Shown: in pieces, positions 1 to 64,000 of the stretch
Layout: every line of letters begins with the position of its first letter
Position numbering within the stretch: the stretch's first letter is position 1
Assembly (NCBI RefSeq): GCF_009797025.1
Contig: NZ_CP047027.1
Location: 4,154,001 to 4,218,000 of the forward strand
Direction of reading: 5' to 3'
DNA: 64,000 nt
DNA from: Cellulophaga sp. L1A9
GTDB lineage: Bacteria; Bacteroidota; Bacteroidia; Flavobacteriales; Flavobacteriaceae
Program-made: the position numbers and the translations under genes
The notes under the pieces: generated by a model
Database searches by the model: none
What the model saw: the letters and a program-made list of their open reading frames with translations, nothing else
What the model was told of the DNA's origin: nothing

Positions 1-362
1 TTAGAAATTTTTAAAGAAGTATAATGAAGCATAGTGTGCATTTGTTATTAATAGTTAAACTTAATTTTTTCTAAAAGATGTACTATAAAATTATTATATA
101 TAACCTATTCTCATTAACTGTAATCCACAAATTGAGTGTTTTATTACTATTGCAGACAATGGCTGATAATTCTTAAACACTGAACATTGCGCTAGTTCTA
201 ATTACAAGGTGTTTTTTTGAAGTAACAGGGTTCATTATTTAATGGAATGGGTTCATCATCTTTTTTAATTTCAACTAAATTTATTTAATTCTAAGGCGAT
301 GAGTTACTCAGACAAAAGTAGAATGCCTAGGATAATTATAGTAATAATTAAAAAGAAAAAAA
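1..362. other. AT-rich leader without a recognisable gene
   Basis: No open frame with a credible start and no tRNA- or rRNA-like structure is visible. The stretch presumably carries the promoter of the coiled-coil gene that starts at 363. Confidence 0.4.
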
Positions 363-761
363 ATGAATCAAGATATAAACAACACTTTAAATGAGATTAC
401 AGAAATCCATTTATCTTTAAAAGAAGTCTACCAACAACTCTCGGAAGAAAGTTCAGGAGACCAACAGCTGAAGTACAAGGAAAAAGAGGAGCATTTTGAG
501 ACCTTATCAAAAGAAATGATTAAGCTAATTTACAATTTGGGAGGTAAGTATTTGGAGTGTAAAAACCCTACAGAACAAGAATTGCAAGATTTAATTGCAA
601 TGATTGCGAATAAAAAAGATACGTTAGTTCTTGAAAAGGTGGAAGAGAAGACCGCTGAATTTAAAAAGATGGCCAGAGAGAAATATGAAACCGTTCTTCA
701 AGAACAGGAGTTCTCTCAGGATGAAGAAGAATTGCTTAAAAATCATATCAGCAAATTATAA
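363..761 (+). CDS. hypothetical charged alpha-helical protein, 132 aa
   Basis: I do not recognise this family. The protein is almost entirely charged and helical, rich in Glu, Lys and Gln, with heptad-like stretches over roughly residues 10-60 and 80-125, so a cytoplasmic coiled-coil or helical bundle is likely. There is no signal peptide or membrane segment. The ATG at 363 follows an A-rich leader. A SemiSWEET-like gene starts only 20 bp after its stop on the same strand, so the two are probably cotranscribed up to the hairpin at 1066-1102. No function can be inferred from sequence alone. Confidence 0.65.
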   Translation: MNQDINNTLNEITEIHLSLKEVYQQLSEESSGDQQLKYKEKEEHFETLSKEMIKLIYNLGGKYLECKNPTEQELQDLIAMIANKKDTLVLEKVEEKTAEFKKMAREKYETVLQEQEFSQDEEELLKNHISKL

Positions 762-781
762 ACCTTTTTTACAAATACAAT

Positions 782-1048
782 ATGGAACTTGAGGGAGTAA
801 TAGGTACACTGGCAGGAATATGTACTACAGGTGCTGCCTTGCCTCAAATTGTAAAGGCTTGGAGTACAAAACAAGTAAATGATGTTTCTCCTTATATGTT
901 TCTTGTTCTTATTGTAGGGGTTTCACTTTGGACAGTTTATGGAATTCTTCTTAAAGATGTGCCTATAATTATCACTAATGGCATTTCTACTTGTTTAAAT
1001 GGTATTATGCTTGTTTTAATCGTTAAGTATAGGAGTAAATCTACTTAA
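782..1048 (+). CDS. SemiSWEET / PQ-loop sugar transporter family protein
   Basis: An 88-residue integral membrane protein with three predicted helices, the size of bacterial SemiSWEETs. These dimerise to form a six-helix sugar uniporter in the inner membrane. An LPQI motif (PQ loop) lies near residues 19-22 at the end of the first helix, and the third helix carries the conserved ITNG/N region around residues 62-70. The gene lies 20 bp behind a small coiled-coil gene and is followed by a strong hairpin, so it probably closes a two-gene unit. Substrate specificity cannot be read from the sequence. Confidence 0.85.
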   Translation: MELEGVIGTLAGICTTGAALPQIVKAWSTKQVNDVSPYMFLVLIVGVSLWTVYGILLKDVPIIITNGISTCLNGIMLVLIVKYRSKST

Positions 1049-1065
1049 AATGTCATACCCAATTG

Positions 1066-1104
1066 AAAAAGAGTAGGTAGTAAAATACTAACTACTCTTT
1101 TTTT
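1066..1104. terminator. bidirectional rho-independent terminator
   Basis: A long stem (arms 1066-1081 and 1087-1102, one mismatch, AAAAT loop) has A-tract and T-tract ends. It lies between the convergent SemiSWEET gene and the FAD-binding protein gene and can serve both. Confidence 0.75.
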
Positions 1105-1120
1105 GTTCTGTATCCTACAA

Positions 1121-2878
1121 TTAGGATGCTAATGTACCTTTTTTATTAAATGTATTGATAAAGTCTGCTACAACAATACGGCTTGTCAATTCACAAGATT
1201 GTAACCCAAAAGAATACGGCCTTAAGCCAGACGTGTGTGTAAATGATAAATCATAGGCATTTGGCACTTCTTTTCCTGTAACATCAATAAGTTTAAAATT
1301 GGCAGAAACATCAATACCGCTTAATTTTAGATACCAACTCTTTTTATTTTTAATAAGGTTAAACTGATGCTCCTCTTCCATTAGGCTATACATTTTTTTG
1401 ATACTAGCAACCTTACTTCTGGCAGCTCTTGTTTTACCAGAAGTCACTAAGGATTGAAAAGGAAAGTTGTCTAAGGAAATTGATTTTTGACCCGAACACG
1501 TAATAAATTTTCTGTAAGCTATTTTTTCGTTTTCGACCTCAATGAACGTTTCTTTTACATCGTCAGACTTCTGGGGCAAGACTTTTACAGCTCCTTTTTT
1601 CAGGCTTAATTTTCCTTTTTTATGTAGCGCAAGCATAATCTTAGCAGATTCTAATGGCATAGCGGCGATAACATTTAATAAGAAGGGCATCACTTCTTTA
1701 TTAAATATATAGTGATCCTCAGCAGCTAAAAGTTCGGCATGAAAATTTAAGGTGTACATTAAATCATCAATCACTTCTTTCCAGTAGATGGGCTGCTCTT
1801 TTTTCATAGCGTTTCGTGCCTCTTTGAGCTCTTTTTCCATACCCTTAAAAGGATCTGGATATTCATGTTTTTCCGTCATGATATCCACAAAATCTAAAAA
1901 CCCAAAATCATCATTCTTTAATTTAGCGACAACATCAAGCAGATCATCTTTGTATAATGCTTTGCGCAAAGCAGGTTTACAAACTTTATTGAAATAGGAA
2001 TCTAAACCTAGAAATCCGTTTTCATCCAATACATCAAGCAATACATTTTTTGTAACATGTCTATAGACTTCTCTTAGGGGCTCTTTCTGTTCGTATTGCA
2101 AATGAGGCAACCAACCATTAAAATCATGCATTACAATATTAAAGTCTTTGGTATGTGCATCGGGAATGTATTCAATTTCAGAACCTTGTTTTTTAAAATG
2201 CCCATGCCTTCTAGATAACGAAGAGACCACATCAAAAGCACTCAAGGAAGCGCCTAAAATGCCTACTGTGTAATTGTCATAAGTTCCTTTCTTTGGTAAT
2301 ACTTTGGTGATAGGCCAGGGCGATGCAAAATATCCGGTTTGTTTATTATCCTCATTAATCCATTCATGCCCTGAAGCAATGATAACAGTGTCACATTGAA
2401 TCGTATTTTTATTCTGAATGACTATCTCAAAACCTGATGAAGTTTCTAGCGCTATAATATCAATCACTTCTGAGTTGCATAGTTCTTTAACTTGAATGTT
2501 AGCCTCTTCTAAAAGGCCTTTATAATGCTCATATTCATTTTTAAAATACTGTCCTAAAACCAATCTTGGATATACTACGGTTTCAGAAATTTCGTTCGGA
2601 TCTATATGTAGCGCTTCTAAAGTTTCTGTAGTTTGTTGCTGTAGCCATGTTGCTAGAGACTGACTTAAAAGTGGAATTTCTTCGGATGAAATATTAGACA
2701 TATTACACAATTCGGTGTATTTATCAGAATAAGGCATACCCATGCCTGCAACAGCTTCTTTCTCGATAATATAGATAGTCTCAATTTCCTCAGAAATTAA
2801 AGCGCGATTATCTACTATATTTTTTAATACGTAGAGGGCTGTTGGGCCACTACCTATAATCCCGATGCTTCGTTTCAT
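1121..2878 (-). CDS. FAD/NAD(P)-binding protein (NAD_binding_9 type)
   Basis: A 585-residue protein opening with a Rossmann dinucleotide-binding motif, IGIIGSGPTALYVL at residues 5-18. The overall layout is that of FAD/NAD(P)-binding family PF13454 (HpyO-like oxidoreductases), including a second dinucleotide-binding region near residue 205 (VGILGASLSAFDV). The C-terminal part has the SGLRPYSFGLQ segment seen at the end of this family. It is a cytosolic flavoprotein; substrate and physiological partner are unknown. It is a monocistronic minus-strand gene ending at the hairpin 1066-1104. Confidence 0.8.
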   Translation of the reverse strand: MKRSIGIIGSGPTALYVLKNIVDNRALISEEIETIYIIEKEAVAGMGMPYSDKYTELCNMSNISSEEIPLLSQSLATWLQQQTTETLEALHIDPNEISETVVYPRLVLGQYFKNEYEHYKGLLEEANIQVKELCNSEVIDIIALETSSGFEIVIQNKNTIQCDTVIIASGHEWINEDNKQTGYFASPWPITKVLPKKGTYDNYTVGILGASLSAFDVVSSLSRRHGHFKKQGSEIEYIPDAHTKDFNIVMHDFNGWLPHLQYEQKEPLREVYRHVTKNVLLDVLDENGFLGLDSYFNKVCKPALRKALYKDDLLDVVAKLKNDDFGFLDFVDIMTEKHEYPDPFKGMEKELKEARNAMKKEQPIYWKEVIDDLMYTLNFHAELLAAEDHYIFNKEVMPFLLNVIAAMPLESAKIMLALHKKGKLSLKKGAVKVLPQKSDDVKETFIEVENEKIAYRKFITCSGQKSISLDNFPFQSLVTSGKTRAARSKVASIKKMYSLMEEEHQFNLIKNKKSWYLKLSGIDVSANFKLIDVTGKEVPNAYDLSFTHTSGLRPYSFGLQSCELTSRIVVADFINTFNKKGTLAS

Positions 2879-2950
2879 AGTGTTGGTTTATATGAGGATT
2901 AATTATAAAATTAGTTTTTGGTTTATATTCCTATTGACTCAAATACCAAA

Positions 2951-2997
2951 AAGAAAAGCCCTAAAACTATCTGGTAAACCGGATTGTTTTAGGGCCT
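2951..2997 (-). terminator. rho-independent terminator of the GH13 gene
   Basis: Perfect 10-bp arms GCCCTAAAAC (2958-2967) and GTTTTAGGGC (2986-2995). Read on the minus strand the stem is followed by a T-rich run, directly downstream of the alpha-amylase-family gene. Confidence 0.7.
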
Positions 2998-3016
2998 TAT
3001 TTCCTTAGAATTGTTT

Positions 3017-4864
3017 TTATAGCGTATATATTTGACAACAATACCCAGGAATTGTCAATTTTCCAGTCCAAGATTGTCCATCTGTTTCTTCCTCGAAATG
3101 ATTAATTCCTTGAATCTCTAAATCAGAAAAGTCAGGGTCATAGCCTTTCCAAGAGCTATTAAAACGTAGTTTCCAATCATGATTATCTTCTAGCCCAATA
3201 CCATAATCCGTATAATCTATAGTACTAAAGTTTAAAACAACAAGAACAGGTTCTTTTTGGTCCCTATCTTCTCTAATGTAGGATAGAATTTTAGTGTCAT
3301 TATTAAAGTGGATTATTTTAATGCCTTGATCTCTTAAGCCTGCAGTTCTATCTTGTTTTCCCGTTCTTAAAAGAATTAAGTCTCGAACTAATTTTTGAAT
3401 GCCTTGGTGTTTTTCAAATTTCTCCCAATCTAAAGCTTCGGTATCTTGAAAATATTCATCTTCTATAAATTCTTGACCTTGAAACAGCATAGGAATGCCA
3501 GGAGCTGTTAAGGTTAGTGCTATACCTAAGATAGCACGTTTTTTTGCAAACGCACTATCTGCTTCTCCTGGTTGTATTTCTTCGGGTACTCTAGCTTTAC
3601 CATTGGCAACTTCATCATGAGATTCCGTATAAATAATTCTGGTAAAGACATCTTCACCATATTTAAATTCTAGCGCATCTACTATTTTTTGTAAATCTCG
3701 GGAGTTGTCATAGGTGTCTTCTAAAACTTCTCTTACAGGATGAACAAAATTCATATCCCATTGGCTGCCGTATCCTAAGCCATTATATTCAATGGCATCT
3801 GTGACTTTATTTTCGCCTTTTAAATCTTCGGCTATTGTTAAGATCTGAGGGTATTTCTCTTGTAATTCTGCATTTATATCACGCATTAGAATATTCCCTT
3901 CTTCAATTTCAGTATCGTACCCAAGTCCGCCGCCTTCATATCTAATATAGGAGGTCGCATCCATCCGTAGCCCATCACACTTATATTTTTCTATCCACAG
4001 TAAAGCATTATCTCGAAGGTACTGCCTTACCTCAGGTCTACCATAATCGGGTCTAGTATCTCCCCAAGGCGTTTCACTTCTATAATCGTTGTAAAAATAA
4101 ATTCCCCCTTTATCATTTTCTCCCCATCCATCAAACTGCCATAAATCTACATCAGAAGGTCCTAGATGGTTATACACCACATCAATAATTACAGCAATAC
4201 CTTTTTCATGTGCTGCCTTTACTAATCTAGCAAAGCCATCTGGCCCTCCATAATCTTGTTCAATAGCGAAAGGATGTGCGGGATTATAACCCCAGGAAAT
4301 TCCACCAGCAAACTCTGCAACAGGTAGCAATTCTATACAGTTGATGCCTAATTTTTGTAAATAGGGAAGTTTTTCAATCACACTATCAAAATCAGCAACC
4401 TTGTTAGGATCTTTTCTATTGAAGGTACCTACATGAAGTTCATAAATGACCAATTCATTCCAACTCACCATTTTAAAAGTATCATCACCCCAATCAAAAT
4501 CAAGTTTTCTAACAATAGAATTACCTACGCTATTGGTAACTTCAAAAGCATAAGGATCGTTACGCTCATATTCTTGGTCATTGTTATGAATTATATATTT
4601 GTATTCATCGCCCTCCTTTACGGAATCAAAGGCTGCTGCCCAATACCCATTATCCTCTATTTCAAGAGGCATACTAGTTCTATCCCAATCATTAAAAGAC
4701 CCCATAACAAACACTTTCTTTGCATTTGGAGCCCAAACTCTAAATGTAGTATCACCCTCTTTTAAAACAGCTCCCATTCCCTGAGATTTGTTTATGGTCA
4801 TATCCATTTCTTTATATTCTATTCCAGCCATTTTTTTATCTTTTAGGTATTCAATTAACGCCAC
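3017..4864 (-). CDS. alpha-amylase family (GH13) glycoside hydrolase with N-terminal CBM48-like domain
   Basis: A 615-residue enzyme acting on alpha-glucans. An N-terminal CBM48/early-set domain (about residues 30-120, FRVWAPNAKKVFVMGSFNDW) precedes the GH13 barrel. All four GH13 regions are visible: DVVYNH, GLRMDA with nucleophile Asp302, TIAEDLK with acid/base Glu346, and ESHDE with transition-state Asp417. There is no signal peptide, so the enzyme should be cytosolic. The domain order resembles branching enzymes and maltooligosyltrehalose trehalohydrolases, and I cannot separate hydrolysis from transglycosylation. No other glycogen genes flank it. An internal Met at residue 12 is an alternative start. 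Confidence 0.85.
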   Translation of the reverse strand: MALIEYLKDKKMAGIEYKEMDMTINKSQGMGAVLKEGDTTFRVWAPNAKKVFVMGSFNDWDRTSMPLEIEDNGYWAAAFDSVKEGDEYKYIIHNNDQEYERNDPYAFEVTNSVGNSIVRKLDFDWGDDTFKMVSWNELVIYELHVGTFNRKDPNKVADFDSVIEKLPYLQKLGINCIELLPVAEFAGGISWGYNPAHPFAIEQDYGGPDGFARLVKAAHEKGIAVIIDVVYNHLGPSDVDLWQFDGWGENDKGGIYFYNDYRSETPWGDTRPDYGRPEVRQYLRDNALLWIEKYKCDGLRMDATSYIRYEGGGLGYDTEIEEGNILMRDINAELQEKYPQILTIAEDLKGENKVTDAIEYNGLGYGSQWDMNFVHPVREVLEDTYDNSRDLQKIVDALEFKYGEDVFTRIIYTESHDEVANGKARVPEEIQPGEADSAFAKKRAILGIALTLTAPGIPMLFQGQEFIEDEYFQDTEALDWEKFEKHQGIQKLVRDLILLRTGKQDRTAGLRDQGIKIIHFNNDTKILSYIREDRDQKEPVLVVLNFSTIDYTDYGIGLEDNHDWKLRFNSSWKGYDPDFSDLEIQGINHFEEETDGQSWTGKLTIPGYCCQIYTL

Positions 4865-5087
4865 TCTAAATTAGTTCAAGAAGTTTAGTGCCAATACCTC
4901 AAAAGGTTTTTTTGTTAACCCAAACTTCTTTTAAAGCATGCTTATTTTAAGTAAGAAAAGGCGCTTATTTAAGTGTCTTATAGTTATAATTTGATTTTTT
5001 ATGGATTGTGTTAATTCTTAGACGGTTTAGAATACTAATTCGGTGAAAAGGATAGTATTTTTCGCAATACAAAATGATAAAACAACA

Positions 5088-5627
5088 ATGAACATAAGTA
5101 AGTACACAAAAAGAGCAATTATAGGAGGTGTAATTTCCTTACTTGCCATAATGACGGGAACATTTTTATTAGGAGAGCTAAGTGGTTATGAGGCAAAAGT
5201 TTTAATCAAGCATTCTTTGTCTGGCCTAAATATGTTATGCAACACCATTGTATTAGCTTCGGCTACTATTCTAGCTTTGCTTTTAACTTTATTAAGTTTG
5301 AGTTCTGCCTCTAATACAAAGTTGAAAAGAGATCATTACTTGCATGTTTTGCAAATTGCTAAAACCGTAACGGCAGTGTTTATAATGGCCCTCATGTCTT
5401 TTTTAATTTTCAATCTGCCTATTACCGAATCTGATAATGTACCAGACAACTGGTTCAATGCAATATATTACGGGAGTTTAATAGTTTCTAGTATTCTAAG
5501 TTCGGCCCTGATTGTTGTAGTATTAATGCTTTACAATACGGTTGTTAATATCATTCGAATTGTTGGATTGGGAGAAAAGGACCATCCCTTAACGATAAAG
5601 GAAGAGGATAATAAAGCTGACGCATAA
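5088..5627 (+). CDS. hypothetical four-helix membrane protein
   Basis: About 179 residues with four predicted transmembrane helices (starting near residues 12, 45, 90 and 125) and a charged C-terminal tail. I prefer the ATG at 5088. The frame can be opened at a GTG at 5043, but the added 15 residues are not membrane-like and the ATG gives a usual MNISKY start. The family is not recognised. The gene is single, ends at a hairpin terminator (5653-5683), and faces an SDR gene on the other strand. Confidence 0.65.
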   Translation: MNISKYTKRAIIGGVISLLAIMTGTFLLGELSGYEAKVLIKHSLSGLNMLCNTIVLASATILALLLTLLSLSSASNTKLKRDHYLHVLQIAKTVTAVFIMALMSFLIFNLPITESDNVPDNWFNAIYYGSLIVSSILSSALIVVVLMLYNTVVNIIRIVGLGEKDHPLTIKEEDNKADA

Positions 5628-5652
5628 TGATGAATAGAAATTAATTATGATA

Positions 5653-5683
5653 AAAAATCCCAAATATCATATTTGGGATTTTT
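5653..5683. terminator. bidirectional rho-independent terminator
   Basis: A near-perfect inverted repeat (arms 5653-5667 and 5669-5683) with A/T tracts at its ends, between convergent genes. Confidence 0.7.
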
Positions 5684-5709
5684 AAGATTATTGGATGTTT
5701 CAATAATGA

Positions 5710-6561
5710 CTAACCACCCACCACAATACCTCCATTAATATGTAAAATTTGTCCTGTCATGTAACTGGAGTCCTCTGCTGCTAAATACACATAAGCGGGT
5801 GCTACTTCTGAAGGTTGTCCACATCTTCCTAATGGGGTATTTTTTCCAAAATCGCCTATATCTGTCATCGTTGCAGGAATTAATGGTGTCCAAATAGGAC
5901 CAGGGGCCACACCATTCACAAGTATACCTTTTGGGGCTAATTGCGCAGATAAAGATCTTGTAAAAGAAGTAATCGCTCCTTTAGTAGAGGCATAATCAAT
6001 TAATTCGTCATGACCTTTGTATCCTGTAATAGAGGTGGTGTTAATTATTCTAGCACCTTTTTCCATATACTGGTACGCTTGCTGTGTAAGGTAAATCATA
6101 GACAGAATATTGGTCTTAAATGTTTTCTCTAGGTGTGCTACTGAAATATTAGAGAAGTCTTCTTCTACATATTGTGTAGCCGCATTGTTTACCAGAATAT
6201 CAATTTTACCGTAGGTTTTAATAACAGTTTCTATAAGGCTTTGACAATAGGAATAGTCTTTTAAGTCTCCACCAATTTTAATACAGTTTCTTCCTTCTTT
6301 TTCAACCATTTTTACCGTTTCTTCGGCATCCTTGCGTTCGTTAAGATAAGCGATGGCAATAGCTGCACCTTCTTTTGCAAAATGTACGGCTATAGCACGG
6401 CCAATACCACTATCACCACCTGTAATTAAGGCAACTTTACCTTCTAACTTTCCGCTACCTTTATAACTTGCTTTTATTATTTCGGGTTTTTCATTCATAA
6501 GCGCCTCTAAACCAGGGCGTCCTATTTCTTTTTCGTCTTTCTCTTTTAATTTCTTGCTCAT
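5710..6561 (-). CDS. SDR family oxidoreductase (glucose-1-dehydrogenase / general-stress type)
   Basis: A 283-residue classical/extended short-chain dehydrogenase. The NAD(P) motif TGGDSGIGRA lies near residue 47, NNAA near 126, and the Ser...Tyr-x-x-x-Lys catalytic set near 177-195 (TTSITG then YASTKGA). The roughly 40-residue N-terminal extension before the Rossmann fold is characteristic of the YdaD/YhdF-like general stress SDRs of Bacillus and relatives. It is cytosolic, acting on an unknown alcohol or sugar. Catalase and a Pmp3-like protein nearby fit a stress role, but that is inference from context. Confidence 0.85.
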   Translation of the reverse strand: MSKKLKEKDEKEIGRPGLEALMNEKPEIIKASYKGSGKLEGKVALITGGDSGIGRAIAVHFAKEGAAIAIAYLNERKDAEETVKMVEKEGRNCIKIGGDLKDYSYCQSLIETVIKTYGKIDILVNNAATQYVEEDFSNISVAHLEKTFKTNILSMIYLTQQAYQYMEKGARIINTTSITGYKGHDELIDYASTKGAITSFTRSLSAQLAPKGILVNGVAPGPIWTPLIPATMTDIGDFGKNTPLGRCGQPSEVAPAYVYLAAEDSSYMTGQILHINGGIVVGG

Positions 6562-6755
6562 CGGTTCTAAGTATTAAGTGTAACTTGTTAAGTTGAGTAG
6601 CTGTAGTATGGAACTATAGCTTACGTACAAAGAAAAACTTGTTTGTAGAAAATGATTGATGCTAAAGGATGAAAAATTATCGTAATCTATCTAGCTAATA
6701 AAAATTTGAAGAATACGTATTTCTTAAAGTGTTCTATTAAGGGAACTAGTGTAAA

Positions 6756-7202
6756 TTAAACTTTAAGGAGGAAGTTATCTTTTTTAAAATTGCATAAGAA
6801 ATCTGGCCAATTCATGCTTAGAATTTTTTCCATGCATTTTTTTAAATCTTGAAATCTACTGGGTTTAATGATATAGAGGTTGGCACCTTTTTCATAACAA
6901 CACTGTATATCTTGACCGGAGGATGAAGTAGAGTACATGGCAATAATTACATTCTTAAAAGGCTCATGATTTCTAATATATTCCAAACACTCTATCCCAT
7001 TCATCACAGGCATGTTTAAGTCCAGAAAAATCATATCAGGAATTATGGAACTATTTGCTTCAAAAAAACAAATAGGTTCTTTACCATTCGTAAATTCTTT
7101 CAGCTCAAAATTTACTTTTAAACTTTCAAGACCTTCAATAAAAAAAGAGCGGTCATCTTCATCATCATCAACTAACCATATTTTTAATTTAGTATCGGTC
7201 AT
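6756..7202 (-). CDS. single-domain response regulator (Rcp1-like)
   Basis: A stand-alone receiver domain of 148 residues. The acidic pocket DDDEDD starts at residue 12, the phospho-acceptor is Asp61 (FLDLNMP), the switch Ser/Thr lies in MYSTSS, and the invariant Lys lies in IIKPS. No output domain follows, so it probably signals by protein contact. Such Rcp1-type regulators usually pair with phytochrome-like or hybrid histidine kinases. No kinase gene is adjacent, so the partner is elsewhere. Confidence 0.85.
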   Translation of the reverse strand: MTDTKLKIWLVDDDEDDRSFFIEGLESLKVNFELKEFTNGKEPICFFEANSSIIPDMIFLDLNMPVMNGIECLEYIRNHEPFKNVIIAMYSTSSSGQDIQCCYEKGANLYIIKPSRFQDLKKCMEKILSMNWPDFLCNFKKDNFLLKV

Positions 7203-7466
7203 ACATCTAATGAGATTAGGGTCTTCTGTGGTCGGTGAAATTAGGTTATTTTTTAATTGAGTTGATCAAAAAAAATAAAGATAATCAATTATTGACATTA
7301 ATTTAAGGAATAAAATTGATGATACAACTATGTAAAGCCTTATGAATTACAATTAAGTTTTAAGCAAGGCCGTTGCAAAAATGCATATTAGCAAAGATTT
7401 CTAGGTATTGCGTTAATCTAGAATGAGCGGCTATATTAATTTTGTGGAAACAAAAAAAACATAATT

Positions 7467-7619
7467 ATGTCGATACTAACAATACTTTTGAATATATTTT
7501 TACCACCATTAGCTGTTTTTTTAAAGCATGGGCTAGGCACAACATTTTTAATCAGCGTAATACTTACCATCATAGGCTGGTTACCAGGAGTTATACACGC
7601 TTTTATTGTAAATAAATAA
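7467..7619 (+). CDS. YqaE/Pmp3 family small membrane protein, 50 aa
   Basis: A 50-residue protein beginning MSILTILLNIFLPPLAVFL and ending HAFIVNK. It has the two-helix hairpin of the Pmp3/YqaE (UPF0057) family: an LPPLAVFL motif in helix 1, a Gly-rich turn, and an IGWLPGVIHAF helix 2. Family members are stress-induced inner-membrane proteolipids. The ATG at 7467 is the only start giving this motif, and a strong terminator follows 25 bp after the stop. The neighbouring catalase and stress SDR fit a stress cluster. Confidence 0.88.
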   Translation: MSILTILLNIFLPPLAVFLKHGLGTTFLISVILTIIGWLPGVIHAFIVNK

Positions 7620-7643
7620 TATTTTGATTTATTTAGTTGATGG

Positions 7644-7671
7644 AGCCACTGTTTATACAGTGGCTTTTTTC
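7644..7671 (+). terminator. rho-independent terminator of the Pmp3-like gene
   Basis: Perfect arms AGCCACTG (7644-7651) and CAGTGGCT (7658-7665), a six-base loop and a following T-run. Confidence 0.85.
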
Positions 7672-7801
7672 TTTCATAAATGGCTAAACAGCTTGCAATT
7701 GAGTTAATCATTCTTGTGTTTAAGGCATTTAAAATTCTTTCTTCCTTTTAGTTTTATCAGAGATTGAGCACATCATATAAACAACTCAAAACCCTAAAAC
7801 A

Positions 7802-9931
7802 ATGGAGGATAAAAACACACCTACGGAAAAAGATAAACAATTAGATAAGTATAAGGTAGATAATACAGATAAACCCCTAACTACGCGGCAAGGTTTAAAA
7901 GTAAATGACACCAATAACTCTTTAAAAGCAGGGCCTAGAGGTGCTACATTGCTTGAAGATTTTCTGTTGAGAGAAAAAATACACAATTTTGATCATGAAC
8001 GTATTCCGGAACGGATTGTACATGCTAGAGGTAGTGGCGCCCATGGATATTTTGAATTGTATGAAAGCATTGAAGAATATTCTAAAGCAGGTATTTTTAC
8101 CGATACCAAACGTAAAACACCTGTATTTGCACGTTTCTCTACCGTAGCAGGTTCTAAGGGTTCTACAGATTTAGCACGTGATGTACGCGGTTTTGCTGTA
8201 AAATTTTACACGGAAGAAGGAACATGGGATTTGGTAGGAAATAATATGCCCATTTTCTTTATTCAAGATGCCATGAAGTTTCCAGACTTGATCCATTCTG
8301 TAAAACCAGAACCCAATAATGAAATACCGCAAGCAGCTTCTGCTCACGATACATTTTATGATTTTGTATCCTTAACTACAGAAACCCTTCACAATCATAT
8401 TTGGGTGATGAGTGATCGGGGAATTCCTCGTAGCTTCAGGATGATGGAAGGCTTTGGAATTCATACCTTCCGTTTGATAAATAAAGAAGGCGAAGCGCAT
8501 TTTGTAAAATTCCATTGGAAACCAAAATTGGGCGTTCATTCTGTAACCTGGGATGAAGCTGTAAAAATTAGTGGCGCAGATTCCGACTTTCATAGAAGGG
8601 ATTTATGGGAGGCTATTGATTCAGGACAATTTCCGGAGTGGGAATTAGGACTTCAAATTATTCCAGAAGCAGATGAACATAAGTTTGATTTTGATTTACT
8701 TGATCCAACAAAATTGATTCCAGAAGAAATGGTTCCTGTGAAAATTATTGGTAAAATGGTTTTAAATAGAAATCCAGATAACTTTTTCGCAGAGACAGAA
8801 CAAGTAGCTTTTTTACCAGGGAATATTGTCCCAGGAATAGATTTTACCAATGATCCGTTACTTCAAGGGCGCTTATTCTCTTATAGGGATACACAATTAT
8901 CGCGCTTAGGAAGCCATAATTTTCATCAGTTGCCCATCAATAAATCTATTGCTCCCGTGCATAACAATCAACGAGATGGCCATATGCAAATGGAAATACC
9001 AAAAGGGAATACGGCCTATTTTCCAAATTCTTTAGGAGGTGGGTGCCCCTATTTATCCTCTGTAGCTGAAGGCGGATTTGAATCGTATCAAGAGCGTATT
9101 GATGCAGATAAAATACGTTCTCGTAGTGAAAGTTTTAGTGATCATTTTTCGCAACCAGCCTTGTTTTATAGAAGTTTGGCCTCTTGGGAAAAAAATCACG
9201 TGATTGATGCGTATTCTTTTGAGCTAGGGAAGTGCACTCATGAACATATAAAAGAACGGATGTTATGGCTTATCGCTCAAATTGACGAGGCTTTAGCAAA
9301 TGAAGTGGCTGGGAATATAGGAATGAGAGTACCGGATGATATAGAACGGCCCATAAATCAGGCTATTGGTGCCAATGCTAATGTTGAAGAACAACAACCT
9401 AAAAAGAAAAAGATATACTTAGAGGAATCTCCAGAATTAAGTCAGGCATATACAAAATTTGAGACCATTGCGACACGGCAAATTGCATTCTTAGTTTCTG
9501 ACGGTTTTCATATGAAAGATTTTGATGTGATGAAGAAAGCTTTAGAAGCAGAACATGCCGTAGTAAAACTTGTAGCACCACATGGTGGTACCGTTATATG
9601 TGATGAAAAAATGGAGCATAAAGTAGATGCCTCCATTATGACTACAGAAAGTGTGTTATTTGATGCTATTTATATTCCAGGAGGTAAAAAGTCTATAGAT
9701 GCTCTCTTAGCCAAATCAAAATTCACCAAATTTATCAATGAAGCCTTTAAACATTGTAAAGCAATTGCAGCGGCTAATGAAGGCGAAACTTTATTGGATG
9801 CTACTGCCGTAGCTGATTACAAAAACGATGCTGCGGTATTGATCAATAAGGAAGCAAAAGATTTTATTGCAGCAATAGCGAAACATCGCAATTGGGACCG
9901 TATGGAAATTGCTCAAGAAATTGCAGTATAA
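7802..9931 (+). CDS. katE: large-subunit monofunctional haem catalase (HPII type)
   Basis: A 709-residue clade-2 catalase that dismutates hydrogen peroxide. Visible are the distal haem His74 in [10 protein letters not shown], the proximal signature [14 protein letters not shown] with the haem-ligating Tyr, and the FHQLPIN segment. The C-terminal domain from about residue 560 ([11 protein letters not shown] onward) is the flavodoxin/DJ-1-like extension that separates large from small catalases. There is no signal peptide. It is monocistronic, with its own terminator at 9942-9977. A KatG gene lies about 2 kb downstream on the other strand. Confidence 0.95.
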
Positions 9932-9941
9932 TTAAAGCGAA

Positions 9942-9977
9942 AAGCCTAGAAAGATAATTTCCTTTCTAGGCTTTTTT
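9942..9977 (+). terminator. rho-independent terminator of katE
   Basis: Perfect 12-bp arms AAGCCTAGAAAG (9942-9953) and CTTTCTAGGCTT (9962-9973), followed by a T-run. Confidence 0.85.
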
Positions 9978-10083
9978 ATGTGATTGAATGTGTTTAGATA
10001 TGCTACGATATTTAAAAGTGAAAATCAGAAGAGTATCTATAAATCATTAGAGAAAAATGGAGAAGATTATCTTCTAAAAGGTG

Positions 10084-11352
10084 TTATTCCTTTTCCATTT
10101 GAGAACTAATAAAAGGTATCCTAGGCGCTAAAAAATAGCCTGTTAAACTTGCAAATAATATCGGAATAAAATGTCCAAATCCGGTCAAAGTCGCAAGTAA
10201 AATGGTTGTGCTCATTGGAGTTCGTGTTACACAGGAATTTATTGCAGCCATACAACTAACTATTGCTAAGGATAGGTTTATTGATGGAAATATTTTATGA
10301 ATGATAAGTCCTAAGCTTGCTCCTACAAAAAAAAGTGGAATAATAAATCCGCCTCGCCAACCTGATGTTACCGTTATTGAAATGGCTAGAATTTTACAAA
10401 TTAAAATAGCAAACAATAAGGTCAACGAAAAATCACCCAATAGTAATTCGTTTATTTCATGGTGCCCAAAGTATCGGGTGAGTGGAAAGTAAAAAGCTAT
10501 TACACCAAGTAAAATACCACCAATAAGAGTTTTAATGTAAATTGGGAGGTGTAGTTTGTCAAAGATAAATTTGAAAAATTTTATACAAAAAATAAACCCC
10601 CAACCAAAAGCAGCTCCAATAATAGCAAAAGCAACAGCATACCCAAAATCAAAAATTCCTGAATATTTATATGCAGATAAATCCCACGTTGGCCCAAGGC
10701 CTAAATGAATGATTATTGCAAAAACCAAATAGCTAAAACAACTAGCGACAAAAGCGGGTATTATCGCTTTGTAGTATTCCACTGCATGCTTATGATGTAG
10801 AATTTCTAAAGAAAATAAACTTCCACCTAAAGGAGCGCCGAATAAAGCCGTAAAACCTGAAGCCATGCCCGCAATACTTAAGGACCTTAATTCTTCACCT
10901 TTAAGTCTAAACATTTTACCAATCCATGTACCAGTAGAACCCGTTATTTGTACTAATGGAGCTTCTGGTCCAAGACTACCTCCTGAGGCGATACACAAAA
11001 CAGAGGATAGTATCATCGAGAGATTGTTTTTTGGGTCAAGTTTTCCCTTATTAAAACGGATGTTATTTACAATTAAATTTATTTCACCTGGATCTCCAAT
11101 AAAGTGTATAATTAAACCAGCTAATAGTCCGCAAGTTGCCATCAGGGGAATGACGAGCCAACCATCAAAAAATGCTAGTTGATGTGTTAAGAATTCAAGT
11201 CCAATCCAATATATTCCAGCTATAATACCACCTATCAAACCTAGAAAAGCCCATAGAACGAAAGACCTGCTAAAAACAAAAGGATTAAATTTTACAGGTT
11301 GATCTAAAATATTTAAATAACTAACTAATTTTCTTCTTCGCTTTAATTGCAC
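10084..11352 (-). CDS. ClC-family chloride channel/transporter protein
   Basis: A 422-residue polytopic membrane protein with ClC hallmarks: the filter-helix sequence GGSLGPEAPLVQI near residues 123-135, APLGGSLFSLEIL, and the C-terminal GWRGGFIIPLFF segment. The position of the gating glutamate (G-x-E-G-P in E. coli ClcA) is Leu here, and the proton-glutamate position following SLE is Ile, so it should not be assumed to be a Cl-/H+ antiporter. There are no CBS domains. It lies between two catalase genes but is not in an operon with either. Confidence 0.85.
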   Translation of the reverse strand: MQLKRRRKLVSYLNILDQPVKFNPFVFSRSFVLWAFLGLIGGIIAGIYWIGLEFLTHQLAFFDGWLVIPLMATCGLLAGLIIHFIGDPGEINLIVNNIRFNKGKLDPKNNLSMILSSVLCIASGGSLGPEAPLVQITGSTGTWIGKMFRLKGEELRSLSIAGMASGFTALFGAPLGGSLFSLEILHHKHAVEYYKAIIPAFVASCFSYLVFAIIIHLGLGPTWDLSAYKYSGIFDFGYAVAFAIIGAAFGWGFIFCIKFFKFIFDKLHLPIYIKTLIGGILLGVIAFYFPLTRYFGHHEINELLLGDFSLTLLFAILICKILAISITVTSGWRGGFIIPLFFVGASLGLIIHKIFPSINLSLAIVSCMAAINSCVTRTPMSTTILLATLTGFGHFIPILFASLTGYFLAPRIPFISSQMEKE

Positions 11353-11796
11353 TTTTTATTGTCTATTTTAATAGCTTTTTTGAAGCACAAAAATACTAAA
11401 TAAAAGAAGGAACACGATAACTTTATAAGAGGAGTTTTGCCTAAGAAAAAGGGCGTAGAATAAATGTTTTTCTGTTTTTTAATGGTTGTTTTAGAATGCG
11501 TGATTTGTATTTAAAACTTAGGTAAAGATGATGGGTTTTCTATAAATCAAATTAATCATAAAAAGAAAATAGAAACATCACCGTATAGGGTTTTAAAAAA
11601 CGCAAATGTTTTCAATAGAGATTTCATCAAACACAATTTAATAGCTGTTTTTTTGATTAAAAAGGTAGGAGTATAGCTTTTTTTAGGAGAAGAGATTAAA
11701 ACACTTTTCCTTTTCCGAGAAAAGTTAATACATAAAATAGCGGCTTCGATATAAAATCGAGGCCGCTATTATTTTAAATACTATTGCGTTGCTGTT
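11353..11796. other. intergenic region between ClC and katG genes
   Basis: A stretch around 11523-11675 is open for about 45 codons on the plus strand but lacks a start codon, so it may be a decayed fragment. The katG terminator lies at 11735-11770. Nothing else is recognised. Confidence 0.4.
11735..11770 (-). terminator. rho-independent terminator of katG
   Basis: A stem with arms 11735-11750 and 11756-11770 (AATAGCGGC core) and a T-rich tail on the minus strand, 26 bp after the katG stop. Confidence 0.8.
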
Positions 11797-14656
<2,860 letters not shown>

Positions 14657-14980
14657 ATGGTCACATTTAAAAAAAGCACAACGCAAAAAATATATTGGAT
14701 ATTATTGATTTTATCAGTAATTGTAGGCTTTGTTTTTTACGGAGCTTTGAAAGAACAGTTTAGTTTACAATTCCTTGTTTTTTTATCAGGAGTTCCTTTC
14801 TTCTTGTTTGTAACAGGATTTTTTGGCTTACTATGGCCAAAAATTAAACCTGCTGGAGATGAAGTATATATAAGTCATGCTTTATTGATAGGGCTGATTT
14901 TTATTGTATTGTTTTTTATCCATGTTTGGATAATCTTACCTTTAATTTGTCCAGATTTTGGTGCGTGCTTAGATGTCTAA
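14657..14980 (+). CDS. hypothetical three-helix membrane protein
   Basis: A 107-residue protein with a short basic N-terminus and three predicted membrane helices (about residues 12-30, 37-57 and 73-96), ending in a short Cys-containing tail. The family is not recognised. It is single, divergent from katG, and preceded by the inverted repeat at 14576-14603. Confidence 0.6.
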   Translation: MVTFKKSTTQKIYWILLILSVIVGFVFYGALKEQFSLQFLVFLSGVPFFLFVTGFFGLLWPKIKPAGDEVYISHALLIGLIFIVLFFIHVWIILPLICPDFGACLDV

Positions 14981-15198
14981 TTTCAATTGAAAGAGAAGTG
15001 GCTATGGGAATAGGAATACATACGCTTAGAATCTGACTTTAGGTTTATATTGAAAGCTTTTGTTAGCCTTTTCAGTGTCGCGTTTTGTTTATTTTTCTTG
15101 CTTCTAGTACAGTTCCAAGGCCTTACTTAATAGTTAAATGCAGTACATATAGATGAGCAAACCTTATAGTATTGATCACTGTTATGGCAATTCATTTA

Positions 15199-15942
15199 TT
15201 ATTTACAATCGCTATCTAATAGTTCTCTTGCTTGTAAAATAGTGACAATTTCATAAGTACTATCATACTCTGCAGCAAAGCCATCTAGTGCTTTTCCATG
15301 ATCCATTATTTCAATTTCTACAAAAATTGGCCAATATGGCTTTTTCTCTTTTGTCAATTTGTGATATAAATTACTTAATTCCGTGTCGCCCAGAATCCAA
15401 AAATCAGCATCACTTTCACAAGGGTAAAAACTTTGCTCTTCGTGTCCCAATATTAATCTGCCCTTTACTATTTTAGTGGCATTTATGTCTATTATAGGAG
15501 GGTTTTCATTTAGAATTTCTTCTTTACTTTTGGTACTTTTTTTATACTGAAAAAGCACTTCACCTTTTTTCAATGACATTTCACTTTCATTCAATTCCTG
15601 TATATCGTAAACGTCGGCACCCACAATGGAACTTCCATTTTCAATATTTAGAGTTGTCAAATAAAGCTGATTAGTTTTTACATACCATTTTTTATAGCCT
15701 ATTATTTCTTGAGGGTAAGATGTAAGGGTACTGTCAGCATTTAAACTAAAATGCAACCCAGATTTAGATTCATCCTTCCAAGCTCCGAGCAAAAATTCTG
15801 TGTCATTGGTGGATATTTGCGCTATACTATTATCACTAGTAGGATGTTCTGCAGTATTTTTAGGATTGTTTCTGCAAGAAATTAAAATAAATGCAACTCC
15901 TAATAGAGCCAACGATAATGTAATTGTTTTTCTAAAATTCAT
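15199..15942 (-). CDS. predicted lipoprotein, function unknown
   Basis: 247 residues with a lipoprotein signal peptide: basic start, hydrophobic core and lipobox LISC with Cys23, so probably anchored in a periplasm-facing membrane. The middle part (about residues 45-130) has short beta-rich segments reminiscent of lipocalin-like stress proteins, but this is weak. The C-terminal part is unrecognised. It is monocistronic. Confidence 0.65.
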   Translation of the reverse strand: MNFRKTITLSLALLGVAFILISCRNNPKNTAEHPTSDNSIAQISTNDTEFLLGAWKDESKSGLHFSLNADSTLTSYPQEIIGYKKWYVKTNQLYLTTLNIENGSSIVGADVYDIQELNESEMSLKKGEVLFQYKKSTKSKEEILNENPPIIDINATKIVKGRLILGHEEQSFYPCESDADFWILGDTELSNLYHKLTKEKKPYWPIFVEIEIMDHGKALDGFAAEYDSTYEIVTILQARELLDSDCK

Positions 15943-16098
15943 TATGATCTTATTTAAACTTAAGCATTTTATACTAACGTGCTTACAAGAGTTTGTATTA
16001 AAGGACTTGGTTTAAGTGCTATAATTTAACAAACGCAAAAATAATTAAAGATAGATAAGACCCTAGTTTAATACTAGTAATTATGGTATTACTCCCTA

Positions 16099-16857
16099 TT
16101 AATTTATATAGCGATCTACCCAATTCGCAATCATTTTTCCAACATAAATGGAGTCGCTCTTATTAGATAACATGTGTGAAGCTCCATCTAAAGAAATAAA
16201 ACTTTTAGGGTGCCATGCAAATTTATAAATTTGAGCTGCATTTTTTATGCTCACAGTGGTGTCTTGTGGGGAGTGAAAAACTAACAAGGGTAGTTTTAAG
16301 TTTTTCAACGTTTCTTCCATGTTTTGCTTATTAATATCATTTAGAAACTGTTTTTGAATTTTAAATGCTCTTCCTCCAATAGCTATAACAGCTTCTCCTT
16401 TTTCATTAATTTCATCAATTCCTGATTTAAGTAATTTAGAAACATGTTTAGGGTTTGATGGTGCTGCTATCGTTGAAACTGCTTTTACACTTGAAATATG
16501 TTGAGCGGCAAAAATGACGGCTGCACCTCCCAGGGAATGTCCAATTAAAAGCTTTGGTGCTGAATAATTGGTTTCTAAAAAATCAGCAGCTGAAATTAAA
16601 TCGTTTACATTAGAAGAGAAATTCGTGTTTTCAAAATCACCTTCGCTTTCTCCCAAACCTGTAAAATCAAAACTTAATACTGCAATGCCGCTTTTATTTA
16701 GTTTTCGGATAATATTTCTAATGGCAGTCAGATTTTTATTGCAGGTAAAGCAGTGCGCAAACACGGCATAACTTTTTGGTTCATCTACTGGAAATTCAAT
16801 TCTAGCCGATAGTTCTTGTCCGAGGTTGTTTTTGAAGGTTATTCTTTTGTTATTCAT
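16099..16857 (-). CDS. alpha/beta hydrolase
   Basis: A 252-residue cytosolic alpha/beta-hydrolase. The nucleophile elbow is LIGHSLGGA (Ser in G-H-S-L-G near residue 109), the acid is in HSPQDTTV, and the catalytic His is in DGASHML near the C-terminus. The AHCFTCNKN segment near residue 34 provides the oxyanion region and is typical of the YhfT/OsmC-associated hydrolase group, but no OsmC domain is fused here. The substrate is unknown and no operon partner is present. Confidence 0.8.
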   Translation of the reverse strand: MNNKRITFKNNLGQELSARIEFPVDEPKSYAVFAHCFTCNKNLTAIRNIIRKLNKSGIAVLSFDFTGLGESEGDFENTNFSSNVNDLISAADFLETNYSAPKLLIGHSLGGAAVIFAAQHISSVKAVSTIAAPSNPKHVSKLLKSGIDEINEKGEAVIAIGGRAFKIQKQFLNDINKQNMEETLKNLKLPLLVFHSPQDTTVSIKNAAQIYKFAWHPKSFISLDGASHMLSNKSDSIYVGKMIANWVDRYIN

Positions 16858-17369
16858 GTTGTTTTAGAATTTTAAAGGAAACTAACTTATTTGTTGGTCG
16901 TATCTCCCTGAATAAACAAACAAAAAGATAAAGGACGAAAAATAGCACCTATTTAAAAGTTACAAATAGGAGCTCAAAAGTTGCTGTACTTGTCAGCGTA
17001 TCTGTTTGCAAATAAACTCATCTTATTAACTATTTTGAGCGCAATGTTTTACCACAAATCATCTTTTGTCTATCAAATTAAGTAGGAGTAGGGAGGAGGC
17101 AAGGAAGCGGTTTCGGTTTAGTCTTCCTGGGGTTGTTATCAATATTTCCAGAGGAAATAATAATAATTAGTTAAACAAATCCTATTCAATTTTTTGATGA
17201 CCATCTACAGAGATAATTTAGCCTATAGCTGCTTCATAAAGGTCGAAAAAACTATAGGATTTATTATTAAATTTTACAGCAAACGTTTTTATCTATTTCG
17301 TTTTGTGATGTGCCATGTACTTGAATGTAACTCATTGTTCCTCCATTCCTTAAGGGAACCTTAAGCTTA
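16858..17369. other. intergenic region, no gene seen
   Basis: About 510 bp without a credible ORF or RNA. It presumably contains the promoter of the minus-strand hydrolase near 16860-16950. Confidence 0.4.
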
Positions 17370-17804
17370 TTAAAAACTACTTTCTTCTGCCATTTTTACC
17401 ACACCAACAGTTAGGATTAAATTAGCGAAGCGACGCTGTTCTCCTGTTTGAATTATTAAGGTGGTAGCAGGTTCTCTAATTTTGTCGTAGAAAGCCCAAC
17501 GTTCCATCTCATCCCATGTTACTTCTCCAAGTAATTTTTTATAGGCATCATGTATTTCTGCGTTTGCTTCTGCCGGTTTTTCCATGACGATTGCACCTTG
17601 AACAGGACAGACTTCTAGTATGCCTTCAAGCACTGTGAGCGCATCTAATAATCCTGGACGAAAATTAAGATGTACAGTCGTTGAGTTGGGACCTGTCATA
17701 GCACCGACTGGTAAATTACCATCTGCAATAACAACTTGTGCAAAATGGCCTGAACGCGCAAGGGCTTCCATAATGGTAGGGTGAATTACTGGAGTCTTTA
17801 GCAT
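17370..17804 (-). CDS. RbsD/FucU family protein (sugar mutarotase-like)
   Basis: A 144-residue protein matching the RbsD/FucU fold throughout: HPTIMEALARSGHFAQVVIADGN at the N-terminus with the conserved His, a central KLLG/WDEMERWAFYDKIR stretch, and a C-terminal TGEQRRFANLILTVGVV. Family members interconvert pyranose/furanose forms or anomers of ribose and fucose. It lies about 125 bp downstream of an SDR gene on the same strand, and the pair could serve fucose-type sugar catabolism. That link is inference. Confidence 0.85.
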   Translation of the reverse strand: MLKTPVIHPTIMEALARSGHFAQVVIADGNLPVGAMTGPNSTTVHLNFRPGLLDALTVLEGILEVCPVQGAIVMEKPAEANAEIHDAYKKLLGEVTWDEMERWAFYDKIREPATTLIIQTGEQRRFANLILTVGVVKMAEESSF

Positions 17805-17929
17805 AAATTTATCTTTATAAAATATAGAAACATGAAATACAAGGAACTAAATTGCGCCCCTGTATTTCATGTTTTTAAACAATTAATAGCTTGTTTTTTA
17901 GCGTTCAATCAGAAATAATTTAGGAGGAA

Positions 17930-18700
17930 CTACATGTTGTAGACACCACCATTAATATCTAGTGTAGCACCCGTAATAAAACCATCGTATTCAGACGCTA
18001 AATATAAAACTGCTCGCGCTACATCATCTGCATTACCAGCACGTTGGATTGGAATTCCGGCTGTTGTTGCCGCTGCTGATTCTTTTGTCGTATGCGTATT
18101 ATGAAATGAAGTACCTAGGATTAGTCCAGGAGACACAGCATTTACTCGAGTCCCTTGAGGTCCTAATTCTGCAGATAATGCTCTTGTAAAAGTTAAGATA
18201 GCACCTTTGCTAGTAGAATAAGCAAGTGATCCTGGATGACCACCTTTACGCCCAGCTAGTGATGCCAAATTAACAATACTACTATTTTCATTTTTAGCTA
18301 GATAAGGAGCTGCGGCTTTGGTTACAAACATCATTGAAGTTAGATTGATGTCCATTACCTTATGCCAGAATTCTGCTTCCATTTCGCTCAGCATCCTACG
18401 TGCAACCAGTGAACCTGCGTTGTTGATAAGGATATCCAACCCACCAAAAGCTTCAATTGTTTTTTTAACCATTGCATCGGCATCAGCTTCCTTTGTTAAG
18501 TCACCAGATATAGCAATCGCTTTTTGTCCTTTACCAGTTGCGTATGCTACCAATTCATTTGCAGTATCTGCACTAGAAAAATAGTGGATAGCAACATTAG
18601 CTCCACTGTCAATAAAATGTTTAGTGATTGATTCTCCAATTCCTTGAGCACCAGCGGTTACAAGAACGTTTTTCCCTGTTAATTTAGTATTGTCTTTCAT
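17930..18700 (-). CDS. SDR family oxidoreductase
   Basis: A 256-residue classical short-chain dehydrogenase. The cofactor motif VTAGAQGIGES lies near residue 14, NNAG near 93, the catalytic Ser in NLASLAG, YSTSKGA with Tyr and Lys near 160-164, and the C-terminus ends GATLDINGGVYNM. TAGAQGIG replaces the usual TGGxxGIG but keeps the spacing of the glycine motif. The substrate is unknown. The RbsD/FucU-like gene follows in the same direction, suggesting a sugar or polyol substrate. Confidence 0.85.
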   Translation of the reverse strand: MKDNTKLTGKNVLVTAGAQGIGESITKHFIDSGANVAIHYFSSADTANELVAYATGKGQKAIAISGDLTKEADADAMVKKTIEAFGGLDILINNAGSLVARRMLSEMEAEFWHKVMDINLTSMMFVTKAAAPYLAKNENSSIVNLASLAGRKGGHPGSLAYSTSKGAILTFTRALSAELGPQGTRVNAVSPGLILGTSFHNTHTTKESAAATTAGIPIQRAGNADDVARAVLYLASEYDGFITGATLDINGGVYNM

Positions 18701-19109
18701 ATTTTTTATGCTATCAATAACGTAGCTAATCTTTAGCTATTAGAATTATTACCTCGTCTACTTTTAATTTCAATTCGTTCATACATTTAAAGAAACTATT
18801 GCAACAAAATTTTCCAAAAATATAAACTCGATTTTTAAATCTTCAATGTTTATTTTATTGCAATTTTTTTGTTTAATGTTAGTAGGCATTAAATATATGG
18901 CAAGTAGGGCAGAAAACAAATAATTATGTTTGTTTCTACTTGAGCACATCACAAAAAAAGTTTTTACTTTCCTTCTGTGCAGGGCTTTGATTTCCTTTTT
19001 TATCAGCGCCAAACCTTAGTTTTTTTTATCCATTTGAAAATGGTGAATACTGCGGTTTCCTTCTATTTCTTTGGATACAGTTTTTGTTGTAAAAAATAGC
19101 GATGATTGT
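18701..19109. other. intergenic region, no supported gene
   Basis: An open frame on the minus strand at 18779-19012 has low-complexity composition and no recognisable motif, and I do not accept it. The region probably carries the upstream signals of the SDR gene at 18700. Confidence 0.4.
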
Positions 19110-19439
19110 TTACTGATTTTTTATGTAAAACGTTTTGTACTCCTCTTCAAATTTATTTATCATGTTTGGTGGCAATGGTGGTGGCGGAATTTTAGTAAAA
19201 TAACCCAAGAAAATTCTAAGTTCAATAGTGTCATTTACTTCTACTTTTATTTTGTCAAAAGAGCGTGTTATTTTTAGCAATAAATCCTTAAGTTGCTTTC
19301 CATTTTTACTACTATCAATTGTTACTTGTACAAAAGCTTTTTTTGATGATTCAGAATAATTAGGAACTTTTCCATTGTTGAGATAATGTCTGTTTAAAAT
19401 GTGTTTTAACTCATCGATTGAATATCCCTCGTCAATCAT
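19110..19439 (-). CDS. hypothetical protein, 109 aa
   Basis: A small protein with no recognised family, mixed alpha/beta and no signal peptide. A proline run (about residues 84-90, IPPPPLPP) precedes a charged C-terminal helix. The frame stays open for at least 15 codons upstream of the chosen ATG without a better start, so the gene could be a truncated remnant of a longer one. No partner genes suggest a function. Confidence 0.4.
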   Translation of the reverse strand: MIDEGYSIDELKHILNRHYLNNGKVPNYSESSKKAFVQVTIDSSKNGKQLKDLLLKITRSFDKIKVEVNDTIELRIFLGYFTKIPPPPLPPNMINKFEEEYKTFYIKNQ

Positions 19440-19906
19440 TATGGAATCAGTTTTTTTAATATAATTATAGATCTTAAAACTTATAACAATGAATTCCTAG
19501 ACCTAATGATCTTTGGAATTTTTGTTATATGCCCAAATTTCAACGTTCTGTATGATGAACTAAGTTAAACATATGGTAATTAAGACAGAAAATGAGAAAT
19601 CATTATAGGCCTAGTCCCCTTCTAAATAAACACAGACCTCAGCTTTCAAGCCATAAGTTTAGATCATGCTTATGTTTTAATGGGTTCTGTTTATTTACGC
19701 TATGCTTCAAGTTCCTTTGATTCTTTTTAGGGCTGTACTCTAATTATTAGCGAGGGTAACACTGAAAATGTGTGTTAAAAGAAACAACACACAGATACTC
19801 CAAATAGAGCGCTGTGTGTTGTTTTATAAAACTACAGATCTGTTCCGTGAAAATACAGTCTGTTCATCGTGTTTAAAGTAATTAGAAGTGGAGAACTGAT
19901 TTCTTC
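19440..19906. other. intergenic region with SDR terminator
   Basis: The only structure seen is the hairpin at 19782-19824, which serves the minus-strand SDR gene. No ORF is supported. Confidence 0.4.
19782..19824 (-). terminator. rho-independent terminator, minus strand
   Basis: Perfect 13-bp arms AAACAACACACAG (19782-19794) and CTGTGTGTTGTTT (19812-19824) with a 17-base loop. The minus-strand reading has a T-rich tail, 83 bp after the SDR stop. Confidence 0.75.
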
Positions 19907-20626
19907 TTAAGGATTTGTAGACCATAAAGCTGCGCTTTTAAGCATGGCTCTTCTTGGTAATTTTAATCCTGCAACCACTAATTCTGCAAAATCTTCTGGT
20001 TGTAGCACACTGTCCTCAGAATCTTTATCTGCAATACCCAATTCTATAGTCATATCAGAGGCTATAGTACTAGGAGTTAGTGTGCAAACTCTAATGTTAT
20101 TTTTACGGACTTCTTTCATTAATGATTCTGACATACCTATAACGGCAAATTTAGAAGCAGAATAAGCAGATACATTTGCATTTCCATTAAGGCCCGCAGT
20201 AGAAGAAATATTGATAATATCGCCTTCGTTTTTTTCTAATAAGTGCGGTAATACTTCTTTAGTTACATAATACATCCCCATAACGTTGGTTTGGATGATG
20301 TTACTCCATACCGCTACATCCATATCATTAAAAGATCCAAAAGAAGCAATACCGGCGTTGTTCACCAAAATATCAACAGTTCCTAATTCTTCAATAATAC
20401 TTTTAATACTCTTTTTAACCTCCTCATAATTACCGACATCAAAGACAGCGTAAATAGCATTAACTCCTAGTGCCTTTAATTCAGAAACCGTTTCTTTTAA
20501 TACCTTTTCATTTCTTCCTGTGATAGCTACATCGATACCTTCCTTTGCAAAAGCTAATGCTGTTGCTTTTCCTAAACCTCTACCGCCACCTGTGATAATG
20601 GCTTTCTTATTTTTTAAATCGTTCAT
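19907..20626 (-). CDS. SDR family oxidoreductase, 3-ketoacyl-ACP-reductase (FabG)-like
   Basis: A 239-residue classical SDR. TGGGRGLGKA lies at residues 12-21, NNAGIASFG near 90, the catalytic Ser in NISSTAGLNG and YSASKFAV with Tyr and Lys near 155-159. This is the most FabG-like of the SDRs here, but isolated chromosomal copies like this usually act on other carbonyls, so the fatty-acid role is not claimed. It is monocistronic, with the terminator at 19782-19824. Confidence 0.82.
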   Translation of the reverse strand: MNDLKNKKAIITGGGRGLGKATALAFAKEGIDVAITGRNEKVLKETVSELKALGVNAIYAVFDVGNYEEVKKSIKSIIEELGTVDILVNNAGIASFGSFNDMDVAVWSNIIQTNVMGMYYVTKEVLPHLLEKNEGDIINISSTAGLNGNANVSAYSASKFAVIGMSESLMKEVRKNNIRVCTLTPSTIASDMTIELGIADKDSEDSVLQPEDFAELVVAGLKLPRRAMLKSAALWSTNP

Positions 20627-20794
20627 TTTTTTTTCTATATTAATAATTATATGGATGTTTGAGCATGAAAATTAGAAAATAAATACCCAATAGAAAAATA
20701 AGAAAACAATGAAAAAGAAATATTTTAATTTCTTCTTTTTTATGCGTTTTTAATAGTGCATTTAAAACTAAGGAATTAGCTTAGAAAAAGAATA

Positions 20795-21160
20795 TTACCG
20801 CAAGGCTACATTTTTTGAAATCATAATAGACCATAGTATTCCAGCCCATAGCCAAAGCACTAAAATATACAGGATTCTAAGGACTACTTTTGACGCAATT
20901 TTTTTACTGGCATAATGCCATAGGAGTCCGCCAAAAATAAAACCAACAGCCCAAAGCATACCCACGACAATCATAGCTGGCCATACCCAATCTCCGTTCC
21001 ATTCATTAAGAGTAGGGTAGGACTTAAAAAGAAATGAAACAGGATAATAGAGTCCGGCACCCAAAGCCCCCATACTTAATAGTCCTAAGGCAGCCGTGAC
21101 AAAGAATGCAATGGCAGAAAACTTTGTGGTATAAACTAATGATTTCCAAAAATTGAACAT
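20795..21160 (-). CDS. hypothetical four-helix membrane protein
   Basis: 121 residues with an amphipathic start and about three to four membrane helices (about 14-40, 60-83, and 92-115). It has many Trp, including WNGDWVWP between helices. The family is not recognised. It lies about 70 bp downstream of the agmatinase-family gene on the same strand and may be cotranscribed. Confidence 0.6.
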   Translation of the reverse strand: MFNFWKSLVYTTKFSAIAFFVTAALGLLSMGALGAGLYYPVSFLFKSYPTLNEWNGDWVWPAMIVVGMLWAVGFIFGGLLWHYASKKIASKVVLRILYILVLWLWAGILWSIMISKNVALR

Positions 21161-21232
21161 ACATTGATTTTAGATACGATACTTGCGCTAAAGCCTATTT
21201 GAATACAGATTGTTATGTGTTTAATGAAAAAC

Positions 21233-22016
21233 TTACATCATTTTACCTAAAATTTCTTTCATCATTTTAGCCGCTAAAAAAGCAGTCATTTTTTGAAAAT
21301 CTTTAGGCGGATTGTATTCTACAATATCAGCACCAACGACTTCCGTATCTATACTTTGGATTAGATTGATAACCTGTCTGGAAGTTAAACCACCAGGTTC
21401 ATGATGCGAAACTCCAGGAGCATAAGCAGGATCAAAACCATCCATATCTAAAGAGATGTATAGTGGATTTTTAAATTTAGGAATTTTGCTGAGATCTAAA
21501 TCTTTCATTTGGTGTATTTCTACCTTAAATCTCTCCGCTTGTTCTGCTTGGTGTGGATTTAAAGTTCTAATACCTACTTGTACAAGCTTAACGGCAAAAC
21601 CATTTTCCATAATTCTAGCAAAAGGACAGGCATGAGAATAGCTATCGCCTTCATAATCATTATACAAATCGCAATGTGCATCAATATGAAGAATATCTAA
21701 TTTTGGGTATTTTTCGTGGTGGGCTTTAATTATGGGGAATGTTATGGAATGATCGCCACCTAAGCTTAGAATTTTAGCGCCTGTATCTAAATGTTTGTTT
21801 GTAATTTTTTCAATATCAAAATAGTCTAATATTTCAAAATCGCCCTTGTCTTCAATAGCAGCGTTTTCTATAGATATTAGGTTCTCCGTATACATATTTG
21901 CAGAACCACAATTTAGTACTTCTCGTATGATTGGAGGTGCCAGTCTAGGTCCTTTTTTCATAAGAAGATTTTTCATCAAATTTTATTCCTTGTATAATTA
22001 TCTTATTCATACTCAT
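21233..22016 (-). CDS. agmatinase/arginase-family ureohydrolase, frameshifted near its 5' end
   Basis: The main frame (21233-21979) carries all metal-binding motifs of the ureohydrolase fold: GGDHS, DAHCD and SLDMDGFDP, the last followed by APGVSHHEPGG. They bind a dinuclear Mn centre that hydrolyses agmatine or a related guanidino compound. This frame opens only with TTG and lacks the first strand of the fold. That strand is present one frame over: an ATG at 22016 encodes MSMNKIIIQGIKFDEKSSYE, then meets a stop. The frames join if one A is removed from the six-A run at 21953-21958. Either the gene is broken by a 1-base insertion, or the assembly has a homopolymer error. Confidence 0.82.
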
Positions 22017-22925
22017 CTTTTAAAAACTAGTTTACATTTAGTGTGCTACCATTTGTTTCTGGATGTATACTTAAATGATATGGAACCTCTAGGACCCATA
22101 AAATCGTTAATCTTTAGCGTTTAGTGGTGTTCTTTCAGTACTGTTTAAATTATACTCCACATAGACCATAATAAGGTTAAAAGCTATAAAAAGAACAGGA
22201 TCAAAATTAATTAATGACTCATCCAAATCAAGAATATGTAATATAATAAAAGTTAAGGAATTAATAGTGTCGACAAGCAATTTTAGAACCTTATATAATT
22301 ACAATTATTGTAAAAATCTTTAGCACCTAATTGAAACTTTCCTACGTTGTGTATTTATGGGGTGACTTTCTATAATTGCGTAAGGCTAGTTCCATAGCCC
22401 ACTAATATTTCTTTTTCGTAAGGAATGTCCAGTCTAAATAATCCTAGATAGATCCATTCCCAAACTATATAATTAAGGAACATTGTTTTAGCTATTTTGT
22501 TGCGGATTACCCGTAATGCTGTTTTCGAAAGTTTATTCATGAAATGTAGGCAATGGCAAATGATGGTTTAGGGTGGGCGTATAGCGTTTAAAATACATCA
22601 CTTTCCTTACATGTTGTTTAAGCGTTGCATTTAGGAACCAAAAAATCTCTGAAAGTTTCCTCTCAGAGATTTTTAATTGTTAAGATTCTTTTGAAACTCT
22701 TATTTTAATACCATAATTTATGGTACTAAATGAGCTATTTGAAAATTAATCGAATATGTTTGGAATTTTATCGTACGTAAATTCTGTTGCATTAGAATTT
22801 ACTAAGCCAAACGAACCTCTGCCATACTATACGGTAAAAAACATGGACGCCCCCAAAGTAGCATTGACAAAAGTTTTATAAGATCCTTTTACTAGGTCAT
22901 TATTTATTTTATTAAATAGTTGATC
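22017..22925. other. 0.9-kb gene-poor region
   Basis: It contains a terminator-like hairpin at 22641-22674. A 40-codon plus-strand frame at 22757-22879 (start MFGILSYVNS) has no recognised family and may be a remnant. Nothing else is supported. Confidence 0.4.
22641..22674. terminator. terminator-like hairpin
   Basis: Perfect 12-bp arms AAAAATCTCTGA (22641-22652) and TCAGAGATTTTT (22663-22674) with a ten-base loop. It lies about 250 bp past the beta-glucuronidase stop on the minus strand, with no supported plus-strand gene before it. Confidence 0.6.
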
Positions 22926-24749
22926 TTATTTAAATTGTTTTGTTTTTTTTTCGTAAAACTTTTGCAGAGTGAAGTATGCCTTCTTCTTTTTACCGGTATT
23001 AGAAATCAGTCCTTTTCTATTCCAAAAATTTTGAAACACAGGGTTTTGCCTTCTTGGAGATTTAAAATCTACCAATATCCAAGGTGTCATACCTCTTAAT
23101 CCATCCATCTTATCGAGCATTTCAAGCTGATTTTTATAAATAAGTTCTTGGTGTTCCTCAGTCCACATGGTATCTTCATCCCCATGAAAACCAGCCAAAG
23201 CTCCCGCACCAAATTCTGAGATGATTACAGGTTTATTGAATTTTATATCAAAAGAATATTGAGGTAATTCCTTGGCATTGGACCAATACCAACCGCCATA
23301 TTCATTAAAACTAGCTAAGTCTAATTTATCGCCCAAAGGATCTTCTACCGTAACGTTGTAGCCTTCTCGTTCAATTTCTAAAGCCGCAGCAACCAATCTC
23401 GTATCATCAATACTTTTTACTTTATCTATTAGTTTGCCCATGAAAACATTACGTTCTTTACTAACAGGAGTTTCATTTCCGACAGACCAAATGATTACAC
23501 TGGCTCTGTTTTTATCTCTTTCTATGCCTACCATTAATTGGTTTTCTGCATTGGCATAGGTTTCAGGATTAGTCCAAGAAATAGTCCAATAAACAGGTAC
23601 TTCTGCCCAAACTAAAAGTCCCATTTCATCTGCAAGACGCAACATGGTTTCATTATGTGTATAATGCGCTAAACGAACATAATTACAACCAAGTTCTTTG
23701 GCCCAGTTTAACATCATACGCATATCGCCCTCAGATCTAAGTCTACCTCCCAAAATTGGGTTCTCATCATGAATGGAGATTCCCTTTAAGAAAATCGATT
23801 TTCCGTTCAGTAAAATGTCTTTGTTAACAGTTTTTATAGTTCTAAAACCAATCTGATCTTGAATTTTATCATTTTCAGAAGTAATAGTCACCGCATATAA
23901 TTTAGGATTTTCAGGAGACCAGTAGCTTACTTTTTTTACAGGGAACTTGAAATTTACAGCGCCATTTTCGTCTGTAGTAAAAGTTGATTTCACCTTTAAT
24001 TCTGCAATTTCAAGAGTCACTTTCGCTCCAGCGCTAGCTCCTTTTACGGTAATATAGCCTTCTACCGTATTTTTATCATTCTTTGATAATTGCACTTTAT
24101 AATCATCAATGTAGGTATTTGGAGTTGAGACTAGCAGTACGTCTCTAGTAATTCCGCCATAATTCCACCAGTCTGTATTTATAGTAGGTACTTCATCTTT
24201 CTTTCTAGAATTATCAACCATGAGAACAACAAAATTGTTCCCATCTTTAAGCTTATCGGTAACGTCAAATTGAAAAGGTGTAAATCCTCCTTTATGGACG
24301 CCTAGTTTTTTACCATTGATATAGACATGGCACTTGTAGTTTACAGCTCCGAAATATAAAAAGTAGTTTTTGTTTTTGTCTTTTGTTACTTTAAAATCTC
24401 TCTTATACCATAAAGACCCTTCATAAAATAACAAACGTTCATCTTGTGAGTTCCAATCTCCAGGAACTTGTAATGTTGGTTCATAGGTAAAATCATATTC
24501 AACCAAAGTTGATTTATCTACATCGGTTAAATTATCATAAAAGCCTCCTTCACCAGATTCCCTTTCGTCATATGGCATTTGCCTGTAATCTAAATATCCC
24601 ATTTGATATGGATCTATGATATAGCTCCAAGGACCATTTAAACTTAAATAATCTCTGTTAAAAACATTCTGAATTGTTTTTTGACTGTAGCCACTTATGT
24701 TAAATAAGATTAAGGCCGTCAGTGCTAACATTACTTTTTTTTGCATCAT
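22926..24749 (-). CDS. GH2 beta-glucuronidase-like glycoside hydrolase, secreted
   Basis: A 607-residue GH2 enzyme with a Sec signal peptide (basic start, hydrophobic core, SGYSQ cleavage region near 20-23). The order is a jelly-roll sugar-binding domain (about 35-215), an immunoglobulin-like domain (215-315) and a TIM barrel (315-600). The acid/base is Glu426 in WSVGNETP and the nucleophile Glu512 in VIISEFGAGA. The GISIHDENPI segment and overall length match beta-glucuronidases. The likely location is the periplasm, removing terminal glucuronate from polysaccharide fragments. No SusCD pair or other CAZyme is adjacent, so it is not in a clear utilisation locus. Confidence 0.88.
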   Translation of the reverse strand: MMQKKVMLALTALILFNISGYSQKTIQNVFNRDYLSLNGPWSYIIDPYQMGYLDYRQMPYDERESGEGGFYDNLTDVDKSTLVEYDFTYEPTLQVPGDWNSQDERLLFYEGSLWYKRDFKVTKDKNKNYFLYFGAVNYKCHVYINGKKLGVHKGGFTPFQFDVTDKLKDGNNFVVLMVDNSRKKDEVPTINTDWWNYGGITRDVLLVSTPNTYIDDYKVQLSKNDKNTVEGYITVKGASAGAKVTLEIAELKVKSTFTTDENGAVNFKFPVKKVSYWSPENPKLYAVTITSENDKIQDQIGFRTIKTVNKDILLNGKSIFLKGISIHDENPILGGRLRSEGDMRMMLNWAKELGCNYVRLAHYTHNETMLRLADEMGLLVWAEVPVYWTISWTNPETYANAENQLMVGIERDKNRASVIIWSVGNETPVSKERNVFMGKLIDKVKSIDDTRLVAAALEIEREGYNVTVEDPLGDKLDLASFNEYGGWYWSNAKELPQYSFDIKFNKPVIISEFGAGALAGFHGDEDTMWTEEHQELIYKNQLEMLDKMDGLRGMTPWILVDFKSPRRQNPVFQNFWNRKGLISNTGKKKKAYFTLQKFYEKKTKQFK

Positions 24750-24895
24750 TCTAAATAAAAATTAAAAAAGTACAGGCATCTAGAGGTTTAGAAACTTGTA
24801 ACTTAACTCGGTTAATAATCAGTATTAATATCCAATATTAAATTGTAAAGCAATCTCTCCTATGACATCAATTTGAGATTGCGCAATTGGGCAAT

Positions 24896-25189
24896 TCAGA
24901 AAATGTGCTTGCCATGGAATGGCGCTATTAGTGACAATATAATTAAAGCAAAATCAAACTGTACTATTTTTTTATTAGAAACCTTGTCTCCTAAAGGAAC
25001 AATAAATAACAAACCAAAAGCATAGCCCAATTGTGTCGCTAATGGTACATTACTAATAGCAGATTCACTAACACCAAATTCTACCACCATTTGGTGTAAA
25101 CGAGGTTGGTTGTAATAAAGGTTAGCAACAACAAGGCCAGCAGATATACTCATTAAATAGAGTACGGAATTGGATAAATTTTTACTCAT
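24896..25189 (-). pseudogene. 5' stump of an MFS transporter gene
   Basis: The 97 residues match only the first quarter of a major facilitator: SAGLVVANLYYNQP in helix 1, then ATQLGYAFGLLFIVPLGDKV with the loop 2-3 motif. The frame then ends in an unrelated tail (APFHGKHIF). The usual length is about 390 residues, and no remaining MFS sequence is visible downstream in the 150 bp before the GH2 gene. It is most likely a deletion remnant with no transport function. Confidence 0.75.
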
Positions 25190-25350
25190 ATTTTAAAACT
25201 TAACAACACCTTTAAATAAAGGTAACAAAGGTATAAAACTATAAAAAGGTATAAGTAATTAAATGCTTAATTAATGTATTATTAGTTTCCATTATTTTGA
25301 AGTTGAGTAGCGGTAACACCTGTACTTCGTATAAAAAAAACTGATTAAAA

Positions 25351-25557
25351 TTGATCACTTCATTAAAATCTAATCTTTGTTTCCCTATAAAAAAGCAAAA
25401 GAAAAAAGAAAAAAGAACACATCAAATTAATCCTTTAGAAAAATTAGAGGAATTTTTGGAGGCACTTTTAGAATATACATCAACCACTAATTATACCGAT
25501 GTGCTTACCTTTCAAAACAATCTATTATCAGTACAATTAGAAAGTACTAGTAATTGA
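25351..25557 (+). CDS. possible small protein, 68 aa
   Basis: A short frame with a Lys-rich first third and an acidic helical segment (PLEKLEEFLEALLEYT). No family is recognised. The composition of the second half is protein-like, but the N-terminus is low-complexity, so it may be a chance frame. Confidence 0.25.
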   Translation: MITSLKSNLCFPIKKQKKKEKRTHQINPLEKLEEFLEALLEYTSTTNYTDVLTFQNNLLSVQLESTSN

Positions 25558-25690
25558 CAACAAGAGCCGCAAGCAGTTATTTAGTTGTATAGAGCAGTTG
25601 GAGTATAGGTGGGGTGAATTATTTTTTGATGTTACAAAACATTATTGTAGATAATAATGTTATTTTTAATGGAAAATTAGAAGGGACAGA

Positions 25691-26473
25691 ATGGCTTGGA
25701 TTACTTTAGTAGATCAAAATATATTAAAACCAATATTGCTAAAGAAGATAATAAGGCTTAATCCAAATACTAAAAACTTTAATATTGAAGCTGTTAAACC
25801 GAATAAAAATTTAGAAATCCAAGAAGCAAATGATTTGTTTTTTGTAGTAAACGTAAATGATTTTTCGGTTTTAAAATCATTTTTTGTTATATGGTTTTCT
25901 TTAACATTGATGATCTATTTAGTCACTTTCGATTTGTATATAACTCTATTCACTTTACCGCTGTTGGTTTTTGTATTATGGGAAGTAGCCTTAAATTATT
26001 TAAACCCTGTTCAAGAAATTGTATTAGATCGTTTAAACGGAACAATTACTTATCCCAAGCGGTTTTTTTATAAAACACCTCATACTGTTCTTTTTTCTGA
26101 GGTTCAGTTTTTTGAGAAATTAGATAGATTTGAGAGTACGGATAGTGATAGGGACCGGTCGCAGTTTTTATATTTAAAACATCCAAGCAACAAGAAAAAG
26201 TTAAATTTGGCTACTATAAATATTTACGATCGTAAAAATGACCCTTTTGGTAGTCGATTAAATGAAGTGATGTCTTTTTATATTTGGTATATGGATAAAA
26301 ACAGGCCTTTACCTCCAGGTACAGCTTTTGATCCTTATCGGAAAAATGATTTTGACAGAAGGCGTGATGAAGGTTTTTTAGCTCCTTTATACCCTAGTAG
26401 TATTAAAACCAAAGAAGCAAATAGTTATCAAGCAAAAGTTAAGTCAGATTATATTAAAAAAAATAAATCTTAA
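25691..26473 (+). CDS. hypothetical membrane-associated protein
   Basis: 260 residues. The N-terminal cytoplasmic part is about 60 residues, followed by two adjacent membrane helices (about 64-84 and 86-107). A larger soluble C-terminal domain has a PYP-like strand pattern (QEIVLDRLNGTITYPKRFF), resembling bacterial PH-like membrane proteins. No family is firmly recognised. It is monocistronic with a strong terminator 8 bp after the stop. Confidence 0.6.
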   Translation: MAWITLVDQNILKPILLKKIIRLNPNTKNFNIEAVKPNKNLEIQEANDLFFVVNVNDFSVLKSFFVIWFSLTLMIYLVTFDLYITLFTLPLLVFVLWEVALNYLNPVQEIVLDRLNGTITYPKRFFYKTPHTVLFSEVQFFEKLDRFESTDSDRDRSQFLYLKHPSNKKKLNLATINIYDRKNDPFGSRLNEVMSFYIWYMDKNRPLPPGTAFDPYRKNDFDRRRDEGFLAPLYPSSIKTKEANSYQAKVKSDYIKKNKS

Positions 26474-26797
26474 TTAAAAAACCTCGTACACATCACGATT
26501 ACGAGGTTTTTTTGTGCAGCAACTTAAATAAACAGTCGAGATATTCATTGATAAATTTTATTCTTATAGCTCCTGTGTTTTAGATTGCAACCTGAGTGAA
26601 TAGGACAAGACGCTTATAGTGGCTTCCAGTTATTACTTGAACTTAGAAGTTTTAAAAAAAACAATTTTATTTATATTCTAGTAATCTCGAGGCTTCCTAA
26701 TTAAAGGTTTTGTCTATATTAATTATAGCAAACAGACCTTGATTAGAATATCTCAAAGTCCGTATTACGGATAATTAATGTTGGTTGTAATTTTTTG
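26474..26797. other. intergenic region with terminator
   Basis: It contains the hairpin at 26481-26513 and otherwise AT-rich DNA with no gene seen. Confidence 0.4.
26481..26513 (+). terminator. rho-independent terminator
   Basis: Arms ACCTCGT (26481-26487) and ACGAGGT (26501-26507) followed by a seven-base T-run, directly after the gene ending at 26473. Confidence 0.8.
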
Positions 26798-27895
26798 TTA
26801 CCTTCTATACTTAGGTTTCTCTAGTAAAATTGGATTTGGATTAAGTAATACCCATTTTGTGGCTAATTCACATAAATAATTAAGATCATCAATCTCTGCA
26901 TCTCCATTTTCACGAATATCTTTTATAAGAATCGCTGTTTTTTTAAGTTCATCATTATTTAATGAAATACCTATGGATAAATAATCGAAGAAGATGGCTA
27001 ACATTTTTTTAAAGTCAATATCCCAATTTCCTCCACCATTTCTATATATTTCATCCCTAACTTTTCCAGAAATACGAACAACTTCTCCTTGTATTGTTTT
27101 AGCACTTCCGCTTGATGGAATTAAAAAATCCCATAATTCTTCATATTGCTTTTGCCAAGTAGTATGCTGAACAGTAATGATGGAAATGCCATCATGCAGT
27201 ATGCGTTTATGAATAGGGGTAACATCAAACAGTGCATAAAGTGTGTTTAAAGCTTTATCGGTTTCAGGTAGAAATTCTTTGCTAAAATTCGCTCTATGAA
27301 ATTCAAAATTTTCACCTAACTGATGAATAGAATCTTTCATCGATTGCGTTATTTCAGTATTTATTTCAAGAAATATCTTTGAGATTTCAGCTAATTTTAT
27401 GAGGTTGATGTTATTTGCTCTTTTTAACGCATAATCAAATGGCGTTTGCCCAGCTTTATTCAAAACATTTGGATTAGCACCATGATCAAGTAATTTTTTT
27501 ACATTAATACTATTAAATCCACCTCCTGCGGCATAATGAAGTGGGGTCTCGCCGCTATTGTTGGGGGCATTAATAGTTGCTCCTAACTCTAAAAAGACGG
27601 TAATATCTCCACTATGAAAACTTGCATGTCTATGAAGTGCTGTACAACCATAAATATCTACAGCATCTATATCTGCTCCTTTTTCTACTAACCATCGAAC
27701 CAGTTCATTAGGAATATAATAGGTGCTAAGCGCGGTAGCTTTACCATAACCACCTCTGGCCTCAATTTCGCAAGTATCAAATATTTTCTTAAGGTTTTCT
27801 ATATCTTTAGCTTTAATCAATTCTTCAAAAATTTTAGGAAGAGTTTTTCTTTTCTTAGCCATTTTAAAAGTGTTTATTTTTGTGATGAATTGCAC
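26798..27895 (-). CDS. ankyrin repeat protein
   Basis: 365 residues with three to four ankyrin repeats between about residues 48 and 170 (GCTALHRHASFHSGD, GETPLHYAAGGGF, GQTPFDYALKR). A helical C-terminal domain of about 190 residues is not recognised. A Met at residue 12 (ATG at 27862, MAKKRK) is an equally plausible start. It is probably a cytosolic protein-interaction protein. The C-terminal half contains WDFLIPSSGSAKTIQGEVVRISGKVRDEIYRNGGGNWD in positions about 245-285, a pattern I associate with immunity-type SUKH/Imm proteins only loosely. Confidence 0.75.
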   Translation of the reverse strand: MQFITKINTFKMAKKRKTLPKIFEELIKAKDIENLKKIFDTCEIEARGGYGKATALSTYYIPNELVRWLVEKGADIDAVDIYGCTALHRHASFHSGDITVFLELGATINAPNNSGETPLHYAAGGGFNSINVKKLLDHGANPNVLNKAGQTPFDYALKRANNINLIKLAEISKIFLEINTEITQSMKDSIHQLGENFEFHRANFSKEFLPETDKALNTLYALFDVTPIHKRILHDGISIITVQHTTWQKQYEELWDFLIPSSGSAKTIQGEVVRISGKVRDEIYRNGGGNWDIDFKKMLAIFFDYLSIGISLNNDELKKTAILIKDIRENGDAEIDDLNYLCELATKWVLLNPNPILLEKPKYRR

Positions 27896-28122
27896 TGTAG
27901 TTTTGCCTTGTATTTTGGATTAAAAACTAAAATATTTAATAGTAATCGGTCCTTTTTTTAGGTATGGTTTTTTTTTGTTTTTAAACCGCTTTTCATATTG
28001 GGATATCATTTTTCTACTCTGTTTTATGGTCTTTGTAAGGTTTGTTTATGTATAAATGAATAAGAGTTCTTTAATACCTTAACTGGTAACCTATACCGGT
28101 GAATAGATGTTAATTACACCTT

Positions 28123-28887
28123 TTAAATAAACATACTTTCAATTATGGTTAATAGTATTTCATTCCCGTTTTTCCATTGTGTCCAACCGTCATAATTTTC
28201 TGATGCATCAAAGATATATTCTCTACCGGTTCCTTTTTTTAATTTGATCCAGTCGCCCTTAACTTCCACTACGTTAAAAGGTAAAAAGCTATTCTCTTTA
28301 TTTTTAAATATAATATCTCCGTCTGGTTTGTCATAGATTATTAAATTAGATTTTTCTACATAATAAACTCTTTTAAGATAGCGTTCCCAAGTTTCAAAAA
28401 TAAACCACCTTGGATTGTAGTTCGAATCAGCACAATTTGAACAACTATTTTGAAAAAGCGCGCCCTTCGTCTTATAATAAACATTCTGCTTTTCTCTTTT
28501 TATAAAGTAAGCTTCGTTTGTTTCTTTATTGGTGATAACCTTAAAATAATTTTCAGTGGCCTCTGTAACGATAAAATTTAATTTCTCAGATGTTGGTGCT
28601 AACCCAGATTTTATAAGTTTCCTATCAGCTTTATGAGTGCCTCCTTCTGATATTGAATTGGGTTTTAAATCCAATGTGGTGCTTATTGTAGTAGTACCAG
28701 ATTTGTGCTTTTTAAATTCTATATCAGCGAAAGGAAGCGTGTCATTTATGTCTTTATAAAGATAAATAGGATAGGTTGTATTTACGTGTAATATTCCAAT
28801 GCCTATAGTTATTTCAGACGCTTTATTTTCCTGTCCGTATACATAAGGGAGTACTAAAAAAGAAAAAATAACAAAGACTTTTTGCAT
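28123..28887 (-). CDS. hypothetical secreted protein
   Basis: 254 residues with a Sec signal peptide (residues 1-18, ending VYGQE). It has two beta-rich SH3-like segments, near 85-135 and 175-225. The second (DKPDGDIIFKNKENSFLPFNVVEVKGDWIKL) has the look of a bacterial SH3 domain. Two Cys near residue 145 (CSNC) could bind metal or form a disulphide. The function is unknown. Confidence 0.6.
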   Translation of the reverse strand: MQKVFVIFSFLVLPYVYGQENKASEITIGIGILHVNTTYPIYLYKDINDTLPFADIEFKKHKSGTTTISTTLDLKPNSISEGGTHKADRKLIKSGLAPTSEKLNFIVTEATENYFKVITNKETNEAYFIKREKQNVYYKTKGALFQNSCSNCADSNYNPRWFIFETWERYLKRVYYVEKSNLIIYDKPDGDIIFKNKENSFLPFNVVEVKGDWIKLKKGTGREYIFDASENYDGWTQWKNGNEILLTIIESMFI

Positions 28888-29006
28888 GATATTGCTTTTA
28901 AATATTTTTTTGTTAACGTGCCATTCCTACTTCTACGGGGGTACATAAGGTACAAGATATCACTTTTTGTTACTACCTAAACCTGTAGCTTTTATTGAAA
29001 TTTATT

Positions 29007-29627
29007 TTATTTCTGTTTCAATTGCTCAATAAGCTCTAGTCTTTTTACAATAGATTTTTTTTCAAGAATAGTTCCAGGAGATAGCACGCCATTTGCGCCT
29101 ATTCTTGAATTATCTCCGACTAACGCTCCAAATTTTTCAACCCCAGTATCAATGATAGTTTCATGATATTTAATCCAAATTCTTTTATCTTCTCTTTCAT
29201 TATAATGGTTAGCCGCAATGGAGCCTGCCTCAAAATTAACGTGATGTCCAATAATACTATTACCAATATAATTTAAATGCGCTATGGCCGTATTAGCACA
29301 TATGATGCTGCTTTTTACCTCGGAACTAGGGCCTATTTTTACTGAACTATCTAGAAAAACACCTTCTCGAAAATAGGAGTTTGCGCCAAGAATACAGTTT
29401 TCCATTGCTATAAATGGTCTTTTAATAGTAACACCGTTTTCTATAACTGTAGATTTATGAATAGCGATTCCGTCTACGATATTGAAGTCTTCTCCTAGCT
29501 TAGGGATTATTCCTTCGATGATATCTTTTAAGTTGCTTGTTAAATCCCAAGGGGCTAGATTTTGCGCTGTTTCAAAAAAATCTGAAAGATTGGATATGAA
29601 TTCTTTAAGGGCTATTTTTTGTGTCAT
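29007..29627 (-). CDS. left-handed beta-helix (hexapeptide repeat) acyltransferase-like protein
   Basis: 206 residues. An N-terminal helical region (1-45) is followed by imperfect hexapeptide repeats from about 55 to 190 (IAIHKSTVIENGVTI, ILGANSYFREGVFL, SSVKIGPSSEVKSSIIC, IGANGVLSPGTIL). The layout matches the C-terminal acetyltransferase half of GlmU-like sugar-nucleotide enzymes, including AHLNYIGNSIIGHHVNFEAG. It lacks the nucleotidyltransferase domain, so an acyl-CoA-dependent transfer to a sugar nucleotide is likely but unproven. Confidence 0.75.
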   Translation of the reverse strand: MTQKIALKEFISNLSDFFETAQNLAPWDLTSNLKDIIEGIIPKLGEDFNIVDGIAIHKSTVIENGVTIKRPFIAMENCILGANSYFREGVFLDSSVKIGPSSEVKSSIICANTAIAHLNYIGNSIIGHHVNFEAGSIAANHYNEREDKRIWIKYHETIIDTGVEKFGALVGDNSRIGANGVLSPGTILEKKSIVKRLELIEQLKQK

Positions 29628-29792
29628 TTGAAGCTAACTTTTTATTTTTTGAAACTTAAATTAGGTCAAGCGTTTATTTTTTCGTCACAGAAATCTTAAT
29701 GCTTTGTACATAAAAATAATACAAGAATATAAAATGTATCCCAAATATTTAATAAGAGGGGCTAGAAAAATACGAAGAAGCGCACTAAAAAA

Positions 29793-30524
29793 TCACCTTT
29801 TTTCTTTAAGTATTTCTGATAATTGAGGTATGCCTATACAATTTTCTATTTCGCCATTTTTTACCACAAATATATCTTCACAAAGAAATTCTAAATCTTC
29901 ATTTTCTTGTAGTACAATCCCAGCATGCATATTTAAAAAATTGCCATAATCTTCATCAGAAATATTTTTTGAACACACAAAGATTAACCCTTTTCTAGGA
30001 ATAGAGACCAGTAACTCGTCTGCAGCTAACTTTTCATGAGCTTCTTGCAGGTGTTTTTTACTTAGTATTTTTTCAGAGGAAAATTGGGTTATTGGACAAG
30101 ATAATACTTTGAAATTTAGTTTACTATCTGAATAATTCCAATCAACAAAAGGGATTTCAAGGGCATCTAAATTTATTTCACCAGTCAATCTTAGCGTTTT
30201 ATAATCCTCTTCATTTTTATCTGAAGTCCGTACTTGATAAACTGCGGGTTTGCCATCTTCTAAATCCTTTTCATCGACCATAACATGACCAATGACAATA
30301 TTAGCAAAAAGACCATCCCTTTCATGCATAACGGCAACAAGTTCATTTACTAGATCAAATGTTACCGTTTTTTGTGATAGTAATGTGGGATATATTTTTC
30401 TATGTTCAATATCTGATAGATTGTCAATGGTTTCTGTTCTTTTTATTTGAGAAGAATGTTTTTTTGGTCTAACATTTACAAGTTCTTTAGGTCCCAAGCC
30501 AAGTAATTTTCTAAAAAAATTCAT
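29793..30524 (-). CDS. hypothetical protein, 243 aa
   Basis: Soluble with no signal peptide and an alternating alpha/beta pattern. The N-terminal 40 residues are basic. The central part (about 60-165) and C-terminal part (170-243) could be two copies of a small domain: both contain a helix followed by hydrophobic strands such as LLVSIPRKGLIFVCSK. The family is not recognised. It is separated by about 165 bp from the hexapeptide gene on the same strand. Confidence 0.55.
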   Translation of the reverse strand: MNFFRKLLGLGPKELVNVRPKKHSSQIKRTETIDNLSDIEHRKIYPTLLSQKTVTFDLVNELVAVMHERDGLFANIVIGHVMVDEKDLEDGKPAVYQVRTSDKNEEDYKTLRLTGEINLDALEIPFVDWNYSDSKLNFKVLSCPITQFSSEKILSKKHLQEAHEKLAADELLVSIPRKGLIFVCSKNISDEDYGNFLNMHAGIVLQENEDLEFLCEDIFVVKNGEIENCIGIPQLSEILKEKR

Positions 30525-30610
30525 AGTATGTTTTTGAGTTAAAGAGCGCTAATTGACATTTTTCTGTTTAAGGCAATTACCTATCAAAAATAAAAAATTA
30601 TTGCAATGTC

Positions 30611-32950
30611 TTATTGTTTAATGATTGTTTTTGCGCTTATGTTATTTATAGTATGGAATTTAATAAAGTAAACTCCTGAGCTCAATTCAGATAAATCGAT
30701 ATTCATCGTATTGCTAGAATTTGGTATGCTTTTAATCCTACTACCAGAAGTACTGAAAATTGAAATATTATGCACATCAGAAATATTTTCTAAGACTAAC
30801 TCATCAATTACAGGATTTGGGTACATATAAATATCCGCATTAGAACTATTGGTGACAAATAGTGCCATAGCAGCTGTAAGATCAGCGGTGGCTTTGTCCA
30901 CTTCGTTTTGGGTTGTAGCATTGTCACGTGCTAGTTCGGCTGCTGTAACTGCTGTATTTGCAGCATCTACGACAGCTTGCGTATACTCACCTTCAGCATC
31001 ACCAACAATAACAGCTACAATCGCAGTTTGTGATGAAGCAATTAGAGCCGTAAGTTCGTCGGTATTAATTGTGGGATCACCAGAAGAAAAATCAAATTCA
31101 TAAGCACCCATATCCCAAGAACCATTATTTGGCTTTATAACACCATTAGCATCAATTTTTATACTCAAGCCATAATTCGTTTCAAAAAGTTCATAGATAT
31201 CATGCGCTATTCCTGCAGCTATAGCAGGTGAACTCGATTGCAGTCTAAAATCAATCTTTTCTGGATATACAAACAGAGGATCTCCTTCAATACTCCCTGC
31301 TCCTTTATCTGTATTTGCAATAAATTCATCTACCGTGTAGGAATTTGATCCCCAGTTTATCTTGGCAACTCCATCAGGCTGATAATAAAGGTTATTTTCA
31401 AAAACTGAATTCGACATATGAGTTGACCCACCTATAGACATGTGATAGCCACCATCACTTACATTTGAAATGATATTATTAGTAGCAAATAGTGCTGCAT
31501 TTGGATTACTAATACTAGAATTTATACCATTATCTACATTATAAAATGTATTATTGATCATATATACTTTTTGGCTTGACCAGGAAATATACCCTTTGGC
31601 TGTATTAGATTCATTATGGATATCATGGATTAAGTTTCCAATTAAATAAACATCATATACTTGATCGCCTCCAACTTGAATACCTGTAGAATTACAATCA
31701 AATATCTCATTGTTTATCACCCATACATTTTTAGGCGAAACATTGGGACCGTAATGCATTACTACTGCAGCGCCATCACTACCTGATGACCAGCCGTTAT
31801 AGTTGAACATTACATTTTCTGAAACAATTACTTTATCAACCTCTTTTATATCTACAGCATTCTCTCCGCAGGTATACATAATATTTCTCCCAACATAATA
31901 ATTCTTTGCGGTATAATTTGCAGCATGTCCGTTTCCTACAGCATCACCGCCAGCTCTTGTTATTATGTTGTCTATGATCCAAACACTATCCGATCGTCCA
32001 TTAATACCAACTCCCATACCGTCAGCTTCGGCAAAATCTCCATCTGCTGGGTCAAATTGATCACGATTAATATAATTACCATAAAATACCACATGATCGG
32101 CAGATGCTCCATCATCATAGGATACCGCGGATAACGTTTTTGCTTCGAAATTTCTAATGGCTATATGGTGCGCTTTTTTTGCGGTGTAAGAACGAACAGT
32201 TAGGCTCATTTTTAAATTCTCCATTATTACATATTCACTATTCAGATAAAAAGCACTACTACTGATCTCTACTCGGTCATCAATAGATGCGCCACGAATA
32301 AATATAGGCATCTCGACTGTACCTGTTAGTTTGAGTACCGTATGACCTCTGGAATATGTGATACCATGATACTCGATTACAGACCCTTCAGGGGTATCAG
32401 TTGCACTTGGTAAGGAAACTCTTGGTTTAGCGGCAGTACCGTACTTATTACTAGAATCAGTGGCATTTGGGTCTGTATTATCTATATAATGGGTATAAAA
32501 CCCTCCCTCAGCATTCTGAGTATAGGTAAGTGTCGTATTACGGTTGGCTGCATCATCATACATACGATACGTTTCAAAAATTCCAAATTCAGGAACAGGT
32601 ATCCCAGTCGCAGGTACCCATTTCTCAAAAACAGCAGTAAGCGTTTTATTGCGAGTCATTACCACATCTGCAATAAGTCTATTTCCTGTTACATCTCCTG
32701 TCCAATGTGAAAACTTATATCCTACCGCTGGTCGGGTAACTAGTCTTACGGTTTCTCCTTCCTCGAAGGATTCTAGAGCAGATTCCTCATTGTTAATTAA
32801 TTTTAAAACAGAGCCATGAGTGGCATTAACGGTAAGAGTGTATGCAGCGAATACTTCTGCAATTGATGGCGTTTTCTCGCTTTTATTAACGCTTGCAAAT
32901 AGGGGTACTGCAAATAAACCTATTAAAATGATAAAAATTATTTTTTTCAT
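30611..32950 (-). CDS. secreted right-handed beta-helix protein with T9SS sorting domain
   Basis: 779 residues. A Sec signal peptide (1-20) is followed by a divergent InlB B-repeat domain (about 33-110: GYKFSHWTGDV, TLTAVFEKW). A long parallel beta-helix region (about 180-600) follows, with repeated NNxI/xNxF turns. A helical FIVAR-like linker (about 640-700) and a C-terminal Por/T9SS type A sorting domain (YPNPVIDELVLEN to IIKQ) close it. It should be exported through the outer membrane and attached or released there. The beta-helix resembles polysaccharide lyases or pectate-lyase-like proteins, but no catalytic residues can be assigned. Confidence 0.82.
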   Translation of the reverse strand: MKKIIFIILIGLFAVPLFASVNKSEKTPSIAEVFAAYTLTVNATHGSVLKLINNEESALESFEEGETVRLVTRPAVGYKFSHWTGDVTGNRLIADVVMTRNKTLTAVFEKWVPATGIPVPEFGIFETYRMYDDAANRNTTLTYTQNAEGGFYTHYIDNTDPNATDSSNKYGTAAKPRVSLPSATDTPEGSVIEYHGITYSRGHTVLKLTGTVEMPIFIRGASIDDRVEISSSAFYLNSEYVIMENLKMSLTVRSYTAKKAHHIAIRNFEAKTLSAVSYDDGASADHVVFYGNYINRDQFDPADGDFAEADGMGVGINGRSDSVWIIDNIITRAGGDAVGNGHAANYTAKNYYVGRNIMYTCGENAVDIKEVDKVIVSENVMFNYNGWSSGSDGAAVVMHYGPNVSPKNVWVINNEIFDCNSTGIQVGGDQVYDVYLIGNLIHDIHNESNTAKGYISWSSQKVYMINNTFYNVDNGINSSISNPNAALFATNNIISNVSDGGYHMSIGGSTHMSNSVFENNLYYQPDGVAKINWGSNSYTVDEFIANTDKGAGSIEGDPLFVYPEKIDFRLQSSSPAIAAGIAHDIYELFETNYGLSIKIDANGVIKPNNGSWDMGAYEFDFSSGDPTINTDELTALIASSQTAIVAVIVGDAEGEYTQAVVDAANTAVTAAELARDNATTQNEVDKATADLTAAMALFVTNSSNADIYMYPNPVIDELVLENISDVHNISIFSTSGSRIKSIPNSSNTMNIDLSELSSGVYFIKFHTINNISAKTIIKQ

Positions 32951-33341
32951 TTGTGTGTTTAATTTTTGAGGTTGATTAGGTTGTGGTTTCCTGGTTACTA
33001 AGAAAATAATTACGCCTTCTTTCCTAAATACTTTTTGTGATAAGCTTAGGTTATTTTCAATGTTATATGTGAAAAAATTAGAAAATTAAAATTCTTTTGA
33101 ACGTTCTTTTTTTCTGTTTTGCCAGTTATTTCTAATAGTATAACTCCATTTATTTTGTATTAGTATTGCCCTTGGTTTAGAGATCAGCAGGAGGGAAGTA
33201 AATGTGCATTTCTTCAGCTTTTATAGGCTTCAATTCATATGCTTTACAAAAAGTGTGTAGTATTATTTTTGTGGGGTTTGGGTTTTAAAATGAGTATAAA
33301 ACACAAAGTTTCTTTAAATATATAAAAGATGAAATGGTATA
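32951..33341. other. intergenic region, no gene seen
   Basis: About 390 bp of AT-rich DNA without a supported ORF or clear hairpin. It should carry the promoter of the T9SS beta-helix gene. Confidence 0.4.
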
Positions 33342-34283
33342 TTATTTTTTACAGTTCTCGTTTATTAATTGAGAAGCGCTAGGATCACCCATCTGTTTTG
33401 CTAATTCAAAGTCAGAACAAGCTTCTGAAAGTTCATTTAAATTCAGTTTAGCAAGTCCTAAAAAACGTCTAAGTTCTCCGGCTTTTGGGTCAAGAATAAC
33501 GCATTGTTCGAAGTCTAATTTTGCTTCTTTATATTTATTTATCTGCATTTCCGTAATTCCTCTATTGACTAAAGCACTAATGTAAGTAGGATTTAACTCA
33601 ATCGATTTGGTATAATCATCTATTGCTAATTGATAGTTTTGTAATGTTTGGTTTAAATAAGCCCTGTTGTTAAAAGTCATTGCGTCTTTAGGGTCTATTT
33701 TTATTGCTTTATTATATGCATCTATTGCTTCCTGAGTATTGTTTGACTGCATTTGGAAGTAGCCTATTTTTTTAAAAGCGAATGAATTATTTGGATTCAA
33801 TAATGCAATTTTTTCATAGGCTTTTATAGTTCCTGAAATGTCTTTAAGCTGTTCCTTGCAATCTGCAATTTTTTGATAGCATTTTTCTGTTCGGTTTTTT
33901 GCTTTGTCCTTTTCAATTCCTAGATTGTAAAAACGGTTTGCTTCTTCTGTTTTATTCTTCATTTCCAATAATGAAGCAAACCCGAAATAGGAGTCTGGAA
34001 ATTCTGGATTCAATAGCCATGCTTGATTAAACCTTTTCATTGCGGTTTCTAAGTCATCATTATAAAAGTATCTCCAAGCATTGTCAATTTGAGCATTTAC
34101 CGAACTATCAACGGAACCAAACTGCTTTAGGCAATCTTGAATAAATTCTGCGTCTGTTTCTTTTTGCTCCTTACTTTTTTCAATTTCACCAAACATTGGT
34201 ATGGTATTGTCCGCTTTATTGTCTTGAGATTGGCAAGAACTGAAAAACGCTAAAATAAATATCGTTGTATATAATAATTTCAT
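33342..34283 (-). CDS. TPR-repeat lipoprotein
   Basis: 313 residues from the ATG at 34283. This start gives a lipoprotein signal peptide MKLLYTTIFILAFFSSC with the lipid-modified Cys at residue 17. A frame extension upstream to 34343 would bury it. At least six tetratricopeptide repeats follow, from about residue 70 to 300 (AFKKIGYFQMQSNNTQEAI, AMTFNNRAYLNQTLQNYQL and others). It is probably a periplasm-facing scaffold. The gene is single, with a GC palindrome (34396-34415) about 110 bp upstream. Confidence 0.8.
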   Translation of the reverse strand: MKLLYTTIFILAFFSSCQSQDNKADNTIPMFGEIEKSKEQKETDAEFIQDCLKQFGSVDSSVNAQIDNAWRYFYNDDLETAMKRFNQAWLLNPEFPDSYFGFASLLEMKNKTEEANRFYNLGIEKDKAKNRTEKCYQKIADCKEQLKDISGTIKAYEKIALLNPNNSFAFKKIGYFQMQSNNTQEAIDAYNKAIKIDPKDAMTFNNRAYLNQTLQNYQLAIDDYTKSIELNPTYISALVNRGITEMQINKYKEAKLDFEQCVILDPKAGELRRFLGLAKLNLNELSEACSDFELAKQMGDPSASQLINENCKK

Positions 34284-34733
34284 TTTCTGTAATTGGGCAT
34301 AACGAGAGTTTGTGCGCAAACTCCATTTATTTTTTCTTATCAAATCGAATTACTAAAAATTTTGCTACTTTATAAAAATACGAAAACCATTCGATCCTGC
34401 CTGCCGGCAGGCAGGTAAGCCTAAGCCTGTATTGTTTATAGGTTGTATTAGCCTTTGTTGTTTCCGTCCGAGTATGCCACATTAATTGCGTCTGTATTTT
34501 TTCATTAAATAGTAACATTTGATTTACAGCAGGTTGGGTAGACAAGGAAACTTTTTGTTTCTGTCTGTTCACGTAGTTGAAGGGTGTTTTTTCAGTTTTC
34601 TAGCCCAGAGCTAAATCCGTAAGATTATACGGATGTAGTAAAACTAACTTACGGAAGGCAAGGTCTACATAAAACATTCTATTAAACACCACACTCGCAT
34701 GGCTTCATAGGTATTGTGATGCGCTGTTTATTT
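34284..34733. other. intergenic region carrying a GC palindrome
   Basis: It holds a short interrupted dyad GAGTTTG-TGCG-CAAACTC (near 34305-34322) and the 20-bp palindrome at 34396-34415. A minus-strand open frame over it reads through the palindrome as CLPAGR, a known consequence of this repeat type, so I do not call it a gene. Confidence 0.45.
34396..34415. repeat. dispersed GC palindrome, copy 1
   Basis: A perfect 20-bp palindrome CCTGCCTGCCGGCAGGCAGG in DNA that is otherwise AT-rich. Copies 2 and 3 are at 36638 and 50926. The left flank (CTTTATAAAnATACnnAAAC...CGAT) is shared with copy 2. Confidence 0.85.
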
Positions 34734-35675
34734 TTACTCCAGAAAACTTCCAACATCTTTAGTCCATTGCTCTTTATTTTTGATTAAATAATTCTCATGA
34801 CCTGTTTTAGGATATAGTTTTAGTTGCTTTTTTCCTTTTAAATTTTTAAATATTTCGTCAATTTCTTGCCGGCTTACTTTTTCATCGTGCTCCCCATACA
34901 TTAAAAGAGTCGGACAAATTGTGCTATCTGCATATTCTGACGGATTATGTCCAAATGCCCAAAATCCGTTTTGAATACCACCCCAAAATACTAATAAACC
35001 AGCCATAGGGAAAGTGGGAGCATTCATTGTTTCAAATCTAGAACAAACAGTTTGGTACATGGTTCCAAATGGACATTCAATAATAATTCCTTCAGGATTA
35101 ATTTTATATACATCAATGGCTTTCAAAATGGCCACTGATCCCATAGAAGTTCCGAATAAATAAATGTTCTTTTCACCATTTCTTTTTAAATATTCATAAC
35201 TAAGTTTTACTTGTTCTGATTCGTGAAACCCAATCGTAGTTTGATATCCTTGAGAACCACCAGAACCCATAAAATCTACTAATAACGTATTGTATCCAAG
35301 GTTTAGAAATATATTTGATTGGCCTAGAAGAGTAGATTTTTCACCACCATAACCATGAAAAAGAATAACAGTTCCTTTAGAATTATTAGTTTTAATGCTC
35401 CAACATTCAATTTCGAAATCTGATCCTAATTTAATGGTTTCATAATTTTGAGTTGGGAAGGTTTTATTTGTTGGTTTCGGGTTATTTATCCCAAACAAAA
35501 GAGTTTTAGTTTTTTCAATAGTCGTAAGCTCTTTAGGTTTTTTAGTTTTTTGAACAGAGTTACTATCAAAATGAGTAAACTTATAGGCTTGAAAAAAAGC
35601 TATACTATTCATCCCGATGAAAATTAGAATAAGTAAATAGAGGCTTTTCTTTAATGTTGGTTTTATTTTTTTCAA
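34734..35675 (-). CDS. membrane-anchored alpha/beta hydrolase
   Basis: 313 residues with an N-terminal signal anchor (about 12-30), so it probably faces the periplasm. The hydrolase core has VILFHGYGGEKS (oxyanion region, about 105-116), nucleophile elbow LFGTSMGSVA, acid in YGEHDEKVS and His in TGHENYL near the C-terminus. It is of the DUF1749/BAAT-like serine hydrolase group with unknown substrate and is monocistronic. Confidence 0.78.
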   Translation of the reverse strand: MKKIKPTLKKSLYLLILIFIGMNSIAFFQAYKFTHFDSNSVQKTKKPKELTTIEKTKTLLFGINNPKPTNKTFPTQNYETIKLGSDFEIECWSIKTNNSKGTVILFHGYGGEKSTLLGQSNIFLNLGYNTLLVDFMGSGGSQGYQTTIGFHESEQVKLSYEYLKRNGEKNIYLFGTSMGSVAILKAIDVYKINPEGIIIECPFGTMYQTVCSRFETMNAPTFPMAGLLVFWGGIQNGFWAFGHNPSEYADSTICPTLLMYGEHDEKVSRQEIDEIFKNLKGKKQLKLYPKTGHENYLIKNKEQWTKDVGSFLE

Positions 35676-35974
35676 TTAATTAGATTTTTTTAAATGTAGC
35701 TAGCGTTATATATAGGTGTAATTTTAGAATAAAATGTTACAATAAAAGAAATAAAACTTGAGTCGGCTAGCAGTTCTAAAAATCTATTTTGCTTGTTTCA
35801 TTTTTTAAGATAGCTATATATTCCTATAAGTAAGAGAGTGAATGAGAAGCCCTGTTAATATTAAAAACCGAAAGAAAGCCAATATCTTTTCTTTTCCAAT
35901 TTTACAATTTTCAGAAATTCAGACGATTTAAATGTTGCAATTGGTACTAAAATCTATCACCATAACTTAATATT
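35676..35974. other. intergenic region, no gene seen
   Basis: AT-rich DNA of about 300 bp without an ORF or hairpin I can support. It includes the hydrolase promoter region. Confidence 0.35.
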
Positions 35975-36505
35975 TTAATCATAAAGCTTCAACTCTTCTT
36001 TAGTTGGAGATAGATTATGGAAGCCTATTAGGTATGCACAACTCGTAGCGTATTTTATTAAAATTGTATCTCCCTCTTTAAGAGTTCTAATATCACTCTT
36101 TTTTTTCAAAGCTAATGTTGCCGTAAATTTTTTAGGAATTGTTTCAAACTTCAAAAATGTAGTAAACTGTTGATAATTAATATTTTTTATAATAGCCTTA
36201 GTGGTCTTATTTTCTTCTCTTAGTAACAACTCTTCATACTTTTTATCATATAAATGAGGGACGATAAAGAACGAACCAAAGAATACGGCACCAACAAATA
36301 TATATACCATATCTTTGTCCATCTTCAGTATTTTTCCAGTTAAGAAGCTTACCAAAACTATAATTAGTATTGGAATTAAACTGGTTCTTCTTGCTTTGTA
36401 AAATTCGCAATCAGTATAAGTAGTATACCCACTAGCCAATGCAATCAAAAATGAAACACAGCCTACAAAACCAATTATTATTGTAAGTTTCAAATATTTA
36501 TTCAT
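35975..36505 (-). CDS. hypothetical membrane protein, 176 aa
   Basis: An N-terminal helix (about 7-27) and two further helices (about 43-58 and 66-85) are followed by a soluble C-terminal domain of about 80 residues with a small beta-barrel pattern (TFLKFETIPKKFTATLALKK, GDTILIKYATSC). The family is not recognised. It is single and flanked on its upstream side by a GC palindrome. Confidence 0.55.
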   Translation of the reverse strand: MNKYLKLTIIIGFVGCVSFLIALASGYTTYTDCEFYKARRTSLIPILIIVLVSFLTGKILKMDKDMVYIFVGAVFFGSFFIVPHLYDKKYEELLLREENKTTKAIIKNINYQQFTTFLKFETIPKKFTATLALKKKSDIRTLKEGDTILIKYATSCAYLIGFHNLSPTKEELKLYD

Positions 36506-36637
36506 TTCTTATTTTTAGTATATAGGACTCCCAATAATTTTGGCAGACGTAGAGCGGAAGCTGATCATTTTGATCTGAGTACATAGCAAAACCCAAAATA
36601 TCTTGCGGACTTTATAAATATACACAAACGCTGCGAT

Positions 36638-36657
36638 CCTGCCTGCCGGCAGGCAGG
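36638..36657. repeat. dispersed GC palindrome, copy 2
   Basis: Identical to copy 1 over all 20 bp, with a related AT-rich left flank ending CTGCGAT. Confidence 0.85.
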
Positions 36658-36802
36658 AATACCTGAAATTCACTCTAAAACACGTGAAAAGTGGAGCAGG
36701 AATGGGGTCTTTGTTCATTCCTAAAAAAGGCCTTATATGCTCTAAAAAACTCACGTTTAAGCACCTTAAAAATAACCAACTACTTAACTAATTGAAAAAT
36801 GA

Positions 36803-36822
36803 AACCGCCTTAGAAGGCGGTT
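36803..36822 (-). terminator. terminator of the ADP-ribosylglycohydrolase gene
   Basis: Perfect arms AACCGCCTT (36803-36811) and AAGGCGGTT (36814-36822) with T-rich DNA after it on the minus strand, about 50 bp past the stop. Confidence 0.7.
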
Positions 36823-36872
36823 ATAAAGGCCATTATTTTGTAAATTATGGAGTTGTGCAACGGTTACTTTTG

Positions 36873-38177
36873 TTAGCACCTGGCTATTTTGTACTTATCA
36901 CTTAATTTATTAGTTAATTCCTCAATATCTTTTTTTCTTGCAATTTTTTCAACCCATTCTTTAGGTATTGAGTTAATGCCATAAAAAAGTCCAGCTAATC
37001 CACCAACTACAGCTCCAGTTGTATCTGTGTCTTCTCCTAAGTTTATTGCTTTCAAAACAGCTTCTTTATAAGATTTTGTTGTCAATAAACACCAAATTGA
37101 AGCCTCAAGTGTATGAATTACATATCCCGAAGATTGAATAGAATTTTCTTGTAATTCTGCTAAATTACCACCTGTTATTCTATCAAATAATTTTATTTCT
37201 TTAGGATTTATATCTAATTCTTCTGTTAGCTTTAGTAGAGAATGGTTTGCAACTTTGTATGCGTCTGTTATTGGATATTTAATCTCAGAACTTAGAAAAG
37301 AGGCAATTTCTAGGTAATAAAAACAAGCTAAGCAAGACCTGACATGTCCGTGGGTAATACTTGAAACCTTTTTAATTAATTCGTACTTTTCTTTTCGACC
37401 TTTAATTTTCTGCACTTCATAAAGTAGCGGTAGAATTCTCATTAATGAGCCGTTCCCATTTGAATTTTCTTCCCAATTTCCCGCTAATTCAGCTTTTTCT
37501 CCTTTTTTTAACCTAATTATGGCTTCTCTTGTTGAAATTCCAATATCAAATACTTTTCCGTGAGGTGTCCAATGATTTTCATAAAACCATCTAACAAAGC
37601 TATTCCCGATTTCTTCAAGGTTTAGTTCTTTTGTTAGTTCCTCTGCAAGACAAAATGCCAAAGAACTATCATCGGACCAAGTTCCTTCTGGTTGATTGTA
37701 AGTTCCAAACCCAATCATATCGGTTAATGGCTTTTGTTTTAGATAATCTCTACTTTTGAATTCTACAGGAACTCCAAGTGCATCTCCAATAACTAAACCC
37801 CAAAGTCCATTCTTTACGGGGTTATTTATTTCTCTGTTCGAGAGATGTTCAATGTGATTTTTGAAATTGTAAATATTTCTTTCATCATCTGCTTCTTTGT
37901 ACTTTTCAAGATTTTGTTCAACCTTAAATTCATTTATTTCGCAACCACTTTCATTAAGATTCAGTTTTGCTTTGAAAATTTCGAAACCTGTCCAGGAACG
38001 ATGAAAATGGATAGTGTTATTATTGAAATAAACAAACCATTTATCTTCCATTTGGTTTGGAACTAAACCTAGTTTTAGTTTATTTAATTGCCCAAAAGTT
38101 AAAAATATAGATACATCTAGTCTTTTTGGATTATCCATTGGAATAGTTTTCCATTTGTCTTTAGTTGCAATTTCCAT
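36873..38177 (-). CDS. ADP-ribosylglycohydrolase (DraG/ARH-like) with extra N-terminal domain
   Basis: 434 residues. The C-terminal catalytic domain (from about 118) has the DraG signature: LVIGDALGVPVEF, GTWSDDSSLAFCLAEEL with the metal-binding Asp pair, HGKVFDIG, and GEDTDTTGAVVGGLAGLFYG near the C-terminus. Such enzymes remove ADP-ribose from proteins or nucleic acids using two Mg ions. The first about 115 residues are a separate, poorly conserved domain with Trp/His-rich strands, found before some ADP-ribosylglycohydrolases. Two palindromic operator-like sites precede the start, so expression is probably repressed by a dedicated regulator not encoded nearby. Confidence 0.88.
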   Translation of the reverse strand: MEIATKDKWKTIPMDNPKRLDVSIFLTFGQLNKLKLGLVPNQMEDKWFVYFNNNTIHFHRSWTGFEIFKAKLNLNESGCEINEFKVEQNLEKYKEADDERNIYNFKNHIEHLSNREINNPVKNGLWGLVIGDALGVPVEFKSRDYLKQKPLTDMIGFGTYNQPEGTWSDDSSLAFCLAEELTKELNLEEIGNSFVRWFYENHWTPHGKVFDIGISTREAIIRLKKGEKAELAGNWEENSNGNGSLMRILPLLYEVQKIKGRKEKYELIKKVSSITHGHVRSCLACFYYLEIASFLSSEIKYPITDAYKVANHSLLKLTEELDINPKEIKLFDRITGGNLAELQENSIQSSGYVIHTLEASIWCLLTTKSYKEAVLKAINLGEDTDTTGAVVGGLAGLFYGINSIPKEWVEKIARKKDIEELTNKLSDKYKIARC

Positions 38178-38202
38178 TTTTTTCTGCTTGGTGCTAACAA
38201 TT

Positions 38203-38228
38203 GTATAATGAACATATGTTCATTATAC
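38203..38228. promoter_or_regulatory. perfect 26-bp palindrome upstream of the ADP-ribosylglycohydrolase
   Basis: The core is TGAACATATGTTCA (38209-38222), extended on both sides to a perfect 26-bp dyad. It begins 26 bp before the start codon on the minus strand. It looks like a repressor operator. Confidence 0.65.
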
Positions 38229-38246
38229 CGCCAATTTAAGTTATAA

Positions 38247-38260
38247 TGAACATATGTTCA
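38247..38260. promoter_or_regulatory. second TGAACATATGTTCA palindrome
   Basis: The same perfect 14-bp core as the site at 38209-38222, with centres 38 bp apart. Confidence 0.65.
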
Positions 38261-38374
38261 ATATATCTTTTATATAATAAGTAAAAAAAAAGTTAAGTTT
38301 TATTTTGGTGAAAAAGGAGAAGCGTTATACGCTAAGTTCAGCGTTTATTAGAACAATAAGGCTATGAAGAGGGT

Positions 38375-38497
38375 TTATGATTGTAGAACAGCAACAATCA
38401 AATAGATTAGAAAACCTGCTAAAATAGCTGCAAATTGAAATGAGCCCGATTTGGTTTTGCTTTCAATTATAATTTTTTTTATTTTTTTGAATATCAT
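38375..38497 (-). CDS. possible 40-residue single-pass membrane protein
   Basis: The frame starts MIFKKIKKIII at the ATG at 38497 and ends AVLQS. A basic N-terminus is followed by one hydrophobic helix (about residues 21-38), typical of small membrane peptides in flavobacteria. It is too short for statistical support and no family is recognised. It lies between the ADP-ribosylglycohydrolase operators and the dinB promoter. Confidence 0.4.
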   Translation of the reverse strand: MIFKKIKKIIIESKTKSGSFQFAAILAGFLIYLIVAVLQS

Positions 38498-38740
38498 ACT
38501 TTAAATATAGCAATTTATTTTAAGTATGGAAACCTAGTTGCTTATTTATGAGACCTCTAAATAGGTAAAGCCGTTAGATAATGTACTTGTTTCTGGTACG
38601 CCTAAAGTACTTTTGTTTAGTTATTTTATGTCCACCGGTTACTGCGCTGCATGCGCTCCTCTTTTAAATGCAGTACAAATAGCCTTGTTCATAACAATAG
38701 TGTTAAACTTCATCTTAGCATCTGAAAAATAACTAATTTT

Positions 38741-38751
38741 GGAAATATTCC
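38741..38751. promoter_or_regulatory. GGA-N5-TCC dyad 1 upstream of dinB
   Basis: GGAAATATTCC, within the larger dyad TGGAAATATTCCA. It pairs with the dyad at 38760-38770, centres 19 bp apart. The same paired arrangement precedes the helicase gene at 48069. Confidence 0.7.
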
Positions 38752-38759
38752 ATAATATC

Positions 38760-38770
38760 GGAATATATCC
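38760..38770. promoter_or_regulatory. GGA-N5-TCC dyad 2 upstream of dinB
   Basis: GGAATATATCC, ending two bases before the dinB start codon, so binding here would directly block expression. Confidence 0.7.
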
Positions 38771-38772
38771 CA

Positions 38773-39990
38773 ATGAAAACAGAATCAATACTACATTTAG
38801 ATTTAGACACGTTTTTTGTGTCTTGTGAGCGCTTAACCGACTCCAAATTACTCAAGCGCCCCTTGCTTGTTGGGGGTATTGGGGACCGTGGAGTAGTGGC
38901 TGCCTGTAGTTATGAAACCAGGAAATTTGGTGTGCATTCAGGAATGTCAATGAAATTGGCTAGGCAGTTGTGTCCTGAAGCAACGGTTATTAAAGGAGAT
39001 TCTAGTACCTACACCAAACACTCCCAATTAGTAACAGAGATTATAAAAGAACGTGTGCCTGTTTTTGAAAAAGCGAGTATTGATGAGTTCTATGCAGATT
39101 TAACAGGAATGGATAAATTTTTTGGCACCTATAAATTTGCTACAGAATTAAGAAATACCATTATCAAAGAAACCGGATTGCCTATTTCATTTGGGTTATC
39201 CTCTAATAAAATAGTATCAAAAGTAGCTACGGGCGAAGCAAAACCCAACAATCAAATGCGGGTAGATACAGGCCTAGAAAAACAATTTTTGGCGCCTTTG
39301 TCTATTCAGAAAATACCATCGGTAGGTACAAAAACCTATCAGACACTTCGCAACTTAGGAATTACCAAAGTACATATTGTTCAAGAAATGCCTTTAGAAA
39401 TGATGGTGAGTGCCTTGGGGAAACATGGGCAAACCATTTGGAGACGTGCCAATGGTATTGATAGGCCTCCGCTAATTCCTTTTCACGAGCGTAAATCTAT
39501 TTCAACGGAACGCACCTTTACAAAAGACACCACCAATATGGTACAATTACGGACCACGATTACTGCTATGGCAGAAAATTTGGCGTATCAATTGCGAAGG
39601 GCAGATAAGTTAACCGCCTGTATTGCGGTGAGAGTACGGTATTCAGATTTCCAGACCTATTCCAAACAAATTAAAATACCCTATACCAGTGCAGATCATA
39701 TTTTAATTCCTAAAATAGTTGAATTGTTTGAGCGCCTGTATGAGCGTCGGTTATTAATCCGCTTGGTAGGCGTGAAGTTTAGTGATATTGTTACGGGGAA
39801 TTATCAGATTAATCTTTTTGATGATACTGAAGAGATGCTCAGTCTATATAATGCTATGGATCATATCCGGAAGAAGTATGGAGAGAAAAGTATCATGCGC
39901 GCTACCTCTATGGGAGCAAAAACCATTGGTAGGTTTCACAACCCATTTAGCGGAGAACCTCCTATCGTATTAGCCCACCGAAAACAATAA
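38773..39990 (+). CDS. dinB: Y-family DNA polymerase (DinB/UmuC-like)
   Basis: A 405-residue translesion polymerase. The two metal-binding motifs are intact: HLDLDTFFVSCE at residues 8-19 with the first Asp, and SIDEFYADL around residues 100-108. The steric and fingers regions, a helix-hairpin-helix (IPSVGTKTYQTLRNLG) and a little-finger domain follow. The C-terminus is short and lacks an obvious beta-clamp peptide of the QLSLF type, although QINLFD near residue 345 is close. The DnaE-type polymerase gene starts one base after its stop, so they form one operon. Paired GGA-N5-TCC sites upstream suggest damage-responsive repression. Confidence 0.93.
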   Translation: MKTESILHLDLDTFFVSCERLTDSKLLKRPLLVGGIGDRGVVAACSYETRKFGVHSGMSMKLARQLCPEATVIKGDSSTYTKHSQLVTEIIKERVPVFEKASIDEFYADLTGMDKFFGTYKFATELRNTIIKETGLPISFGLSSNKIVSKVATGEAKPNNQMRVDTGLEKQFLAPLSIQKIPSVGTKTYQTLRNLGITKVHIVQEMPLEMMVSALGKHGQTIWRRANGIDRPPLIPFHERKSISTERTFTKDTTNMVQLRTTITAMAENLAYQLRRADKLTACIAVRVRYSDFQTYSKQIKIPYTSADHILIPKIVELFERLYERRLLIRLVGVKFSDIVTGNYQINLFDDTEEMLSLYNAMDHIRKKYGEKSIMRATSMGAKTIGRFHNPFSGEPPIVLAHRKQ

Positions 39991-39991
39991 T

Positions 39992-42979
39992 ATGTACCTC
40001 AATTGTCATTCATACTATTCCTTACGATTTGGCACCTTTTCAGAAGTAGAACTTTTGAGGATGGGGCAGGCAAATCATATAGCTACACTAGCTTTAACAG
40101 ATATTAATAATACCTCTGCCTGTATGAATTTCGTTAGAAAATCCAAGGAATTTGGTGTTAAGCCTATTATAGGAATCGATTTTAGGAATGGTGCAGAGCA
40201 GCTTTATGTGGGTATTGCTAAAAATAACGAAGGGTTCAGAGAACTTAATGAATTTATGTCTCTTCACTCTCATAAAAGTATCAAGCTACCTGCCATTGCC
40301 CCAATATTTGAGCATGCGTTTATTATTTATCCTTTTGAAAATGTCTTACAATTAGAGAAGGTAGATTTTGAAGCGCATGAATACATCGGTATTTCCGTAG
40401 AAAATTTAAGGCGATTACCTTTTTCAAAATACAAATCCTATACCGATAAATTGGTCATCCAACAACCGGTTACTTTCCGCAATAAGCGCGATTTTAATGC
40501 ACACCGATTGCTACGTGCCATTGCCAACAACACCTTATTAAGTAAATTACAACAAACAGAAGAGGGGCGTTTGTCTGAACAAATGCTATCCAAAGACAAA
40601 CTCTTAGAAGCTTTTCAAGAGTTTCCGCATTTGGTAGCGAATACCAAGACTCTAATGGCGGAATGCGAGGTGAACTTTGGGTTCGGAGAAAGTAGGGTTT
40701 CTCAAAACCAACAGGTATTTGGCACTTCAAAAGAAGAAGATTTCAACCTCTTGCAACAACTCTGTGAAGATGGCTTGCCTAAACGATATCCTACCCGTAC
40801 CGATGCTGTGAGTAAGCGTCTGGCGGTGGAGTTGGAGACCATTAAGAAAATGGATTTCGTGTCTTACTTTCTAATTAATCATGATATTGTTAAGTATGCC
40901 AATTCTAAAGGCTATTTGCATGTGGGGCGGGGTAGTGGTGCCAATAGTATTGTCGCCTATATTATTGGAATTACAGATGTAGACCCTATTGAATTGGATT
41001 TGTATTTTGAACGTTTCATCAACCCATACCGAGTTTCTCCACCAGATTTTGATATCGATTTTAGTTGGAAAGACCGGGAAGATGTCACCGCCTATATCTT
41101 CCGTCGGTTTAAAAATACCGCGTTATTAGCCACCTATAATACTTTTAAATATAGAGCCGTAGTTCGGGAATTAGGAAAAGTATTCGGCCTTCCAAAAGAA
41201 GAAATAGACAAGCTCTGTAAAGGTCATTTTTCTAAGAATGATTTGGATGATATGGGAAAACTGGTCTTAAAATATAGTGCACTGATTAAAGATTTTCCCA
41301 ATTATTTAAGTGTGCATTCCGCCGGAATTCTAATACTAGACCAGCCTATTCATTATTATTCCGCTACAGATTTACCCCCCAAAGGATTTCCAACGGTGCA
41401 GTTTGATATGATTATTGCAGAAGATGCGGGTATTTTTAAGTTTGATATTCTAGGACAACGTGGTTTAGCCAAAATTAAAGAGGCTATGGAGATTATCAAA
41501 GAGAATAGGCCTGATGTGCCTGAGATAGATATCACCCAAATAGAAACATTTAAAAACGATGCTAATATCAATAACTTATTAAGCAGAGGAAAAGCTATTG
41601 GCGCATATTATGTAGAATCTCCTGCCATGCGTGGTTTAATGTGTAAGCTAAAAGTCAATGATTATTTAGGCTTGGTGGCTGCCAGTTCTGTTATTCGCCC
41701 TGGAGTATCTAGTTCTGGAATGAAAAATGAATACATTCGCAGACATCGTGAGCCTGAGCGCAGAAAAGAGGCCAATGCTATTCTAGCCCAAATTATGCCC
41801 GAAACGTATGGTATTATGGTCTATCAAGAAGATGTATTGAAAGTCGCCAATCAGTTTGCGGGTTTAGACTTAGGAGAAGCAGATGTGTTGCGCCGTGGCA
41901 TGAGTGGTAAGTTTAGATCTAGAGCAGAATTTACCCGCGTAGAAGAGAAGTTTAGGAGTAACTGTAAGGCAAAGGACTATCCTGATGCATTAACTACAGA
42001 GGTATGGGATCAAATTGCCAGTTTTGCAGGTTACGCCTTTGCTAAAGGGCATTCTGCGTCTTATGCTGTTGAGAGTTACCAGAGCATGTATTTAAAATGC
42101 TACTATCCTTTAGAATTTATGGTGGCGGTACTAAATAATGGAGGCGGTTTTTACAGCACAGAACATTATATTCACGAAGCACGGATGTGGGGGGCTCAGA
42201 TACATGCACCTTGTATTAATCTAAGTGATCATCATAATACGATTAGGGGAGTCGCTATTTATTTAGGTTTTGGTTATCTAAAAAATCTAGAAAATTTGGT
42301 GGTACAACGGTTTTTAACAGAACGGCAATTGTACGGTGCTTTCAAATCTTTAGATGATTTTATAGACCGTGTGGTAATAGGCATAGAGCAATTGGCAATC
42401 CTAATTAGAATAGGAGCTTTTAAATTTACAGGGCTTGCTAAGAATGAACTGCATTGGCAAGGTATCTTTAAAATTAATGCCCTCAAGAAACGCTCTGGGA
42501 ATCCGTCATTATTCAAACCAAAACACAAACAGTTTGAGCTTCCTAAATTAGAGCATAGTTGGGTAGAAGAAGCCTATGACCAAATAGAACTCTTGGGGTT
42601 TCCGTTGTATAGTTATTTTGAGTTGATATCAGAAGAAATTTTAAGCGACGCTAAAGCTAAGGACATGCAGTACCACCATGATAAAGAACTATTGCTTTAT
42701 GGCATTCTCGTAAACACCCGTTTTAATACCACTAAGAACAATAAAAATATGCGTCTGAGTACTTTTGTAGATCAAGAGGGCGATTATTTTGATGTGGTAC
42801 ATTTTACCAATGTAGTAGATAAATACCCTATTCACGGTATGGGCGTGTATGCGTGCTATGGAAAAGTAACTGAAGAATTTGGACACTGTAGTATGGCTGC
42901 CATTTGGACCAAGAAACTAGCATTTAAAACGGATCCTAGAGCTTCTGACAAACCTACGTTTAAGAGTTTGAAGAAGTAG
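39992..42979 (+). CDS. dnaE2: DnaE2-like DNA polymerase III alpha subunit (error-prone type)
   Basis: A 995-residue C-family polymerase, shorter than the roughly 1100-1500 residues of replicative DnaE in this phylum. The catalytic PPDFDIDF aspartates (about 350-357) and HVGRGSGANS are intact. The N-terminal PHP domain is degenerate: MYLNCHSYYSL has N-x-H in place of H-x-H, and ALTDINN replaces ALTDHGN, so metal-dependent PHP chemistry is unlikely. The C-terminal OB domain is present (about 900-980). With the upstream Y-family polymerase it makes a two-gene mutasome resembling imuB-dnaE2, without an imuA gene. It is transcribed from the same operator-controlled promoter. Confidence 0.88.
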   Translation: MYLNCHSYYSLRFGTFSEVELLRMGQANHIATLALTDINNTSACMNFVRKSKEFGVKPIIGIDFRNGAEQLYVGIAKNNEGFRELNEFMSLHSHKSIKLPAIAPIFEHAFIIYPFENVLQLEKVDFEAHEYIGISVENLRRLPFSKYKSYTDKLVIQQPVTFRNKRDFNAHRLLRAIANNTLLSKLQQTEEGRLSEQMLSKDKLLEAFQEFPHLVANTKTLMAECEVNFGFGESRVSQNQQVFGTSKEEDFNLLQQLCEDGLPKRYPTRTDAVSKRLAVELETIKKMDFVSYFLINHDIVKYANSKGYLHVGRGSGANSIVAYIIGITDVDPIELDLYFERFINPYRVSPPDFDIDFSWKDREDVTAYIFRRFKNTALLATYNTFKYRAVVRELGKVFGLPKEEIDKLCKGHFSKNDLDDMGKLVLKYSALIKDFPNYLSVHSAGILILDQPIHYYSATDLPPKGFPTVQFDMIIAEDAGIFKFDILGQRGLAKIKEAMEIIKENRPDVPEIDITQIETFKNDANINNLLSRGKAIGAYYVESPAMRGLMCKLKVNDYLGLVAASSVIRPGVSSSGMKNEYIRRHREPERRKEANAILAQIMPETYGIMVYQEDVLKVANQFAGLDLGEADVLRRGMSGKFRSRAEFTRVEEKFRSNCKAKDYPDALTTEVWDQIASFAGYAFAKGHSASYAVESYQSMYLKCYYPLEFMVAVLNNGGGFYSTEHYIHEARMWGAQIHAPCINLSDHHNTIRGVAIYLGFGYLKNLENLVVQRFLTERQLYGAFKSLDDFIDRVVIGIEQLAILIRIGAFKFTGLAKNELHWQGIFKINALKKRSGNPSLFKPKHKQFELPKLEHSWVEEAYDQIELLGFPLYSYFELISEEILSDAKAKDMQYHHDKELLLYGILVNTRFNTTKNNKNMRLSTFVDQEGDYFDVVHFTNVVDKYPIHGMGVYACYGKVTEEFGHCSMAAIWTKKLAFKTDPRASDKPTFKSLKK

Positions 42980-43184
42980 CAATTATAACTCATTACACCT
43001 AGTGTTGTAATTTTCTCTCCGGCAAAATACTGCTAGTAATAACTTCCATACTACAAGCAGTAATTTAGGCACAACTCTTTTACGTTAATATCGCTTTTGA
43101 TTGAAATAATTTTTTGTTCCCACAGCGGGTATCTTTAGGTTATCAATAACGGTACTATAGAAAGTACCACTTAAATTAAAAATT

Positions 43185-43634
43185 ATGAATTCAGATATAA
43201 AAGAGATCGAAACTAAAATCAATTCAATAATCCAAAAAAACGAAGATGCTATAATGGGCTATGAAAAAGCAGCCGAAAATGCAAAAGGAATTGGACTCCA
43301 AAGCTATTTTAGTAATAAAGCATTGGAACGAAAAAATTTCCTTATCAGTTTAAAATCTGCTGCACCTGCTCTTAATTTAAGAGAGGATATAGACGGCAGT
43401 GTAACTGGCGCCTTGCACCGCACTTGGATGGATATTAAAGCGGCATTTTCTAGTGACGATGATGAAGCTATGCTCGAAGAAGCCATTAGGGGAGACAAAG
43501 CTGCCATTGAAGAATATAATGAAGTATTATCAGATGTGCATTTACCCGTAGCCATCGCGACGCTTATAAGACAGCAAATAACATGGATTAGAGAAGATTT
43601 AGAAAAAATTAAATCTTTAGAAGATGTCATGTAA
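43185..43634 (+). CDS. PA2169 family four-helix-bundle protein (DUF2383)
   Basis: 149 residues predicted as four helices, with the ferritin-like ANxKGIGLQ/AEE pattern of the PA2169/DUF2383 family: Glu in IEEYNEVL and LEEAIRGDKAA, matching the metal-less family members. The function of this family is unknown, though members are often stress-induced. It is monocistronic with a terminator at 43653-43679, and follows the mutasome operon after 205 bp with no operator dyad seen in between. Confidence 0.82.
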   Translation: MNSDIKEIETKINSIIQKNEDAIMGYEKAAENAKGIGLQSYFSNKALERKNFLISLKSAAPALNLREDIDGSVTGALHRTWMDIKAAFSSDDDEAMLEEAIRGDKAAIEEYNEVLSDVHLPVAIATLIRQQITWIREDLEKIKSLEDVM

Positions 43635-43652
43635 TACAAGTCAGAAACAAAG

Positions 43653-43679
43653 AAAGCTCCTAAATTAGGAGCTTTTTTT
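43653..43679 (+). terminator. rho-independent terminator
   Basis: Arms AAAGCTCCTAA (43653-43663) and TTAGGAGCTTT (43665-43675) plus a T-run, 19 bp after the stop at 43634. Confidence 0.8.
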
Positions 43680-43742
43680 ATGTTTTTTTTTAGTCCGATT
43701 ATTATTCCTGAATCCTATTACGAATTACTTCAAGTGTACCAA

Positions 43743-44480
43743 TTAATTTGAATTTTTAAATCTTATTTTCTGCAGTTTCACGGCTGATGATTCCAAAACT
43801 TCTTTTAGTTCTTGGTTAGATTCAAAATTTACTTGATTCAGAATTTTATACTCAAAATCGACTTCAAAACTGTCATCTTCAAAAATCCAAGGAGTCACTA
43901 AGAAGGTGCCATCTGCATTCCGGTTGATGCTGTAAGTCTTGTTATTTATTGACGTGTTGATCTCCAATTTCCGTCCCGTTTCAGGAACCTCTTCTCCACA
44001 AATTATGAGTGACAGCCTATCACAAAAAAGTAGGATGCTATACAAATCATCTTCAGTTTTTTTATTGATCCCATATAGTTTTCGCAGTGTTTTACTTTTT
44101 TCAGCGCTGTCTGCCAAGAATTGTTTCATTTCTTGGTTGGAATCATTTCCATACAGAAATTGTAAATGCCGAGCGATTAGTAAAACAAGCCACCCAGATT
44201 TTTGCTCAGATGCCGCATATAACTTTTTGGCGTGTTTAATAGCATCTCTTTCATAACCACCATCCATCATAAAATCTCTAGGCGTCCCTACCTTGGTCAA
44301 GTAATTGGTCGCATCAAAATCTACCATATGATCGTCATGATCGGTGATGGCCGTTAGCGTTTCTACCCAATGAGAATACCGCAATTCTTGTTTTAATTGA
44401 TACGCAAATTTGCCCGCCAATAACGCGTGTGTATAATGCGAAATAATTTTCCATCCATCGGTATGGTGCCTAACGATCAT
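43743..44480 (-). CDS. DUF3891 family protein
   Basis: 245 residues starting MIVRHHTDGWKIISHYTHALLAGKFA, the conserved N-terminus of DUF3891 (PF13030), with the later TAITDHDD segment. The His/Asp pattern resembles an HD-type metal site, so a hydrolase is possible but unproven. It is cytosolic. It sits convergent to the PA2169-like gene and about 115 bp downstream of the exonuclease/GIY-YIG gene on the same strand, and could belong to that operon. Confidence 0.78.
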   Translation of the reverse strand: MIVRHHTDGWKIISHYTHALLAGKFAYQLKQELRYSHWVETLTAITDHDDHMVDFDATNYLTKVGTPRDFMMDGGYERDAIKHAKKLYAASEQKSGWLVLLIARHLQFLYGNDSNQEMKQFLADSAEKSKTLRKLYGINKKTEDDLYSILLFCDRLSLIICGEEVPETGRKLEINTSINNKTYSINRNADGTFLVTPWIFEDDSFEVDFEYKILNQVNFESNQELKEVLESSAVKLQKIRFKNSN

Positions 44481-44596
44481 AAGGGCTAAGTTTAAAGATA
44501 ATTGTATTTATTCAATTCTAAAGTTCCAATTATTCGGCCTCTTTTATTACACTAATTCGCTAAATATTTAATGCATTTAATAATCTATATGTAATT

Positions 44597-45997
44597 TCAA
44601 TTGGCATATTTTTCGGAATCTAAAAGTTTAATTTTATACGGATTACGTTTTCGATACGCTGAAATAATTTTAGCAGAATGGTATGAGTGTTCTTTGGCAT
44701 CAATGACATGCAATAAGTCAGAAATTCCTTGTATCAATTCATTTTTGTCTACAAACCCAAAGCCTTGGTACACTCCGTGTAGTACCAAAATAACACCTTG
44801 TTCCTGGCTGTTCCTGCCTTTTTCAAATATCACGAAATTTTCATTCTCATTGTTTAAATGATCTAGTGCCTGTGTTACACGGTCATTGTATGCTTCAAGA
44901 GCTTCTTCTTCCCTACAGATGCCTTTACAACTACTAAAACTCACGGTGCTACATTTTGTTTTTACACTGTGCACGCCGGTATAGCTGGGGCACAAATCAA
45001 ATTTTTCAGTAAGCTGGGCAAGTCGTTCAATAGCTAAAGATCGTTTCAAGAAAATTTCTGTAGGGGTGTGTTGAAATGGTCTTCTCTCTACTTTTAATTG
45101 GAGAATTCCCTTCTTATTTCGGATGGGAACAATCAAGTAGGTGATGTGTTTTTTCTTCTGAATATAATTATAATAGGGGTCTAACTTTGTTATTAAATCT
45201 GCTTCTCGCAACAGGGCTAGTAACTCACTCCCCATAGGCTCAAAATCAATAAAATAAGTAGCAGTACATAACAGCAGTTCTTTTTCTGTTGTGGCAGTAA
45301 AGTGACTTAAAACTCTCTTTTTTATGTCTTTAGCTTTTCCTACATAGATAACTTCTTTATGCTCATTTTGAAACTTATAAATTCCCGGGACCTTAGGCAA
45401 GCGATCCAATTGTGCACCGGTGATATGCTTGGGAATCCGGTAGTTTAATTTTGGCTTAGGCTGAAGCAGTGCTGTTATTATTTCTTCGTTTTCATCTAAT
45501 GCTAGCAACCTTTGAAAAAGGGTGCTCGTGGCTTCATTAGACTCCTCTAAAGAAGCTGCTGCATCGTACGGAATCCCTAAGACCCCAGATAGATAAGGTA
45601 ATTCATAGGATGTCATATTCGGAATCAATTTCTTAGAAAGTCTCACGGTACATATTTGAGGCATCTCAAAAGCATACCCGATATGCCGAAATTGGGTTTT
45701 CAGATGATACTGCAAAAATGAAACATTATGCCCTACTAAAATACACCCCTGAAGTTCTTTCAGAAGGGTATCGGCAACTTCTGAAAAGCTTGGCGCATTT
45801 AACAATGCTACATCTGTTAGGCCTGTTGCCTCTTGGAGGTATAAGGGGATACGCTCCTCAGGATTAATAGACGTAGAAAGTACACACCTCCAATCTCCTT
45901 CAATAAATTTATGGATTACGATACCTACGGTTCTGAAATATATGGGTTTGCGGCCATAATTAATCATAGAAATGACCGCATAATTTTTATTAGACAT
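44597..45997 (-). CDS. exonuclease-like/GIY-YIG fusion (inactive exonuclease, Cho/UvrC-type endonuclease)
   Basis: 466 residues. The N-terminal domain (1-170) has the fold signatures of DnaQ-family exonucleases (CTVRLSKKLIP, LVGHNVSF), but the DEDDh residues are gone: motif I D-I-E is S-M-I (10-12), motif II Asp is Leu in GHNVSFLQY, and motif III H...D is replaced in AASLEESNEATSTLF. The second domain (about 200-290) is an intact GIY-YIG nuclease: GIY at 205-207, YVGKAKDIKKR, and Glu in GSELLALLREA. A UvrC-like Cys region follows. The gene lies 11 bp behind the helicase gene in an operon. It is probably a repair nicking enzyme with an exonuclease domain kept for DNA or partner binding. Confidence 0.85.
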   Translation of the reverse strand: MSNKNYAVISMINYGRKPIYFRTVGIVIHKFIEGDWRCVLSTSINPEERIPLYLQEATGLTDVALLNAPSFSEVADTLLKELQGCILVGHNVSFLQYHLKTQFRHIGYAFEMPQICTVRLSKKLIPNMTSYELPYLSGVLGIPYDAAASLEESNEATSTLFQRLLALDENEEIITALLQPKPKLNYRIPKHITGAQLDRLPKVPGIYKFQNEHKEVIYVGKAKDIKKRVLSHFTATTEKELLLCTATYFIDFEPMGSELLALLREADLITKLDPYYNYIQKKKHITYLIVPIRNKKGILQLKVERRPFQHTPTEIFLKRSLAIERLAQLTEKFDLCPSYTGVHSVKTKCSTVSFSSCKGICREEEALEAYNDRVTQALDHLNNENENFVIFEKGRNSQEQGVILVLHGVYQGFGFVDKNELIQGISDLLHVIDAKEHSYHSAKIISAYRKRNPYKIKLLDSEKYAN

Positions 45998-46008
45998 AAG
46001 CTATGGCA

Positions 46009-48069
46009 TTAATTAAAGTCCATCCCAGACGATAAGTCAATGGTATTAGGTTGGGGCGCATCTTTGAAGCTATTAAATTGATGCCCAACAGTCTCCTGTG
46101 TTACAAGTTTTTCCGGCAGGCCTGTTAAAAAGTACGTTTCCGCATCATCGGTGTTTTTTCCGTCTTGGGTAGGGGTAGACCTGGCATGAACTGCTGAAAT
46201 GGATGCGGTGTTTCGGGTAATAATCAATCTATTTTTTGCACGCGTAAGCGCTACATACAACACCCGACGATCTTCTTCTATAGCATCAATATCGTCCAAA
46301 GAATAAGCAGATGGAAAAGATTTTGGGGATACATTCAGCACAATACACACATCTGCCTCTAAACCTTTTGCAGAGTGAATGGTAGAAATAATCACATGAT
46401 CTTTTTGCTCGTCTGTACTTAATTTAGATTCCGTCAATACATTAGCACCATTCATTTTTTCGGCATTATCTAAAAGGCCTTCTCCTATAAACTCCCCTAA
46501 ACTAGAATAGCTTTCGGCTAATAATTTAAGCACAGGAAAATCAGCCTTACGTTTTTCGGTCCAATCTTTTCTGTATTTAAATGCTAAACCTAGTGCCATA
46601 GCTTCATAGGAGATCTCTACCATTTTACCCACCTTTCCTTTTTCTTGAGTAACGGCCTGGTACAATTCTGATATTATTTGGCCGTCAGATCCCGAAATAT
46701 TCGCAGCTAATAAGGTGGCAATATCCGTTTTTCCTTCGTCTGCAATGATGGCAGCCATGATTCGTGAAGCTCTAACTTCACCGATACCTTCCCAAAAGGT
46801 CAGAAATCGAACCCATGCTATTTCATCATAGGGGTTGTTTACAATCCGTAGTAAAGACACTAAATCTTTTATATGAGCAGCCTGTAAAAATTTCCGACCT
46901 CCATAGGTGACATACGGTATTTTTCGCCTAATAAAAACGGCTTGTAGTGATTTGGTGTAATACTGTGACCGTGATAAAACCAAGTGGTCTGAAAAGCTAC
47001 GATCTTCGTTGGTATAATTCTTCAAAATTTCATCCGCAATCCAATTTGCTTCTTGCCACTCATCACTCACATTAACAATAATTGGTCTTTCGCCGCTACC
47101 ACGCACTGCTGCTAAGCGTTTGTTATAGTCAATAGTAGCATTGTCTAACAACCAATTAGAGAGATCTAAAATTTCTTGTGTAGACCTGTAGTTCTTTTCT
47201 AATTTATAGACTTCAGAATTTTTTACCCGATCTTTAAATTGATGCACATTTTTAAAATCAGCTCCTCGAAAAGAATAGATAGATTGCGCGTCATCTCCAA
47301 CACAGAAAAGTTTGCATATTTCTACGAAAGGCGATAGTAGTTCCCATTGTAGCGGATTGGTATCTTGCATTTCATCAACAAGCAGGTATTCCAAGTTTTG
47401 AGCTAGTAACTCCCGAGCATCAGCATTTGATTTTAACTGCGTAGCGACCACCAATAGGAGATCATCATAATCTAAATAGCGTTGTTCCATTTTCTTTTGC
47501 TGATAGGCACGCAAAAGGACTTCCACATGGGGTTTCATTGCAGCAATCTCATAATCCGTGTCCTTATCGGTCCTACTTTTAAAAAGAAGAATACGTATAG
47601 ATTCCGTTAAGTTCTTCTTTGTATTTCTAGCATACGAGTAGATATCTAAAAGTTGCTGGGGTTTTATTCGTAATTTCCCATAGCTATCCGCATGGGTGCC
47701 AGACATCATTTTCATAATTCCTAACTGATCGTCCGGATCAATGACTGTAAAGGCTGCAGCACCAAATAAATTAGGATATTTTAATATTAATTGATTACAC
47801 CAGGAGTGAAATGTAGCACCGTTAATAGCCTGACTATTAGATTGTGGCAAACTAGCCTTTACACGTTCTACTATTTCATTAGCAGCCTTTTTAGTGAAGG
47901 TTAGAATTTGTATTTTTGAAGGATCAACGCCAGAAGCAATAAGGTGCGCGGCACGTGCAATAATGGTACGTGTTTTTCCGGTACCTGCTCCGGCAAGTAC
48001 CAGTAGATGTTGACCCTCATAGGTAACCGCTTTTAGCTGTCCCTGATTAAGTTCTTCCGTTATATGCAT
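46009..48069 (-). CDS. UvrD/Rep-family DNA helicase (superfamily 1A)
   Basis: 686 residues with all SF1 motifs: Walker A GAGTGKT at 27-33, motif Ia TFTKKAANEI, DEMQDTNPLQ (motif II), GDDAQSIYSFRGAD (motif III), and VLYVALTRAKNRLIITR (motif VI). The length and motifs fit UvrD/PcrA-like 3'-5' helicases. It is the first gene of the operon with the GIY-YIG fusion. Upstream lie two GGA-N5-TCC dyads (48106-48116, 48125-48135) with the same 19-bp spacing as before dinB, placing it in the same presumed damage regulon. Confidence 0.88.
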   Translation of the reverse strand: MHITEELNQGQLKAVTYEGQHLLVLAGAGTGKTRTIIARAAHLIASGVDPSKIQILTFTKKAANEIVERVKASLPQSNSQAINGATFHSWCNQLILKYPNLFGAAAFTVIDPDDQLGIMKMMSGTHADSYGKLRIKPQQLLDIYSYARNTKKNLTESIRILLFKSRTDKDTDYEIAAMKPHVEVLLRAYQQKKMEQRYLDYDDLLLVVATQLKSNADARELLAQNLEYLLVDEMQDTNPLQWELLSPFVEICKLFCVGDDAQSIYSFRGADFKNVHQFKDRVKNSEVYKLEKNYRSTQEILDLSNWLLDNATIDYNKRLAAVRGSGERPIIVNVSDEWQEANWIADEILKNYTNEDRSFSDHLVLSRSQYYTKSLQAVFIRRKIPYVTYGGRKFLQAAHIKDLVSLLRIVNNPYDEIAWVRFLTFWEGIGEVRASRIMAAIIADEGKTDIATLLAANISGSDGQIISELYQAVTQEKGKVGKMVEISYEAMALGLAFKYRKDWTEKRKADFPVLKLLAESYSSLGEFIGEGLLDNAEKMNGANVLTESKLSTDEQKDHVIISTIHSAKGLEADVCIVLNVSPKSFPSAYSLDDIDAIEEDRRVLYVALTRAKNRLIITRNTASISAVHARSTPTQDGKNTDDAETYFLTGLPEKLVTQETVGHQFNSFKDAPQPNTIDLSSGMDFN

Positions 48070-48105
48070 TCCTTTAAGATTAAAATGAATGATTAATTTC
48101 CTTAT

Positions 48106-48116
48106 GGATATAATCC
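48106..48116. promoter_or_regulatory. GGA-N5-TCC dyad 1 upstream of the helicase
   Basis: GGATATAATCC, beginning 37 bp before the start codon on the minus strand. It is one of a pair matching the sites before dinB. Confidence 0.7.
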
Positions 48117-48124
48117 ATTTAAGT

Positions 48125-48135
48125 GGATAATTTCC
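48125..48135. promoter_or_regulatory. GGA-N5-TCC dyad 2 upstream of the helicase
   Basis: GGATAATTTCC, centre 19 bp from the dyad at 48106-48116. Read on the minus strand, the site begins TTTTGGAAAT, identical over 10 bases to the first site before dinB. Confidence 0.7.
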
Positions 48136-48411
48136 AAAATTAAGGAATTTTTCTTACATATTCGAATGCTACAGGGGAGGAGGAATCTTTATCTTCTTTT
48201 ATGCAATTTTTTTTACGGATTTATAACACCTCATACCTCAGGTATTTGCTCGGATGTATACCTTAGAATCTCCAAATACTTTAAAACAGTAGTTTTGGTA
48301 TGAGTCGGATTTTGATGCTACCCCATGAATATAAAACTAGTATAGTGCTATAAAACTGTGCTGACTTAGCTAACTAACACCGCTACTTTTTTTAGCACTT
48401 CATTGTAATAA

Positions 48412-48448
48412 AAAAAATAGCTTAGGTTCATGACCTAAGCTATTTTTT
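48412..48448. terminator. bidirectional terminator hairpin
   Basis: A 16-bp perfect stem (48412-48427 and 48433-48448), five-base loop, and A/T tracts at both ends. On the minus strand it lies about 108 bp past the end of the lipoprotein pair. Confidence 0.8.
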
Positions 48449-48556
48449 GTAGATGTATTCTGTTACTTTCATACAGCATCCTAATCTTCATTAATATTAA
48501 ATATAAAATATAACGACATTGTAAATAGATACCAATTTCTCGATGAAACACTAACC

Positions 48557-49465
48557 TCATTTGCTATTTGTAGAGCTATCTAGTGTTATTTTATTATTTA
48601 TTTTTTTTAGAATTTCATACACTATTTTTTTATTCCCTTCATTTTGACGTCTACCCCAAAAAGAATAAATGTATAGTAATCTATTTGAAGTTGCGTCTAT
48701 TCTGCAGCCCTGTCCATAAATGTTTTGAACATAATGATCAGAATTAAAATCAAAATTTGTATAAATTTTATCTTTTCTTAGAATGTTTATAACATCATCA
48801 GAAGCAATTGAATTTATATATTTCATATGAATCTCACTAGTATTTACCCATTCCCCGTTAATATATCTGCTAGGAGTATTGAATACTTCATAAATATGAT
48901 TAAATTCTTCTTCGTCTAGTTCTTCATAAACTCTAATAAGAGCTTCGCAGGTAACTTTTATACCAGATTTATCATAATATTCATAAGGAAATACCGAGAC
49001 TAATATACTTATCGTTTCTTCTGAAAAGAATTGATGAATATTTTCTGAACTTCTGTCAAAATGGTAAACGATCTTTTCTAAAGGTGTTAATTCAAATATG
49101 TCTCTATAAGAATTGAAAAGATAACCATTGTATAGTCTTATGAAATCAAAACCACATTCATTACTTAAAAAATTGTTTTTCATCCTTTCAAAAAGGGAAG
49201 GCATATCCAATAAGGTGTTTAAGCTATCATGCAATTGAGGTTTAATGTCTTCTTTCAATAAATAGTTAGTTAGATTTGCTGTTTGTTGTAAGCTATCTAA
49301 TTTTTTCCGGTAAGATTGCACTTCATCTTCAAGGGTATTAATAGTAATTTTTATAGCATCAAATTTTATTTCCTGCTTCGCAAGTTTTTCTTTTTCAACA
49401 TCATTATTACATGAACTTAGAATGAATATTGAATATATAAATATGTAGTATTGAAAAAGCTTCAT
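48557..49465 (-). CDS. predicted lipoprotein with coiled coil, paralogue of its upstream neighbour
   Basis: 302 residues with lipobox ILSSC (Cys19) and a coiled coil (about 22-70), followed by a helical domain ending in YSFWGRRQNEGNKKIVYEILKKI. The last segment matches the neighbour's C-terminus (YSFWARRYKEGNSGIVYSIMEK), so the two are tandem paralogues. Its start overlaps the neighbour's stop by 4 bp (ATGA), indicating translational coupling. The function is unknown. Presumably inner- or outer-membrane anchored facing the periplasm. Confidence 0.7.
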   Translation of the reverse strand: MKLFQYYIFIYSIFILSSCNNDVEKEKLAKQEIKFDAIKITINTLEDEVQSYRKKLDSLQQTANLTNYLLKEDIKPQLHDSLNTLLDMPSLFERMKNNFLSNECGFDFIRLYNGYLFNSYRDIFELTPLEKIVYHFDRSSENIHQFFSEETISILVSVFPYEYYDKSGIKVTCEALIRVYEELDEEEFNHIYEVFNTPSRYINGEWVNTSEIHMKYINSIASDDVINILRKDKIYTNFDFNSDHYVQNIYGQGCRIDATSNRLLYIYSFWGRRQNEGNKKIVYEILKKINNKITLDSSTNSK

Positions 49466-50274
49466 TGTTTGTTAGTTAATTTAATTTGTGTTTTTTCCAT
49501 TATACTATATACAATACCCGAATTACCTTCTTTATATCTTCTTGCCCAAAAAGAGTAAACAATAAATTTAAGATTTGTCTTTGATTCCGAAGTATTAAAA
49601 TGAGTTGAATAGCTATTTTCGTCTATTGTACTTATTTGATTAATCAAATAGTTTATTTCGTCTCTTCTTTCCAAGTATCCTTCTGTACTAAGCTCATATA
49701 TTTCAGATAAAACTACAAAATCATTATATTTCAATTCTTTACCTGCATCAAGAAATAATTCTAAGTAAAGATCTAATTTGGACTTATCATAACTATTATT
49801 CTCATCTAATAAAGATATCATGTAATCTATATTTGCCTCTTCAAAAAATAAATTTATAAATTTTGTTGTCCTATATTTATTTTCAAACAAAAAATTCAAA
49901 TCATCAATCTCCTTTAAATTCATCCAATTATTTATGATAGAATTTAGGACATTTTGTGATTGCTTTAAATTCAGTTTTTTAAACAACGTTAAAATTTGAC
50001 TTTGGGTATTTTTCTTTAAATTCTCGGAATTAATATAAATGACATTTTTGTAATAGGACTTACTTATATAGTTCTTATTAATATTTGCTTTTTCTTGATC
50101 AAATCTTTCTTTAAGACTATCTAATTGGTTTTCTAGGTGTGATTCTTTAAGCTTTAGACCTTTAGTTTTATTTTCTATTACTTCAATATTACTTTCAATA
50201 TCAGCTTTCTCAGAATTACAGGATAATAATACAATTCCAAAAACAAGGGATATTATTTTTTTTATAAAATTCAT
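49462..50274 (-). CDS. predicted lipoprotein with coiled coil, first of a tandem pair
   Basis: 270 residues, lipobox VLLSC (Cys19), coiled coil about 25-75, and a helical domain ending YSFWARRYKEGNSGIVYSIMEK. It is paralogous to the next gene and translationally coupled to it. The helical domain is unrecognised. Confidence 0.7.
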   Translation of the reverse strand: MNFIKKIISLVFGIVLLSCNSEKADIESNIEVIENKTKGLKLKESHLENQLDSLKERFDQEKANINKNYISKSYYKNVIYINSENLKKNTQSQILTLFKKLNLKQSQNVLNSIINNWMNLKEIDDLNFLFENKYRTTKFINLFFEEANIDYMISLLDENNSYDKSKLDLYLELFLDAGKELKYNDFVVLSEIYELSTEGYLERRDEINYLINQISTIDENSYSTHFNTSESKTNLKFIVYSFWARRYKEGNSGIVYSIMEKTQIKLTNKQ

Positions 50275-50727
50275 TTTAATTTTTAGTTATTTATGGTTAC
50301 TGTTAAAACGTGAAAATTAGGACAAAAATATACGTGATAACGGTTTTTCTTATTACTCGTAGCGCAAAAATCAGTAATCATGTTGCAATAAAACACTACA
50401 CTATCCGTACTTTAAGTATTGATTTAATCTTCGGATTTTTAAATTTAACATTATATTTAAAACAGTATTATACTAGTCTAGAATCAATTTACTTAGTACA
50501 TTAAGTGAAAAATCATAAGGGATAATTACTCTGCTAATATAGAACATAATATTATTTAAAAATGCATGGAAAACTGTAGAGTGGACAAATAATATACCTT
50601 ACAGTTTTGGATGATGGTAAAAAATGGAGCGTTTGATAAATAAGTGCTAATCTTTTCATCTGCACAAAATTCTCACAAAGTCATTCTAATCCATAGCTTC
50701 AATCGTTGTTTGCGTTATATTCTTCAG

Positions 50728-50913
50728 TTACCACACATTGCCTACAATAGGTCTAAGCTGCACGGTAAATTGTAAAGTCATCGGGTTACGGCCTAGATCC
50801 CTGGCAGGATTCATATTTCCACCGAAAAGAGCGTTAAGAATCAAATGCTGTTTGAGCGATAGCGAGTTCATTTGATTTAGCGAATAAGGATGTGAAATAT
50901 ATCCGAAGGGTCA
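50728..50913 (-). pseudogene. C-terminal fragment of an outer-membrane beta-barrel-like protein
   Basis: A minus-strand frame of about 60 codons without an upstream start of its own, bounded by a TGA, ends in QFTVQLRPIVGNVW then a stop. The alternating hydrophobic pattern and aromatic terminal residue are typical of the last beta-strand of outer-membrane proteins. Ten to fifteen bases upstream sits the palindrome copy 3, so an insertion or rearrangement may have cut the gene. Confidence 0.45.
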
Positions 50914-50925
50914 AGCTTTGATTTT

Positions 50926-50945
50926 CCCGCCTGCCGGCAGGCAGG
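50926..50945. repeat. dispersed GC palindrome, copy 3 (one mismatch)
   Basis: Nineteen of 20 bases match copies 1 and 2 (third base C instead of T). It lies immediately beside the remnant of an outer-membrane protein gene. Confidence 0.8.
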
Positions 50946-51718
50946 TTTGGTTCGTTTTTTTATCAAGAAAAAAATGAATAAACAAATACCTAAATTTTTC
51001 TGAAAATTGCAATAAGCTAATAATCAATACACTACATAAAATTTATTTTAATAATATCTTGGACAGGAGTACCTTGAGACAGTAGTGCAAGCGAGGAGCG
51101 CTTAAGCACAGAATGAACAAGTTATTCCCTGCCCCTTAATTTGAACATCGATTTTTAGCAGATTTCTACGGTAATTATACCAATACCTCAAAGGGAATTT
51201 AGCTAGTTTAATAAAGCCGAAATTCTTACTCAAACGCAACTGTTACGGTAGGATTTCAGCCTGTTTGTCTGCAAAAGATTTTAACACTCAAAACTAAATA
51301 GAAATCCCCAATCCTTAGCGTAAATAAAAGCGTTACGTAGTCGTATGTTAGAATAAAAAACGTGTGGTAACAAATCTTATAAGTAATGCAGAGGTTTGGT
51401 GTTTAATTAAATCGTTTGTGTATAGTTACTATGTCGCCAAACCAGTTTGATTAGACATTTAGAACGAAATAAAATTAAACGCAAATAAAATGCTTTGGCT
51501 AAGTGCTTAAAGATAAGTTAAACGCAAGTTTGCTTCCGCACTACGCATAGCTTGAACGTTACCTCATATTTCATCGTATTACTTTAATATGAATTAGGTT
51601 TTACTACTAAGCCCGATTATAAGAATCCTATAAAAGGGTACTGACATAGTAGTAAATACCTAGTTTAAGGTATAATTTCAAAATATAGTATTAATTTGTA
51701 CCGTAAACAGCTAAAACT

Positions 51719-51916
51719 ATGGAACGTGTAGACAAAAAAATAATACAACTATTATCAAAAGGTTATAGAACTCCAGAGATCTCAAATCATTTTATAGAAA
51801 AAGGGATAACACCTAGTTCGGTATCTTCTGTGGAAAAAAGAATCAAAGCGATAAAGAAAGTTTACGGAGCCAAAACCCTATTTCATTTGGCGGTGCTGGT
51901 AACTAAATCAAAATAA
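51719..51916 (+). CDS. small LuxR-type helix-turn-helix protein, 65 aa
   Basis: 65 residues covering almost only a helix-turn-helix of LuxR/GerE type (KIIQLLSKGYRTPEISNHFIEKG then SSVEKRIKAIKKVYGAKTLFHLAVLVTK). No receiver or sensor domain is attached, so it may act alone or with a partner. It is the first gene of the defence island, so a regulatory role there is plausible but not shown. Confidence 0.7.
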   Translation: MERVDKKIIQLLSKGYRTPEISNHFIEKGITPSSVSSVEKRIKAIKKVYGAKTLFHLAVLVTKSK

Positions 51917-51977
51917 AGATCTTTTGCCAAAACAGTTTTGCAGCTAATTTCAACGATATTTATAAAAATAACAACAC

Positions 51978-52023
51978 ACTGCGGTTTTCCACAGTATTCG
52001 ATTATTTCTTTTTATGATATTTG
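51978..52023 (+). promoter_or_regulatory. dyad plus TTTATGATATTTG element, copy 1
   Basis: A dyad ACTGCGG-N4-CCACAG (51978-51994), 16 bases, then TTTATGATATTTG (52011-52023). The same arrangement with the same spacing occurs at 53875-53920. The last part resembles a Bacteroidetes -7 element (TAnnTTTG), so this may be a regulated promoter for the gene at 52044. Confidence 0.55.
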
Positions 52024-52043
52024 GTTATAAGTAATGATACTGT

Positions 52044-52319
52044 ATGTGTTGTAAATTGATATCTTTAAATATTGATAGAATTCCCCTCGAAAATCAATTA
52101 TTAAATGCGAAATATGATTACGATGCCAAGTATGCACGAATTCATAAACGCTTAATGGAAAAAGACCCGTTAACCGATAGCGAACGCAAATTGTTTGATG
52201 CCTTAAAAGGATTAAAATCAGCGGTAACTACAGAAATTCAGCAAAACGCTAATAGTTTGGAAAACGAGAGTTATGTAGAAAGAATGGTGATGCGCTTGGT
52301 AATCAACCAATTTAAATAA
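52044..52319 (+). CDS. hypothetical charged protein, 91 aa
   Basis: The family is not recognised. It is highly charged and helical (KYDYDAKYARIHKRLMEKDPLTDSERKLFDALKG), with no signal peptide. The end (VERMVMRLVINQFK) looks like a folded C-terminus, so it is probably a complete small protein or the tail of a larger decayed gene. It is preceded by the dyad/promoter-like element at 51978-52023 and followed by the RhuM-Fic gene, and could be its partner. Confidence 0.45.
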   Translation: MCCKLISLNIDRIPLENQLLNAKYDYDAKYARIHKRLMEKDPLTDSERKLFDALKGLKSAVTTEIQQNANSLENESYVERMVMRLVINQFK

Positions 52320-52463
52320 GAACATAAGATAGCGATTAATACTACCGATGTTAGTCGTATTAATAGTAGTATAGTTAAAGAATATAGGAACGAATACAAC
52401 GGTAATGTTGCTTAATAAAAAAGATGCCGCAACTGTCGCAAAAAAAGAGACGGTTCAAAATAG

Positions 52464-53435
52464 ATGATGAATAAAGGCGAAATAATATTATATAATGATA
52501 AACCTAATGTAGAAATACGTCTGGAGAACAATACTATTTGGTTAAATCAAAAACAAATGGCAGAATTATTTGATAAAGATTCTGACACTATTGGCTTGCA
52601 CTTAAAAAATATATATACTACTAAAGAATTAAATAAAAATGCAACTACCGAGAAATACTCGGTAGTTCAAATTGAAGGAAAAAGGGAAGTAAACAGAAAG
52701 GTTTTATTCTATAATTTAGATGCCATTATTTCCGTAGGGTATAGAGTGAATTCTAAAAGAGGAACACAATTTAGAATATGGGCAAATAGCATTTTAAAAG
52801 ACTATTTAGTTCAAGGTTATGCTATAAACCAAAAACGATTAGAACAAAAAGAACAAAAAGAACAAGAAGTAAAAGTCTTAAAAAGTGGGATTCAAATTTT
52901 AAGTCGTGCTATTGAAGAAAAAACTGAAGATAACGAATGGTTAACTGTTTTTGCTAAAGGATTAAGCCTGTTAGATGATTATGACCATGAACAATTAGAT
53001 GCTAAAGGACTAACAACAACAGAAGCCAGTTACCCAAGTTTAGACGATTATCAGGGGATAATTAACCAAATGCTAACCGAGTTTGATTCTGATGTCTTTG
53101 GTAAAGAAAAAGATAAGAGCTTCGAGAGTTCCGTGGCGCAAATAGGAAAAGGATTTGGAGCTGATGATTTTTACCCAAGTTTAGAAGAAAAAGCAACCAT
53201 GCTTTTATATTTTGTAGTGAAAAACCATTCGTTTGTAGATGGCAATAAACGTATAGCAGCAGCTTGTTTTTTAAAATTTTTGCAACAAAATAATATGCTG
53301 TTTAATAGTGAGCAACAACCTATAATTAGTAATTATACATTAGCCAGTTTAACATTATTTATAGCTTCTAGCAAACCAGAAGAAATGCAAACGGTAACAC
53401 GTTTAGTAATTAGTGTTCTGAATAGAAATAAATAA
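52464..53435 (+). CDS. RhuM-Fic fusion protein
   Basis: 323 residues. The N-terminal part (1-130) is a virulence-RhuM domain (WLNQKQMAELFDKDSDTIGLHLKNIY, KREVNRKVLFYNLDAIISVGYRVNSKRGTQFRIWA). The C-terminal part (about 190-310) is a Fic/Doc domain with the intact active-site motif HSFVDGNKR at 255-263, so AMP or nucleotide transfer to a target is possible. Such fusions are commonly found beside type I RM loci. No inhibitory anti-Fic helix gene is obvious, although the 91-residue gene upstream is a candidate. Confidence 0.85.
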   Translation: MMNKGEIILYNDKPNVEIRLENNTIWLNQKQMAELFDKDSDTIGLHLKNIYTTKELNKNATTEKYSVVQIEGKREVNRKVLFYNLDAIISVGYRVNSKRGTQFRIWANSILKDYLVQGYAINQKRLEQKEQKEQEVKVLKSGIQILSRAIEEKTEDNEWLTVFAKGLSLLDDYDHEQLDAKGLTTTEASYPSLDDYQGIINQMLTEFDSDVFGKEKDKSFESSVAQIGKGFGADDFYPSLEEKATMLLYFVVKNHSFVDGNKRIAAACFLKFLQQNNMLFNSEQQPIISNYTLASLTLFIASSKPEEMQTVTRLVISVLNRNK

Positions 53436-53496
53436 TTTAAAAATAAAATTTTGATGGTATAGACCTGTATAAAACTACCGAAAAAAAGCGGCGAAC

Positions 53497-53730
53497 TTGT
53501 TCTATTTTGTAGTCAAGAACCACTCGTTTACAGAGGGCAACAATCGTATAGCTGCCTTCATTTTTGTATGGTTCTTGGAACGTAATCATTTATTGTACGC
53601 TAAAAATGGAGAAAGAATAGTGGCAGACACTACGATAGTAGGCCTTATCGTAATGATAGCGCAAAGCCACCCTAACGATAAAGACATGATGGTTAAAGTG
53701 GTCGTAAACCTACTGGCTCAAAAACAATAA
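53497..53730 (+). pseudogene. truncated second Fic domain
   Basis: 77 residues matching only the C-terminal part of a Fic domain: YFVVKNHSFTEGNNRIAAFIFVWFLE with the active-site motif altered to HSFTEGNNR (Lys to Asn). The preceding residues (YRKKAANLF, same frame) match the segment before the motif in the upstream gene, but no start for a whole gene exists. It is probably a stump from a duplicated Fic gene, 62 bp behind the RhuM-Fic gene. Confidence 0.7.
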
Positions 53731-54111
53731 AATTTAGTATAAATAGCTATTTGATGTTTAAGGAATACTTTAAATGAACTTCTAAAGCTTTTGCTATTTC
53801 TCACAATGTAGATTTAGTAAAATTACTAGGCCTTCACACTCAATTTTTCCATTATTTTATAAATTATTTGCAATACTGCGGGAAACCGCAGAACTATGTT
53901 GTGATAGTTTATGATATTTGTTTTTATTTAATTGTAGGAATTTTATGTTTAATAAGTATATTTAAACTTTAGTAAAGTTCCCCTTTATTTAATTAACTGA
54001 TATGTATGATTTATTAGGTTTTGATATATAATTATTGTGCCTTAGCTAACCACTAAATGCACCTTGTGATAACCAAAAAAATTAGAGCCAACCAAACCAA
54101 ATAAAATGTAA
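53731..54111. other. intergenic region with the second dyad/promoter-like element
   Basis: It contains the element at 53875-53920, which has the same architecture as the one at 51978, and presumably the promoter of the type I RM operon. No ORF is supported. Confidence 0.45.
53875..53920 (+). promoter_or_regulatory. dyad plus TTTATGATATTTG element, copy 2
   Basis: ACTGCGG-N4-CCGCAG (a perfect CTGCGG/CCGCAG hairpin with GAAA loop, 53876-53891), 16 bases, then TTTATGATATTTG (53908-53920). Identical spacing to copy 1 upstream of 52044. It lies about 190 bp before hsdR. Confidence 0.6.
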
Positions 54112-57100
54112 ATGGGAATACAAACAAACTTTGACTTCCTTAAGGAGAATTATGCCGACTTACTACAATTGGCACTCCTTGCTGAACGTAATTGTTACTC
54201 AGATCCAAGTACCAGCCTATCAAAACTCAGAATTTTAAGCGAAAAGTTAGCAATTATATTAATTGAAATAGAACAGCTTGAAGATGCTTATGATAATAGG
54301 CAGATGACAAGATTAAATACTTTAGCAAATACCCAAAATGTTCCTTCTGAGATTATCAGCATCTTTCACACCATAAGAAAATCTGGAAATAAAGCATCAC
54401 ATTCAGGAGAAGGCTCTCAAGCTGAAGCTAGATTTATGCTTAGGCAGGCTTTTTACTTAACAAAATGGTTTATTGAGGTCTATGAGAATCAAGAAGTTCA
54501 TATAGATTATGTTACACCTGAAGAATCTTGGTTTGTGCAAGATAATGGCATTGCTGAAGAACTTGAACAGGAGCTTGAAATCTTGCGAAAAAAAGTAATT
54601 AACTACGAACGGAAGATTGAAGAGTACCAACAAATATCTGATGAAGCAAAAGATAAACGAAGAAAGCGAGCTTTTGCAAAAGTTAATAAACTAGACGAGT
54701 CAGAGGCAGAAACTAGAGATAGAATTGATAAACAATTACGAGATGCTGGCTGGGAATGTGATACCTGTACTTTAAATTTTAAAACGAAAAAAACCTTACC
54801 TCAAAAAGGAAAACAAATGGCTATTGCCGAATGGAAATGTGGTAATAAATGGGCAGATTATGCTCTTTTCAATGGTCTGGAGCTTATTGGGTTAGTAGAA
54901 GCTAAAAAACATAACAAAAATGTTATGAGCGATTTAGGGCAAGCTAAAACATATAGCCAACTTATTTTAGATGAAAATTTAATTACATTTCCAAATCACG
55001 CAAATAAGAATAATTATAAAGTTCCTTTTCTATTTTCAACAAATGGAAGGCAGTTTTTAGAACAATACAAAACAGCCTCAGGTATTTGGTTTTGGGATGC
55101 ACGAGATCAAAATAATTTAGCGCGACCCTTGCCTGATTGGTTTTCTCCAAGAGACCTTGTTGAAAAGTTAAATTACGATGAACAAGAAGGAATAGAAAAA
55201 CTTCAAAGTACAGATTATGGTCTTTTATCAGACCCAAGTGGTCTGGGGTTACGCGAGTATCAAATTGATGCCATTAAAGCTGTTGAAGAAAAGATTTTAC
55301 ATAATTTAGAAGATAGGCGAGCGTTACTCGCTATGGCAACAGGTACTGGGAAAACACGCACCATGATTGGTATGTGCTACCGTTTAATTGCTTCGGGTAG
55401 GTTTAGAAGAATTTTATTTTTGGTAGATAGACGTATGTTGGGGAAACAGGCCTCAGATGCATTTAAAGAAGTTCACATAGAAAACCTACAGACCTTTGCT
55501 CAGATTTATGATTTACAAGACTTAGATGATAAAATAGCGCAATTAGATACTAAAATTCATTTTGCTACCGTACAAGGTATGGTGCAACGTATTGTCTATT
55601 CTGATAATCAGCCCAGCGTAGGAGATTATGATTGTATAGTCGTAGATGAAGCCCATAGAGGGTATACCTTAGATAGGGAAATGGATGAAGAAGAATTCAT
55701 ACTCCGAGATCAGTTAGATTTTCAAGGTAAATATCGTATGGTTTTAGATTATTTCGATGCCTATCGTATTGGATTGACCGCTACACCGGCTTTACATACC
55801 AAAGAAATATTTGGAGATCCTGTTTTCTTGTATTCATACCGTCAAGCTGTTGTAGAAGGGTACTTAATAGATTTTGAACCACCCTATGTTTTCCAGACCA
55901 AATTATCGCAAGAAGGTATTGTTTGGGAAAAAGGCGATGAAGTAAAAATCTACGACCCTGAAGAAAATGAAATTGTAAGCGCAGGCGTTACCGAAGATGA
56001 AATTAAGGTTGAAATAACAGGTTTTAATCGTAAAGTGATTACGGAAAGTTTTAATCGTGTTGTGCTGACAGAGCTAGTTTCTACTTACGGTATTTTACCA
56101 GAAAATAGGGCCAAAACCTTAATATTTGCAGCTACAAACACGCATGCAGATACCATAGTTAAATTATTGTATGAAGTCTATACCGATTTAGGAGAACCGG
56201 TAGACGGTGATGCAATAGTGAAAATTACAGGTAATGTTTATGAAAGAGAAGATCTTTTGCGCAAGTTTAAAAATGATCAATACCCAAGTATTGTGGTTAC
56301 GGTAGATTTGTTAACTACGGGTATTGACGTGCCTAGTATATCAAATTTGGTGTTCTTACGCCGTGTAAATTCAAGAATTCTTTACGATCAAATGATTGGT
56401 CGTGCCACCAGACGCTGTGATGATATTGGTAAAGATGTCTTCAGAATTTACGATTGTGTGGGTGTATCAGAAATAATGGCGAAAGAACAGGTTATGAAAC
56501 CTGTTGCACCACTAGTAAATAAGAGTTTTGCGAACCTAGTTGAAGAACTAGGTATTATTGAAGATAGCTATACAAAAGAAGCAAAATTAGATCGAGTAGT
56601 AGCGAAAATGCAACGCAAATTTTCTGGTTTTAATGAAAAGCAAAAAGAACAATTTGGAATCCTATCCGGGGAACCAACGGTAAGAGATTTTGCGAAGAAA
56701 TTGAAATCTATTGATTTAGAAAATCTTGATCAGGCAATGCAAGATTATAATCATTTATGGGAGTTTTTAGATAGGGAAAAAGGAAAATCGTATGGCTTAG
56801 GCACCTTGTTTAGCGATCATGAAGATAGCTTGCAGGAAGTATCTAGAGCATATGAGAAAAACTTAAAGCCTAAAGATTACTTAGATTCTTTTGCTGAATT
56901 TATACAGAATAATAGAAATAAAATTACGGCATTAAATATAGTGTGTACTAAACCTAATAGTCTTACCCGAACAGAACTCAAAGAACTTCGGTTAATTTTA
57001 GATACAGAAGGCTATAGTAGAACTAAATTAAATACGGCCTATAAAGAAGTTACCAATACAGATATAGTTGCAGATATTATTGCCCATATACGCACTTCTG

Positions 57101-57363
57101 CTTTAGGTGAAAATTTAGTAAGTCATCAAGAGCGTATTACAAGAGCAGTAGACAAGCTCAAAACTTCACATAATTGGAACCAAATTCAATTAAAGTGGTT
57201 GGATAAAATAGAAGCTCAATTGCAAAAAGAATCTATAATAACATTAGAAGATTTAAATAAACCTCCTTTTAGTGTTGATGGTGGTTTAAAACGATTAGAT
57301 AAAGTGTTTAAAAATGAAACAGCAGATGTAATTAAAGAATTAAACGAATATTTGTACGCTTAA
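54112..57363 (+). CDS. hsdR: type I restriction enzyme R subunit (HsdR, EcoEI-type) with N-terminal DUF4145
   Basis: 1083 residues. A DUF4145 domain (about 15-130) precedes the PD-(D/E)XK nuclease domain (Asp249, Glu263, Lys265 in VEAKKH). The SF2 translocase follows (Walker A ATGTGKT near 409, DEAH near 512, motif III GLTATPA near 553, motif VI QMIGRATRR near 760) and an EcoEI_R_C domain closes it. It translocates DNA and cleaves it at a distance when recognition sites are unmethylated. It heads the operon; the next gene starts 24 bp downstream. The ATG at 54112 is the only start giving the DUF4145 domain. Confidence 0.93.
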   Translation: MGIQTNFDFLKENYADLLQLALLAERNCYSDPSTSLSKLRILSEKLAIILIEIEQLEDAYDNRQMTRLNTLANTQNVPSEIISIFHTIRKSGNKASHSGEGSQAEARFMLRQAFYLTKWFIEVYENQEVHIDYVTPEESWFVQDNGIAEELEQELEILRKKVINYERKIEEYQQISDEAKDKRRKRAFAKVNKLDESEAETRDRIDKQLRDAGWECDTCTLNFKTKKTLPQKGKQMAIAEWKCGNKWADYALFNGLELIGLVEAKKHNKNVMSDLGQAKTYSQLILDENLITFPNHANKNNYKVPFLFSTNGRQFLEQYKTASGIWFWDARDQNNLARPLPDWFSPRDLVEKLNYDEQEGIEKLQSTDYGLLSDPSGLGLREYQIDAIKAVEEKILHNLEDRRALLAMATGTGKTRTMIGMCYRLIASGRFRRILFLVDRRMLGKQASDAFKEVHIENLQTFAQIYDLQDLDDKIAQLDTKIHFATVQGMVQRIVYSDNQPSVGDYDCIVVDEAHRGYTLDREMDEEEFILRDQLDFQGKYRMVLDYFDAYRIGLTATPALHTKEIFGDPVFLYSYRQAVVEGYLIDFEPPYVFQTKLSQEGIVWEKGDEVKIYDPEENEIVSAGVTEDEIKVEITGFNRKVITESFNRVVLTELVSTYGILPENRAKTLIFAATNTHADTIVKLLYEVYTDLGEPVDGDAIVKITGNVYEREDLLRKFKNDQYPSIVVTVDLLTTGIDVPSISNLVFLRRVNSRILYDQMIGRATRRCDDIGKDVFRIYDCVGVSEIMAKEQVMKPVAPLVNKSFANLVEELGIIEDSYTKEAKLDRVVAKMQRKFSGFNEKQKEQFGILSGEPTVRDFAKKLKSIDLENLDQAMQDYNHLWEFLDREKGKSYGLGTLFSDHEDSLQEVSRAYEKNLKPKDYLDSFAEFIQNNRNKITALNIVCTKPNSLTRTELKELRLILDTEGYSRTKLNTAYKEVTNTDIVADIIAHIRTSALGENLVSHQERITRAVDKLKTSHNWNQIQLKWLDKIEAQLQKESIITLEDLNKPPFSVDGGLKRLDKVFKNETADVIKELNEYLYA

Positions 57364-57387
57364 TAATAAACAATTTAAAATTATTTA

Positions 57388-58851
57388 ATGGCAGAGGCTA
57401 TAATTGAAAATATAGAACAAATTGAGGTTTTAAAACATACATTGAAACCAAAAGTCAAGACTGTAAAAGAAATTTTATATAATCAAGATTTAAAAATACC
57501 AGAATACCAAAGACCTTATAAATGGCAACCAAAAAATGTAAAACAATTATTGGAAGATATTGTTTTACATCAAAAAAAATCAGCTTACAGAATTGGTACT
57601 GCTGTTATGCATAAAGATAAGAAGGATTTAAATATTGTAGATGGACAACAACGTATAGTTACTCTGACTTTAATTGCATATGCTTTACATAGTAATGAGT
57701 CAACACAATATTTTGCTAAAAAATATGGAGGAGATAGTACGTTGAAACTACTTTCAGAATCTATGGATAACGATATATCAAAAGCAAATATTATTATCAA
57801 CTTTAAAGAAATTGAAAGAGAGATAAAAAGTTTTACTGAAGATGAAGTTCGTTTCTTTTTTACAAAATGTGAATTGGTATGCATAACCTTGTCTAGTATT
57901 TCTGAAGCCTTTCAGTTTTTCGATTCTCAAAATGCAAGAGGTAAAGATTTAGATCCTCACGATTTATTAAAAGCTTTTCACTTACGTGAAATGTCTAGTT
58001 TTTCAGAAAAAGAAAGACAGCAATGTATCGAAGAATGGGAAAGCAAAAATGACGATGAACTGCACGATGTCTTTTCACAATATTTATTTAGGATTCGTAG
58101 ATGGTCTAAACGTAAAAATGGACGCTATCTAAATAAGACCAATGCTAATATATTTAAAGGGGTTAGTTTAGATAAAACACAAGATTTTCCATACACCTAT
58201 CCTTTAAAAATAAATAATGTTTTTACAGATGAGTTTAATCAACATCTACATCGGAAGGTCGATAATAATATAAAACCATATCCTTTTCAAATAGATCAAG
58301 TAGTTCTTAATGGACAGCGTTTTTTCGAAATGATAAGCTTTTATCAAGATAAAATACACCGAATAAAACAAACTCATAGCGCAAAATACTTTGATAAAGA
58401 AGAAAAAAAATGGATATATGATGAAGATTTTTTTCTCGGTAAGCTTCAATTTCTATCAATTAAATCAAAAGACAGTATATCTTTTAAGGTTTTAAAAACC
58501 TTAGCCTCTTATGAAGGGCGTAACAGATCTGGTGATCAGTATGTAAGAACACTTTTTGATTGCGGACTACTATATTATACAGATAAGTTCGGTAATAAAG
58601 ATCTGGATAGAGTAATTACTAAACTATTTATTTGGGCTTATAGTTTACGTTTAAAATTGCAAGCAGTACAATTAGCTTCTGTAGATAATCATGCTAGAGA
58701 ATGGAATAGTGTGTTTTCTATTATTAGAGAGGCAACACAACCAAATGAAGTATATCAAATGTATTTAGAAAGTATCGATGCTATAAAATCGAAGAAAACT
58801 AAAGATGTATTAGACATGTTTAAATCTTTAAACTATAGCAATGAAAAATAA
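57388..58851 (+). CDS. DUF262 protein (GmrS-like), first of pair
   Basis: 487 residues with the ParB-like DUF262 signature: IPEYQRPYKWQPKNV near 35-49 and VDGQQRIVTLTL with DGQQR at 85-89. No HNH (DUF1524) motif is visible in the C-terminal half, so it resembles a GmrS-like NTP-binding partner. DUF262 proteins are found in type IV restriction (GmrSD, which attacks glucosylated hydroxymethylcytosine DNA) and in R-linked ORFs inside type I loci of other bacteria. It overlaps the next gene by 11 bp, and is inserted between hsdR and hsdM. Confidence 0.85.
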   Translation: MAEAIIENIEQIEVLKHTLKPKVKTVKEILYNQDLKIPEYQRPYKWQPKNVKQLLEDIVLHQKKSAYRIGTAVMHKDKKDLNIVDGQQRIVTLTLIAYALHSNESTQYFAKKYGGDSTLKLLSESMDNDISKANIIINFKEIEREIKSFTEDEVRFFFTKCELVCITLSSISEAFQFFDSQNARGKDLDPHDLLKAFHLREMSSFSEKERQQCIEEWESKNDDELHDVFSQYLFRIRRWSKRKNGRYLNKTNANIFKGVSLDKTQDFPYTYPLKINNVFTDEFNQHLHRKVDNNIKPYPFQIDQVVLNGQRFFEMISFYQDKIHRIKQTHSAKYFDKEEKKWIYDEDFFLGKLQFLSIKSKDSISFKVLKTLASYEGRNRSGDQYVRTLFDCGLLYYTDKFGNKDLDRVITKLFIWAYSLRLKLQAVQLASVDNHAREWNSVFSIIREATQPNEVYQMYLESIDAIKSKKTKDVLDMFKSLNYSNEK

Positions 58852-60775
58852 ATTAGTAGAATTAAACATAGAGGAAGTGTTTTCAAACAACACCTATGCA
58901 ATTCCAATTTATCAACGCAATTATGCGTGGAAAGAAGCGCAAATAAAACAACTGATCCAGGATGTTTACGATTATGCTAAAAACGATACAGCAACAACAC
59001 AACAGTATTATATTGGTAGTTTAGTAGTTTTTGAGCGTAAAACGGAAGAAGGAATTGTTTATGAAACGATTGATGGTCAACAACGTTTAACAACGCTAAA
59101 TATTTTGTTTTCAGTTTTAAAAAATGAATTTGATATTCATATTAATAACTATAAAACAAATCTTCATTTTGATAGTAGACCAATGTCTTCCTATACTTTA
59201 GAGCATATTTATAATAAGACTAAAAAAGAAGATGTAAATAAGTCTGAAAAAAAGTTAAATGTTAGAATTACAGATGCATATACCATTGCTAAAAATGAAT
59301 TAAATAAAATTAAAAAGGCTAATCATTTAGAACAGTTTGTTAATTATTTAAAGGCAAATGTTATTATTCTAAGAGTTCCTGTGCCTGTGGATACAGATTT
59401 AAATCATTACTTCGAGATAATGAATAATCGTGGAGAGCAGCTAGAAAAGCATGAAGTGTTAAAAGCTAAAATGCTAAAGGTATTTAGCAAAGAAAAAAAG
59501 GCAAGCCACGTTTTTAATACCATTTGGGAAACTTGTGCTAATATGGAGAAATATGTACAGCATGGTTTTAATACAGAGGTGCGCACTGCTCTTTTTGGAA
59601 AAGATTGGAATCATTTTGAAGCAGAAGTTTTTGAAGATGTTATCAATAGTTTTAATTCTAAAGTTGAGGTAGATAATACTGCATTAACTATTGAGGCTTT
59701 ATTAAAGGATAAACAACAAATAGAAATAATAAAGGAAGAGGACGATGATTCTCCAGAACGCTTTAATTCTGTAATTAACTTTTCAAATTTCTTATTACAT
59801 ATTTTAAGAATATTAGTTAATAATAATTCTAATTATGAATCGCTTTTAGAGAATGAGAAAGATGTTCCATTAGACGATAAAAGACTAATTGAAACTTTTG
59901 ATTTTTTCTTAAATGAAGAGGATAAAAACAAGAAAAAAGCATTTGTTGAAGATTTTGTCTTTTTATTATTAAAGGGCAAGCACTATTACGATAAATATAT
60001 TATTAAACGTAATTTAAAAGATGATAAATGGAGTCTAAAATATTTAAAAGTAGAGTATTATAATAAAAAAGCGTCTCATCAATACAAAAACAGTTTAGAC
60101 ATTAATAATAAATCAATTTTAATGTTATTGTCAATGTTTCATGTGTCTGCACCTACATTAATTTATAAACATTGGTTAAATGCTGCATTAAATTATTTGC
60201 TGGATGATAGTAAAGAAGAAATTGATGGAGAAGATTACATCCATTATTTAGAAGACTTAAGTGATACATATTTATATGATCGTTTTCTAGCTAAAGAAGA
60301 AAAAGATTACTTTAATATTATTTATAAAAATGACGCTTATCCTAGTACTAATAAAGATGACTTAGATACATTTAAACTTAACGAAGGTACAAGCGTAGAA
60401 AATTTTATATTCAATCGTTTAGATTATTTACTTTGGAAACAAGATCAAGAAAAAGACAATAAACAATTTTCCGATTTTAGTTTTTCTTTCCGTACTTCTG
60501 TAGAGCATTACTATCCACAAAACCCAATGGAAGGACAAGATGTATTAGATATCAATACATTAGATAATTTTGGAAACTTATGCTTAATAAGTAGAAATAA
60601 AAACTCTAAATTAAGCAACTACATGCCAACCGCCAAAAAGGAGCATTATGCTAAAAGAGGTAGTATAGAAAGCATAAAACAACAAATTATGATGCAAGAA
60701 AAGCATTGGCAAGAGAATGAAATTAAGGAGCACGCAAAAAAAATGATAGAAACACTTTTAACAACAAGAATATAA
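58841..60775 (+). CDS. DUF262-DUF1524 protein (GmrSD-like)
   Basis: 644 residues. The N-terminal DUF262 part has IPIYQRNYAWKEAQIKQL and ETIDGQQRLTTLNIL (DGQQR near 77-81). The C-terminal DUF1524 HNH-like part has SVEHYYPQNP (catalytic His near 555) and NFGNLCLISRNKNSKLSN (about 578-595). Proteins of this type are GmrSD-family nucleases, so a second, modified-DNA-directed restriction activity is likely. Its stop abuts the hsdM start (TAAATG). Confidence 0.88.
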   Translation: MKNKLVELNIEEVFSNNTYAIPIYQRNYAWKEAQIKQLIQDVYDYAKNDTATTQQYYIGSLVVFERKTEEGIVYETIDGQQRLTTLNILFSVLKNEFDIHINNYKTNLHFDSRPMSSYTLEHIYNKTKKEDVNKSEKKLNVRITDAYTIAKNELNKIKKANHLEQFVNYLKANVIILRVPVPVDTDLNHYFEIMNNRGEQLEKHEVLKAKMLKVFSKEKKASHVFNTIWETCANMEKYVQHGFNTEVRTALFGKDWNHFEAEVFEDVINSFNSKVEVDNTALTIEALLKDKQQIEIIKEEDDDSPERFNSVINFSNFLLHILRILVNNNSNYESLLENEKDVPLDDKRLIETFDFFLNEEDKNKKKAFVEDFVFLLLKGKHYYDKYIIKRNLKDDKWSLKYLKVEYYNKKASHQYKNSLDINNKSILMLLSMFHVSAPTLIYKHWLNAALNYLLDDSKEEIDGEDYIHYLEDLSDTYLYDRFLAKEEKDYFNIIYKNDAYPSTNKDDLDTFKLNEGTSVENFIFNRLDYLLWKQDQEKDNKQFSDFSFSFRTSVEHYYPQNPMEGQDVLDINTLDNFGNLCLISRNKNSKLSNYMPTAKKEHYAKRGSIESIKQQIMMQEKHWQENEIKEHAKKMIETLLTTRI

Positions 60776-62179
60776 ATGGCATTATCCACACAAGAAATAG
60801 TAAACAAACTCTGGAACCTTTGTAACGTATTACGTGACGATGGTATTACATATCACCAATATCTAAACGAGTTAACCTTTATTCTGTTCCTTAAAATGGC
60901 AGAAGAAACCGATTATAACGATAAGTTGCCACAAGGCTACCGTTGGGAAGACCTAAAACATAAAGAAGGGATAGAACTATCTACATTTTACAAAGAGTTG
61001 TTATTGCATTTAGGAACCAAAACAACAGGTAACATTCAGAAAATATACAACAACGCACAAACCAGTATACAAGAACCTGCCAACCTGCGTAAAATTATAA
61101 AGCACATAGATGAACTCGATTGGTTTGAAGCCAAAGACGAAGGTCTAGGCGAAATGTACGAGGGTTTACTAGAAAAAAATGCGAGCGAGAAAAAATCGGG
61201 AGCAGGACAATACTTTACACCAAGACCATTAATTAATGTGATGGTACGTTTAATGGATCCTAAAGTAGGCGAGCGCCTTAACGATCCTGCCTGTGGTACG
61301 TATGGCTTTATGATTGCTGCACACCATTATATTAGAAATCATAATGATATTTATACTCTTGATGATGCACAAAACCATCACTTGCTAAATGAGCAATATT
61401 CTGGTTGCGAGTTGGTGGGCGATACACACCGTTTAGCCATGATGAATTCATTTCTACATGGTATGGGTGGTAACATAGCTTTACAAGATTCGTTAAGCAG
61501 CTATGGCGAAAGCATAAAAAATAAAGACCTCGTTTTAGCAAACCCCCCATTTGGAACAAAAAAAGGAGGCGACCGACCAACCAGAACCGATTTAGTGTAC
61601 CCAACAAGTAACAAGCAATTAAATTTCTTACAGGGTATTTACCGTAGTTTACACACAAGAGGAGGTGCAAGAGCAGCCGTAGTATTACCAGATAATGTAT
61701 TATTTGAAGATGGCGACGGACAAAACGTGCGTAAAGATCTGATGGAAAAATGTAATTTACACACTATTCTACGTTTACCAACAGGTATTTTTTACGCAGC
61801 AGGTGTAAAAACAAACGTGTTGTTTTTTGAGCGTGGTACCATAGATAAAGCCAATACTAAGGACGTATGGTTTTACGATATGCGTACCAACATGCCCAAC
61901 TTTGGGAAACGTACGCCATTTACCGAAAGCTATTTTGAAGACTTCGAAAAAGCCTACACAGCAGAAGACCGAACCAAAATTAAAGATGAACGCTTTAGTT
62001 GTATTTCCAGAGATTTTATTGCCAAAAAGAACGATTCTTTAGATTTAGGTTTAATTGCAGACGATAGCATTACCAAAGCCGAAGACATTGGCGAACCTAT
62101 AGACATTGCCAAAGAAGCCTTAACAGAATTAACCAGCATTACCAAGGAGTTGAATGCCATAATTAAAGCATTAAACTAG
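60776..62179 (+). CDS. hsdM: type I N6-adenine methyltransferase subunit (HsdM)
   Basis: 467 residues. An N-terminal HsdM helical domain (1-130) is followed by the SAM-binding motif DPACGTYGF near 167-175 and the catalytic NPPF near 256-259 (VLANPPFGTKKGG). Motif I has Tyr where most HsdM proteins have Gly (CGTGGF), yet other motifs are intact. Methylation protects host sites and modifies hemimethylated DNA. It starts directly at the stop of the DUF262-DUF1524 gene and ends directly before hsdS. Confidence 0.93.
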   Translation: MALSTQEIVNKLWNLCNVLRDDGITYHQYLNELTFILFLKMAEETDYNDKLPQGYRWEDLKHKEGIELSTFYKELLLHLGTKTTGNIQKIYNNAQTSIQEPANLRKIIKHIDELDWFEAKDEGLGEMYEGLLEKNASEKKSGAGQYFTPRPLINVMVRLMDPKVGERLNDPACGTYGFMIAAHHYIRNHNDIYTLDDAQNHHLLNEQYSGCELVGDTHRLAMMNSFLHGMGGNIALQDSLSSYGESIKNKDLVLANPPFGTKKGGDRPTRTDLVYPTSNKQLNFLQGIYRSLHTRGGARAAVVLPDNVLFEDGDGQNVRKDLMEKCNLHTILRLPTGIFYAAGVKTNVLFFERGTIDKANTKDVWFYDMRTNMPNFGKRTPFTESYFEDFEKAYTAEDRTKIKDERFSCISRDFIAKKNDSLDLGLIADDSITKAEDIGEPIDIAKEALTELTSITKELNAIIKALN

Positions 62180-63853
62180 ATGGAAAATAAGTCACCAAAG
62201 AATTGGGTTGAAACTAAACTAGATGAAGTTGTACTTTCTAAAAAGGGAAAGAAACCGAAAATTCTAAATGAAGTTGAATTTGAAGGTTCTGTGCCTTATC
62301 TAGATATTAAGGCTTTTGAAAAGAATGAAATTAGAAGATATGCAGATGTCGAATCTTCTAATTTAATAATTGAATCTGAAATTGGTATTGTTTGGGATGG
62401 AGCAAGAAGTGGTTGGGTAAGTAAAGGGAAAAAAGGAGCAGTTGGTTCTACAATAGCTATTGTAAAGCCAATAAATATTGACTCTGATTTTTTATATAGA
62501 TTTCTTCAATCAAAATTTGATTATTTAAATACAAATACAAGAGGGACAGGGATTCCTCACGTAGATCCGAAAGTTTTATGGAATATAGATTTTCCACTTC
62601 CACCACTAGCAGAACAACAGCGCATTGTTGCCAAACTAGACGATTTATTTGGGCATTTAGATACTCTTAAAACCCGTTTAAAAAGCATACCACAAATCCT
62701 TAAAAACTTTAGACAAGCGGTGTTAACCCAAGCGGTAACTGGTAAACTTACTGAGGCATGGCGTGTTGGGAAGGAGTTGGATTCTTATTTGAAAATAATT
62801 ATTAAAAACAGAAAGGAGTATTATATAAAAAGAATTGAAAGCGCAAAGATTAATGGTGATAGAAAGCCAAAAAAATTAGATGAAACAGATTTCGAATTTT
62901 ATAATTACGAATCAAATGTTAAAATGCCAAAAGGTTGGAAATTAGCTAATTTAAAAAATATTGCAGATTTATTGACTGATGGAGAACATGCAACACCTAG
63001 AAGGACAGAAAGTGGGTATTATTTATTGTCAGCTAGAAATGTTCGAGATGGTTTTATCTCTTTAGAAAAAGTTGATTATGTTCCTGAAGACGAATATTTA
63101 AGAATTAAAAAGAGATGTAATCCAGAATTTAAAGATGTTCTAATCTCTTGCTCAGGTTCAGTTGGTAGGGTTTCAACAGTACCTAAAGATTTGGAATTCG
63201 TTATGGTACGAAGTGCTGCTTTAGTGAAGTTGCAATCAAATAAAGAGATTTCCAAATTTGTAGAGCTTTCGCTAAGATCAAGAGTTGTACAAAATCAAAT
63301 TTTAACACTTCAAAAATCAACTGCTCAGGCAAATCTTTTCTTGGGGCAAATTGGAAAAATTGTTATTCCAATACCTTCGAAAGAAGAACAAACCGAAATC
63401 GTAAAACGTGTAGAACATTTATTTGCTAAAGCAGATACTATAGAAGCTCAATACCAAAGCCTAAAAACAAAAATAGACAGTTTACCACAAGCCATATTAG
63501 CCAAAGCCTTTGAAGGTGAGTTGGTAGAGCAGTTAGATACAGATGGTGATGCTAAGGAGTTGTTGGAGGAGATACTGAAGTTGAAAGCGGAGGAAAAAAA
63601 GAAACCAAGAAAAAAATCAACGAAGAAAAGTAATATTAAGATTTCAAAAAAGAAAATAATAAAACCAAATCCTGAATTTCCTCTTTATTCAGTTTTGTTA
63701 AATTATTCAAAAGGTTTATCCGAAAAAGAATTGTATAAACTTTCTGGTTTGACCCAACATTTGTTTTTAACTCAATTTGATAAGGAACTTGAATCAGGTA
63801 TGATTAAATATGATGTTGAAAACAAAATATTGGTTAAGGTGGTGAGCAAATGA
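62180..63853 (+). CDS. hsdS: type I specificity subunit (HsdS) with C-terminal extension
   Basis: 557 residues. Two target recognition domains (about 1-150 and 235-400) alternate with two conserved coiled-coil regions: PLAEQQRIVAKLDDLFGHLD and PSKEEQTEIVKRVEHLFAKAD. A Lys-rich linker (about 470-490) leads to an extra C-terminal domain (about 495-555, LYSVLLNYSKGLSEKELYKLSG), resembling a winged helix. Typical HsdS ends soon after the second conserved region, so the extension is unusual. It shares ATGA with the next gene. Confidence 0.9.
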   Translation: MENKSPKNWVETKLDEVVLSKKGKKPKILNEVEFEGSVPYLDIKAFEKNEIRRYADVESSNLIIESEIGIVWDGARSGWVSKGKKGAVGSTIAIVKPINIDSDFLYRFLQSKFDYLNTNTRGTGIPHVDPKVLWNIDFPLPPLAEQQRIVAKLDDLFGHLDTLKTRLKSIPQILKNFRQAVLTQAVTGKLTEAWRVGKELDSYLKIIIKNRKEYYIKRIESAKINGDRKPKKLDETDFEFYNYESNVKMPKGWKLANLKNIADLLTDGEHATPRRTESGYYLLSARNVRDGFISLEKVDYVPEDEYLRIKKRCNPEFKDVLISCSGSVGRVSTVPKDLEFVMVRSAALVKLQSNKEISKFVELSLRSRVVQNQILTLQKSTAQANLFLGQIGKIVIPIPSKEEQTEIVKRVEHLFAKADTIEAQYQSLKTKIDSLPQAILAKAFEGELVEQLDTDGDAKELLEEILKLKAEEKKKPRKKSTKKSNIKISKKKIIKPNPEFPLYSVLLNYSKGLSEKELYKLSGLTQHLFLTQFDKELESGMIKYDVENKILVKVVSK

Positions 63854-64000
63854 GAATAAATAAATTATATATTCATAAATATAAAAATCTAAAAGAATTC
63901 AAAATAGATTTTTCTAACTCTTATTACATAAGTGTATTACTTGGTAAGAATGGAACTGGAAAATCTAATTTTTTTGAGTTCCTAACTATTGTTTTTAAAT
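63850..64000 (+). CDS. SMC/OLD-like AAA ATPase, partial (cut by window end)
   Basis: Fifty residues from the ATG at 63850, which overlaps the hsdS stop by 4 bp. They read MRINKLYIHKYKNLKEFKIDF, the N-terminal strand of SMC/RecF-like ATPases, then the Walker A GKNGTGKS at residues 32-39. The translational coupling to hsdS places it in the restriction operon. The rest, including any nuclease domain, lies beyond the window. Confidence 0.8.
   Translation, partial: MRINKLYIHKYKNLKEFKIDFSNSYYISVLLGKNGTGKSNFFEFLTIVFK

Follow-up and report, generated by a model that had tools for sequence, protein, structure and literature searches.

Two nuclease modules added to a type I restriction-modification operon of Cellulophaga sp. 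L1A9

Do the six co-directional genes at the end of the window (the whole 64,000-nucleotide stretch of Cellulophaga sp. L1A9 DNA analysed here) belong to one defence system, or are they neighbours by chance? An earlier note on this DNA had proposed a single operon combining a type I system, a GmrSD-like pair of DUF262 genes and an ATPase-linked effector. The gene set, the positions, the gaps of 24 bp or less and the 11-bp and 4-bp overlaps that it gave were all confirmed by the coordinates. The genes lie head to tail on the + strand in the order hsdR, two DUF262 genes, hsdM, hsdS and ATPase, with successive intergenic distances of 24, -11, 0, 0 and -4 nt. We read the locus as a type I restriction-modification operon to which two nuclease modules have been added. 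Its features are listed below; those beyond 64000 were read in the organism's own genome and are numbered on the window scale.

54112-57363, + strand: hsdR, 1083 aa, with DUF4145, ResIII/helicase and EcoEI_R_C (Pfam); type I restriction/translocation subunit
57388-58851, + strand: tgvA-like gene, 487 aa, with DUF262 (GmrSD_N) and DUF7834 (Pfam)
58841-60775, + strand: tgvB-like gene, 644 aa, with DUF262 and DUF1524 (GmrSD_C) (Pfam)
60776-62179, + strand: hsdM, 467 aa; N6-adenine methyltransferase
62180-63853, + strand: hsdS, 557 aa; specificity subunit with two target-recognition domains
63590-63850, + strand: hsdS 3' end, coding for residues 471-557 (extra C-terminal part)
63850-65454, + strand: ptuA, 534 aa; AAA_15/21 ATPase, of which 63850-64000 lies inside the window
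65451-66272, + strand: ptuB (HNH), outside the window
66308-67108, + strand: 266-aa gene with no assigned function, outside the window

The ATPase gene was not seen to be a separate unit, since it shares 4 nt (ATGA) with hsdS. A strict Bacteroidota-type promoter pattern had zero sites across all of 53400-67600, in front of any gene, and so does not bear on whether ptuA has a promoter of its own. A further 4-nt overlap joins ptuA and ptuB. The 266-aa gene starts 35 nt past ptuB, and 854 nt, in which the sole listed ORF has 81 aa, separate it from a nitroreductase gene. Its inclusion as a fourth part is unsupported: homologues occur in 5 of 395 genomes of the phylum, its own included, the surroundings of the other four, as far as covered (L117-L120), have no labelled PtuA, and fold searches with its structural model found nothing at E <= 0.001.

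The first module, HsdR/M/S, is an ordinary type I system. HsdR scores 1281.9 bits against NCBIfam PRK11448 (cut-off 729), it matches the PADLOC model REase_I (2.6e-201), and it carries DEAH512 and, in the translation, ATGTGKT. DPACGT170 and NPPF256 are found in HsdM, which is 92.5% identical to its counterpart in locus L176. All three subunits, with their conserved motifs, are present. The DUF4145 domain to which the earlier note drew attention is indeed in HsdR, just above the Pfam cut-off (24.0 vs 23.1 bits); judged from sequence, its presence looks ordinary because the whole protein passes PRK11448.

The second module lies between hsdR and hsdM. The combination of a type I system with a GmrSD-like pair directed against phages with modified cytosines has already been published as TgvAB of Vibrio cholerae VPI-2 (available text of PMC11411939). 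The earlier proposal is supported as to one co-directional cluster with a type I system, a GmrSD-like pair and an ATPase-linked effector; its type I plus GmrSD-like idea is not new. Compared with the motif list in the same text, the tgvA-like protein has QR41, DGQQR85 and FDSQN178, and the tgvB-like protein QR25, DGQQR78 and FEIMN191, together with the His-Me motif (EHYYP at 555, then asparagines). As had been noted, the first DUF262 protein lacks an HNH domain: a Pfam search found no match to DUF1524/HNH or another nuclease domain. The likeness to TgvAB is one of domains, motifs and setting: an adjacent pair, DUF262 in both, DUF1524 in the second only, and a type I operon around them. The order differs, being hsdR-tgvA-tgvB-hsdM-hsdS here and, from locus tags VC1769 (hsdM) to VC1765 (hsdR), hsdM-hsdS-tgvA-tgvB-hsdR in V. 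cholerae (PMC11411939), as in L011. The tgvA-like protein is 91% identical to one in Lacinutrix sp. 5H-3-7-4, and the tgvB-like protein 89.6% identical to that of L176. In Lacinutrix, the nearest relative found, the pair keeps its link to hsd genes and was not seen to be unlinked; linkage to hsd genes is also found in L176, L011, L014 and L015, and L177 has a tgvAB pair where hsd genes are not labelled. By analogy with TgvAB, the most probable role of the module is that of a type IV enzyme directed at phages whose cytosine is hypermodified.

Reading past 64000, the ATPase completes as PtuA, followed by PtuB and then by the 266-aa gene; the first two are a Septu pair. The identity of PtuA, its partner and the recurrent link to hsdS described below lay beyond the sequence on which the earlier note was based. 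The best PADLOC models are PtuA (3.2e-98) and PtuB (1.3e-65). Pfam matches of the ATPase are to P-loop (AAA/ABC/SMC-type) families only; Walker A and B are present (GKNGTGKS at 32; LDEPDTHLNP in the alignment consensus), as is SEGE at 355. PtuB has CCYC70 and EHFRP86, and its Pfam HNH match is under the cut-off (17.2 vs 21.4). Metagenome relatives of PtuA (P0002-P0009) are 55-67% identical. Septu (PADLOC type I) likewise consists of an AAA ATPase and an overlapping HNH gene. Stand-alone pairs were found at L159-L162, L164 and L171, and in the stretches around L159-L162, for example, hsdS is not labelled; here, the pair sits within an hsd operon, overlaps hsdS and is apparently tied to HsdS.

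Several named systems share parts with this locus. The methylase, ATPase and S subunit are related to components of MADS, the methylation-associated defence system (PADLOC mad2 7.7e-54, mad3 2.8e-17, mad5 9.2e-42); the NCBIfam MAD2, MAD3 and MAD5 scores are far under their cut-offs (83/720, 40/420 and 53/400), and the assignment was rejected. TIGR04435, 'restriction system-associated AAA family ATPase' (restrict_AAA_1), is also an AAA ATPase encoded directly behind hsdS, and several of its loci have overlapping partner genes, of which the two scanned match the PADLOC candidates PDC-M01B/M62B and weakly PtuB. However, HsdS linked to TIGR04435 shows no match to the extra C-terminal domain described below, and the window PtuA scores 116.3 bits against a cut-off of 300, which three of seven other hsdS-linked ATPases scored (L166, L167, L173) pass. 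In retron I-A (Septu type II, RT-PtuA-PtuB), PtuAB is an effector under its partner's control (available text of PMC11555353), which resembles what we propose here. The locus is not itself a retron: there is no reverse transcriptase nearby, the genome's only RVT_1 match lying at 73 kb and the locus at 4.21 Mb, and the cut-offs of the NCBIfam PtuA and PtuB equivalogs are not reached (37.9 vs 500; 48.5 vs 150).

How firmly is PtuAB tied to its neighbours? One explanation holds that a common promoter serves three defence systems that work independently, with ptuAB and tgvAB as functionally uncoupled cargo of a defence hotspot. The gene block is, on sequence comparison, acquired: about 53954-67489 is replaced in the same-genus genome L178 by different genes, including a GmrSD-like and a PLD-type gene at the same spot. 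Both pairs also occur apart, PtuAB as stand-alone loci and tgvAB without labelled hsd genes in L177, and E. coli is protected by TgvAB without the other genes, although for several phages the complete cluster protects better (available text of PMC11411939). Cargo would not, however, be expected directly behind hsdS in locus after locus. The end of hsdS lies no more than 200 nt upstream of a related ptuA in 84 of 85 distinct loci, in many phyla of bacteria and archaea, and the order hsdS-ptuA-ptuB is conserved; gene labels come from profiles trained on the same loci, weak labels being less safe than strong ones. An hsdMS-ptuAB locus, L221, is carried by a plasmid of Pseudoalteromonas donghaensis. 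Congruence of PtuA with HsdM is only moderate (one contig was entered twice). Nor would cargo be expected to bring a private HsdS domain, as described next, and we regard this explanation as improbable. A RhuM-Fic gene upstream (52464-53435) was rejected as a member of the unit; the DNA over it is common to the same-genus genomes G485 and G477 and lies outside the acquired block.

An extra domain of about 75 residues is found at the HsdS C-terminus, or in a small ORF beside hsdS, in 72 of the 85 loci; it was detected in none of 24 unselected HsdS and at none of 14 HsdM-matched loci. The window copy is divergent (E 0.03 with a profile built without the window sequence, 1e-12 with it included). 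In an AlphaFold2 model of HsdS (mean pLDDT 89.8), a disordered linker (484-493) leads to a C-terminal domain (501-554) modelled as winged-helix-like. Among the solved S subunits listed, alignments cover residues 1-454 of the model at most, and none extends to the extra domain. Lacinutrix, the nearest relative found, retains hsdR-tgvAB-hsdM; its HsdS is a different one, without the extra domain, and its ATPase pair differs too. The final blastn block of more than 150 nt common to the two stops at 63589.

HsdR was not found in 21 of the 56-57 well-flanked loci. A genome-wide ResIII search matches all helicases, so HsdR is not singled out by it.

What has been observed is the gene order, the conservation of hsdS-ptuA-ptuB, the association of the domain with PtuA, the loci without detected HsdR and the Lacinutrix swap of HsdS end and ATPase pair. 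We consider it somewhat probable that PtuAB, the third module, is more than a neighbour and provides the type I complex with another effector besides HsdR, tethered through HsdS to the methyltransferase. The winged-helix-like domain would dock PtuA onto HsdM2S. If the complex encountered target DNA lacking methylation, or were disturbed, the ATPase PtuA would license the PtuB HNH nuclease, which would presumably cut nucleic acid. In loci without HsdR, HsdMS and PtuAB would form the whole restriction system.

A different, and in our judgement unlikely, explanation is that PtuAB is a guard like PrrC, kept inactive within the type I complex until a phage anti-restriction protein disables that complex and frees the pair, with abortive infection through DNA or tRNA cleavage. 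PrrC with EcoprrI is likewise an ATPase effector encoded within a type I hsd operon, prrC lying directly behind hsdS, and PtuA also matches PADLOC AriA (2.4e-20), a PARIS component. PrrC goes with a type Ic system; EcoprrI keeps it silent, and T4 Stp activates it (available texts of PMC2610378 and PMC3874165). Expressed on its own, PtuAB of retron Eco7 is toxic; RT together with msrmsd neutralises it, and it depletes tRNA-Tyr (PMC11555353, available part), and PARIS has been named a restriction-modification guardian (PMC12707154, available part). However, a guard of restriction would be less useful in loci without detected HsdR, though phages can also target HsdMS itself. In PrrC one protein forms the anticodon nuclease, whereas the window has a P-loop-only ATPase with a separate HNH partner, and identity with PrrC was rejected.

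To judge from sequence, the tie of PtuAB to HsdS appears to be the new part of the locus relative to the published type I plus TgvAB cluster, for which the available text of PMC11411939 does not mention PtuAB. No published description of an hsdS-PtuAB unit was found among titles and abstract openings, a scope that leaves out most subscription papers, and 'Septu' is absent from the main text, as available, of a 2025 restriction-modification review. It is possible, though we put this only tentatively, that hsdMS-ptuAB is a distinct and widespread class of restriction-modification system. The methyltransferase would read self and non-self, and the winged-helix tail of HsdS would pass the signal to an ATPase-HNH pair, which would stand in for HsdR at roughly one locus in three and reinforce it at the others; in the Cellulophaga operon, TgvAB would add to this, giving layered responses to unmodified DNA, to hypermodified DNA and to any disturbance or bypassing of the type I complex.

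Two settings of PtuAB are known: on its own, as Septu, and as the effector of a retron. If the proposed coupling to HsdS is true, the locus represents a third conserved setting, with the specificity subunit of a type I system as partner, and PtuAB would be a portable effector with exchangeable sensors. Type I methyltransferases would gain a nuclease besides HsdR, a possible reason for hsdMS loci without hsdR, and the HsdS tail is predicted to bind PtuA. Genes annotated side by side as 'type I RM' and 'Septu' may then be one system.

The six genes reported by the earlier note (hsdR, two DUF262 genes, hsdM, hsdS and an ATPase gene) were all recovered at the positions it had assigned to them in the window (G000:C1:4154001-4218000, in a single-contig genome of 5.07 Mb). 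All are on the + strand and as tightly spaced as had been claimed, with gaps of 24, -11, 0, 0 and -4 nt. Reading past 64000, a check proposed in the same note, gave the full ATPase gene and further genes (window numbering continued; L004 is a stretch that runs past the window end):

3' end at 65454, + strand, ATPase gene (ptuA), in sequence beyond the window
65451-66272, HNH-type gene (ptuB), overlapping the ATPase gene by 4 nt
66308-67108 (L004:3308-4108), gene for a 266-aa protein, 35 nt after the HNH-type gene

The ATPase matched the PADLOC model for PtuA (3.2e-98) and the HNH protein that for PtuB (1.3e-65). No Pfam, PADLOC or NCBIfam match was obtained for the 266-aa protein, and its confident, all-helical model (pLDDT 94.6) had no match in PDB or BFVD at E 0.001. 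A search at E 0.001 found 555 relatives of it; the closest match apart from itself (90% identical) is from Cellulophaga baltica.

Linkage of ptuAB to hsdS was examined by scanning genomes with an alignment of PtuA (PtuA-only patterns), from which the best 80 of 446 relatives were taken; an order-level search added six further non-own loci, giving 86, of which 85 are distinct (L046 and L121 are one contig). Genes were labelled with HMMs built for this analysis. In 78 of these 86 loci the end of hsdS and ptuA are at most 60 nt apart, and in 85 (84 of the 85 distinct loci) at most 200 nt, the sole exception being L091 (1565 nt); PtuB was labelled beside PtuA in 83, within 60 nt in 80. The ptuA-ptuB overlap exceeds 60 nt in L052, L075 and L089. 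Of the three loci without a labelled PtuB, L067 and L099 reach a contig end; in L125 an ORF bearing CCYC and EHF motifs received no label. Frequent gene orders are hsdR-hsdM-hsdS-ptuA-ptuB and hsdR-hsdS-ptuA-ptuB-hsdM. The hsdS-ptuA-ptuB order was replicated in 6/6 strong IMG/VR matches (L211 and L212 are apparently the same locus), none of four weak matches having a labelled hsdS, and in all four plasmid loci examined of five found with the PtuA of L095. Plasmid annotation, where present, reads only "AAA family ATPase" or "hypothetical protein".

The next 20 matches in the phylum comprised six stand-alone PtuAB pairs, one PtuAB with hsdS (L156), 12 ATPases from other lineages that are linked to hsdS but lack a labelled PtuB, and one contig-cut locus. 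TIGR04435 was passed by three of seven tested non-PtuA hsdS-linked ATPases. Further ATPase lineages, some of them passing TIGR04435, stand behind hsdS in L165-L169, L173 and L175, with overlapping partners of 358-376 aa. Two partners of such ATPases were scanned; they match the PADLOC candidates PDC-M01B/M62B, and PtuB weakly.

A natural exchange was seen in Lacinutrix sp. 5H-3-7-4 (L176), where hsdR, tgvA, tgvB and hsdM keep the window's order at 79-92.5% protein identity. Its 457-aa HsdS is 44-45% alike across matching parts only and lacks the extra C-terminal domain of about 75 residues. Five nucleotides after hsdS stands a different ATPase (PADLOC PDC-M62A), whose gene is overlapped by that of a 304-aa protein (PDC-M62B), followed by Zorya genes; we read the 304-aa protein as HNH-like from its CxxC and DH motifs and from weak matches to PtuB models. 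The last shared blastn block longer than 150 nt stops at 63589 (HsdS residue 470), just ahead of the extra domain. The terminal part of HsdS and the ATPase with its partner thus differ jointly, with the remaining operon kept.

HsdR is less constant. Among the 57 loci (56 distinct) in which ptuA is flanked on both sides by 8.5 kb or more, HsdR is present in 34 and two have weaker or opposite-strand helicase matches only; in the other 21, nothing at the locus matched HsdR at E 1e-4, although the genome may hold HsdR elsewhere. Ten large neighbouring ORFs, from ten of these 21 loci, included no HsdR. A scan of ten ORFs adjoining hsdMS-ptuAB where HsdR was not labelled likewise gave no HsdR, but three AbiEii proteins. 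AbiEii-type nucleotidyltransferase genes lie immediately upstream of hsdM at L050:6170-6973, L069:1374-2156 and L072:5922-6965, all Bacteroidota hsdMS-ptuAB loci without labelled HsdR. On a quick PtuA tree, HsdR presence requires at least 13 changes and the HsdS tail domain two. Domain-bearing loci number 22 with and 20 without HsdR, against 11 and one for domain-free loci (Fisher p 0.018, duplicate dropped, kinship among loci ignored). At L090:8678-8863, L091:6924-7154 and L099:9754-9972 the domain is encoded next to hsdS by a small separate ORF, which is either the product of a frameshift or a distinct gene.

Taken together, the evidence leans modestly towards a functional coupling of PtuAB to HsdMS. 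Because HsdR can be missing, our preferred reading is that PtuAB serves the type I complex as an effector, with putative physical docking, trigger and target. The main rival, by analogy with PrrC, is that PtuAB would act as a guard; PrrC itself is a precedent (PMC2610378, PMC3874165), and the way in which PtuAB of a retron is controlled by a partner, as described in PMC11555353, also hints at this. The same source reports depletion of tRNA-Tyr by PtuAB of retron Eco7 and notes a reported DNA target for PtuAB of one Septu system.

The DUF262 proteins are DUF262+DUF7834 and DUF262+DUF1524 by Pfam; both carry QR, DGQQR and FxxxN motifs and the second EHxxP. The same make-up is known from TgvAB, whose two proteins form a type IV system reported within the V. 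cholerae VPI-2 type I cluster, where it restricts Tevenvirinae and does not require the HsdR nuclease; 79 matches to the five-gene cluster were reported in 41,142 genomes (PMC11411939). The central idea of the earlier note, a type I system combined with a GmrSD-like pair, had thus already been published. DUF7834 was found in 6/199 genomes of the family, own included. In all five non-own loci TgvA adjoins TgvB, with hsd genes nearby in L011, L012, L014 and L015; L013 ends at a contig edge. A wider family search found TgvA in 7/397 genomes, own included, the two extra loci being hsd-linked (L176) and without a labelled hsd gene (L177). Single GmrSD-like proteins occur in other hsd-ptuAB loci at L057:11251-13512 (Kordia assembly) and L070:4593-6815 (proteobacterial MAG); in each, a type IV-like gene has been added separately to an operon of this kind.

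In G485 (L178), a genome from the same genus, DNA is conserved up to 53954 and from 67489 onward. Between these flanks the window's genome has a block of about 13.5 kb, hsdR through the 266-aa gene, and L178 has 3.7 kb encoding a GmrSD-like DUF262-DUF1524-DUF4268 protein and a PLD-type protein (L178:7672-11399). This chromosomal spot is a defence hotspot. Searching 17 other genus genomes with HsdR (E 1e-20) found eight matches, none of which exceeded 36% identity. At its right edge the acquired block has an 87-bp repeat in four tandem copies (67204-67576; L004:4204-4576). A RhuM-Fic gene (52464-53435) is followed by a short Fic fragment (53497-53730); DNA across this stretch is common to same-genus genomes, placing it outside the block.

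Both the type I-TgvAB combination and the PtuAB pair are known, and the name of TIGR04435 indicates that NCBI curators were already aware of a related restriction-associated ATPase. In the literature searched, no description was found of hsdS-ptuA-ptuB as a conserved unit that has an HsdS domain of its own and often lacks HsdR.
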